A stretch of DNA of 43,269 bases from the NCBI GenBank assembly GCA_937139365.1, contig CAKZPT010000088.1, positions 1 to 43,269 on the forward strand. The letters run 5' to 3'. The notes beneath the pieces are model-generated. The model searched no databases. It was not told the origin of the DNA and saw only the letters and a program-made list of their open reading frames with translations. This document shows positions 1 through 43,269 of this stretch, in pieces. The stretch is from an uncultured bacterium. Lineage in GTDB: Bacteria; Verrucomicrobiota; Kiritimatiellia; PWTM01. A program made the position numbers and the translations under genes. Numbering within the stretch: position 1 is the first letter of the stretch; the number at the start of each line of letters is the position of its first letter.

Positions 1-1
1 G

Positions 2-316
2 CCCGGCGCGCACATCGGCATCCACTGGGCCACCCGCGAGATCTGGCTGCGCCGCACCGTCGAGCTCCCCGATCCGGCCGACACCGAGGTGCGTCTGCGC
101 ATCCACCACGACGAGGACGCCGAGGTGTGGCTGAACGGTGTGCTGGCCGCCCGAGTCGATGGGTTCCTGAGGGAGTACGAGGAGATTCCCATCGCCCCGG
201 CCGCGCGCGCGGCGCTCAAGCCCGGACGCCTCACGATCGCCGTGCACTGCCGTCAGACGGGCGGCGGGCAGTACATCGACGTCGGCCTGGTCCGCGTGCT
301 GCCTCCGGTGAAGTAG
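2..316 (+). CDS. C-terminal end of a carbohydrate-active protein (galactose-binding-like beta-sandwich domain), partial
   Basis: The start lies outside the window; about 104 codons remain, ending in TAG. The segment reads as a jelly-roll domain like those appended to glycoside hydrolases and glutaminase-family (DUF4965/DUF5127-type) proteins. Recognisable blocks are TREIWLRR, HHDEDAEVWLNGV and the closing HCRQTGGGQYIDVGL. Such domains pack against or position a catalytic domain and are usually exported. The catalytic part is not visible, so the enzyme cannot be named. It is convergent with the enolase-superfamily gene, with a 77-base gap and no clear terminator. The family assignment rests on remembered motif similarity. 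Confidence 0.6.
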   Translation, partial: PGAHIGIHWATREIWLRRTVELPDPADTEVRLRIHHDEDAEVWLNGVLAARVDGFLREYEEIPIAPAARAALKPGRLTIAVHCRQTGGGQYIDVGLVRVLPPVK

Positions 317-393
317 ACGGCGGGCGATCCACGCGCTTGCCCCCGCAACGACGACGTACGCCGCGGACGGGGAACGGACGGCGCGGTGAAGCT

Positions 394-1800
394 TCAGTGC
401 GCGCCAGCGGGGGGGGCGGTCATGTCCGCGAAGTGCGGGGACGGCTCGAAGATGCCTCCGCTGCGGGCGTAGAAGTCGTCGTCCAGCTCGTAGAACCCGT
501 CCCTCATCACCGTCCACGGCGCGCCGAAGCAGGGGTGGTGCTGGCGCATCTCCTCCCACTGGCGGTAGTTCTGGTGTCCGTTGCTCTCGAGCAAGCCGAC
601 GTCCAACCCGTGGATCGGCTCAAGGCGGGCGGCGACGTTCTTGTTCCAGTCCACAAGGATCGGGTGGACGGTGAGATCGGCGCAGAAACAGGGGACGTTG
701 CGCGCGGCCGCGGCACGGACGACGCGCAGGGTCATGCTCAGCGTCTTCGCGATCGGCTTGACGACGATGACGCGGTAGCCGCGCTCGATCCGCTCGACGG
801 CGTGCCGGTCGGTGTGGGCGGTCTCGTCGGCGCCGAGAGGCACCGGGATGTCGCGGACGTCGATGTCCGACTCCTCGGAAAACGGCTCTTCGATCAGCGC
901 GATCTGGTCGAACGCGCCAATCTTCCTGGCGTGGTCGAGCAGGCGGAGAAAGGCGTCCTTCGTCTCGTAGCGACCGTTCGCGTCGAAGAAGTAGGGAAAC
1001 CGGCCGGTTTTGGTGTGCGGCGTCCGCAGTGGGCCGAGGGTGGCGTGGATGGCGGAGAGGCGCGCCTTGTCTTTCTCCAGCATCTCCTCCTGCGTCCCCG
1101 GCTGGCCGATCTTGATCTTCATGAAGAAGTAGCCCTGCTGTGCGGCGGCGCGGACCTCCTCGACCGGCAGCGCATAGGCCATCAGGGGGATCGCCGCCAG
1201 CTTCCGGTGGCGGCGGGGCAGGGCGGGCCGATACTCCGGCGGGATCATCTCGTCGAACGTCCGGAAGCCGTTTTCCCTTGCGTACAGGAGCCAGGCGGCG
1301 TTGTCCACGGCCATCAGGGCGTTCAAGGCGAACGTCGGCCGAAGGTCCTTCCGACCGGTGATCTGGCGGCCGTAGTCGTGCACCTCGGGGTAGAGCTGGT
1401 CGAGCAGTTCCTCGGGGCGGCGGAAGGAGCGGCCCCGCGCCATCTGGAGGGCGCGTTCGGTCATCGCGTACATCAAGGCGTTCCCGCCGCTCTCGGAATG
1501 CGACGCGAAGACCGCCCCGTCGCTCCACAGCACGCTTTGCGTGCCGATGGCCACGGCGGAGGCGCCGGACTCGCTCTCCAGGCGCGCGACGGCCTGCCAG
1601 ATCTCGCGCATGTAGCCGCCCTTGAAGCCGAAGGGGCGGATCAACGGGTTGCGCTCAAAATTGGAGGCGACGGCGCGGATGCGGATCTCCCGCTCGGCCG
1701 GCGCCGCCGCGCCGACGCCGGCCGGGGCCACGGATGAGGCGCCGGCAACCGCCGCCATTCGAAGGACCTCGCGGCGTGTCGGACCGCGTGCGGCGTTCAT
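394..1800 (-). CDS. Tat-exported mandelate racemase/muconate lactonizing enzyme family protein (enolase superfamily)
   Basis: This is a 468-residue protein. An N-terminal twin-arginine signal (RR at residues 9-10, then an Ala-rich stretch) suggests periplasmic location. The enolase-superfamily barrel follows: KIK at about 228-230 supplies the base lysine, Asp273 (FFDANG), Glu304/305 (IEEP) and Asp325/Glu326 (GADE) are likely Mg2+ ligands, and Lys348 (VVKP) fits the opposing strand. Family members abstract the alpha-proton of a carboxylate, as in sugar-acid dehydration, racemisation or cycloisomerisation; the substrate cannot be read from sequence. The ATG at 1800 overlaps the stop of the upstream Gfo/Idh/MocA gene as ATGA, so translation is probably coupled and both share the promoter near 3199-3227. 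A longer reading frame upstream was rejected because it runs inside the oxidoreductase gene. Family confidence is high, substrate unknown. Confidence 0.85.
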   Translation of the reverse strand: MNAARGPTRREVLRMAAVAGASSVAPAGVGAAAPAEREIRIRAVASNFERNPLIRPFGFKGGYMREIWQAVARLESESGASAVAIGTQSVLWSDGAVFASHSESGGNALMYAMTERALQMARGRSFRRPEELLDQLYPEVHDYGRQITGRKDLRPTFALNALMAVDNAAWLLYARENGFRTFDEMIPPEYRPALPRRHRKLAAIPLMAYALPVEEVRAAAQQGYFFMKIKIGQPGTQEEMLEKDKARLSAIHATLGPLRTPHTKTGRFPYFFDANGRYETKDAFLRLLDHARKIGAFDQIALIEEPFSEESDIDVRDIPVPLGADETAHTDRHAVERIERGYRVIVVKPIAKTLSMTLRVVRAAAARNVPCFCADLTVHPILVDWNKNVAARLEPIHGLDVGLLESNGHQNYRQWEEMRQHHPCFGAPWTVMRDGFYELDDDFYARSGGIFEPSPHFADMTAPPAGAH

Positions 1801-3161
1801 GCCGAGACCTCGTAGCTCCACGGCGCGCGGTGCGGCCGCGACAGCATCCGGTTGGCCTCCTCGTCCCCCTCGAAGCGCTCGGCCTTCGGATCCCAGCGCA
1901 GCCTCCGGTTCAGCTTCATCGCGATGTTGCCGAGGTGGCAGAATGCGGTGACGCGGTGGCCGACCTCGACCGGCTCCACGGGGTCCTTGCGACTGAGCAC
2001 GCAATCCACGAAATTGCGGTAGTGGTTGGGGCTGTCGTACAGGCGGATGGAATCAGGTCCCGGCTGCCAGTCCGCGATCGCCGGCGACGAGGCCGTGATC
2101 TCCTTGCCGTCGGTGGCGATCCACCCTTCCGAGCCCTCGATCCGGATGCCGAACTGCCTCTTGTCGGTAATGCACTCCCACTCGACGCCGTTGGCGAAGC
2201 GCGCGCCAAAGTGGACCTTGGTGGCGGTGTCGAAGAGATCGCCCGGCGGCGGCCACTCCGCGCCGAGGTTCCAGACTTCGACCGGACCGGTGTCGTCCAG
2301 CCCCAGCGCCCAGAACGCGACGCCGTTGGAGTGATGGCCAAAATTGGTGGTCTGGCCGCCGGAGTAGTCGCTGATGAACCGGAACTGGTAGAGGCAGCGC
2401 TGCGGATGGTAGGGGGCCGAGGGGGCGGGGCCGAGCCACAGCTCGTAGTCGAAGCCCTCGGGCACGGGCGCAGGCTTCCAGCCCGGACCCGGCCCCGTGA
2501 AGTTGTTCGGCGCCACGTAGGTCGTCGCCTTGCGGGGCTGGCCGACGGCGCCGTTGCGCACCGCCTCGCAAAAGCGGCGGATCAACGGGGTGGACCGCCA
2601 TTGGCTGCCGGTCTGCAGGATCCGGTTGTGGCTGCGCACGGCGCGGATCATTTCCTGCCCGTCGCGAACGGTCAGTCCGAGGGGCTTCTGGCAGTAGATG
2701 TCCTTGCCGGCCGCGGCGGCGCAGATGGTCTGGATGGCGTGCCAGTGGTCGGGCGTGATGATGACGACCGCGTCGATGTCCTTGCGGGCCAGCATCTCGC
2801 GGAAGTCCACGTACATCGCGCAGCCCTTGTATGTGCCCGACGGGCTGGCCTTCGCGTAGTGCTTTTCGACAAGGTCGCGGACGGGTTCGCGGCCGAGGAA
2901 CTGGTCGGGGGTCTTATAGCCGTGGCTGCCGCGGTTGACGTCGCAGACGGCCACCACTTGCGCATGCGGCAGGGGGAGGAACTCGGCCAGGTCCACGGGC
3001 GCCTGGTTGCCGCAGCCGATCACCCCGAGCGTCACGCGCTCGTTGGCCGGCGCGCGGCCGGCCTGGGCCCGGAGGATCTGGGGGAACCCGAGCGTTCCCG
3101 CCGCGGCGGAAGCAAGGAAACGCCGTCGAGTGATCAAGGAAACATTTGTGGTCGTTTTCAT
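1797..3161 (-). CDS. Tat-exported Gfo/Idh/MocA family NAD(P)-dependent oxidoreductase
   Basis: This is a 454-residue protein. It opens with a twin-arginine signal (RRRFLASAA). The Rossmann fold starts with VGVIGCGNQ, close to the GxGxxG type, and contains the family motif EKPLG in a variant form (CQKPLG), whose lysine is expected in catalysis. The C-terminal half is the alpha/beta substrate domain. Relatives oxidise or isomerise sugars, inositols and amino sugars using NAD(P). The ATG at 3161 was chosen because an AGGTG ribosome site lies just upstream and the Tat motif follows directly; an ATG at 3173 is a less likely alternative. It is first in a two-gene operon with the enolase-superfamily gene (4-base overlap), which suggests both act on the same exported sugar or sugar acid. 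Exact substrate unknown. Confidence 0.88.
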   Translation of the reverse strand: MKTTTNVSLITRRRFLASAAAGTLGFPQILRAQAGRAPANERVTLGVIGCGNQAPVDLAEFLPLPHAQVVAVCDVNRGSHGYKTPDQFLGREPVRDLVEKHYAKASPSGTYKGCAMYVDFREMLARKDIDAVVIITPDHWHAIQTICAAAAGKDIYCQKPLGLTVRDGQEMIRAVRSHNRILQTGSQWRSTPLIRRFCEAVRNGAVGQPRKATTYVAPNNFTGPGPGWKPAPVPEGFDYELWLGPAPSAPYHPQRCLYQFRFISDYSGGQTTNFGHHSNGVAFWALGLDDTGPVEVWNLGAEWPPPGDLFDTATKVHFGARFANGVEWECITDKRQFGIRIEGSEGWIATDGKEITASSPAIADWQPGPDSIRLYDSPNHYRNFVDCVLSRKDPVEPVEVGHRVTAFCHLGNIAMKLNRRLRWDPKAERFEGDEEANRMLSRPHRAPWSYEVSA

Positions 3162-3198
3162 GGCACACCTCATTTTGTACGGGGGGTTCACGCTGTGC

Positions 3199-3227
3199 AG
3201 TATATACCCGTCCCGTTTTTGAAACAA
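3199..3227 (-). promoter_or_regulatory. Candidate sigma70-type promoter for the Gfo/Idh/MocA operon
   Basis: On the minus strand, TTGTTT (3222-3227) and TATACT (3199-3204) are separated by exactly 17 bases. They lie about 38 bases upstream of the ATG at 3161, in a locally AT-richer stretch of a GC-rich region. This matches the housekeeping consensus well. The start point is inferred at about 3190. Confidence 0.6.
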
Positions 3228-3326
3228 GCTCCGGCGTTGTGGACTGCGTTCGAACCGGCCGCCGCGCTGGTATGGCAGAGGATCTCACCCCGGCCCCACA
3301 CCACCGGGACATGCTTTCGCCGCTCC

Positions 3327-4319
3327 TCAGGTGCCGGGCGGGTCTTCGTCTTCCGATGCCGCGCTCCGTGCGGACCCGCGCGGCGCGGGGAGGCGACCCT
3401 CGAGAAAACGCAGCATGCGCGCCAGCGTCTCGACGCGGGACATCGGCGTGCCCGCGGCTCTGGCTACCGCCGCGGGGCGTTCGTAGATCGCTTCGATTTC
3501 CATCGGCCGGCCGGCCTCGTGATCCAGCTTCATGCTGGGCGCGTACGGCGTCATCCGGTCGGTCAGCTCGAACATGTGGTCGGCGAACGAGGGCGGAATG
3601 TCGCGGCCGAGCGCGCGGGCGCCGGCGCGGACCTCGCTCATCAGGTCGGCGGCCAGCGTGCGCGTAGCGGGGGTTTGCACCAGGGTGCGCGTGTCGGTGC
3701 CGAGCACGACGCACAGCCCGCTAAACGGGATGTTCCACATCAATTTTCGCCAGCGGGCCTCGACGAGGTCGGGCAGCAGCTCGGTCTCGATGCCTGTGGC
3801 CGCGAAATCCTCCGCGATCCCGCGCATCGCCGCCGGCAGCCCCGCGGGCCGGCCGGTCGGATCATGGGCGGCGAAGGTCACCTTTCCGTAGTCGAGATGC
3901 CGGATGCGGCCGGGCGCAAGCCGGATGCTGCAAAGGAAACACAGGCCGCCGAAGATCGGATGTCCCGGCGCGGCAGCGGCCGCCGTCTCCTCGGGGCCGA
4001 GACCGTTCTGCATCATCACCAGAGGCACGCCGGGTTTGCGCAAGATCGCGGGGAGGATCCGGAGCAGCCCGTCGTTGCCGGTGGTTTTGATGGTCACCGC
4101 GACGACGTCCGCCGCCGGCAGCTCACGAGGGTCGTCGAAGACGGCGGGGGAGTCGAGACGCCACGTCGTGCCGCGGGTCTCGACCTCGAATCCCCGCCGG
4201 CGGATCCCGGCGGCACCGCTGCGGACCAGCCATGCGACGGGGTGGCCGGCGCGGGCCAGCGCCATGCCGTAGTAGCCACCGACGCCGCCGGCGCCGATGA
4301 AGACGTAGGAGCGTTTCAT
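3327..4319 (-). CDS. 2-dehydropantoate 2-reductase (ketopantoate reductase) family protein
   Basis: This is a 330-residue cytosolic protein. The N-terminal NADP-binding loop GAGGVGGYYG begins at about residue 9; TIKTTGN at about 95 supplies the conserved catalytic-lysine region, and RWRKLMWN in the helical C-terminal half matches the family's substrate-binding block. Canonical PanE reduces ketopantoate to pantoate for pantothenate and CoA synthesis, but the family is broad and acts on other 2-keto acids. The ATG at 4319 overlaps the stop of the methyltransferase-like gene as ATGA, so the two are co-translated. That pairing is not a known pantothenate arrangement, so panE is not assigned as a symbol. 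It ends about 100 bases before the promoter of the Gfo/Idh/MocA operon. Confidence 0.82.
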   Translation of the reverse strand: MKRSYVFIGAGGVGGYYGMALARAGHPVAWLVRSGAAGIRRRGFEVETRGTTWRLDSPAVFDDPRELPAADVVAVTIKTTGNDGLLRILPAILRKPGVPLVMMQNGLGPEETAAAAAPGHPIFGGLCFLCSIRLAPGRIRHLDYGKVTFAAHDPTGRPAGLPAAMRGIAEDFAATGIETELLPDLVEARWRKLMWNIPFSGLCVVLGTDTRTLVQTPATRTLAADLMSEVRAGARALGRDIPPSFADHMFELTDRMTPYAPSMKLDHEAGRPMEIEAIYERPAAVARAAGTPMSRVETLARMLRFLEGRLPAPRGSARSAASEDEDPPGT

Positions 4320-5227
4320 CGCCCCGCGTGGGCGGCCACCCACCGGCCTACCGCCGCCCGGATGGCGCGGATGTGATCGGGGGCGGTGCCGCAGCAGCCG
4401 CCGACGATCGAGGCGCCCGCCTCGAGAAGCTCCGGGACGCGGGCGGCCATGTCCTCCGGCCCCTCCGGCCAGACCTGCTGGCCGTCGCGCAGGGTCGGCA
4501 GCCCGGCGTTGGGATGGACGAGGATGACCGCCCCCGGCACGGCGGCGGCGATCTCGCGAACGACGGCCACCATGTCCGCGCTGCCCGTCCCGCAGTTGGC
4601 GCCGACGATGTCCGCGCCTGCCTCCCGCACTGCCCGCATCGCCTCGGCGGGGGTGTGGCCCATCATCGTGCGGTGCGAGCCGTCGGGCATGGGGCTGAAG
4701 GTGAAGGTGCAGATGATCTCGAGCGGCGCGACGGATTGGGCGGCCCGGATCGCGAGCACGGCCTCGTCCGTGGCCGCCATCGTCTCGACGCAGAACGCAT
4801 CCGCGCCGCCGGCGGCCAACGCGGCCGCCTGCGCGGCGAAAGCCGCGAACATCTCCTCCTCGGCGACGTCGTCCAGCGCGAGAAGTTTGCCGGTCGGCCC
4901 CATCGAACCGATGACCCACCGGTCCGGCCCCGCCGCCCGCCGAGAGATGCGCGCCGCCGCCTCGTTGAGTTCCGCGTCGCGGTCGGCCAGGCCGAACTTG
5001 GCCAGCCGAATGCGGTTGCCGCCGAAGCTGTTCGTCTTGACAATGTCGGCCCCGGCGGCGACGTAGGCCCGGGGAATGACCTCCACGTCGGCCGGCCGCT
5101 CCACGCACCATAGCTCGGGGCACTCGCCCGGCGCCAAGCCCCTCGCCTGGAGGAACGTTCCCCACGCCCCGTCGGAGACCAGCACCCGCCCCGCGCGTAC
5201 CGCCTCGCTCAGTCTGTTCCGGCTCAT
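4316..5227 (-). CDS. Homocysteine S-methyltransferase-domain protein
   Basis: This is a 303-residue stand-alone homocysteine-binding barrel, the same fold as BHMT, MmuM and the N-terminal module of MetH. The zinc ligands are visible as GANCG at about residue 200 and the paired cysteines of GGCCGT near residue 285. DGAWGT near the N terminus and KTNSFGGN at about 63 are also typical. It probably transfers a methyl group to homocysteine or a related thiol, with an unknown donor (betaine, S-methylmethionine, or a corrinoid partner elsewhere). The ATG at 5227 follows GGAAGG at short spacing; an upstream GTG at 5248 is possible. It is coupled by a 4-base overlap to the ketopantoate reductase-like gene and diverges from araB. 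Confidence 0.85.
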   Translation of the reverse strand: MSRNRLSEAVRAGRVLVSDGAWGTFLQARGLAPGECPELWCVERPADVEVIPRAYVAAGADIVKTNSFGGNRIRLAKFGLADRDAELNEAAARISRRAAGPDRWVIGSMGPTGKLLALDDVAEEEMFAAFAAQAAALAAGGADAFCVETMAATDEAVLAIRAAQSVAPLEIICTFTFSPMPDGSHRTMMGHTPAEAMRAVREAGADIVGANCGTGSADMVAVVREIAAAVPGAVILVHPNAGLPTLRDGQQVWPEGPEDMAARVPELLEAGASIVGGCCGTAPDHIRAIRAAVGRWVAAHAGR

Positions 5228-5299
5228 GGCGCCTTCCGTCGTTGCCACGATAGCGGGCGGCCGACCAAAAATCGAGATAGTGCTTCCCCTGCGGGCGTT

Positions 5300-5314
5300 C
5301 TTTTGTTAATAAAG
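5300..5314. promoter_or_regulatory. AT-rich near-palindrome upstream of araB, candidate operator
   Basis: The 15 bases CTTTTGTTAATAAAG form an imperfect palindrome (CTTT...AAAG arms with a TTA centre). They lie 28 bases before the araB ATG, in the divergent spacer with the methyltransferase gene. The segment is far more AT-rich than its surroundings. A ROK-family regulator is encoded at the end of the same operon and such proteins bind short AT-rich palindromes, so this is a plausible site for it. It may instead simply be a -10-like region. Confidence 0.3.
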
Positions 5315-5342
5315 ACGGAGGGCTTGGTTGAGAAGAGGATTC

Positions 5343-6993
5343 ATGAGAGAGCGCACGTTCGCTTTGGGGGTGGACTACGGGACCAACTCGGTCCGGGGAT
5401 TGGTGGTCGACACGGTTACCGGCGCGGAGGTGGGGTCGTGCGTCTGGGATTACCCGACCGGCGAGCAGGGCGTCGTGCTCGATCCGGCCCAACCCGATCT
5501 GGCGCGCCAACATCCCCGCGACTACCTGAAAGGGCTGGAGGCTTCCGTGCGCGGTGCGCTGGCGAAGGCGGCCAAAACGGAGGGGTTTTCCCACGGACGG
5601 GTGATCGGGATCGGGGTGGACACGACGGGAAGTACGCCGATCCCTGTCGATGCGCTCGGCGAGCCGTTGGCGATGCGCGCGGAGTTCCCTGCCCGGTCCG
5701 CGGCCTTCGCGTGGCTCTGGAAGGACCACACCGCGCACGCCGAGGCCACAAAGATCACCGAGTCCGCCCGGCGCCTTCGACTGCAGTACCTGGCCAAGTG
5801 CGGGGGCGTCTATTCCTCGGAATGGTTCTGGTCCAAGGTCCTTCGCTGCCGTCGCGAGGCGCCCGACGTCTTCGAGGCGGCCCACACGTGGGTCGAGTGC
5901 GCCGATTGGATCCCGGCGGTGCTGACCGGCCGAACCGCGACCGACCGCTTAGCCCGTTGCATCTGCGCCGCAGGCCACAAGGCGATGTTCCACCCGTCGT
6001 GGGGAGGATATCCGGACGAGGAGTTCCTTGCCGCGGTCGATCCGGCGCTGGTCCGCGTTCGGCGGACCCTGCCGTCGGCCGCGGTGACGATCGCCGACAC
6101 CGTCGGCGGCCTGACGGCGGAATGGGCCGCGCGGCTCGAATTGCCCCAGGGGATACCCGTCGCCGGCGGCGCGTTCGACGCCCACCTCGGCGCGGTCGGG
6201 TCGGGCACCGCGCCGGGGACGATGGTGAAGATCCTCGGCACGTCGAGCTGCGACATGGCCGTCGCCCCGCCGTCCGAACGCGTGGCCGACATCCCCGGGC
6301 GTATGCGGGATCGTCCCGGAGTCCATCCTGCCCGGGCACCACGGCATCGAGGCGGGGCAGTCCGCGGTCGGCGACGTCTACAGCCGGTTCGTCCAGCGCA
6401 TCCGGCCGGGGAGCGGCGCCGCCGGGCACGAGGCGCTGAGCCGGGAGGCGGCCGTGCTTCGACCCGGCGAAAGCGGCCTGCCGGCGCTCGACTGGCACAA
6501 CGGGAACCGGACGGTCCTGGTGGACCCGCGTCTGAGCGGAATGGTGCTAGGGCCGACGCTGCATACGACTCCGGCCGAGCTGTACCGTGCATGGATCGAG
6601 GCGACGGCCTTCGGCGCCCGGACGATCGTCGAGCGACTGGAGGAGTACGGTGTGCCGATCCGGCGCGTGGTCGTCTGCGGCGGCATTTCTGTGAAGAATG
6701 CGCCGGTGCTGCAGATCTACGCCGACGTCCTCGGCCGGCCGCTGGAGGTGGCCCGGAGCGCGCAGACTTGCGCGCTGGGCGCGGCGATGGCCGGCGCGGT
6801 GGCCGGCGGGCCGGCGCGCGGCGGGCATGCCGATTTCGCCGCCGCCGCGGCGGCAATGACGGGCGTGCTGGAACGCGTGTTCCGCCCCGGCCCGTCGGCG
6901 GCTGCCGTCTACGCCGAATCGTACGGCCTCTATCGCTGTCTCCACGACGCCTTCGGCCGGCCGGGGCCGCGGGCGACCTGTCCGACGTCATGA
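5343..6993 (+). pseudogene. araB: Ribulokinase, frameshifted
   Basis: This is an FGGY-family kinase that phosphorylates L-ribulose to L-ribulose-5-phosphate in L-arabinose catabolism. The N-terminal phosphate-binding start GVDYGTNSVRG is at about residue 8. GVDTTGSTPIPVD, the conserved WKDHTAHAEA block and GGAFDAHLGAVG follow, then VCGGISVKN and an ADVLGRP segment in the C-terminal domain. At about 6297-6300 one extra base (GGG where GG restores the frame) throws the 5' part out of frame. Removing it gives 550 codons, the normal ribulokinase length, ending at TGA 6993. The ATG at 5343 is preceded by AGAGG. It heads an araB-araD-ROK cluster; araA is not in the window. It could be a young pseudogene or a consensus error, the latter favoured by the homopolymer position and intact flanks. 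Confidence 0.8.
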
Positions 6994-7048
6994 AAGCGCT
7001 GCTGGCTGTCCGCGACCGCGTCCGCGGGCGGTGAAAGAGAGGGGCACG

Positions 7049-7780
7049 ATGCCGATCGAATACGCCGACCTTCGCGAAACGGTGATGCATGCCAACCAGG
7101 ACCTGCCACGCCTCGGTCTGGCGATACTGACGTGGGGCAATGTCAGCGTGGTCGACCGTCGGATGGGCGTCTATGGCATCAATCCCAGCGGCGTCGCCTG
7201 CGAGCGTCTTCGGCCGGAGGACATTGTCGTGCTTTCCTTAGAAGACGGCCGCGTCATCTCCGGCATCTTGAACTCCCCCTCCGATTCGCCGACCCACCTG
7301 ATTCTCTACCGGCATTTCTGCGAGGTCCAGTGCGTCGTCCATGTCCACTCCGAATACGCCACGGCGTGGGCCCAGGCCGGCCGGGAGATCCCCTGCCTCG
7401 GTACCACCCACGCGGACGTGTTCCGGGGCGCCGTTCCGCTGGCCCGACCGCTCCGCGACGCGGAGGTGGACTCGAACTACGAGACCCATGTCGGGGCCGC
7501 CATTGTCGAGTGGTTCGCCCGGCACGGCGTGCCCCCGCTCGAGCGGCCGGCGGCGCTGGTGCCCGGCCACGGCCCCTTCGTCTGGGGGCCCTCGCCGCGC
7601 GCCGCGCTCGAGACGGCCGTCGCGTTGGAAATGATCGCGCGCATGGCCGCGCACACCTTGGCGATCAATCCGGAAACCGCCCCACTGGGCCGGGCCCTGT
7701 CGGAACACCACTTCCTTCGCAAACGCGGTTTAGGCCGGACCTACGGCCAACCCTCGTTCAACCATGACAAGTCCCGCTAA
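7049..7780 (+). CDS. araD: L-ribulose-5-phosphate 4-epimerase (class II aldolase family)
   Basis: This is a 243-residue enzyme that converts L-ribulose-5-phosphate to D-xylulose-5-phosphate, the last step of bacterial L-arabinose breakdown. Visible signatures are LTWGNVS at about residue 30, SSD-like phosphate and sugar contacts in SPSDSPTH near 86, the zinc-binding pair in VVHVHSEYA (His-x-His) at about 100, the GTTHAD loop and the later VPGHGPFVWG histidine. The length matches AraD. The ATG at 7049 follows a strong GAGAGGGG site; the frame opens at a GTG at 7031. It lies 55 bases after araB, and its last 17 bases overlap the start of the ROK regulator. The gene is intact, in contrast to araB. 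Confidence 0.9.
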   Translation: MPIEYADLRETVMHANQDLPRLGLAILTWGNVSVVDRRMGVYGINPSGVACERLRPEDIVVLSLEDGRVISGILNSPSDSPTHLILYRHFCEVQCVVHVHSEYATAWAQAGREIPCLGTTHADVFRGAVPLARPLRDAEVDSNYETHVGAAIVEWFARHGVPPLERPAALVPGHGPFVWGPSPRAALETAVALEMIARMAAHTLAINPETAPLGRALSEHHFLRKRGLGRTYGQPSFNHDKSR

Positions 7781-8945
7781 GTCCCCCGTCGTGCCGGCCC
7801 TGCTGCGCCGGTTCAACGTCCGCCAGGTGTTGGAGATCCTCCAGCGTCAGGGCCCCTGCACCCGCGCCGACCTCACCCGCTGTACCCGCATCAGCGCGCC
7901 GACGATGTCGAAGCTCGTCGAGGCGCTGGTGCGCCAGGGCGTCCTCGAGCGCACGCGAAAACGCCGCCACACCGGCGGTCGGCCGGCGGTGGTGTTCCAG
8001 TTCGCCCGCGGTCGCGGCGGCGTCGCGGGCATCGTGCTCGACATCCGCGAGATCGTCCTCACGGCGGCCGGGCTGGACGGCCGCCCGGACCCCGCGCACG
8101 TGCGGCGCATCCCGACGCCCCGCTCCTTCGATCTGCTGGTCGAGACCGTCGCCGACGAGTTCCGCCGCTTCTGGCCCCCTGCGCTCGGCCCGTGCCGGGG
8201 CGTTGGAATGACCCTCCCCGGTCTCATCGACCGCCGCAGCGGGCTGGTGCGGTTCTCCCCCAACCTGCATTTCCTCGACAGCCGCAACCCCGCCGAGGCC
8301 CTCTCCCGCCGCCTCGGCATCGCCGTAGCGGCGTTTCAGGAGGAACACGCCTTGGCCCTCGCCGCGCGCCGGTTCGGCGCCGCCCGTGACCTCTCCGACT
8401 TCGCCCTCATCGACATCAGCGCCGGCTTCGGAATGGGCGTCGTCAGCGCCGGCCGCTTCATCGAAGGCGCCCGCGGATTCGCTGGAGAGATCGGCCACCT
8501 GCGCGTTCGGCCCGAGGGCCCGCCGTGCAGCTGCGGCAACCGCGGATGCCTCGAAACCGTCGCCTCGGACACCGCGCTGGCCGCCGCCGTCTCCGCCCGC
8601 GAGGGGCGGACGATGACGATGGACGAGATCATCGCCGAGGTCCGCGCCGGCCGGCTGCGCCTCGAGGGCCTGCTGGAGGACGTGCTCGAACACCTCGCCT
8701 TCGCCGTCTCCGTCGTCGTCAATATCTTCAACCCCGAGGCGGTGCTGCTGCACGGCCGGTTGTTTGAGATCGAGGACAACCTCCTCAATCGGTTGGCCGA
8801 GCGGGCCCGCCGGATGGCGCTGGCCCCGTCGATGGAACAATGCCGGATCGTCTACGCCGACGCCGACAAACCCCTCGGCGCCATCGCGGGCATCCTCGAG
8901 CGCGTCTACGACGGCATTGGTCCCCGGGCCTTGCGCGCGGTGTGA
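7764..8945 (+). CDS. ROK-family transcriptional regulator
   Basis: This 393-residue protein has an N-terminal winged helix-turn-helix (about residues 20-70, with TRADLTRCTRIS and MSKLVEALVRQG as helix-turn-helix) fused to a ROK sugar-binding domain. The ROK zinc site is complete: EIGH with His245 and CSCGNRGC with Cys255, Cys257 and Cys262. The kinase ENDAN motif is replaced by a Glu-rich FQEEHA block, so it is a sugar-sensing regulator rather than a kinase. It overlaps the 3' end of araD and is transcribed with the arabinose genes. Autoregulation of this operon, possibly through the near-palindrome at 5300-5314, is an inference. Likely ligand is arabinose or a phosphorylated derivative. Confidence 0.88.
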   Translation: MTSPAKSPVVPALLRRFNVRQVLEILQRQGPCTRADLTRCTRISAPTMSKLVEALVRQGVLERTRKRRHTGGRPAVVFQFARGRGGVAGIVLDIREIVLTAAGLDGRPDPAHVRRIPTPRSFDLLVETVADEFRRFWPPALGPCRGVGMTLPGLIDRRSGLVRFSPNLHFLDSRNPAEALSRRLGIAVAAFQEEHALALAARRFGAARDLSDFALIDISAGFGMGVVSAGRFIEGARGFAGEIGHLRVRPEGPPCSCGNRGCLETVASDTALAAAVSAREGRTMTMDEIIAEVRAGRLRLEGLLEDVLEHLAFAVSVVVNIFNPEAVLLHGRLFEIEDNLLNRLAERARRMALAPSMEQCRIVYADADKPLGAIAGILERVYDGIGPRALRAV

Positions 8946-9001
8946 TCCCCGGTCGGCGCGGGCGAGACGCCGGCCGCGCCGAGGGCGGCGGGCAGGGGGC
9001 G

Positions 9002-9602
9002 TCAACGCGGAGGGCAACAAACCCGGATGTTGCGGAACTCCACCGTCATCCGCATGCCTTCGTGCACCTGCAGCCCGATCGGCCCCGTCGCGGTATGGAC
9101 GGCGTTGGTGTAGGCCGAGACCTCCCGACCGTTGATCTGGATGCGGAACGAGGGGCTGCGCCTCGAGGTGCACCAGGTTCCAGTCATTGCTACGCCACGC
9201 CTCCACCACGCCCTTCGCCCGTCCCTCCTCCGGGTAGCCGCGAAGGTAGAACGAGCCGGTCATGTCCCGCCGCAGGCTGACGGAGACGCCAAGCTAGACC
9301 TGGATCGGCGGACTGCGCAGGAAGATTCCGCTGTCCACGTCCCCGGTCCAGCGCGCTTCCAGCTCGAGCTCCAGGTCCCCGAACTCGCGCTCCGTGAACG
9401 ACACGTGTCCCTTCATCTCCGGACCGGACGCGCCGACGAACACGCCGTTGGACACCGTCCAGAACGGATAAAGATCCGGCGCCCGCCAACCCGTCAGATC
9501 GCGGCCGTTGAACAACGCCTCCCATTCGGCCGGCCCGGCCGTCGCCGCCCCGACGCCGGCGATCCCCATGCCGATGGCCAAAAACGCCCATGTGAGTGCC
9601 AT
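9002..9602 (-). pseudogene. DUF1080 (3-keto-disaccharide hydrolase-like) protein with in-frame TAG and a frameshift
   Basis: The start is normal: a signal peptide (residues 1-22), then WEALFNGRDLTGW and DSGIFLRSPPIQV, which are typical of DUF1080 concanavalin-like proteins that cleave modified disaccharides. An in-frame TAG at 9294-9296 replaces what family alignments suggest is Gln (IQVxLGVSVS). The same frame continues convincingly through RRDMTGSFYLRG. A one-base frame change near 9160 (the GAGGCGCAGCCCC stretch) is then needed to reach INGREV and VEFRNIRV. Apart from these two lesions the protein is full length at about 200 residues. Two independent lesions favour a real pseudogene. Convergent with the ROK gene. 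Confidence 0.8.
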
Positions 9603-9750
9603 GGTCCAATCCTCCAGTGTTTGCCTTCAAACCCCTGTCGGGCGCTTCGACCGTCCGCGTGCCCCTTTCCGCCTACTCCGGCTGCGCCTGTCGTCTGGCA
9701 TGCCGCCGCGCCCTCCCGCCCCGCGGCAGATGCCGGGGCGGCCCGGCGCC

Positions 9751-10107
9751 CTACGGTCGTTCCTTACCGTGCAGGTATTTGATGACCTCGATGTTCTCCA
9801 TCGTGACCAGCCCGCCGGACTGCGCCGACTCGAAGAGGTCGTGGAGCACCGGAAGGAACCGGTGGATCTTCTCTTCTTCGTCGGCGATTTCGACGATGAC
9901 GGGCAAGTCGGTGGAGAGGTCGAGAATCTTTGAGGTCCGGATGCGGCTGGTCGGTCCGAATCCCATGATGCCCCGCCACACCGTCGCGCCCGCCATTCCG
10001 AGCCGGCGAGCCTCCCGGACAATGGCTTCGTAGAGGGCGGTGTGCTTCACCCGGTCGCCTTCGCCCAGGAAGATCCGAAGCAGCTTCGCGTCGGCCTTCA
10101 GCTCCAC
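9751..10107 (-). CDS. DUF190 family protein (PII-like fold), partner of CrcB
   Basis: This is a 118-residue cytosolic protein. Family markers are LLRIFLGEGDR near the start, GATVWRGIMGFG at about residue 38, VIVEIADEEEKI at about 70 and a C-terminal VEVIKY-like strand. DUF190 proteins are found next to crcB in many bacteria and are thought to accompany fluoride export, though their exact role is unsettled. The GTG start at 10107 is supported by GGAGGTGG just upstream and overlaps the end of crcB by 10 bases, so the pair is translationally coupled. Confidence 0.82.
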   Translation of the reverse strand: MELKADAKLLRIFLGEGDRVKHTALYEAIVREARRLGMAGATVWRGIMGFGPTSRIRTSKILDLSTDLPVIVEIADEEEKIHRFLPVLHDLFESAQSGGLVTMENIEVIKYLHGKERP

Positions 10108-10505
10108 GGTCCACCTCCGATCCTGGCGAGCGCACGCACGGCTGCGATCCCGGCCACGAACGCGGACAGCGAAAGCACAAAAGTTCCGACGGCGTACAGC
10201 GAGGCGTGCAAGAGTTCCCCGGTGCGCAGCATTGCGGCGGTCTCGTAGATCATCGAGGACATCGTCGTGAACCCGCCGCAGAAGCCGGTGGCCAGCGCCA
10301 AACGCGCGGCCGGCGGGATGCCGCCGCGATCGGACAGCCCGGCGATCACGCCCACGAGAAAACATCCCAGCGCGTTGGCCGTCAAGGTGCCGACCGGCCA
10401 ACCGACCGGCCATCGCTGCGACGCCGTGCTCAACCCGTAACGGGCCAGCGACCCGGCAAAACCGCCGAGCCCGACCCACAACGATAGAATCCATCCGCTG
10501 GTCAC
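10098..10505 (-). CDS. crcB: CrcB-family fluoride channel
   Basis: This is a 135-residue protein with four predicted membrane helices. It forms dual-topology dimers in the inner membrane that export fluoride. Family landmarks are GGFAGSLARY at about 14-23, TANALGCFLVG at about 42-52 with the conserved Asn44, and GFCGGFTTMSS at about 74-84. The last differs from the common TTFS by Met for Phe. The start is GTG at 10505 with AAAGGG upstream. It is first in the crcB-DUF190 pair and diverges from the DUF6807 gene. No fluoride riboswitch could be recognised in the 190-base leader. Confidence 0.88.
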   Translation of the reverse strand: MTSGWILSLWVGLGGFAGSLARYGLSTASQRWPVGWPVGTLTANALGCFLVGVIAGLSDRGGIPPAARLALATGFCGGFTTMSSMIYETAAMLRTGELLHASLYAVGTFVLSLSAFVAGIAAVRALARIGGGPWS

Positions 10506-10695
10506 GCCGCCCTTTCAATTCACCGACGAACGATGCCTCCGCCGGACACCCGGATGCAGGAGAAGCCCGTGGAGGATGCGTCTGCTGTTCCTATCACGCG
10601 GCCCCGGCCCCGTAAAGCTACCGCGCGGCGGGCCCCTCCACGGCCACCGTACCGGAATCTGCGCCCCACACCGTCGTATGTTAATCTCCGACCGC

Positions 10696-11659
10696 ATGAG
10701 CCCTGCGCCCCGAGCTCCCGCCGGCGCGCTGGCGGTCGCCATGCTTGCGACGACGCCGGCCGTGGCCGGCGCCGCCGCAGATGGAGGCGGTCCCGCTACC
10801 GTACGACCAGGTCGCCTTCCGGCGGGACGGCGTCGAGCTGGCGCGCGCCCATTTCGGCCCCGGGCTGAAGCGGCCGTTCGTGTTCCCGGTGATCGGGCCG
10901 GCCGGACGCGAGCTGACCCGGATGGGGCATCCGCACGGTCCGGCCGGCCATGCGCACCACGATTCCGTTTGGATTGCGCATCAGGACGTGGCCGGCGTGA
11001 ACTTTTGGGAAAACTCCGGCATGGCCCGGATCGCGCCTCGCCGCGTCCTGCGCATCGAGGACGACGAAGGACGGTGCGCCCTGACGGCGGACCACGAGTG
11101 GCTCGACCCGACTGGCGTCGCCTGGGTGCGCGAGCGGCGCCGCATCGAGGTCGCCTCCGGCCGCGGCCTGGAGTGGCGGATGACGTTCGATCTCCGCCTC
11201 GAGCCGGCCCCTCCCGCCTCGAATGTCGTGTTCGGCGCCACGCCGTTCGGGTTGATCGGGGTGCGCATGGCCAAAAGCATCGGCGTGCGCGACGGAGGAG
11301 GGACGATCCGCAATTCCGAAGGCGGCGTGAACGAAGCCGGATGCTTCCGAAAGCCGGCCCGTTGGGTGGACTACTCGGGGCCGGTCGCGCCCGGCGCGAC
11401 CAACGGCATCGCGCTCTTCGATCATCCCACGAATCCGCGCCATCCGAGTCCCTTTCACGTCCGCGACGACGGCTGGATGGGCGTCTGCCTGACGCTGTCC
11501 GGCCCGCTGACTGTGTCGAATCAAGCGCCATTGCATCTGAGGTACGGGCTCTGGATTCACGATGGGCTGCCGCCGGTGGAGGCCATCGAGGCTGAGTGGC
11601 GCCGGTTCGCCGCCGAACCTCTTCCCCCCGACGACCCGGCGGGGCGGCCGCGACGGTGA
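10696..11659 (+). pseudogene. DUF6807 (PmoA-like) exported protein, frameshifted just after the signal peptide
   Basis: From ATG 10696 a classical signal peptide (Ala-rich, ending near AVAGAAAD) is encoded in frame 1. The mature protein, starting around VPLPYDQVAF, is in frame 2. One extra base (or two missing) between about 10765 and 10795 separates them. The mature part is intact to TGA at 11659. It carries the family's histidine cluster GHAHHDSVWIAHQDV and GVNFWEN, and a C-terminal YGLWIHDG block. Despite the PmoA name, these proteins are secreted beta-sandwich proteins of planctomycete-type glycan loci with unproven activity. A start inside the second frame (ATG 10781) would give an unexported protein, which is less likely. 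Lies 50 bases before the beta-helix gene and probably shares its transcript. Confidence 0.72.
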
Positions 11660-11709
11660 ACGGCGTCGAACGCATGTCTCGCCGTCCAAGGATTGGAGGA
11701 ACGGGGCAA

Positions 11710-14061
11710 GTGAACTTCCAAGGTTTGGAATTCGTCATCGCGGCGGCGGTCGTCGCAGGGGCGGCGGCCGCGGCGGATGTCTGGTACGTCTCGCCGACCG
11801 GGGACGACGCGGCCGACGGCGGCCGCGAGCGGCCGTTTGCGACCCTCGAACGCGCGCGCGACGCGGCGCGCGACGCGGCCGACGTCGATCCCGCCCGCCC
11901 GCGCCGCATCGTCGTGCTGCCGGGCGACCATCACCTCGACGCGACGTTGACGCTCGACGCGCGCGACAGCGGCCTCGCGATCGAAGCGGCGCCGGGCGCG
12001 CGCCCGACCCTCCTGGGCGGCCCACGCCTCGCCGGCTGGAGGATCGAGTCGAATGGCTGGTGGAGCCACGACCTACCCGCCGGCGGGACGAATGGCTGGG
12101 ACCTGCGGGCGCTCGTCGTCGGCGACCGTCTCGCCGAACGCTCGCGCTGGCCAGCCGAGGGCGTGCTGAGGCACCGAGCGCAGTTTCCGGTCCGATGGCT
12201 GAGCAGCGTCGGCGGCGGATGGGAGCGCCCGCCGACGACGGCGGAGCGATCGACGATGCCGGTCGACCCGACCGACCTGCCGCCGGGTTTCGAGCCGCGC
12301 AACGCGGAGGTCCGGGTGTACCACATGTGGGACGAGTCGCTGGTCGGAGTCGCGGGCTGGGAGGCAGCCAGCGGGACGCTGACGCTCTCGCCGCCGCCGC
12401 GGTCACCGCCCGGCGCCTTTGGCGTGAAGAAGTACGTGGTCTTCAACCTGCGCGAGGGCATGACGCGGCCGGGGCAGTGGTACCACGACCGGGCCGCCGG
12501 CCGGCTGTTCTACTGGCCGCGCCCCGACGAGACCCCCGGCGGGGTCCGTCTCGTCGCGCCGCGGCTGGGGACCTTGGTCCGCGTCGCCGGGGCGGAGACC
12601 TCGCCGGCGCGACGCATCTCGCTGCGCGGCCTGGCGTTCGCCGCCACCACGACCCCGTTGACGCCCAGCGGGTTCGGCGCCAACGCCTTCGCCGGGGCGA
12701 TCGAACTCCGCCATGCCCACGAGTGCGCCATCGAGGATGTGCACGTCTTTGGCGTCGCCGGCCAGGCGATCGTCGCCCTGCGCGTGGAGACGCTGACGGT
12801 CTCGCGCTGCGTCCTGCGCGACGTCGGCGCCTGCGGCATCCGGGCCGAGGGCGCCGCCTCCCGGATCGAGGACAACCGCGTGATGCGCGTCGGCCGGCTG
12901 TATCCCTCTGCGGTGGCGATCAGCGTGTCGCATACCCCCTCCAATGGCCGGACGAACGGATTCCAGGTGGCGCGCAACGAGATCGCCGATGCCCCCTACA
13001 CCGGCGTCATCGGCGGCGGCCATGGTCACGTGTTCGAACGCAACCACATCTCGCGGGTCATGCTGGAGCTCCAGGATGGCGGGGCGATCTACGGCGGCAT
13101 GCGCGGCTGTGTGCTCCGAGAGAACGTCGTACAGGATGTCGTCAAGATGGGCGAGGGCTACGGCGTGTCGGCCTACTACCTCGACGAGGGCGCGCGGGAC
13201 TGCGTCGTCGAGCGCAACGTCTCGGCGAACGTCGAACGCCCCGTGCACCTTCACATGGCCAGCCGGATCGTTCTTCGCGACAACGTCTTCATCGCCGCCA
13301 GTAATCTCACGCTGTCCTTTCCGAGATCGGCGTGGGTCACGGCGGCGAACAACCTCGTCGTCGCGCCGGGCGGCGTGGCGGTCGCCCACCCCAACGCGAT
13401 CCGCGTCTGGACGAACAACACGTTGTTCCTCGGCACGCCTACGGGCATGGTCGTTGCAGCGGAGCTGCCGCCGGCCACGCCGCCACCACGTCGCGCCGCG
13501 CCCTTCGAGGCGCCTGCGGTAACCGCGCCGCCGGCGGTGGACGGACGGATCGCTCCGGACGAGTGGCCGGGGACCTGGATCGGGCTGGACCGCGACCCCG
13601 CCGGCTGGATGGCGCCGGGCGCGCCGGCGTTCGTCCGCTTCGCATGGGACGAGCGTCATCTCTACGCCGCCATCCAGGTCGCCGCGTTCGATGCCGGCGG
13701 CATCCGCACCGGCCGGGTCTGGGGCGTGGACGACGGCGTGGAGCTGCGCCTCGATGGCGGGGGTGGCGTTCGTGTCGCGCGTGTGTTCGCCGGCGGCGCC
13801 GTTTTGTTCGATCCCGTCCCGGCCGACGGCGTTCAGTCCGTCCGGTGCGCCGCCCTCGTATTCGGAAAGGACAGGGGCGGCTGGCGCGCCGAATGGGCGA
13901 TCCCCTTCGAAGCCCTCGGCGGTCGTCCCGATCCCGGCCAGCCGCTGCGCATCGGCGTTGCCGTCTACCGCTCGGAGGACGACACGTGGCGGACGCTCCA
14001 CGGCGGGCCTGCGGCCAGTGACGGCGACGCCCCGCCGGATCTGCTACTGCTCAAGCCGTAG
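11710..14061 (+). CDS. Secreted right-handed parallel beta-helix protein with C-terminal CBM9-like domain
   Basis: This 783-residue protein is one of the few intact glycan genes here. A signal peptide (about 1-20) is followed by the N-terminal block VSPTGDD...RPFATLERARDA, seen in GH120/GH141-type and related beta-helix enzymes. A long parallel beta-helix (about 280-585) follows, with repeated short strands such as CAIEDVHVF, RIEDNRVMRV and HVFERNHIS. From about 600 there is a CBM9/DOMON-like beta-sandwich opening with AVDGRIAPDEWPG, suggesting sugar or polysaccharide binding. Catalytic residues cannot be assigned with confidence. The GTG at 11710 was chosen because GGAGGAACGGGGCAA precedes it and the signal peptide begins there; an ATG at 11674 is an alternative. 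Its last 18 bases overlap the convergent esterase gene. A second, damaged relative lies at 38177-40078. Confidence 0.75.
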   Translation: MNFQGLEFVIAAAVVAGAAAAADVWYVSPTGDDAADGGRERPFATLERARDAARDAADVDPARPRRIVVLPGDHHLDATLTLDARDSGLAIEAAPGARPTLLGGPRLAGWRIESNGWWSHDLPAGGTNGWDLRALVVGDRLAERSRWPAEGVLRHRAQFPVRWLSSVGGGWERPPTTAERSTMPVDPTDLPPGFEPRNAEVRVYHMWDESLVGVAGWEAASGTLTLSPPPRSPPGAFGVKKYVVFNLREGMTRPGQWYHDRAAGRLFYWPRPDETPGGVRLVAPRLGTLVRVAGAETSPARRISLRGLAFAATTTPLTPSGFGANAFAGAIELRHAHECAIEDVHVFGVAGQAIVALRVETLTVSRCVLRDVGACGIRAEGAASRIEDNRVMRVGRLYPSAVAISVSHTPSNGRTNGFQVARNEIADAPYTGVIGGGHGHVFERNHISRVMLELQDGGAIYGGMRGCVLRENVVQDVVKMGEGYGVSAYYLDEGARDCVVERNVSANVERPVHLHMASRIVLRDNVFIAASNLTLSFPRSAWVTAANNLVVAPGGVAVAHPNAIRVWTNNTLFLGTPTGMVVAAELPPATPPPRRAAPFEAPAVTAPPAVDGRIAPDEWPGTWIGLDRDPAGWMAPGAPAFVRFAWDERHLYAAIQVAAFDAGGIRTGRVWGVDDGVELRLDGGGGVRVARVFAGGAVLFDPVPADGVQSVRCAALVFGKDRGGWRAEWAIPFEALGGRPDPGQPLRIGVAVYRSEDDTWRTLHGGPAASDGDAPPDLLLLKP

Positions 14062-15252
14062 CCGCCGCAACGGCCGTTCGCCCCCCGGCGGTCCCACCCG
14101 TGGATCGGCGACCACGGCGTTCAACGCCCGGTCGGTCACCCCGTCCTGTTCGCCGAGCAGGTGGCGGCCGAGAAACCGGCGGACGATGTCTCGGACCTCG
14201 GGCGGAAAGCCCTGTCCGTGGCCGCCGCCCTCCACCGTGATCAACGCCGACGGGACGCCTGCCTTTTTCAGGGCCGCATGAATGGCCTCCGCCTGCCCGA
14301 ACGGAACGAGGTGATCCTTGGTGCCATGCACGTGCAGGAAGGGGGGATCGTCCCGGCTGACGTAAGAGATCGGGCTGGCGGCGCGCGCCTTGTCCTTGAG
14401 CTCCTGCACGGCTCCGCCGATCAGTCTCGACTCGGGCGAATCAGGGGAGTCGTGCTGGATGGCCGTTTCCGGACCCGACATCGCGCCCATGGTCAGCAGG
14501 TCGGCCGGCCCGAAGAAGTTGACCACGCAGGTCACGCGGGACGAACCGTTCGTATGGGAGCCGAGGGTGCCCTCCAGCTCCGGCACATCGCCGGCGGTGC
14601 CCAGCAGCAGAACGAGATGCCCGCCGGCGGATGCTCCCCACGCGGCGATCCGGTCGGCGTCGAGGCCATAGTGCGCAGCGTGGGCGCGAATCCACCGGAT
14701 GGCGGCCTTGCAGTCATGGATCTGGGCCGGGAACACCGCCTCGTCGCTGAGGCGGTAGCCGATCCCGGCCCCGGCGAACTCGCCCGACGCGACCAGGTCC
14801 GCGAGCTGACGTCGGGCGGCGGTCTTGCTGTCCCCCCGCCACGCGCCGCCATGGATGAAGACGACCACGGGCAGAGGCGAGCGTTTGGGAGACACCGGCA
14901 ACAGCAGGTCGAGTTTCTGGCGCGGGTTATCGGTACCCGCGTACGGCAGATCGGCCTCGAGCCGCACGCCCGGCGGCAGGGCAGCGGGCGAGACCACCCC
15001 GCCGGCCGGTCGTCGCTGCGCCGCCCCCTCGCGGAAGCGGCGCAGGGCCGCCGTGTGTTCCTCCTCCGAGACCGCACCGTCGCCGTCGCGGTCCAGCCGG
15101 TCGAAGTCCGACCGCGCCCGTTCGGGCAGCTCGTCGCGGGTCAGGCGGCCGTTTCCATCGCGGTCCAGACGCCGGAACATCGCCGCGGGGTTCGGCAGCT
15201 GGGCCGAAGCCGCCAGCGCCGTCAACACCCAACACCACCCTGCGATTCTCAT
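14044..15252 (-). CDS. Secreted alpha/beta-hydrolase (BD-FAE/carboxylesterase type) with N-terminal EF-hand pair
   Basis: This is a 402-residue protein. After a signal peptide (1-17) come two EF-hand loops (DRDGNGRLTRDE at about 30 and DRDGDGAVSEEE at about 54), which should bind calcium. The hydrolase domain shows the oxyanion motif HGGAW (134-138), the nucleophile elbow GASAG with Ser208, an Asp in HGTKDHLVP and a His in GGGHGQGF. Relatives deacetylate or deacylate hemicellulose and pectin side chains, or act on small esters. The ATG at 15252 follows GGAGGAGAG. It converges with and overlaps the beta-helix gene by 18 bases, without room for a terminator. The EF-hand fusion recurs in the sulfatase at 20989-22537. 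Confidence 0.85.
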   Translation of the reverse strand: MRIAGWCWVLTALAASAQLPNPAAMFRRLDRDGNGRLTRDELPERARSDFDRLDRDGDGAVSEEEHTAALRRFREGAAQRRPAGGVVSPAALPPGVRLEADLPYAGTDNPRQKLDLLLPVSPKRSPLPVVVFIHGGAWRGDSKTAARRQLADLVASGEFAGAGIGYRLSDEAVFPAQIHDCKAAIRWIRAHAAHYGLDADRIAAWGASAGGHLVLLLGTAGDVPELEGTLGSHTNGSSRVTCVVNFFGPADLLTMGAMSGPETAIQHDSPDSPESRLIGGAVQELKDKARAASPISYVSRDDPPFLHVHGTKDHLVPFGQAEAIHAALKKAGVPSALITVEGGGHGQGFPPEVRDIVRRFLGRHLLGEQDGVTDRALNAVVADPRVGPPGGERPLRRLRLEQ

Positions 15253-15347
15253 GTCGGCTCTCCTCCATCTGCCCCTTAATCAGCGGAGCCTGTCCGGTAA
15301 ACGCGCCCGGGGACCCGCTTATTGCCCGACATGAACCGTCGCCGACC

Positions 15348-16094
15348 TCATGGCCAAAGCCAGGCCTGTGCGGTCGCGATGCTGCCGTGGTAGAAACAGG
15401 TGCCCCATCCGACGGTCATCACCGACGCGCCATACAAGGCGTGTTCCGCCGCCGAGGCCCACATCGAGCCCGTGGTGCGGTACGTGCGGACGAACAACGC
15501 GCCGCCCGCCAGGGACAGCAACGGCGCCACCGGATTGAGGAAGACCACGTGCGCCAGCCCGAATGCGAGGGCGGCCAGCGCATCCAGCCGCCGGTCGTCG
15601 AGCAGACCGGCATAGCGATGCAGGAAAAAAACCCGGTAGACGAGGGTCTGGGGCACGACGGAAAGAAACGGATACAGAACCATCACCGCCGCCCATAATG
15701 CAAGGCTGCGGCGGGGCAGCGCCCACAGCCGGTCCGGGGCGGCCGCAACCAGCACGGCCCCCAGCGCCGCGGTTGCCACAGCCCACCGCGCCAGCCGCCC
15801 CACCCAACGTCCATCCGCGACGCGACGTAGGCTCAGAACGGAGCGGTCGAACGATGGATCCCGAACCAGAGCCACCGCAACCGCGACCGTCCCCGCCCAC
15901 AACACCGGCAATATCGCGCGGCCGGGGCGCAGCCAAACAAGCAAGAGGGGAAGAAAAACAAAAATGCCCAATAGTTCCGCCCAGCGGCGTCCCGCCGCTG
16001 ACGCCACCGGCAGGGTTCCGGCCGGAAGTGCCGCATTCGTCCGGATGTACCCCGCCCGCGTCCCCGGTTCCTCGTCCACCTCGGGATGCGGCAT
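15348..16094 (-). CDS. CPBP-family (CAAX protease/Abi-like) integral membrane protein with altered motif 1
   Basis: This protein has about 248 residues and six or more hydrophobic helices. It matches the CPBP subgroup with motif 1 of the PQExxYR type, FALAH-type motif 2 and HALYG-type motif 3. Here motif 2 (FGLAHVVF) and motif 3 (EHALYGAS) are present, but motif 1 reads PQTLVYR, so the expected catalytic Glu is Thr. The protein may be a non-proteolytic relative, or this may be a substitution error. It starts 14 bases downstream of a tRNA-Ala gene on the same strand, with no obvious Shine-Dalgarno, so it may be expressed from the tRNA transcript; the ATG at 16094 is a best guess. Confidence 0.65.
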   Translation of the reverse strand: MPHPEVDEEPGTRAGYIRTNAALPAGTLPVASAAGRRWAELLGIFVFLPLLLVWLRPGRAILPVLWAGTVAVAVALVRDPSFDRSVLSLRRVADGRWVGRLARWAVATAALGAVLVAAAPDRLWALPRRSLALWAAVMVLYPFLSVVPQTLVYRVFFLHRYAGLLDDRRLDALAALAFGLAHVVFLNPVAPLLSLAGGALFVRTYRTTGSMWASAAEHALYGASVMTVGWGTCFYHGSIATAQAWLWP

Positions 16095-16107
16095 CGGGCA
16101 ATTCGGC

Positions 16108-16183
16108 TGGTGGAGCGGATGGGAGTTGAACCCACGACCTCCAGAGTGCGATTCTGGCGCTCTCCCAACTGAGCTACCGCCCC
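16108..16183 (-). tRNA. tRNA-Ala (anticodon CGC)
   Basis: Read on the minus strand, the 76 bases fold into a complete cloverleaf. The acceptor stem is GGGGCGG/CCGCTCC with the G3-U70 pair that marks alanine tRNAs. The D arm is GCTC...GAGC, the anticodon stem CCAGA/TCTGG with loop ATCGCAC (anticodon CGC, reading GCG), and the T arm GTGGG/CCCAT with TTCAACT. The CCA end is encoded. A CGC anticodon fits the GC-rich codon use. Confidence 0.96.
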
Positions 16184-16578
16184 ACGCTGAATGCGACAAC
16201 ATAGCGGAGGCCCCCGGGGGAGGCAAGCCGCGCCCTTCGGAAGCGCGCCGATCGCGCCACCAGCGGTTTTGCGACGAGATGCCATTCTCCCCTAAGGCGT
16301 AAAGCTTGCTCGACCCGCAGAGCGGGCTGACACCAACGGCCTCAGCGAGCGGGGACCCTACTGGGGCGTTCGGCCGGCGAACCTGCAGGGTTCGACCTTG
16401 GTCGAGCCGCGGCCAGCTTGGCTTTTCGGCCGCATTCCCCTCGATCCCATTGAGGGCCAAGTCCGGCGAGGCCCCCCTTCGGTGGCCGGCCGCGGGGAGG
16501 CGTCGATCCGGTGGCGCGGGAGGAGGGAGGCTGATAAGGTGGAGCAAGGTCGAACGACCGCGACCAAGGAGAACCGAC
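16184..16578. other. 395-base gene-free spacer with a cluster of inverted repeats (possible structured RNA)
   Basis: No convincing gene lies between the tRNA and the TIM-barrel gene. The stretch 16308-16407 can close on an 8-bp perfect stem (GCTCGACC at 16308-16315 with GGTCGAGC at 16400-16407). It also holds GTTCG/CGAAC (16368-16382) and an alternative CCCGC-AGA-GCGGG hairpin (16314-16326). A GCGGCC/GGCCGC stem and CCCTC/GAGGG follow. An 11-base inverted match joins 16390-16400 and 16545-16555. I could not match it to tmRNA, RNase P, SRP or a riboswitch family. High GC makes chance hairpins likely, so this is only a candidate. Confidence 0.25.
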
Positions 16579-17424
16579 ATGCACGTGATCTCGCGTCGAA
16601 ACTGGCTCAAACAGAGCGCCACCCTCGCTGCTCTGGCGGCGCTGGACGTGCCCGGGCGGGCACGGGCGGCGGGCCGGAGAATTCCGATCGGACTGCAGTT
16701 GTATTCCGTGCGGCGCGAATGCGCGCAGGACCTGCCCGGCGTGATCGCCGCCGTCGCGAAGATGGGCTACAAAGGGGTGGAGTTTGCCGGTTACCACAAC
16801 CGCTCCGCGAAGGAGTTGCGCCAGCTGCTCGACGACCACGGTCTGGTCTGCTGCGGCACCCATACCGGCTGGGCGACGATCCAGGACGAGCAGCTTGCCG
16901 CCACGATGGACTTCAACCAGACGCTGGGCAATCCCTACCTCGTCGTGCCGAGCCTTCCGAAGGAGCGGCTGGCGACGGTGGAGGCCTGCCGAGAAACATC
17001 CGCCGTGTTCAGCCGGCAGGCGGAAAAAGCTGCCGAACGGAAGATGCACATTGGCTACCACGCGCACGGCAGCGACTTCCGGAAGTTCGAGGACGGTTCG
17101 ACGCCGTGGGACGTGATTTTTTCCAATGCCTCGCTCAAGGTGATCATGCAGCTCGACACCGGCAACTGCCTTGGCGGCGGCGGCGATCCAGTCGCGGTGC
17201 TGGAGAAGTTCCCCGGCCGCTCGCTGACGATCCACCTGAAGGAACACGGCGGGCCAAGGGGGGCGCCGGTCGGGGAGGGTCAGGTTCCGTGGGCGCGGAT
17301 TTTCGAGTTGTGCGAGACGACGGGCGGAACGCAGTGGTACATCGTGGAACACGAAAGCGGCGAGACTCCGCTGGAGAGCGTCCGCCGCTGCCTGGAGAAC
17401 CTGAAGAAGATGGGCAAGGCCTGA
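16579..17424 (+). CDS. Tat-exported sugar phosphate isomerase/epimerase-like TIM-barrel protein (AP endonuclease 2 superfamily)
   Basis: This is a 281-residue protein. A twin-arginine signal (SRRNWLKQSATLAALAAL) is followed by a xylose isomerase-like TIM barrel with GLQLYSVRRE at about 37, KGVEFAGYHNRS at about 60 and HAHGSDF at about 160. DTGNCLGGGGDP near 195 and HLKEHG at about 222 follow, ending with VEHESGE. The scattered His, Glu and Asp residues are the usual divalent-metal ligands of this fold. Family members isomerise or epimerise sugars, inosose or hydroxypyruvate, or dehydrate keto-inositols; the exported form is common in PVC bacteria and its substrate is unknown. ATG 16579 is supported by AAGGAG. 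Monocistronic as far as visible, convergent with the EamA transporter gene. Confidence 0.85.
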   Translation: MHVISRRNWLKQSATLAALAALDVPGRARAAGRRIPIGLQLYSVRRECAQDLPGVIAAVAKMGYKGVEFAGYHNRSAKELRQLLDDHGLVCCGTHTGWATIQDEQLAATMDFNQTLGNPYLVVPSLPKERLATVEACRETSAVFSRQAEKAAERKMHIGYHAHGSDFRKFEDGSTPWDVIFSNASLKVIMQLDTGNCLGGGGDPVAVLEKFPGRSLTIHLKEHGGPRGAPVGEGQVPWARIFELCETTGGTQWYIVEHESGETPLESVRRCLENLKKMGKA

Positions 17425-17441
17425 CCGGCCGCGGCCCGGGC

Positions 17442-18353
17442 TCAAGGCGGTTCCACTGGGCCCCGCCGCAGCGCGACGGCCGTGCCGGCGACGATCATCA
17501 GGCCGCCGGCCACGGTGGCGGGGGTGAGTCGTTCGCCGAGCAGCAGCCGGGCCAGCGCGGCCGCGGCCACGGGTTTCAGGAAGAAGACCGTCGCCGCCCG
17601 CACGGCCGGCACCTGTTTCAGCCCGTGGAACCACGCCGCGTAGCCCGTGGCGGTGGCCAGCAGGGCTAGGTACAGGATGGCCAGCCAGTGGTGCGGCGTG
17701 TGCACCCGCCACGGCGGGCCGTCCGCGGTCCACGTCACTGGCAGCAGCGCGAGCGAACCGGCGAGAAACGTCGCCGCCGACAGCACCCGCACGCCGTGGC
17801 GGTCCACGACCTTTTTCGACAGGGTCGAGTAGATCGCGAAGGCCGTCATCGAAGCCAGCATCAGGACGACGCCGCCGGCGGTGCGGAGGGAGAGACGCCC
17901 ATGGTCCCATGAAAAACACACCATCCCCGCCGAGGCCAGCGCCAGCGCCAGCCAGTGGCGGCGGTCGGCCCGCTCCCCGATCAGCGCCGGCGCCAGAACG
18001 GCGACGATCACCGGATGGCCGCTGAACAGGATTGCGGCCGGCGCGGCCGGCATGCGGGCCAACGCGGCATGGTAGAGGCCGATGCCGAGCGTCACGCCGA
18101 TCAGGCCCAGCCCCCCGTACGCCCCCCAGTCGGCCGCCGTCGGCCGCCGGGCGCGACGGTGCATCGCCATCGCTGCCCCGGGCGAAAACGCCAGCCCGGC
18201 GAGAAAAAACCGCCAGAAGGCGAGTTGCAGCGGTGGCCTCGCCGGCTGGATCGCCTTGGAGACGACCTCGATGGTGCTGAACAGGAGGACGGCACAGACC
18301 AGCCACGCCAACCCGGTCCGTCCGCCGCCGCCCGCAGGAGTGCTCACCACCAC
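17442..18353 (-). CDS. EamA/DMT-family transporter
   Basis: This 303-residue protein has about ten hydrophobic helices arranged as two EamA repeats of five. Typical elements are AFWRFFLAGLAF in helix 2, ALARMPAAPAAILF near helix 4, and FYSTLSKK-like and WFHGLKQVPAVRAA in the second half. Family members move metabolites such as amino acids, nucleosides or purines across the inner membrane. The substrate is not predictable. The start is one of three consecutive GTG codons at 18353, with no strong ribosome site. It ends 17 bases past the stop of the convergent TIM-barrel gene and lies 22 bases downstream of glgP on the same strand, so it may share that transcript. Confidence 0.82.
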   Translation of the reverse strand: MVVSTPAGGGGRTGLAWLVCAVLLFSTIEVVSKAIQPARPPLQLAFWRFFLAGLAFSPGAAMAMHRRARRPTAADWGAYGGLGLIGVTLGIGLYHAALARMPAAPAAILFSGHPVIVAVLAPALIGERADRRHWLALALASAGMVCFSWDHGRLSLRTAGGVVLMLASMTAFAIYSTLSKKVVDRHGVRVLSAATFLAGSLALLPVTWTADGPPWRVHTPHHWLAILYLALLATATGYAAWFHGLKQVPAVRAATVFFLKPVAAAALARLLLGERLTPATVAGGLMIVAGTAVALRRGPVEPP

Positions 18354-18375
18354 ACCGGAGCGCCGCTGGCCGGCC

Positions 18376-20886
18376 TCATACCAATCCGTCGCCGTTGGAG
18401 GGCTGCATCTCGATGGGCACTGGCTCGACGCCCCACGTCTGCTGGGCGTACTCGCGCACCGCGCGGTCGCTGGAGAACCAGCCGATCCGCGCGATGTTCA
18501 GTACCGCGCGGCGCGTCCATTCGTCCGGCCGGCGCCATAGTTCGACCACGCGGGCCTGGCACTCCACGTAGGGCCGATAGTCCGCCAGATGGAAGTAGCG
18601 GTCGCCGGCCTCCATCAGCTGCTGCCACACCTCCACGAAGAGATCGGGCTGCTCGGGGAGGAACTCGTTGCGGCGGATCGCCTCCATCACGCGCCCCAGC
18701 TCGGGGTGGGAGGCGGCCAGCGCCCGGGGGTCGTAGCGGCCCGAGGCGCGCAGCTCGGCCAGCTCCTCGGCGCGGTGGCCGAAGATGAAGATGTTGTCCA
18801 GCCCGACCGCTTGGGCGATCTCGATGTTCGCCCCGTCCCACGTCCCGATCGTCAGCGCCCCGTTGAGCGCCAGCTTCATGTTGCCGGTCCCTGACGCCTC
18901 GGTGCCGGCCGTGGAAATCTGCTCGGAGAGGTCCGCCGCCGGCACGATCGCCTCCGCCAGCGAAACGCGATAGTCGGGGAGAAACACGACCTTCAACCGG
19001 CCGGCGACGTCGGGGTCGCGGTTGACCACCCGCGCGATGCTGTTGATTAGCTTGATGATGCGCTTGGCGATGTGGTAGCTGGGCGCCGCCTTCGCGCCGA
19101 AGACGAACACCCGCGGAACGATCTCCATCGAGGGGTTGTCCTTCAGGCGATGGAACAGCGTGATGATGTGCATGGCGTTCAGCAGCTGCCGTTTGTACTC
19201 GTGCAGCCGCTTAACCTGCACGTCGAACATCGCCGACGGGTCCACCGTCTCGCCGCAGAGGCGCCGGATGAGCCGGGCGAGGCGGACCTTGTTCTGCCGC
19301 TTGACTTCGGCGACCTCACGCAGGAAGGCGGGGTCGTTCGCCGCCGGCTCTAGCTCGCGCAGCCGCTCCGGCTGGCGGATCCACTCCGGGCCGATCCGCG
19401 CCGTCACCAGCCGCGCGAGGGCAGGGTTGCACAACAGCAGCCATCGGCGGTGGTTGATGCCGTTGGTCTTGTTGTGGAAACGCTCGGGCCACATCTCGAC
19501 GAAGGCCGGCAGCAGCCGGCGCTTGAGCAGCTCCGTGTGCAGGGCCGACACGCCGTTCACCGCATGGCTCCCGACCACGGCGAGGTTGGTCATGCGCACC
19601 TGTTTGGGCGAGGTCTCCTCGATCAGGGAGATGTCGCGCATTTTCGCGAAGTCGCCAGGGAAGCGCGCCTCGACCTTCTGGAGCACGCGCGCGTTGATGT
19701 CGTAGATGATCTGCAGATGCCGCGGCAGCACCCGCTCCAGCAGGTCCACGGGCCACTTTTCGAGCGCCTCGGGCAGCAGCGTGTGGTTCGTGTAGGCGAA
19801 GGTCTTCGTCGTGATGTCCCAGGCGGTGTCCCACGGCAGGTCGGTCTCGTCGAGGAAGTAACGCATCAGATCCGCCACCGCGAGGGCGGGATGCGTGTCG
19901 TTCAGGTGGATCGCGTTTTTCTTCGGGAACAGCGACCAGTCGGAGTGGTTCTTCAGGTAACGGCGCAGCAGGTCGCGGATGGAGCAGGTGACCAGGAAGT
20001 ACTCCTGCACCAGCCGCAGCTCCTTGCCGGCGTACACGAAGTCGGAGGGGTAGAGCACCTTCGTGATCGTCTCGGCCCAGTTTTCGCTCTCGACGGCCTT
20101 GACGTACTCGCCCCGGTTGAAGACGTCGAGCCGGAACCCCTCCGCCGCGCGAGAGGCCCAGAGGCGGAGGATGTTCGCGGTGGTGCACCCGTGCCCGATT
20201 ACCGAGACGTCGTGGGGGACGCCCTCGATCATCTGCCAGTCGGTCCAGACGTGCCGCTCCCGACCGCCGGGGCCGGGCACGCGGCGCACGCGGCCGTAGA
20301 GGAGCACCGGGACGGTGTACTCCGGCCGCACCGCTTCCCACGGAGTGCCGTACTTGAGCCAGTCGTCGGGCTTCTCCACCTGCCAGCCGTCGTCGAACTC
20401 CTGCTTGAAGATGCCGTGCTCGTAGCGCAGACCGTAGCCGTAGCCGGGCAACTGCATCGCGGCCATGGACTCGAGGTAGCAGGCCGCCAGCCGGCCCAAT
20501 CCGCCGTTGCCCAGGCCCGCGTCGGGCTCCATGTCGCAGAGCTGGTCGAGGTCCAAGTCCAGCCCCGCCAGCGCCTCGCGCGCCGTCTCCAGCACGCCCA
20601 ATGCCTGCAGGTTGTGCTTCAGGAGCTGGCCGATCAGAAACTCCATCGAGAGGTAGTAGACCCGCTTCACGTCGCGGTCGAGGTAGGTCCTCTGGGTCAC
20701 GATCATTCGCGCCGCCGCCAGATCGCGGGCGACGTGGCACAGCGCCATCAGCTTGTCGAACGGCGTCGCCGTCCGCCAGTCCTTGTAGCAAGTGTACTTG
20801 ATGTGCCCCAGGAACCGGTCACGAATCTGCTCCGGCGTCGCCGACGCGCCTGCGTCGGCCAGGTGGATCTCGCGTGTCTGGCTCAT
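18376..20886 (-). CDS. glgP: Glycogen/maltodextrin phosphorylase (GT35)
   Basis: This is a complete 836-residue enzyme that releases glucose-1-phosphate from glycogen or maltodextrin using pyridoxal phosphate. Clear family blocks are YYLSMEFLIGQLL near the N terminus, EPDAGLGNGGLGRLAACYLES, YGYGLRYEHGIFKQ, HLNDTHPALA, NGINHRRWLL and VKRLHEYKRQLLN. The PLP-binding EASGTGNMK block, with the Schiff-base lysine, and GTWDGANIEI follow at about 650-690. The ATG at 20886 begins MSQTREIHL; the longer reading upstream has no ribosome site and would run past the short spacer toward the divergent sulfatase. It shows no lesion despite being the longest gene here, which makes it a useful contrast to the broken neighbours. 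Confidence 0.97.
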   Translation of the reverse strand: MSQTREIHLADAGASATPEQIRDRFLGHIKYTCYKDWRTATPFDKLMALCHVARDLAAARMIVTQRTYLDRDVKRVYYLSMEFLIGQLLKHNLQALGVLETAREALAGLDLDLDQLCDMEPDAGLGNGGLGRLAACYLESMAAMQLPGYGYGLRYEHGIFKQEFDDGWQVEKPDDWLKYGTPWEAVRPEYTVPVLLYGRVRRVPGPGGRERHVWTDWQMIEGVPHDVSVIGHGCTTANILRLWASRAAEGFRLDVFNRGEYVKAVESENWAETITKVLYPSDFVYAGKELRLVQEYFLVTCSIRDLLRRYLKNHSDWSLFPKKNAIHLNDTHPALAVADLMRYFLDETDLPWDTAWDITTKTFAYTNHTLLPEALEKWPVDLLERVLPRHLQIIYDINARVLQKVEARFPGDFAKMRDISLIEETSPKQVRMTNLAVVGSHAVNGVSALHTELLKRRLLPAFVEMWPERFHNKTNGINHRRWLLLCNPALARLVTARIGPEWIRQPERLRELEPAANDPAFLREVAEVKRQNKVRLARLIRRLCGETVDPSAMFDVQVKRLHEYKRQLLNAMHIITLFHRLKDNPSMEIVPRVFVFGAKAAPSYHIAKRIIKLINSIARVVNRDPDVAGRLKVVFLPDYRVSLAEAIVPAADLSEQISTAGTEASGTGNMKLALNGALTIGTWDGANIEIAQAVGLDNIFIFGHRAEELAELRASGRYDPRALAASHPELGRVMEAIRRNEFLPEQPDLFVEVWQQLMEAGDRYFHLADYRPYVECQARVVELWRRPDEWTRRAVLNIARIGWFSSDRAVREYAQQTWGVEPVPIEMQPSNGDGLV

Positions 20887-20988
20887 GCGTGTGCCCGTCG
20901 TGGGTTGCAACACGGTGCCGCGCCCGGGCCTTGAAGGCAAGCCGGACCTCGTGACATCATCCCCCTCGCCTCGTCAAGGAGCCCCGTC

Positions 20989-22537
20989 ATGTGCCTGACC
21001 TGTGGGATGGTTGTCGCCCTGTTCGGGGCGGCCGTCGCCGCCGACCGGCCGAGCTTCATCTTGTTTCTCACCGATGACCAGGGCTGGGCCGACGCCGCCT
21101 TCGCCGGCCACCCGTGGGTCCGCACCCCATCGCCCGACCGCCTCGCCCGGGAGGGTACTTGGTTTTGTCAGTTCTACGTGCCCTCGACGGCCTGCTCTCC
21201 AACCCGCGCCGGTTTCCTCGATGGCCTCGAGCCGGCGCGACTGCACATCCACGGCCACCTTTCGGACGCGGCCAGCAACGCGGCGCGCGGCATGCCGAAC
21301 TGGATGGACCCCTCCGTACTCACCGTCGCCCGCCATCTCCGCGGCGCCGGCTACGGGACCGCCCACTTCGGCAAGTGGCACCTCGGCGACGGCCACGGCG
21401 CCCCCGCCCCTCCGACTACGGCTTCGACGTCCACGTCACCGTGAACGCCAACGGCCCATCGCTGGGCGGGGAGAACGCGCAGAACGACCCCTTTTTCCGC
21501 GCCCGGTCCACCGCGATGATCGTGGATGAGGTCCTCTCCTTCATCCGCCAGCACCGCGAACGGCCCTTCTACGTGAACGCCTGGACCCTTCTACTCCATG
21601 CCCCGCTCAACCCCACGCCCGAGCAGTTGGCCGTCTACGCGGAACTCGATCCCCGCCCCGACCACCCCGCCTTCGGCCCGTGGATGCGCGACCACCTCGC
21701 CGCCGCCATGGACCTGCGGCACCAGATGCGCGTCTTCTGCGCCTCGCTCACCGACCTGGACACCCAGCTGGGCCGCCTGCTGGACGGCCTCGATGCGATG
21801 GCCCGTCGTCCGACACCGTGATCCTTTTCAGCAGCGACAACGGCCCGGAGGACTACCACATCCGCAATGCCGCCAACGCCGGCGTCGGCTCGACGGGGCC
21901 GCTACGTGCGCGCAAACGGAGCATGTACGAGGGCGGGATCCGCACGTTCGGTCTGGTCCGGTGGCCGGGCCGAGTGGCCGCCGGCCGGCGCGACGACGAG
22001 TTCGTCATGAGCGCCCTCGACTGGATGCCGACGGTGGCCAGCCTCGCGGGCGCGCCGCTGCCGGCCGAATGGGCCGGCAACGGCGAGGACGTCGGCGACG
22101 TCTGGCTCAGTGCCCGTCGCCCGCGCAGGACGGACCTGCACTGGGAATGGCTGTTCCGGGTGGTCGGCGAACCGGCCTACACCCCGCCGATGCTCGCCGT
22201 CCGCTCGGGGCCGTGGAAGCTCTTCGCGCAGCACGATGGAAGTCGCGTCGAGCTCTACCACATCCCGGACGATCCGGGGGAGCGCCGCAACCGTGCCGCC
22301 GACGAGCCCGCCGTCGTGAGCAACCTGGTGGCGAAGGCGCGGGAATGGCAGGCGTCCCTTCCGCCCGCCGAAGCCCGCGCGCGGGTCGCCGCCACGGGCC
22401 AGCCCGTCGACGGCCGGCCGGCCGCGCCGATCCCGGCGGCCGAGCGGGACCGCCGGCGTCAGATGTTTCGGCACAAAGACGCTGACGGCGACGGCCGACT
22501 GACCGAGGAGGAGTTCATCCGCGCCGGTCGCAGGTGA
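20989..22537 (+). pseudogene. Type I sulfatase with C-terminal EF-hand, two frameshifts
   Basis: This is a secreted formylglycine sulfatase, expected to remove sulfate esters from polysaccharides in the periplasm. A signal peptide (1-18) precedes LTDDQGW with metal-binding Asp29/Asp30. The maturation motif CSPTR (Cys69 to Arg73) follows, then GKWHLGDG and SSDNGPE, and the C terminus ends in an EF-hand loop DADGDGRLTEEEF. Two one-base deletions break the frame: near 21405-21415 (C run in GCCCCTCC) and near 21800 (ATGGCCCG, where ATGGGCCCG restores frame). Adding both back gives 517 codons, a normal length. Divergent from glgP. The intact catalytic motifs imply recent damage or sequence error. 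Confidence 0.8.
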
Positions 22538-22550
22538 CCGCCGACCCCGT

Positions 22551-22585
22551 GCCGCCGCGGCGGCGCAGCCGGCAAACTCCTTGCC
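22551..22585. terminator. Candidate bidirectional terminator between convergent sulfatase and GH28 genes
   Basis: The 105-base gap between two stop codons holds a 14-base perfect palindrome (GCCGCCGCGGCGGC, 22551-22564). A second hairpin, GGCAA-ACTCC-TTGCC, lies at 22571-22585. Neither has a U-tract, so intrinsic termination is uncertain, but the position between converging genes fits. Confidence 0.3.
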
Positions 22586-22642
22586 CCGCCGCTCCACCGT
22601 CGGAGTTCCGGAACCGCCGCGATCCGGCGATCGAACGCGCGG

Positions 22643-23684
22643 CTACGGTCCGGCCCGGTCGAGAATCGCGGCGGCGGCCTCGTTGGCCGGCGTTCGCGAA
22701 AGGCCCACGATCCGAGCGTCCTCCACCGCGTACAGCCCCAGCGCCGCCCGCGGAAACGCCGCGAAGACGTCGTCCGGGATCGCGATGGACAGGTTTTCGA
22801 CGGTCACGCCGCGCGCATGGGCGATGACGACATAGGCGGGCTTCGTCGCGAACCGCGTGTCGCGCTCATCGCGCGTCGTCCTCCGCCCGCCGACCGGCTT
22901 GCGGCGCCCGGCGAAATCGGCCGCGCCGTTTACCTCGAAACGGATGTTCCGCAGCACGATCTCCTCCAGCGGCCGCTCCGGCATGCCCTGCAGCAGCGCT
23001 CCGTAGCGGCTGCGGATCGCGAGGTTCTCGAACACGACACCCCGGATCCGCGACACCCGCGAGGTCGCGTGCCGGCGCTCGATGTCCACGAACACCGGCG
23101 CGACCGACCGGTTGGTCAGCGCGCTGGTCTCGATCCGGATATCCGAGAAACGCACGTCCTCCATCGCCCCGCCGTCCTTCGCGTAGAGCCCGATCCCCGT
23201 CGGCGAGTTCCACACGACGCAGTTCGTGAACACAATCCGGCGGAAGTCGCCATGCGATTCGGTGCCGAGCTTGATCGCCGTGGCGGCGGACTCGAATTCG
23301 CAGTCGGCGACGAGCACGTCCTCGCAGGGCCTCTCCTCCGTCGCCTTGAGCACCACGCAGTCGTCCCCTGCGGAGATCCGGCAGCGCGTGATCCGGACGC
23401 GCTGGCACATGTTCGGGTCAACGCCGTCCGAGTTTAGCCGCCGGTAGTTGTTGCGGATCTCGACCCGGTCCACCTCGACGGTCTCGCAGCCGCGGAAATG
23501 CAGGGTCCACGAGTCGCTGTGGCGGATCCTGGATCACGGCACGATCACAGGTCTCGCCGTCGCCCCGTGCGCCGAAGCGGCGGACGTTGAACTCCGCGCC
23601 GCCCGCCGCCGCGGCTAGTCCTCCCGTCACGACGAGGACAGCCCGGCCCGGATCGGCCCGGCGCACTCCCTCACTTCGCCTCAT
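22643..23684 (-). pseudogene. GH28 polygalacturonase-like protein with large internal deletion
   Basis: The C-terminal 300 or so residues read as a GH28 beta-helix. They show NSDGVDP, AGDDCV with the paired catalytic Asp residues, ESHGDF in place of the usual GHG, and repeated short helix rungs. The N-terminal part is a signal-like segment plus FNVRRFGARGDGET, the normal start of GH28. At about 23530 it jumps directly (with a frame change) from AVIQ into RHSDSWTLHF. In typical members about 110-140 residues separate these two blocks, so roughly 330-420 bases appear to be missing. The junction sits at ATCCAGGATCC, a short direct repeat. The ATG at 23684 overlaps the upstream lipoprotein gene by 14 bases. 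Last gene of a five-gene overlapping operon. GH28 enzymes cut pectin or rhamnogalacturonan backbones. Confidence 0.8.
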
Positions 23685-24135
23685 CGGTCCAGACCCCCCA
23701 GTACACCGGACCGTCGCGCCGGCCCGGATACTTGTCCACCACACCGCCCATGACGTGATCCTCCAGCGGCGCGAGAAGCGCCATCCTGTGGATCGCCCCG
23801 GGGCGGAACCGCCGGACGTTCCCGCCGATGCCCGCGACCCACCGGTCCGCCGCCTGCCAGCGGGGTTTCCACGGGTTGTAATGCGCGACGAAGATCCGCG
23901 CTCCCGGCGCGAGATCGCCCCGATGCGTAGCCAGCACCTCGTACGCCAGCACCGTCGCGTAGTCGTACAGCTCCCGCCGGATGATCGCGCCGTCGGGCAC
24001 CTCGAGCAGCCGCGCGGTGATCTCCATCTCGCCGGCCTCGTGGACGCGAGTGCCGCCGCCCGGACCTCCGCCGCAGCCGGCGGCCGCGGCCGCGCAGAGC
24101 ACCGCCGCGAAACGGATCGGCGCGGCGGACTTCAC
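23671..24135 (-). CDS. Small lipoprotein of unknown function in the GH28 operon
   Basis: This 154-residue protein has a lipobox (AAAAAGC, Cys at about residue 20) followed by a Gly-rich linker, so it should be anchored to a membrane. The mature part is one compact domain with EITARLLEVPD, YDYATVLAYEVL and IFVAHYNPWKPR. I recall similar domains encoded beside MBOAT/AlgX-like O-acetyltransferase clusters, but this is memory, not a search, and no such gene is in the window. The GTG start at 24135 overlaps the TGA of the propeller gene (GTGA). It is intact inside an otherwise heavily damaged operon. Confidence 0.65.
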   Translation of the reverse strand: MKSAAPIRFAAVLCAAAAAGCGGGPGGGTRVHEAGEMEITARLLEVPDGAIIRRELYDYATVLAYEVLATHRGDLAPGARIFVAHYNPWKPRWQAADRWVAGIGGNVRRFRPGAIHRMALLAPLEDHVMGGVVDKYPGRRDGPVYWGVWTDEAK

Positions 24136-25181
24136 GGCGGAGGTTCCCGGCCGCCGGCGCGCGATCCGCCGAACGTCCAGCAGGGTTCCCACCCCTGGGG
24201 CAGGCAGAGCACCGGGCCGCGCCGCACGCCGGGATGCCGCCGCAGCAGATCGGGGCTGTTGCCGCCGACGATCGGGGCGTCGGCCAGCCGCATCAGGCCC
24301 ATCGGCGCGCCGCCGCCCGCCGGGTCGCCGTCCTCGGCCGCGTTGCCGGTAAACAGGACGTATCGGCCGTCGGGCGAGACGCGTCCGCCGTAGACGTGGC
24401 GGCCGTCCTCCGCGTACACGAGGGACGCTCCGCCGCCGTCCGCGTCGGCGCGCCAGAGCTGCGTCCATCCGTACTCCCGGCCCTTCGGGATGCGCCGCGA
24501 AAAAAACACGCCGCGCGAATCCGGAAACCAGTCCGGCGTTCAGCAATCCGGCTGACACACCGCCGCCGCGCCGGTTTCGATGTCCATGACGGCCACGCAC
24601 CATCTCTCGCCGAAGGAATTGGCCACCCCGACAATGCGGCGGCCGTCGGGCGACCAGGCGGGTTGCTGGAAAAACCCCCGCCGGGGCGGCGTCCGGAGCG
24701 TCCGGCGCGTCGCGATCTCCGCGATCGAGAACCCGCGGATCGAAAGGCACAGCAGCCGATCGCCGTCCGGCGCCCAGCAGGCCCAGGGGTACTCGCCGGC
24801 GGCACCGAGCGTCACGGCGTCCGCGCCGTCGGCGCGGGCCAGGATCAGCTCGCCCTGGGCGCCGTGGCGGTTGTTGTCGAACGCCTCGGTCCGCGGAATG
24901 CGCCGCCACAACAGACGCGCGCCATCGGGCGACCACCGCGGCAATCCTTCGTTGTAGCCGGGCGTTCGCGTCAGGTTGGTCCGGTCTGAGCCGTCCGGGC
25001 GGCAGACGAAGATGTCGGGGTCGCCCGCTTCCGAGCGGGCGGCGTAGGCGATCCAGCCCAGGTCGCAGACCTCGCGCCGGAGGGCGTCCATCGGCGGCTC
25101 CTCCGCGGCGGTTGCCGCGAGGCCGGCCAGCAGCGCGCAGCCGACGATCGCCGGGGCCCCGCTCATGTGCCCGTTCCACAT
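24132..25181 (-). pseudogene. TolB-like WD40/beta-propeller exported protein with in-frame TGA
   Basis: The frame codes for about 349 residues: a signal peptide, then TolB-type propeller blades with the repeated WSPDG motif (RWSPDGARLLW, CWAPDGDRLL, AWSPDGRRIVG, VSPDGRYVLF). An in-frame TGA at 24540-24542 interrupts the fourth to fifth blade (PDC-stop-TPDWFPDSRG). Coding continues cleanly in the same frame to 24132. Such propellers bind proteins or glycans in the periplasm; a specific role is not known. The ATG at 25181 shares one base with the stop of the DUF4832 gene (TGATG), and a GTG at 25184 is also possible. The 3' end overlaps the lipoprotein start by four bases. Confidence 0.72.
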
Positions 25182-26692
25182 CACGGCGCAATCCTGATCC
25201 GGCCGAGGCGGTGGAACCCGTCGCCGGCCTCACGCGTGGCGGCCAACGGGAGGGCGACGTCGCGCCCGGCGAGGTCGGCGCGCAGTTTAAAAAGGAGTTC
25301 GTAGTCGCCGGCGGGCGCGTCGGCCGGGATCGCCACCTCGTAGGCCTCGCGTGACGGCGGCGCGCCGGGCGCCCAGCGCGTATTGCCCGCCGGCCGGCTC
25401 ACCTCGATGCGGCGGGGGCCGTCGAGGCGCAGCCGCAGCGTGTAGGGCCGGTAGGCGCGGGCGACGCCGCGGTTTTCCCAGACGATCGCCACGGTTCCGG
25501 TTGCCCCCGGCCGAAGCGCGTCGGGCCATTCGGCGCAGTGCGGAAAGAACCAGTAGCCGCAGCGGTTGAGCAATTCGACGGTGAGGGCGGGGTTGTCCGC
25601 CAGCCACTCGCGCGCGTAGCCGTGGTAGCCGATCCAGGTCGCCTGCAGCAGCTCGAGCGCGCCGCGCAGCAGGTCCGCTCCCGTGCGGCCGCTGCCGAAC
25701 CGCTCGAGCGACGAGCCCGGCCGCGGCGTCCAGTTGCCCAGCCGCTTCACGGTCCCATAGTGCCCTAGCTCGAGAACGGTGGGCGCGCGTGGCGCCGCGT
25801 CGCGGAAGAACTCCGGACTGCGAACCGTGCACGCGGCGGCATGGCCGCCGAAGTAGCCGTCCACCAGGATGCTGTCGTCCCGGTAACCGATCCCCGCCGC
25901 GAGGATCTTCTCGTGCATCCGCTTCCGGTCGGCGGGGTCGGCGAGGCTGTACACGAAGTCGTCGGAGACGATCAACTGGCTGCGGCGGAAGTGTCGGAGG
26001 TGGAGGTCCACGTGGCGCGCGAGGACGTCGTAGGGGTACTTCTTGCGGCTGCCGGCCCAGGTGTGCCCCTCGCCCCAGTCGCCGAAGCTGCCGATGTCCA
26101 CGTACCGCAGCCACGGCTGGCCGTCGTACCGGGCGGCAAAGGCCGCCAGAAACCGGTCGAGTTTCTCCAGAAACACCGGGTCGCCGAAATCCGGCTCCCA
26201 CGGCGCGTCGGTACCGGCCTCCGCGCCGCGAACGTAGTGCCCGCCCCTCGCTCCCGCGTCGCGCACCCAGCGCGGTGTCGCGAACCGCTGCTCGGGATCG
26301 GACAAGTTCGAGGTTTCCTTGCAACTGATCCGGAAAGCCGCGCCGAGGCCCCGGGCGGTCCATGTCGCGATCGGCTCGTCGATCCGGTCCCATCGAAACC
26401 GGCCCTCCTCCGGCTCGAGCCATGCCCACGCGAGCCGCAGGTAGATGTGGTCCATGCCGGGAAACGAGGTCAGCTCCTCGTCGCGCTCGAGCAGGTACTT
26501 GTTCGTCGCGTTGTCGAGGTAGTGGTGGTACCAGCCCTTGTCCGGATTGGGCAGGGGGCGCGCGGCGTCCCAGGCCGGCCGCAGGTCCGCCGTTCCGGCG
26601 GCTGCGGGGCGCAGGCCCGCCCCCGCCGCCGCCAATGCAACGGCGGCCATCAGCGCAACGCGGGCGCGGCGGAGTGCGGCGCCGCTGGTCAC
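25181..26692 (-). CDS. DUF4832 domain secreted protein (glycoside hydrolase-like barrel)
   Basis: This is a complete 503-residue protein. A signal peptide (about 1-33) is followed by a TIM-barrel-like region with NPDKGWYHHYLDN near 50, LRLAWAWLEPEEG (strand-helix with a Glu often catalytic in GH clan A) near 90, and VDIGSFGDWGEG near 220. The C-terminal DUF4832 beta-sandwich includes NRCGYWFFPH and VWENRGVARAYRPY. The function is unproven; relatives occur in polysaccharide utilisation gene sets. The GTG at 26692 overlaps the stop of the peroxiredoxin gene (GTGA), and its stop overlaps the propeller start. It is the only large intact gene of this operon. Confidence 0.78.
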   Translation of the reverse strand: MTSGAALRRARVALMAAVALAAAGAGLRPAAAGTADLRPAWDAARPLPNPDKGWYHHYLDNATNKYLLERDEELTSFPGMDHIYLRLAWAWLEPEEGRFRWDRIDEPIATWTARGLGAAFRISCKETSNLSDPEQRFATPRWVRDAGARGGHYVRGAEAGTDAPWEPDFGDPVFLEKLDRFLAAFAARYDGQPWLRYVDIGSFGDWGEGHTWAGSRKKYPYDVLARHVDLHLRHFRRSQLIVSDDFVYSLADPADRKRMHEKILAAGIGYRDDSILVDGYFGGHAAACTVRSPEFFRDAAPRAPTVLELGHYGTVKRLGNWTPRPGSSLERFGSGRTGADLLRGALELLQATWIGYHGYAREWLADNPALTVELLNRCGYWFFPHCAEWPDALRPGATGTVAIVWENRGVARAYRPYTLRLRLDGPRRIEVSRPAGNTRWAPGAPPSREAYEVAIPADAPAGDYELLFKLRADLAGRDVALPLAATREAGDGFHRLGRIRIAP

Positions 26693-27370
26693 GCCTTGCC
26701 GCTCCGTCCTGCGCCGACGTCGGGGCCCTTTTTCAACCAGAGCAACCAATCGACGCACTTCACGTTCGGCCCCGAATTGTTCACCCGCTCCCTGGCGGCG
26801 CCGCAGGAGCCAGGCGGTGGCACGGTGGCGTCCTCTCCCGGCCGCCAGTTGGCCGGCGTGGCGACCTGAAACTCGTCGGCCGTCTGCAGCACGATCGGGA
26901 GGCGAAGGATTTCGTCCATGTTCCGGCCGATGCTGAGGAGGTGGTACAGGATCGCGCGGATCCTGCCCTCGGGGTCGATCCCGAACACCGCCCGTACCGC
27001 CTGGGATGGCGCTGGCCCCCGGCGGCAACGTGCCGTAGGCGCGGGCGGCCTCCATCGTCAGGTCGCTGATCACGGGGAACGTGACCTCGACGTTGTTCAT
27101 CCCGCCGAACTCGATCTGCTCCTTCTCACCGTGATCGCGCACAGCCAGGCGATCTGGCTGCAGGTGCTGTCGATCGAGAGGCCCAGCAGCCGGCAGATCC
27201 GCCGTTCGAACTCGGGTGCGTCGCGGTGAAGGCCATGAACTCGGTGGGGCATGCCAGTGTGAAGTCGGCCGGCTCGTCGTCGGGGAAATGACGGGCCCCT
27301 GCGTGGTCTCGGCCTCGAAGGCGGGTGCGCGCTCTCCGATCCGCGGCAGCCGGGAGGGGGATTCGTTCAT
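26689..27370 (-). pseudogene. 1-Cys peroxiredoxin (Prx6/AhpC-TSA type), heavily degraded
   Basis: The ATG at 27370 has a good AGGAGG site. The first 28 residues (IGERAPAFEAETTQGP) are typical. The peroxidatic motif PADFTLACPTEF (P-x3-T-x2-C) is present but only after a frame change near 27285, and the FPDD and PADF blocks abut. About 11 residues that normally lie between them (the WVVLFSH strand) are missing. Further one-base shifts near 27228, 27130 and 27010 are needed to join SIDSTCSQIAWLC, FPVISDLTMEAARAYG and GIDPEGRIRAILY. At least four frame changes plus one deletion in 0.68 kb make this the most damaged locus. The 3' part ends normally and couples to the DUF4832 gene. The family normally reduces peroxides in the cytosol. 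Confidence 0.78.
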
Positions 27371-27494
27371 CGAGGCGTCCTCCTGGTTCAAGCGCGCGCG
27401 GTGCAGCGCTTGTCCGTGGAGCATATGTGGCAGCCAAAGCCCAGACAACCCCGCGTTTGCCTGGCGGGTCGGTCCGTGCCGTCGTGAACATCGG

Positions 27495-28611
27495 ATGGGC
27501 GCGCGGCGACAAGCGGGGGCGAGGACCGGATGGGCCTTCGCCCTGGTGCTGGCCGCTGCGGCGGATTGGCCGGTTCACCGCGGGGATGCCGGACTGCGCG
27601 GCGTCGCGGCATGGGGGCCCGAACCGCCGTTGCGCAGGGTCTGGTCGGCCCGCGTTGCCGAGGCGTCGCATTCCTCGCCCGTGATCGCCGGCGGGCGGGT
27701 CTTCGTCGGCAGCGATTCCAATGCGCTCGTCGCGTTGGACCTGGAGTCCGGCGCGCCCCTCTGGACCGCCCCGGCCGACGCGCCGGTGGACGCCCCGCCG
27801 CTGGCCGCGGGCGATCGGGTGTTGGCGGCCACCGAGCGGGGGGGAGTTCTTTGCGGTGGAGGCCCGAACCGGCCGTCGTTGTTGGGCGCAAGCGCTCGGC
27901 GGCCGCGTCGCGGGCTCGCCGAATCTGGCCGCCGCTGGCGGACGACGGCTGGTGCTGGTCGGGTCGTACGACGCGTGCCTCGGCGCGCTTGACGAACGCG
28001 ATGGCACGCCGGTGTGGGCGATCGAAGCCGAGGACTACACCCACGGGACGCCGGCGGTGGCGGGGGAGGTGGCGGTCGCCGGAAGCTGCGACGGACGCGT
28101 CTATGTGGTCGCCCTGTCGAACGGTGCCGTCGTCGCTCGGGTCGAGGCGGGTTCCCACGTGCCGAACTCCCCAGCGGCGGACACGAACCTGTCGGTGGTG
28201 AGGACCTACGAGGGAGAGATGGTGGCGATCGAGCCGCGGGGCGGAGCGATCGTCTGGCGAACGACCCTGCCGGGGTCCGCGCCGATCTTCTCCAGCGCCG
28301 CGCTGACGGCCGACCGCCTCGTGGTCGGCACCCGTTGCGGTTGGCTGTCCGCGCTGCGGCGCCAGGATGGAGCCGTCGCGTGGGAGTTTCGCGCCCGCGA
28401 TGCCATCGACGCCTCCCCCGTGGCGGCAGGCGGGGTCGTCTGGGTGGGTTCGGACGACGGCCGGCTGTATGCCGTTTCGCTATCGGACGGCCGGCTTTTG
28501 TGGGAGCATGAGGTCGGCGCAGCGATTCCCGGATCGCCGGCCGTCGCCGGCGACTGGCTGGTCGTGGCCGATGCCGACGGCGTCGTGCACGGGTTTCGGC
28601 GTCGGCCCTGA
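27495..28611 (+). pseudogene. PQQ-type beta-propeller exported protein, one frameshift
   Basis: From ATG 27495 a signal peptide leads into DWPVHRGDAGLRG, the usual start of planctomycete-style PQQ propellers. Blades with SSPVIAGGRVFVGSDSN, GTPAVAGEVAVAGSCDGR, SPVAAGGVVWVGSDDGRLYA and a final SPAVAGDWLVVADADG follow. One extra G in a seven-G run near 27839-27846 shifts the frame; removing it gives 372 codons, a complete propeller. BamB-like proteins of this type act in outer-membrane assembly, while many relatives are uncharacterised periplasmic proteins. It is divergent from the peroxiredoxin operon and followed 33 bases later by the transporter gene. The homopolymer position favours sequence error. 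Confidence 0.72.
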
Positions 28612-28644
28612 GCTCGCCTCGGAAGGCTCAAGGAGGGCGGCTGG

Positions 28645-30169
28645 ATGACGCTGAGCGCGTTGGATGTGGCGGTGGCTTTCTTTGCCGCCGTGGTCGGCGT
28701 GGGGCTGTGGTACGGACGGCGGCGGGCCGACGCGGAGGACTATTTCCTGGCCGGTCGCGGCCTTTCGTGGTGGCTCATCGGCATCTCGATCGTCGCGGCC
28801 AACATCTCCACGGTGCAGTTCGTGAGCATGGCCGGCCAGGGTGCCGGCGCGATCGGTCTGGCGGTGGCCAACTGGCAACTGCTGGGGGCCGTGGCGATCG
28901 TGTTGATCGCCTTTACGATCCTGCCGGTCTTTCTGCGGGCGGGCGTCTACACGATGCCGGAGTTTTGGAACACCGGTACAATGCCGCCGCGCGCTCCGTC
29001 ATGGCCGGGCTGACGGTGGCGATCTACGTGGTCGTTTTGCTGACCGCCGTCTTGTACTCGGGCGCGCTGACCCTCCGGGCGATTTTCGGGCTTCGGCTGG
29101 AGACCGCCGTCTGGCTGATCGCCGCCGTTGCGACGGCGTACACGTTCTAGGGCGGGCTGCGCTCGGTCGCTTGGGCGGATCTTCTGCAGGGGCTGGCGCT
29201 GTTGTTGGGCGGATTGGTCGTGTTCGGGCTCGGCCTGCGCGCCTGCGGAGGGTGGAGGGAGCTCCTGGCGCACAACGAGCCGCGCCTCCACATGGTCCTA
29301 CCGGCCGATCATCCCGGCCTGCCGTGGACTGGCGTGCTGGCGGGCATGTGGATCGTTGAGGTCTACTACTGCGGCCTCAACCAATTCATCGTTCAGCGCA
29401 ACCTCGCGGCCCGTTCGCTGCGCGACGGGCAGCTCGGCGTCATCTTCGCGGCCGGCCTCTGGCTGCTGGTGCCCTTCGCGATCGTTATGCCCGGCATCAT
29501 GGCCGCCCAGTTGTACGGTCCGGAGCTGGCCACCCCGGACGAGGCATTCCCGACATTGATGCGCCGGCTGGTGCCAGACGGGCTGCGGGGCTTCATGTTC
29601 GCGGCGATCGCCGGCGCGGTGACCAGTTCGCTGGCCTCGATGCTCAACTCAGCCGCCATGATCGCGACCATGGACCTCTATCACCGCTGGCTCGACCGCC
29701 GCGCCCCGCCGGCCCGGCTGGTCGCGGTGGGGCGGGTCCTGACGTTGGCTATGGTCGCGGCCGCGGCCGCGCTGGCCCCCGCCTGCAGGATCCCCGATGG
29801 GGCGGGGTCTTCCAGTACATCCAGCGCTTTCAAGGCTACATCTGGCCCGGCGTGGCGGCGGTGTTCCTGTTCGGACTGCTTGTGCCCGACGTCCCCGGCG
29901 CGGCCGGCGTGATCGGCCTTCTGCTTTCGCCCACCTTCTACGGGCTGTTCCAGTGGCTTGCGCCGGACCTACATTTCCTGATCCAAGTCGCCATCGTGTT
30001 TCAGCTCACGCTGTTGGCCATGGGCCTGGTGACGCTGATCCGCCCCCGCCGCGGGGCCCGTCCGCTGCCGGCCGTCCGGGACCTGGGCCCCACCTGCTCG
30101 CCGGGCGTTCTGGCCGCGGGGACCGCCGTCCTCGTGGCTGTAGCGGCGTTCGACGCCGTGTTCTGGTGA
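28645..30169 (+). pseudogene. Sodium:solute symporter (SSS family), two frameshifts and an in-frame TAG
   Basis: The start is good (AGGAGG before ATG 28645), and the first helices read DYFLAGRGLSWWLIGISI and ANISTVQF as in SGLT-type sugar symporters. A missing T near 28967 (TTTT where TTTTT restores MPEFLEHRYN) and a missing C near 29777 break the frame. A TAG at 29148-29150 stands in the conserved YTxxGGL turn before a clean continuation (GGLRSVAWADLLQG, NQFIVQRNLAARS, GAVTSSLASMLNSAA). Adding both bases gives 509 codons, a normal size of about 13 helices. The family takes up sugars or related solutes with Na+. It follows the PQQ-propeller gene and could have fed sugars to the neighbouring pathways. 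Confidence 0.8.
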
Positions 30170-30446
30170 CAGGGCTCGGTCTGCCGGGTCGTCATCTCGT
30201 CCTCGGCCGACGTTGCGGGCAACCTGGTGCAGCCCCTCGACGGGTTGCGACGGATCAACGCGGTGTCGCCTTGAACACGGTGGGATGGCGCATGGTGGAC
30301 CTGACCGGTAGCGGTCGGACTTGGACGTGCGGTGGATGGCGCGGGCTGCCGCCGGCGCCGTGAGTGAACACCCGATCGAACGGCGATTGCGAGCCGGTGG
30401 TCAATGGCGATAGATTCTCGACTGGCCGCAGGGAGACGCCATCGTG

Positions 30447-31718
30447 ATGAAACCGCCGCACTCGGCCCGATCCGCCGTCGGACTGGCCGCAATAACCGTC
30501 TCCGCAGCCTTCGGAGATGACCGGATGAATCCCCCGGACAGCTATCGCAGCGACGTCGAATTCCTCTGCCGGCACGTCGAGGTGGTCGAGCTCACCGACC
30601 TTTCCGGCGATGCGTGGGTCGCGGTGGTGCCAGCATGGCAGGGGCGGGTCGCCACTAGCGCCTGCGGCGGACGCGATTCGCCGGGCCATGGCTGGCTCAA
30701 CCGGCCGGTCATCGAGTGGGGGATCCGGCCCCCGACCGAACGGAAGGGTAAGCTAGAGGAGAAGATCCATGTCTTCGGCGGCGAGGAACGGTTTTGGCTC
30801 GGCCCGGAGGGCAGCCGCTTCTCCATCTACTTCGATCCCGGCCGACCGATGACCTTCGAGCACTGGCGCGTGCCGGCGCCGCTGGACACCGAGCCGTTCG
30901 AGGTCGTCCACCGTTCTCGCGGCGAGGTCCGCCTGCGCCGGGAGTTCGCCGTGACCAACTGGAGCGGCGCCGTCCGCCGATGCCGGGTCGAACGGACCGT
31001 GCGCGTGCTTCCCTTTGCCGCCATGCCCGACGAATGGCGCTCAGCCGTCCCGCCGGGCTCGCTGTGCATGGCGGCCTACGAGACGCAAAATGTCCTGATC
31101 AACGCGTCGTCCTCTGCCTGGACGCCGGAAACCGGCCTGCTCTCGATCTGGATCCTCGGGATGTTCAAACCTTCGCCGTGCGCCGTCATCGTCATCCCCA
31201 TCCGCGCGGGCGAGGACGGGGAGTTGGGCCCGAAGGTCAACGATCTCTATTTCGGCCGCCCGCCGCCCGAGCGGTTGCGGGTGACCGACGCGTACGTCTT
31301 TTTCCGCGCGGACGGAAGGATGCGCGGAAAAATCGGCGTCTCGCCGCGGCGCTCGAGGGGCCTGGCCGCCGCCTGGTCGCCGGACGCCGGGCTGCTGACG
31401 ATCGTCCAATGTCCGGATGTCGTGGCGGGCGGCCGCTACGTGAACAGCCTGTGGGATCCCGACGTGGCGCCGTACGACGGGGACGCGATCAACGCCTACA
31501 ACGACGGTCCGCCGGCGCCTGATCGTCCTCCGCTGGGACCGTTCTTCGAGCTGGAGACCTCCTCGCCCGGCGCGGAACTCGGCCCCGGCGGGCGCATCGT
31601 CCACGTGTCGCGCACGTGGCACGTTCGGGGCGACCGGTCGGGCCTCGACGCCCTTGCCCGCGCTGCGCTGGGGATCGGGCTCGGGGACATCGAGGGCGCG
31701 CTTCCCGCGCCACCCTGA
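30447..31718 (+). CDS. DUF6786 family secreted protein (mutarotase-like beta-sandwich)
   Basis: This protein has about 423 residues. A signal peptide (about 1-23) precedes SDVEFLCRHVEVVEL and AWQGRVATSACGG, the characteristic opening of DUF6786 proteins. The body is predicted all-beta, with GWLNRPVIEWG, RFSIYFDPGRPMTFEHW and a C-terminal GPFFELETSSPGAEL, a typical galactose mutarotase-fold block. The function is unproven; binding or modification of an exported carbohydrate is the usual guess. A GTG at 30444 directly precedes the ATG at 30447. It lies 277 bases after the broken symporter; that gap shows only an 11-base direct repeat (GACTGGCCGCA at 30420 and 30481). It reads without lesions. 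Confidence 0.75.
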   Translation: MKPPHSARSAVGLAAITVSAAFGDDRMNPPDSYRSDVEFLCRHVEVVELTDLSGDAWVAVVPAWQGRVATSACGGRDSPGHGWLNRPVIEWGIRPPTERKGKLEEKIHVFGGEERFWLGPEGSRFSIYFDPGRPMTFEHWRVPAPLDTEPFEVVHRSRGEVRLRREFAVTNWSGAVRRCRVERTVRVLPFAAMPDEWRSAVPPGSLCMAAYETQNVLINASSSAWTPETGLLSIWILGMFKPSPCAVIVIPIRAGEDGELGPKVNDLYFGRPPPERLRVTDAYVFFRADGRMRGKIGVSPRRSRGLAAAWSPDAGLLTIVQCPDVVAGGRYVNSLWDPDVAPYDGDAINAYNDGPPAPDRPPLGPFFELETSSPGAELGPGGRIVHVSRTWHVRGDRSGLDALARAALGIGLGDIEGALPAPP

Positions 31719-31745
31719 GCTGGCGGCCGAACGCCCGCGCGCCGC

Positions 31746-32975
31746 TCAGCGGATCAAACGCCGCCGCAGCGCGTCCAGCGCCATCTGGGCGGCCCATTCC
31801 CGGATCGTGGCCCGGTCGCCGAAGAACCTGCGCGACAACGCCCGAGAGCCCTCGCGGTCGGCCACCGCCCACCACACCAGGCCGACCGGTTTGTCTGGTG
31901 TGCCACCATCGGGACCGGCCACTCCTGTCGTCGAGATCCCGAAATCGGCGTCGAGGCGGCGCCGCGCCCCTTCGGCCATGGCCCGCGCCACGGGTTCGCT
32001 GACGGCGCCGTGGGCCGCGAGCAGTTCGCCGGGCACCTCGAGCAGGCGCGTCTTCAGATCGTTGGCGTACGCGACGACGCCGCCGCGGAACCACGCCGAG
32101 CTGCCGGGGACGGAGGTGATCTTCTGGCCGATCAGGCCGCCGGTGCACGATTCGGCGACGGCGACGGTCATCCCGCGGTGCTGCAACATGCGTCCGACCA
32201 CCGCCGCAAGGTCCTCGCGGGTCTCCGAATAGGCGTGCTCCCCCAGCGCGGCGCGCACGAGGTCGGCGGCCCGGGCCATTCCGGCCTTGTGGTCCGGCGG
32301 AGCGGTCAGGCGCACCTCCAGCTGCCCCGGCGACGCGCAGTAGGCCAGTTCGAGCGGGCCGGGATCGAATCCGACCTCCTTGAGGCGTTCGATGATCTCA
32401 CCCTCGACCAGGCCGCACACCATCCACACGTGGACGATCGGCGCCAAGCCGCCAGCATGCCGGCGCAACCACGGCGTCACATGGTCCTCGAGCATCGCCT
32501 GAAACTCGGCGGGCGGGCCGGGGAGCAGAAAGAGGACGCGGCCGCCCTCGAGGTCCGCACGCTGTCCCGGCGCCGAGCCGACGCGGTTGACAAGCACGGC
32601 TGCGCCCTCGAGCACGAGCGCTTGCCGGCGCCGTCCGGGCGTCAACTCATGGCCGGAGGCCAAGTACCGCACTCGCAGCCGGTCGAGGGTGGCGGCGTCC
32701 TCGACCAACGCGCAGCCGAGCGCGTCGGCCGCCGCCTCACGGGTGACGTCGTCGCACGTCGGGCCGAGGCCGCCGCTGACGAGGACGACCTGCGAGCGGA
32801 CCAAGGCGGCGCGAAGCTCGGCGGCAATTGCCGACCGGTCGTCGGGCAGGGTCGTCTCCCGGGCCACTTGGAGGCCGAGAGGGACCAGCGCCTCGGCTAA
32901 CCGCCGCACGTGCGTGTTCAGCGACCGGCCGATCAACAGTTCGGAACCGGTCGCGATGAACTCCACCCTAGGCAT
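31746..32975 (-). CDS. cinA: CinA-family protein (nicotinamide-nucleotide amidohydrolase with N-terminal MoCF/pyrophosphatase domain)
   Basis: This is a 409-residue two-domain protein. The N-terminal MoeA/MogA-like COG1058 domain shows IATGSELLIGRSLNT near 7, SGGLGPTCDDVTREA near 68 and LLPGPPAEFQAML near 155. The C-terminal PncC amidase domain has VAESCTGGLIGQKITSVPGSSAWFRGGVVAYAN near 265-297 and STTGVAGPDGGTPDKPVG near 345. CinA deamidates NMN to nicotinic acid mononucleotide in pyridine-nucleotide salvage and can hydrolyse ADP-ribose. The ATG at 32975 was chosen because the domain starts at once (PRVEFIATG); the reading frame continues upstream without coding character. Complete and undamaged. 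Confidence 0.93.
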   Translation of the reverse strand: MPRVEFIATGSELLIGRSLNTHVRRLAEALVPLGLQVARETTLPDDRSAIAAELRAALVRSQVVLVSGGLGPTCDDVTREAAADALGCALVEDAATLDRLRVRYLASGHELTPGRRRQALVLEGAAVLVNRVGSAPGQRADLEGGRVLFLLPGPPAEFQAMLEDHVTPWLRRHAGGLAPIVHVWMVCGLVEGEIIERLKEVGFDPGPLELAYCASPGQLEVRLTAPPDHKAGMARAADLVRAALGEHAYSETREDLAAVVGRMLQHRGMTVAVAESCTGGLIGQKITSVPGSSAWFRGGVVAYANDLKTRLLEVPGELLAAHGAVSEPVARAMAEGARRRLDADFGISTTGVAGPDGGTPDKPVGLVWWAVADREGSRALSRRFFGDRATIREWAAQMALDALRRRLIR

Positions 32976-33123
32976 GGCGCGAACATACTCCACGAGGATG
33001 GGCGATGCGAAAACTCCAGCGCCTACCGTCGACGTTGCGCGGTTGGCGCCCGGCCATGGAATCCCAATCTCCTGCACGCCGTTCCGTGCGAGGGGAGAAC
33101 TAGGTGGGTTAAAAGCTCCGGGT

Positions 33124-34044
33124 TCAGGTCAACGTCGCCCGGATGGCGTTGTCCAGCGGCGGCACCGCGCCGGGGCGGCCGGCGACCCACGCGCCGAGGA
33201 GATTTCCCCGCCGTGCCGCCTCCACCGCGTTGCCCGTGCGCAAGAAATGCGCGAGGAACGCCGCCGTAAAGGCATCGCCCGCCCCCACGGTGTCGATCAC
33301 GCGCACGCGCCGGCCGGCGAGGTTGTGTCGCCGCCCGTCGGCGTAGACGGACACGCCGGCGGCGCCCCGCGTCAACAGGACGATCCCGACGCCGAATTCG
33401 CGCCGGAGCCGGCGGACGAGTTGGTCATCGGGCAGCGGCCGCCCCCACAGCCGTTCGCCGAGTCGCCGGGCCTCGTCCTCGTTGAGCTTGACGATCCGGC
33501 TGCGGCGCAGGCAGCGGCGGAGGAGGTCCGGCGGCGCGAAGCCGCGGCGGAGGTTGACGTCGAAAACCGTCCACACGCCGCGGGGGAGGGCGCGGAGAAG
33601 ACGGGCGAGGGAGCGGCGCGTGGTCTGCCCGCGCTGGGCGAGCGTTCCGAAGACGACGGCGCAGGGCGGGTTCCGCGCCATGTCGTCGACCAGGCCGGGG
33701 GGCAGCTCGATGAAATCGTAGGCGGGCCGGCGGGCAAACCGGTAGGCCGGCACACCGACCGCGTCCAGTTCGACGCGCGCCCAGCCGGTTTCGTGGACCG
33801 GATCAAGCTGCAGATGACGCAGGCCGACACCGAGGCGCCGGAGCAGGGCCGCCGCCGCGCGACCGCGCGCATCGCGTCCGACGCGCGTGAGGACCTCCGC
33901 GCGGCGACCGAGGGCCGCCAGATGCGCGGCGACGTTGCACGGGGCGCCGCCGAAATGTTCGTGGCCGGCGATGATGTCCCAGAGGGCCTCGCCGACGCAG
34001 AGGATGCGGGGCGCGGGGCGTCGGACGCTTCACGGCGCTCTCAT
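33124..34044 (-). CDS. PfkB-family carbohydrate kinase (fructokinase-like), start region disrupted
   Basis: The kinase body is intact: RILCVGEALWDII at the N terminus, FGGAPCNVAAHLAALG with substrate-binding Gly residues, FDVNLR, KLNEDEARRLGE, and the ATP/catalytic signature DTVGAGDAFTAAF near 250 with catalytic Asp. It should phosphorylate fructose or a similar sugar. The start is odd. ATG 34044 (GGGAGG three bases upstream) is in frame but meets a TGA at 34030-34032 as codon 5. A GTG at 34033 is out of frame by one, repaired if one C is removed from the CCCC in CGCGCCCCGCATCC. No other start lies before the RILCVGEAL block. It lies 13 bases after the second mgtE on the same strand. Confidence 0.8.
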
Positions 34045-34057
34045 GGTCCTCCCGGCG

Positions 34058-35410
34058 TCAGGCGCGCATCAAGGCGCGAGCGATTGAGAAATAGATGATC
34101 ACGCCGCTGATGTCGGCCAGCGAGGTGATCAGGGGGACGCTGGCGGCGGCGGGGTCGGCCCGCAAACGCAGCAACAGGAAGGGCAGGACGATGCCGATCA
34201 GGCTGCTGACCATGACGCAGGCCAACATCGCCAACGCCACCACGGCGGCCAGCGACGGGCCGCCCCGCCACCAACCGACAACGCCCACGGCGGCGGCCAT
34301 GACACCCCCCAGGAGCGCGCTGAGGAGGACCTCGCGCGCGAAGAGGCGGTGCCAGTCGGACGAGCGGACGTCGCCGGTGGCGATCGCGCGCACGACGAGC
34401 GTGGCGGATTGCGAACCGGCGTTGCCGCCGCTGTCGATTAGCAGCGGCAGGAAGAACACCAGCGCGACGCTGGCCGCGATCAGGTCCTCGAAGGCGGACA
34501 TCGCGGTGCCGGAGACGACGTTCACGCCGACCAACGCCAGCAGCCAGACGACGCGACGTCGGACCAACAGGCTGACGCCGGCTTCGCTGAACCGCGTCTC
34601 GAGGGGCTCGACGGTGCCCAGCCGGTGGAAGTCGCGGGTGGATTCCTGCTCCTCAACGTCGAGGATGTCGTCGTGGGTCACGATGCCGAGCAACGTGCCC
34701 TCCGCGTCGAGGACGGGCATCGCGTACAGTCCGTACCTCCGGAACGCGGCGACGGCGTCGGCGCGTCCCTGCCGGGCCTGCAGCGCGACGTAGCGGCCGT
34801 CCATCAGCTCGCGGACCGGCGTGGCGGGGTCGGCGAGAATCACCTGCCGCAGGCGGATGTCGTCCGCCAGCCGGCCGCGGTCGTCGGTGACGTAGAGCAT
34901 GGCGAGGGTTTCGCTGTCCTGGCCGTGGCGGCGGATGTGTTGGAGGACCTCGCCGCAGGTCCAGTCGGCGCGGATGCGCACGTAGGCGGTGGTCATCAGG
35001 CGGCCGACGCTGTCGGGGGGATAGTCGAGCAGGGCCAAGGTGTCGCGTCGCTGGGCCTCGGGGAGGAGCTCGAGCAGGCGCTGGAGGGCGGCGGGCGGCA
35101 GGTCCTGCAGCAGCGCCGTGCGGTCGTCGGGGCTGAGGCGCAGCAGGGCGTCGCGTGCCTCGTCCCGGGTCATGTGTTCGATCAGCGCAGTCTGGCGGTC
35201 CGAGTCGAGGAGCGAAAAGACCTCCTCGGCGAGCTGGCGAGGCAGCAGGCGGAACAGCAGGAGGCGGTCGGTGGGCCCGACCGAGTCGAAGAGGTCGACG
35301 ATCTCGGGCGCCGGCTGGAGCGCGAGGAACTGCCGGAGGGTGTCCCAGTCTCGCTGTTCGATCAGCTCGAGGATGTCGGGTTTCAACGCATGGGAGAGGA
35401 CGCGGTTCAC
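34058..35410 (-). CDS. mgtE: MgtE magnesium transporter, second tandem copy
   Basis: This is a 450-residue Mg2+ channel of the inner membrane. The MgtE N domain (about 1-125, rich in Leu/Asp repeats such as LRLSPDDRTALLQDLP) precedes two CBS domains (about 130-250), which bind Mg2+ or nucleotides and gate the pore. Five C-terminal helices include the conserved SGGNAGSQSATLVVRA and the final SLADISGVIIYFSIAR. The GTG at 35410 lies three bases after the stop of the first copy, in the same frame as it. Divergence between the copies is substantial and spread along the whole length, so the duplication is old or the two came from different sources. No M-box riboswitch was seen. Confidence 0.95.
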   Translation of the reverse strand: MNRVLSHALKPDILELIEQRDWDTLRQFLALQPAPEIVDLFDSVGPTDRLLLFRLLPRQLAEEVFSLLDSDRQTALIEHMTRDEARDALLRLSPDDRTALLQDLPPAALQRLLELLPEAQRRDTLALLDYPPDSVGRLMTTAYVRIRADWTCGEVLQHIRRHGQDSETLAMLYVTDDRGRLADDIRLRQVILADPATPVRELMDGRYVALQARQGRADAVAAFRRYGLYAMPVLDAEGTLLGIVTHDDILDVEEQESTRDFHRLGTVEPLETRFSEAGVSLLVRRRVVWLLALVGVNVVSGTAMSAFEDLIAASVALVFFLPLLIDSGGNAGSQSATLVVRAIATGDVRSSDWHRLFAREVLLSALLGGVMAAAVGVVGWWRGGPSLAAVVALAMLACVMVSSLIGIVLPFLLLRLRADPAAASVPLITSLADISGVIIYFSIARALMRA

Positions 35411-35413
35411 GGG

Positions 35414-36766
35414 TCAGCCTCTCCCCATCCATGCGCGGGCAATGGAGAAGTAGATGAGGATGCCGCCCATGTCGGCCAGAGAAGTCAGCAACGGCGCACC
35501 GGCGGCGGCAGGGTCGAAGCCGAGGCGGGCCAGCCCCAGCGGCAGGAGCAGGCCGACGAGGCTGCCGAACATGACCACCGCCAGCATCGCGGAGGCGACG
35601 ACCACCCCGACGCCCGGCCCGCCCCGCTGCCAAGCCAGCAGGAACACCGCCGCGGCCATCATCAGGCCGATCCCGAAGCTGACGAGCACCTCGCGCCACA
35701 GGAGCCGAAGTGCGTCGCCGGGCCGCAGGTCGCCGACGGCCGTCGCGCGGATCACGAGCGTCGCCGACTGGGAACCGGCGTTGCCACCGCTGCCGATCAG
35801 CAGCGGCAGGAAGGTCACTAGGACGACGGCGGCGCGGATCGTGTCCTCGAAGTGGGAGAGGGCCGCGCCGGACAGCAGGTTGACGCCGACCAGCCCGACC
35901 AGCCAACCGATGCGCTGACGGAACAGCAGGGAGACGGAGGCCCGGCGCAGGCTGCCGCCGAGGGGACGCACCTTGGCCAGCTTGTGGAAGTCCTCGGTGG
36001 TCTCCTGCTCGGCGACGTCGAGCACGTCGTCGATCGTGACGATCCCGAGGAGCACCTCGTCGTCGTCGGTGACGGGCATCGCATAGAAGTCGTATTTCTT
36101 GAACATCGCCACGGCCTCTTCCCGGTCCTGCAGCGAGCGGAGGCGGGCGTCGCAGCGGCCGTCGAGCAGCGATGCGACGGGCGTCGGAAGGTCGGCGAGG
36201 ATCAGACGCCGCAGGGGGACGTCGTCCACGAGGCGCCCGGCGTCGTCCACGACGTAGAGCACCGACATCGTCTCGCTGTCGCGGCCGCGCCGGCGGAGGT
36301 GCTCCAGGGCCTGCTCGCAGGTCCATTCGGGCCGGACGGTGACGTAGGCGGTGGTCATCAGGCGGCCGACGCTGTTCTCCGGATAGCTGAGCAGCGCGAG
36401 CGTCTCGCGGCGCTGGGCATCGGGGAGAAGGTCGAGGAGCCGCTGGGTGACGGAGGCGGGCAATTCGCCGAAGAAGGCGGTCCGGTCGTCCGGGGGCAGG
36501 CCGGCGAGCAACTCGCGCACCTCGTCGCCGGCCAGGCCCTGCACGAGCAGGTTCTGAAGGTCGGCGTCGAGCAGGGCAAAGACGTCGCCGGCGAGCTTTC
36601 GCGGCAGGAGCCGGAACACGACCAGCCGGTCACGGCCGTCGAGGCTGGCGATCAGCTCGGCGATCTCGGGGGCGGGCTGGTCGGCCAGAAACGAGCGCAG
36701 CTCGTTCCAGGCGCCGGCTTCGATCATCTCGACGATTTCGGGTTTGAGGAGGTGCGCGAGAATCAT
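35414..36766 (-). CDS. mgtE: MgtE magnesium transporter, first tandem copy
   Basis: This 450-residue paralogue is the same length as the next gene. Domain order is N domain (1-125, PPDDRTAFFGELPASVTQRLL), CBS pair (130-250), then the pore region with GSGGNAGSQSATLVIRA and SLADMGGILIYFSIAR. Cytosolic sensor residues (acidic side chains of the N and CBS domains) look preserved. The ATG at 36766 has GGAGGCGGGGCC upstream. The leader to the waaA end is only 79 bases, too short for a complete M-box. It is first in an mgtE-mgtE-pfkB run on the minus strand. Two channels might heteromerise or differ in gating threshold, which is inference. Confidence 0.95.
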   Translation of the reverse strand: MILAHLLKPEIVEMIEAGAWNELRSFLADQPAPEIAELIASLDGRDRLVVFRLLPRKLAGDVFALLDADLQNLLVQGLAGDEVRELLAGLPPDDRTAFFGELPASVTQRLLDLLPDAQRRETLALLSYPENSVGRLMTTAYVTVRPEWTCEQALEHLRRRGRDSETMSVLYVVDDAGRLVDDVPLRRLILADLPTPVASLLDGRCDARLRSLQDREEAVAMFKKYDFYAMPVTDDDEVLLGIVTIDDVLDVAEQETTEDFHKLAKVRPLGGSLRRASVSLLFRQRIGWLVGLVGVNLLSGAALSHFEDTIRAAVVLVTFLPLLIGSGGNAGSQSATLVIRATAVGDLRPGDALRLLWREVLVSFGIGLMMAAAVFLLAWQRGGPGVGVVVASAMLAVVMFGSLVGLLLPLGLARLGFDPAAAGAPLLTSLADMGGILIYFSIARAWMGRG

Positions 36767-36845
36767 GGCCCCGCCTCCGGCCGCCCGGGCTGGCGCGGCA
36801 TCCTAGCAGAGGGGATCGCGGACCGGCAACGGCGCGGCAACGGCC

Positions 36846-38150
36846 TCACGGGGCGTCGGAGGACCCGAGCGCGGTGAGCCGATCCACCGTGCGTGAAATC
36901 GCGCCGGCGTTGCGGAGCACGACCTCAAGCGCGCGCTGTCCGGCTGCGGTGCGGGCGGCAGGGTCGTCGAGCCACGCGGCGACGGCATCGGCCAGTTCCC
37001 GCTCGTCTGTGACGACGCGGATCGCCTCGGCGGCGCGGAAATCCTCCACGATGGCGCGGAAGTTCTCCATCCGCGGGCCACAGAGGATGGGCCGGCCCCA
37101 CCGAGCGGGCTCGATCGGGTTCTGGCCGCCGGCGCAGGTCAGGCTTTTGCCGACGAAGACGATGTCCGCCAGCCCGTAGACCGCCGCCAGCTCGCCGGTC
37201 GTGTCGAAGAGGGCGACGTCGGGCGTGGGGGTGTCGGTCTGGTCCGAGCTTCGGCGGTACAGCGAGGCGCCCAGCCGGCGAAGCTCGTCGGCCACGACGC
37301 GTCCGCGTTCGGCGTGCCGGGGCACGACGAGCAGGCGCAGCGCCGGGTGGCGATCGCGGAGGCGCCGGGTGACCCGCCAGAGTGCGGCCTCCTCTCCGGG
37401 CCAGGTCGAGCCGCCGACCAGCCAGATCGTGCCGGCGGAAAAGCCGCGGCGGCGTAGCTCGTCGCGGAGGGTGGCGGTGGCCGCCGAATCGGGCGGCGCG
37501 ACATCGTATTTTGCGCTGCCGACCACCTCGACGACCTCCGGCGGCGCGCCGAGGTCGCGGATGCGCTGGGCATCCTCGGGGCTTTGGCCCAGCCATCGAC
37601 GGAGGCACGGCAGCAAGCGGCGCGTGAGGAAGCGCACGTGACGGTAACGGGGCCAGGAGCGGTCCGAGACGCGGCCGTTGACCACCGCGACGGGCACGCC
37701 GCGGCGCGCGCAAGCGCGGATCATGTTCGGCCACAGCTCGCCCTCGCAGAGCACCAGTGCGCGCGGTCGCACCGCGTCCAGCGCACGGCGGACGAAGCCC
37801 GGGAAGTCGATCGGGTAGTAGATCACCACGTCGGCCGAGCCGGCGCGACACTCCGCGATTCGGCGGCCGGTGGGGGTCGTCATGGAGAAGACGAACCGGA
37901 CCTCCGGCGCACGCCGCCGCCATTCTTCGGCGATCGCCGCGGCCACCTGCATTTCCCCGACGCTGACCGCGTGAATCCACACGGGGCGGGGGCCGCTGGC
38001 GAGGCGAGCCCGGACGTCGGCGCGATGCCGGCCGAACCGCTCTTCGAACCGCGCCCAGTAGCCGCCGCGTCGCGCCATCCGCCAGAAAAAATACGGGGAC
38101 AGGAGCGCGAAGCCGGCCGCAAACGCGACCTGGTACACCGCCCAGAGCAT
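36846..38150 (-). CDS. waaA: 3-deoxy-D-manno-octulosonic acid (Kdo) transferase, GT30
   Basis: This protein has about 434 residues. An N-terminal hydrophobic anchor (LWAVYQVAFAAGFALLSPYF) is followed by WIHAVSVGEMQVA near 58, the family's conserved opening with the catalytic-base Glu. FSMTTPTGR, YYPIDFPGFVRRALDAVRP, LCEGELWPN and GSTWPGEE follow, and the C-terminal sugar-nucleotide region has GGQNPIEPARWG (usually GGHNPLEP). It adds Kdo from CMP-Kdo to lipid IVA on the inner face of the inner membrane, which implies LPS and hence a Gram-negative envelope. ATG 38150 places the anchor at the start; a TTG at 38189 would extend it across the upstream stop. Complete and undamaged. Confidence 0.95.
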   Translation of the reverse strand: MLWAVYQVAFAAGFALLSPYFFWRMARRGGYWARFEERFGRHRADVRARLASGPRPVWIHAVSVGEMQVAAAIAEEWRRRAPEVRFVFSMTTPTGRRIAECRAGSADVVIYYPIDFPGFVRRALDAVRPRALVLCEGELWPNMIRACARRGVPVAVVNGRVSDRSWPRYRHVRFLTRRLLPCLRRWLGQSPEDAQRIRDLGAPPEVVEVVGSAKYDVAPPDSAATATLRDELRRRGFSAGTIWLVGGSTWPGEEAALWRVTRRLRDRHPALRLLVVPRHAERGRVVADELRRLGASLYRRSSDQTDTPTPDVALFDTTGELAAVYGLADIVFVGKSLTCAGGQNPIEPARWGRPILCGPRMENFRAIVEDFRAAEAIRVVTDERELADAVAAWLDDPAARTAAGQRALEVVLRNAGAISRTVDRLTALGSSDAP

Positions 38151-38176
38151 TCGGCCAGTATACGAAGCAAGCGCCG

Positions 38177-40078
38177 TTACAGCGACCAAGGCGGCAGCCG
38201 GCCGAAGCCCGGCATGGGGGCCGAGCGGGCGGACTCGACCCGCCCCGGGTCGCCATCGACCCTCGCGCGCAGCTCAAACGGCTGAAAGCCGACCGCGGCC
38301 GCCGGCGATCCGGCCGGCAACCGGAAGCGGCGCGCGGCGGCATCCTCGAAGCCCGGGTCGGCGACGAGGGAACCGGCCTCCTGGCCCGCCGCCTGCCACT
38401 GCGCGAGCGTGCGGCCTGCGAAGTTTGTGGCCGGCCCGCGGTAGTTCCACCACAGGTTGCTCGACGACCGGAACTCCAGCCGGGTGAACGGTCCGCGCCA
38501 GGCTTCGCCGCTCTCCCAAACGACGAGGTTGTGCTCGAACCGGAGGCGGATCGAAGGCACGTTGTCGGCGGCGGCAGGGGGGTTCTTGTCGTCGGCCCGC
38601 GAAACCCGGACCTGACAGTCGCGGCTGAAGGCCAGGATGTTGTCGCGGACGGTGTTGTCGCGGCCGTAATGCCGATGAAACGAGGCGTCCTTGGTGTCGT
38701 GCACGAGGTTGTTCTCGAACAGGATGCCGGTGCTCCCTTCATCCGTGTAGAGGCCCCATCCGCCGTAGGTGTGCGCCCAGATATGGTGGAACCAGTTGTG
38801 ATGTGCGCGCGTGCCTTCGGAGCGGCCGAGGGTGTAGATGCCGCCCATGTCGCTGAGCCAGCCCTGCCCGAGGTGGTGGACGTGGTTGTAGGCGATCTCG
38901 CTGGCCTTGGCGAAGCTGCGCTGATAACCCCAGGTCCAGTCGACGGAGATGCCGGTGTAGAAGAAATCCCCGATGTCGTTGTGGATCACGGCGTTCGTGC
39001 CGCTGTGGCCGATCCATACGCCACAGGCGCACGGGAAATGGCGGCCGCGTCGGTGTCGGCGGCGGCCTGGCGCGGTTCGAAGCCCTCGGGCGGGGTCCGA
39101 TGGTCGGCATGCAGAAACGCCAACCCTTCCAGCCGAAGGTTGCGGACGAGGCGGCCGGCGGCGGGGTCGCCGTCGAACCGTAGCAGGTGGCGGAGGCGCG
39201 CCGCGCGCACGTCGGCCGTCGCGGAGGATTCGCCGGGGAGCGGGCGGTACACCAACGTCGAACCCTCGACGCACCACTCGCCCGGCGCGTCGCAGGCGGT
39301 GGGCACGTTCTCGAAGTACGCGAGGCAACCCTTCGCCATCGGGTTGTGCGATTTCATCGGGCGTCCGGTGGTCGTCAGCACGCCAGCGGCCGCGTCCAGC
39401 GCCGCGACATAGCGGCGGGTGTGGTCCCAGTTGTGGTGCACCACCACCGGCGCGCGGGCGAGGGCCGCCGGCTCCAGTCCGGCCAGCGGTGCCAGTTCGG
39501 ACGGATCGAAGTGCAGTCGCACGGTCGTCCACGGCGGCCGGGCGGTCGCGCCGGTGACGGCGGGCGTCTCCTGAACGGCTTTGAGCAGAAACGCGCCGGT
39601 GGTCGGATGCCGGGCGCGAACGGCGCGTCGCCCGTTGACGTAGAGGTGCTCAACGCCGGCGCCGGCCTCGGGCGGCAAACTCGTGCGCCAGACGCCGTCG
39701 GTGCCGACCGTAAAGCCGTGAATCCGGAGGCCGCCGTTGAAGACTGGCCGTTCGTCGTGCCAGGCCGCGTACGCGGTGCGCGCGCCGTCCGGCGCGGAGT
39801 CGTCGGGCAAGAACACGATGGGCTCCACGAGGGTCCATTCGCCGCCGCGGATCAGCACCCGGACGGTGGAGGCGGTCGGGGCGGCGGCGCGCAGCTCGCG
39901 TACGGCCCGCCGGGCCCGCTCCAGCGTAGCAAAGGGCCTCTCGATGGTGCCAGGACCGCCGTCGTCACCGGCCGGGGCGACGACGAAATGGCACCCCGGC
40001 TCCTCGGGAGCGGATTTGCGGGACGCGGTTCATCCCGGGAGTGCAACCGGCCGGCAGGGCGGCCGTGGCCACAACCAT
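38177..40078 (-). pseudogene. Secreted right-handed beta-helix protein (GH120/GH141-like), with internal deletion and N-terminal frameshift
   Basis: This is a relative of the gene at 11710-14061. The start APAGDDGGPGTIERPFATLERARRAVRE and the conserved rungs are present (IGDFFYTGISVDWTWGYQ, LGQGWLSDMGGIYTLG, HTYGGWGLYTDEGSTG, HYGRDNTVRDN). At about 39040 ADTDAAA runs straight into HFPCACGVWIGHSG with a frame change. The rungs normally between these blocks, perhaps 60-70 residues, are missing. At the N terminus the open frame has a TGA just before the helix opening and no start. A plausible signal peptide (ATG 40078, VVATAALPAG) is out of frame by one. So there are at least two lesions, one a deletion. 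The family includes sugar-cleaving beta-helix enzymes. It is sandwiched between the intact waaA and pyrC. Confidence 0.75.
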
Positions 40079-40142
40079 CGTGGAGCGAATTATGGCGACC
40101 TCTTTGTGGTGACGATTCGGGTGCCACCACCGGGCAACCGGC

Positions 40143-41408
40143 TCAAAGGTCGAACCGGCGCCCCCTGATCCACGCCATGACCGGCCAGGCCCGGTAGACG
40201 CGGCCGGCGAATGGCGTGTTGCGACTGAGGGAACGAAAAACGGATGGATCCACGACACGGGGGCGGTCGGGCGCGATGGCGACCAGGTCGGCCGGTTCGC
40301 CGGGTGCCAGGGAGGGAGGCGAACGCCGGAGCACCGCCGCCGGGCCGGTGGTCCATCGGCGGACCCACTCCAAGGGGCTCATCCGGCCGGCGGCGACCAG
40401 CACCTCCCATGTCACCGCCACGGCCGTTTCGAGCCCGACGACGCCGAAGGGGGCCCACTGGAAGCCAAACGATTTCTTCGCGGCTGGATGGGGCGCGTGG
40501 TCGGTGGCGAGGCAGGAGATAACGCCGTCGGCCACGGCTTGCACGATCGCCTCCCGGTCGGCGGCGGAGCGCAGCGGCGGGTTCATCTTGTAGTTGGGAT
40601 CGGGGCCCGGAATGTCGTCGTCGCAGAGGGCGAGGTGATGGGGGGTGGCCTCCGCGGTGACCGGCAGACCCTCTTCCTGGGCCTGGCGGAGGGCCTCCAC
40701 GGAACCGGCGGCCGACAGGTGTTGGAGATGGAGCCGGCAGCCGGTCGCTGCCGCCAGCCGGAGGTCGCGCCGGACGATACGGACCTCGGCGTCGGCGGGA
40801 ATGCCGGGCAGGCCAAACCGGCGCGCGGCCGCGCCATCGTGCATCACCCCGCGCTGCTCGGCGGCGCGGTCTTGCGCATGGTCGAAAAGGACCGAACCGA
40901 GGGCGGCGATCCGTTGCATTGCCAGGCGCATCAGCGTGTCGTTGGACACCGTCGACCCGTCGTCGGTGAACGCAACCGCCCCGGCGGACGCCAGTGCCTC
41001 CAAGTCGGTCAGCTCCAGTCCCTGGCGGAGTCGGGTGATGCATGCGGAGGGCAGCACCTCCACGTGGCCCGACCGCCGGGCCTCTTCGATCTGGAAGCGA
41101 ACACCGGAGATGTCGTCCACCGGAGGGCGCGTGTTTGGCATGGCGACGACCGTTCGGAAGCCGCCGGCGAGGGCCGCCGCGCAGCCGCTGGCGATCGTCT
41201 CGGCTTCCTCCATCCCAGGCTGGCGGAGGTGGACGTGGAGGTCCGTGAAGGCCGGGGCGACGATGAGTCCCGAGAGGTCCACCGTCTCCGCTCCGCTCGG
41301 CAGCTCGGCAGGCCGCACGATCTGGCCGCCGACGATGCCCAGGTCGCACCGCTCATCCGTGCCGGCGGCCGGGTCGACCACGCGCGCCCCGCGAAGGAGG
41401 AAGTTCAT
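40143..41408 (-). CDS. pyrC: Dihydroorotase, class I type
   Basis: This 421-residue amidohydrolase catalyses the third step of pyrimidine synthesis, closing carbamoyl aspartate to dihydroorotate. Zinc-binding and active-site motifs are present: TDLHVHLRQPG at about 54-64 (His-x-His), HLQHLS near 230, and the ATDHAPH block near 300 with catalytic Asp. An early PNTRPPVDD and a late GEPADLVAI are typical of the class. The ATG at 41408 begins MNFLLRGARVVDPA directly at the conserved N terminus; an upstream in-frame start would add residues without homology. No pyrB or other pyr gene lies beside it. Downstream (64 bases) is the damaged beta-helix gene. Complete and undamaged. Confidence 0.94.
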   Translation of the reverse strand: MNFLLRGARVVDPAAGTDERCDLGIVGGQIVRPAELPSGAETVDLSGLIVAPAFTDLHVHLRQPGMEEAETIASGCAAALAGGFRTVVAMPNTRPPVDDISGVRFQIEEARRSGHVEVLPSACITRLRQGLELTDLEALASAGAVAFTDDGSTVSNDTLMRLAMQRIAALGSVLFDHAQDRAAEQRGVMHDGAAARRFGLPGIPADAEVRIVRRDLRLAAATGCRLHLQHLSAAGSVEALRQAQEEGLPVTAEATPHHLALCDDDIPGPDPNYKMNPPLRSAADREAIVQAVADGVISCLATDHAPHPAAKKSFGFQWAPFGVVGLETAVAVTWEVLVAAGRMSPLEWVRRWTTGPAAVLRRSPPSLAPGEPADLVAIAPDRPRVVDPSVFRSLSRNTPFAGRVYRAWPVMAWIRGRRFDL

Positions 41409-41651
41409 GGACAAGTCTGGCAGCCTATCCAAGACCGGTCGGTTCTTCAAGTGCTGCTGGCCAGGACCGCAATGGCCATCTGGCGCTATACTTTTGCGCG
41501 TTGTTGCAGCGGCGGTTGCGGCGTGCCATCATGCGATCGACAACGAAGGGCTGCGGCATGGCGTCGATGACCTGTCCACATTGTACCCGAGAGACGCCGA
41601 CGACTTTGGACCAGCACGCCATTGCGCCATCCCGCGGCGAAAGCAATTTGA

Positions 41652-41840
41652 GGAGTTCGTCGCGCCAAGGGCTTAGAAGTTCGCGTTTATGTCGCCTCCG
41701 ATCCGGTGTATGGTGCTCAACGAGACCAGGTGATCGTGGTTTTGATTCGAGCTAGCAGCGACAAGCGTGGTGAAGAGACTGCGCCCGTGAACAACATCCG
41801 AGGATCGATGGATATTATGATTGCGAGGTTTGGGGTATGA
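41652..41840 (+). other. Possible gene remnant in a lower-GC, 428-base spacer upstream of the zinc-ribbon gene
   Basis: Between pyrC (41408) and the zinc-ribbon gene (41837) there is no intact gene. An open stretch of about 62 codons has plausible coding character (LEVRVYVASDPVYGAQRD, then VIVVLIRASSDKRG). It ends in a TGA that overlaps the next ATG as ATGA, as coupled genes here do, but has no proper start. Similar coding-like pieces lie just upstream in the other two frames, including a CPHC zinc-type motif near 41572. This looks like a frameshifted gene that preceded the zinc-ribbon gene. Composition is nearer 50-55% GC than the rest of the window. No homology claimed. Confidence 0.35.
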
Positions 41841-42421
41841 GCCCTGGCGAGATGATCCTGGCCATAATCGTCGTTGCATCCTTTGTGCTGAGTTTCGTGG
41901 CCATGCGCATCAGTTGGACCGCCACCGAGACGTTCCGAAGGATTCAAAGACAGCAGGGAGATCGTTTGGATGCCCTGGCCCGACGCGTCAAATCCGTTGA
42001 ATCGTCGATGGCGAACCTAGACGTCGTTTCGCGCGAATCCACCCCATCGCCGAGCTCATCGCTCCAAGAACGGGCTTCGGCATCCGCTCCGACTACCTCT
42101 GCGTTGGCAGGTGCGGAAACGGAACCCGAGTATGTGAATTTCGATTGCCCGACATGCGGTCAAAATCTTGAAGTGCCGACGATCATGGCAGGAGATGCCA
42201 TCAATTGTCCGGTTTGTTCCTCGAAAATCGTGGTTCCCGCTACGTCGACCTCTCCACCCGTCGCATCCCCTGCCCAGACGGGGGATGATCGACTTTCGAG
42301 CGCGGAGTATGAAGTCGGCGGAAACTCGAAGGGAACCACCATGCGGATTGATCTCAGCAAACTGGTCGCGGAGCCGACCAATAAACCCAAACGCCAATTC
42401 GTGATCCGACGAAGGCAGTGA
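41837..42421 (+). CDS. Membrane-anchored zinc-ribbon protein of unknown function
   Basis: This 194-residue protein has an N-terminal transmembrane helix (about 6-22), then a charged, probably coiled-coil stretch (about 30-62, RLDALARRVKSVESSMANL) and a Ser/Pro/Thr linker. A zinc ribbon (about 102-132) follows with CPTCGQNLEVP and CPVCSSKIVVP, four cysteines spaced as in rubredoxin-like knuckles. A basic tail ends RRRQ. The ribbon type recurs at the N termini of planctomycete and verrucomicrobial proteins of unknown role. It differs from all neighbours in lower GC and relaxed codon choice (AAT, ATT, TTT codons), so it is a candidate for recent acquisition. It overlaps the remnant frame upstream by four bases and is convergent with the HtrA gene. 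Confidence 0.7.
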   Translation: MSPGEMILAIIVVASFVLSFVAMRISWTATETFRRIQRQQGDRLDALARRVKSVESSMANLDVVSRESTPSPSSSLQERASASAPTTSALAGAETEPEYVNFDCPTCGQNLEVPTIMAGDAINCPVCSSKIVVPATSTSPPVASPAQTGDDRLSSAEYEVGGNSKGTTMRIDLSKLVAEPTNKPKRQFVIRRRQ

Positions 42422-42442
42422 TCCGCCCTCCGTTCGCCGGCC

Positions 42443-42469
42443 GCCCCCCGCGGTCCCTCCGCAGGGGGC
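42443..42469. terminator. Hairpin between convergent zinc-ribbon and HtrA genes, candidate bidirectional terminator
   Basis: CCCCC and GCGG pair with CCGC and GGGGG around a TCCCT loop, with one bulged A, giving a strong stem of about 9 bp. It lies in the 77-base gap between the two stop codons. There is no T-run on either side, so efficiency is uncertain. Confidence 0.4.
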
Positions 42470-42498
42470 GAGCCCTTCGCGCGACCCCGCCGGCCGGC

Positions 42499-43269
42499 TC
42501 AATGCTGCGGCGGCCGGCTCGCGATGACTTCGACGGTCATCTGCTGTCCGTCGCGCAGGATCTCGAACCGGACCTTGTTGCCGGGTTCGTGGGTGTGCAT
42601 GTACTTTTTGATCTCCTGCAGCGTCGGCGTCGGATGGCCATCGATCTTCAACACGATGTCGCCGACCTTCAATCCGGCCACGGCGGCGGGCGAGCCGTCG
42701 AGCACCCGGGCGATCCTCACCGCCTCCTTCAGGCCGGCCGGCAGCGGGGTTGAATCGGGCGTCATTTGCTCCGGCGCGATCCCGATGTAGGAGCGCACCA
42801 TCTGGCCGTGCCGCACCAGGATCTCCGAGACCCTGCGGGCCAGCGAGGACGGCATCACGAAGCCGATCCCGACGTTGCCGCCGTCGTCGCCCGTGGTTTC
42901 AATCATCACGCTGACGCCGATCCACCGGCCGTCCACGTCCACCACCGGCCCGCCGCTGCTGCCGGGATTGATCGAGGCGTCGGTCTGGATCATGCTTTCG
43001 AAGGTCAGCTTGCCGATGTTGCGGCCCTTCTGGCTGACGATGCCGAGCGTGGCGGTGCGTTCGAGCCCCAGCGGCGCGCCGAGGGCGACGACGAACTCGC
43101 CGATGCGCAGCCGGTCGGAGTCGCCCGGCTCCAGCGGCCGATACGTCCCATTCGCCGGTGGCTGGATCTTCAGCACGGCCAGGTCCGTGTTCGGGTCCGC
43201 CCCCACGACCTTCGCCTCGTAGGTTCGTCCGTCGTGCGTCATCACCCCGATCTGGACCTTGCGCCCGTC
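42499..43269 (-). CDS. HtrA/DegP-type trypsin-like serine protease with PDZ domain, N-terminus outside window
   Basis: About 256 C-terminal codons are present; the start and the catalytic His lie beyond 43269. The visible protease part has the catalytic Asp in NTDLAVLK and the nucleophile Ser in INPGSSGGPVVD, plus GEFVVALGAPLGL. A PDZ domain follows (about the last 95 residues) with RSYIGIAPEQM, DGSPAAVAGLKVGDIVLKIDG and a closing strand. HtrA proteases act in the periplasm as trimers that degrade or hold misfolded proteins under envelope stress. Only one PDZ is seen before the stop, so it resembles DegS/HtrA more than the two-PDZ DegP. Complete 3' end; convergent with the zinc-ribbon gene. 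Confidence 0.92.
   Translation of the reverse strand, partial: DGRKVQIGVMTHDGRTYEAKVVGADPNTDLAVLKIQPPANGTYRPLEPGDSDRLRIGEFVVALGAPLGLERTATLGIVSQKGRNIGKLTFESMIQTDASINPGSSGGPVVDVDGRWIGVSVMIETTGDDGGNVGIGFVMPSSLARRVSEILVRHGQMVRSYIGIAPEQMTPDSTPLPAGLKEAVRIARVLDGSPAAVAGLKVGDIVLKIDGHPTPTLQEIKKYMHTHEPGNKVRFEILRDGQQMTVEVIASRPPQH

Follow-up and report, generated by a model that had tools for sequence, protein, structure and literature searches.

Putative pseudogenes at a sulfatase locus point to genome-wide erosion of carbohydrate-use genes, above all formylglycine sulfatases

Accumulation of pseudogenes under relaxed selection is known in bacteria from Mycobacterium leprae and Sodalis. Genomes rich in sulfatases, on the other side, are commonly read from their gene counts as those of sulfated-glycan degraders. 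For the Kiritimatiellales strains F1 and F21, which can use sulfated polysaccharides for growth, the only anaerobic sulfatase-maturating enzyme (anSME) has been reported as a candidate maturase (PMC6388578).

Here, we have analysed a window of 43,269 b, which is the entire contig C88 of a MAG-like assembly of 2.82 Mb in 117 contigs (G000, the genome under study, ∼97% complete). Comparisons were made with three congeners (G001-G003, of which G003 is only 68%-complete) and five further genomes of the same family. Lesions were called by frameshift-aware protein-to-DNA alignment against intact relatives, domains were assigned by Pfam, and a codon-usage Viterbi analysis provided a second view of the reading frames in the window. 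A strict lesion has at least 12 identities in 30 alignment columns on either side. The genome-wide set comprised 209 G000 genes, aligned across 914 kb, that have relatives and show the substitution pattern of coding DNA. Antisense shadow frames, which inflate genome-wide lesion counts, were told apart from true coding frames by a third-position test.

The initial annotation had described six of eight genes as broken within 9 kb, with only the DUF4832 protein and the small lipoprotein whole. Alignment to intact relatives confirmed this count at 20989-30169, and both of the latter genes are open (Table 1). Each of the six is a pseudogene in the sense that it carries frame-disrupting lesions relative to intact homologues. 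The Viterbi analysis likewise placed frame switches in the sulfatase, peroxiredoxin, PQQ and SSS genes and a break at the stop in the TolB-like gene. The sulfatase, with a PF00884 domain and a C/S-x-P-x-R motif, belongs to type I (formylglycine); it retains the Cys-type motif CSPTR, and its PF00884 domain is spread across three frames. In the peroxiredoxin, the ∼30 nt deletion takes away ∼10 codons immediately ahead of the catalytic-Cys motif. Outside the lesions, the broken proteins of the window except GH28 keep 50-78% identity to intact relatives, suggesting that the damage is recent on the time scale over which the genus diverged. The nearest named relatives at the DUF4832 locus are Lentisphaerae MAGs, including VGWF01000028, and on this basis G000 would be a Lentisphaerae/Kiritimatiellota-like bacterium.

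Table 1. Broken and whole genes in the window (positions of lesions are approximate where marked ∼)
Gene	Position	Strand	State	Details
FGGY carbohydrate kinase	5328..7034	+	broken	+1 (∼6294), -1 (∼6958); outside the claimed island
Sulfatase	20989..22537	+	broken	PF00884, SGSH_C and EF-hand tail; -1 at ∼21406, -1 at ∼21798
GH28	22643..23668	-	broken	N-terminus FNVRRFGARGDGETCDRAVIQ, then loss of ∼120 codons (∼360 nt); frame change at ∼23525
Small lipoprotein-like	23671..24135	-	intact	open in alignment
TolB-like PD40 propeller	24132..25181	-	broken	one in-frame TGA at 24542 (Cys in relatives)
DUF4832 protein	25181..26650	-	intact	start approximate
1-Cys peroxiredoxin-like (Prx)	26692..27375	-	broken	at least five lesions: -1 ∼27289, ∼30 nt deletion, -1 ∼27221, ∼8 nt insertion ∼27126, +1 ∼27007
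PQQ/BamB-like propeller	27530..28611	+	broken	+1 within a G7 run at ∼27837-27849
Sodium:solute symporter (SSS)	28645..30169	+	broken	-1 ∼28966, TAG 29148 (Trp in relatives), -1 ∼29775

Elsewhere in the window, the genes that had been listed as undamaged (glgP, both mgtE, waaA, pyrC and cinA) were all found open. The initial annotation implied that only the genes at 20989-30169 carry lesions, which did not hold, as an FGGY carbohydrate kinase at 5.3-7.0 kb is frameshifted twice. Separately, a weakly conserved gene at 9023-9630 shows a weak signal of a TAG stop at 9296, and its frame may switch near 9158; adjoining CrcB and DUF190 genes at 9751-10505, possibly a fluoride-export pair, are both apparently intact.

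The sulfatase of the window has many broken kin. A PF00884 search of G000 gave 64 matches, which we grouped into 40 loci; the state of each was judged by frameshift-aware alignment together with split frames and internal stops, and ∼23 are broken and 17 open. Grouped in the same way, the matches in G001 give 49 sulfatase loci with 3 broken, and those in G002 give 42 with 6 broken (Fisher test against G000, p = 9e-8 and 6e-5, respectively); these manual groupings may be off by a few loci, but an error of that size is small beside the contrast between genomes. No other family measured in G000 is as eroded as the sulfatases. Could the genes stay functional through stop-codon recoding or programmed frameshifting? 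That the TGA of the TolB-like gene stands in place of a Cys is in keeping with recoding, but TGA, TAG and TAA all occur within the sulfatases of G000, the frameshift sites share no obvious common motif, and the deletions take out essential parts. We therefore rejected stop recoding on the mixed stop types, and regard this explanation as a whole as hardly credible.

The decay is genome-wide and selective between gene classes. We counted 74 strict lesions, made up of 50 frameshifts and 24 nonsense codons, which break 33 of the 209 aligned genes of G000, some calls in low-identity alignments being possibly spurious. Of the 20 genes with 80% identity or more to relatives, none is broken, and in an ABC-ATPase control all 31 full-length domains are open. 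On untargeted contigs of G000, 17 of 123 genes are broken, vs 6 of 118 in the control genome G002 at the stricter threshold (p = 0.03), a moderate excess. With 13 strict lesions across 35 kb of aligned coding sequence, the window is about as dense in lesions as the untargeted contigs of G000 (48 in 150 kb), which indicates that the clustering lies between gene classes and is not specific to the locus; decay specific to an island was rejected on this ground.

The arrangement of orthologues in the relatives was also compared. The PQQ and SSS orthologues adjoin in G001-G003, and in G006 the lipoprotein, TolB and DUF4832 genes lie near one another. The sulfatase and peroxiredoxin orthologues are located elsewhere in the relatives. 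A conserved polysaccharide-utilisation island was not found, as in G001, G002 and G006 the orthologues are spread over separate loci. The initial annotation had proposed relaxed selection on a polysaccharide-degradation module. Our results favour relaxed selection on genes for polysaccharide use, but not a discrete island or module: the orthologues are scattered, and the decay is genome-wide and takes in the maturase on another contig. The scale of the decay is the genome and not a 9 kb island, with the sulfatase family and its maturase mostly outside the window.

Beyond the sulfatases, the broken genes of G000 include the FGGY kinase, GH5-like, GH28, peroxiredoxin, SSS, DUF4159 and HZS_alpha/SUMF1-like proteins. 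This range would be expected if the whole genome were undergoing reduction, by host restriction or drift, with sulfatases being merely the largest dispensable family. Such a reduction is a real possibility, if not a likely one, since G000 is only ∼10% smaller than two congeners, GC along the window stays at 63-74% and the conserved genes are intact. Among the proteins just named, the HZS_alpha/SUMF1-like one of G000 (L145:17111-19991, C91) has six lesions; in G002, a large protein with an HZS_alpha-like middle domain and a SUMF1-like domain without the FGE cysteines is open (L167:793-4416, C24).

Locally poor consensus was the alternative offered by the initial annotation, and in its wider form the lesions would be consensus or assembly errors concentrated in low-coverage accessory regions of the MAG. 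The assembly in 117 contigs and the position of the PQQ lesion in a G7 run are in keeping with error. Moreover, 32% of strict frameshifts are near homopolymers against a background of 12% (∼3x), while about two thirds are not near one; this enrichment fits slippage and sequencing error alike. The lesions in the window are, however, mixed, comprising frameshifts, two nonsense codons, the ∼30 nt deletion, the ∼8 nt insertion and the ∼120-codon deletion, which argues against simple indel error. Against error also stand the 24 strict nonsense codons, among which TGA, TAG and TAA all occur, the ∼360 nt length of the longest of these deletions, the freedom of conserved genes and ABC domains from lesions, the far fewer broken sulfatases in the congeners, and the open and broken sulfatases that lie side by side on C60, C90 and C101. 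We consider error very unlikely. Substitution patterns were compared as well. Unique amino-acid changes on the G000 branch vs a congener are 242:179 in multi-lesion genes and 485:478 in intact genes (Fisher p = 0.016); a per-gene relative-rate test of only 7 genes was not significant (p = 0.06), and third-position bias in G000 showed no difference once identity was allowed for. The pooled amino-acid excess and the codon-position results fit weakly with a recent loss of constraint.

A TIGR03942 search of G000 found one anSME (C84:32307-33437; L166:7173-8462) with stops inside and no second match. In the alignment, one frameshift falls within its radical-SAM CxxxCxxC motif, which is thus not intact in an open frame as in a functional member; the gene has a further frameshift and a TAA. 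The one anSME of G002 (C24; L167:8426-9733) also has a stop inside; its third cysteine is lost in a scrambled stretch and a TGA stands mid-gene. Even so, about 36 sulfatases of G002 are open. The same search found anSME open in G001 and in the six more distant genomes G004-G008 and G013, and gave none in the 68%-complete G003. Changes at conserved anSME sites amount to 32% in G002, 19% in G000 and 17% in the intact G001 copy, and the G002 copy is apparently the older and more degraded of the two broken ones. Since their lesions differ, the two losses look independent. As for the oxygen-dependent FGE, a subset of PF03781, proteins of that family are present in both G000 and G002; the members examined, a subset, are without the FGE Cys pair after the GGS motif, and an FGE pattern search that had no working positive control gave zero matches.

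It is conceivable that the single anSME was lost first and that the sulfatase family collapsed as a unit. The dead anSME of G000 and the severe erosion of its sulfatases would agree with this order of events, as would the single anSME encoded by related Kiritimatiellales isolates (PMC6388578). The anSME of G002, however, is dead for apparently longer and yet only ∼6 of 42 sulfatases are broken there; non-sulfatase genes decay in G000 too, and maturation of the FGE type could still take place. We find this order unlikely. A search of the literature for sulfatase pseudogenes with anSME loss gave nothing relevant.

In our assessment, the broken genes are probably genuine pseudogenes of fairly recent origin. 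The window would be a local sample of an erosion that runs through the genome and affects dispensable genes for carbohydrate use, formylglycine sulfatases most of all, with recently relaxed selection on sulfated-glycan use. We propose that selection for desulfating glycans may have lapsed in the G000 lineage, and that genes could then have failed singly while core metabolism remained constrained. With its single maturase lost, every remaining anSME-dependent sulfatase would be useless, and this could plausibly speed or lock in the sulfatase collapse. A broader suggestion is that inactivating one shared maturase can strand a family of dozens of enzymes, the genus showing stages from G001 (anSME intact, ∼6% of sulfatases broken) to G002 (dead, ∼14%) and G000 (dead, ∼57%); this we hold to be quite unlikely as it stands. 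The genus offers a natural series in which to ask whether, once a single maturation enzyme is gone, all of its clients are lost as a result. As for gene counts, the 64 domain matches of G000 conceal ∼23 dead loci and a maturase that is dead as well, and a reading from counts alone would mislead.

As in M. leprae and Sodalis, many genes of G000 have accumulated several lesions (frameshifts, nonsense codons, deletions), and the core genes are spared. What differs is that the decay of G000 is strongest in one catabolic family, the type I sulfatases, and that G000 is related to environmental MAGs. Strains F1 and F21 resemble G000 in having many Cys-type sulfatases, one anSME gene and several PF03781 proteins (PMC6388578), but in G000 over half of the sulfatases are broken, as is the anSME.
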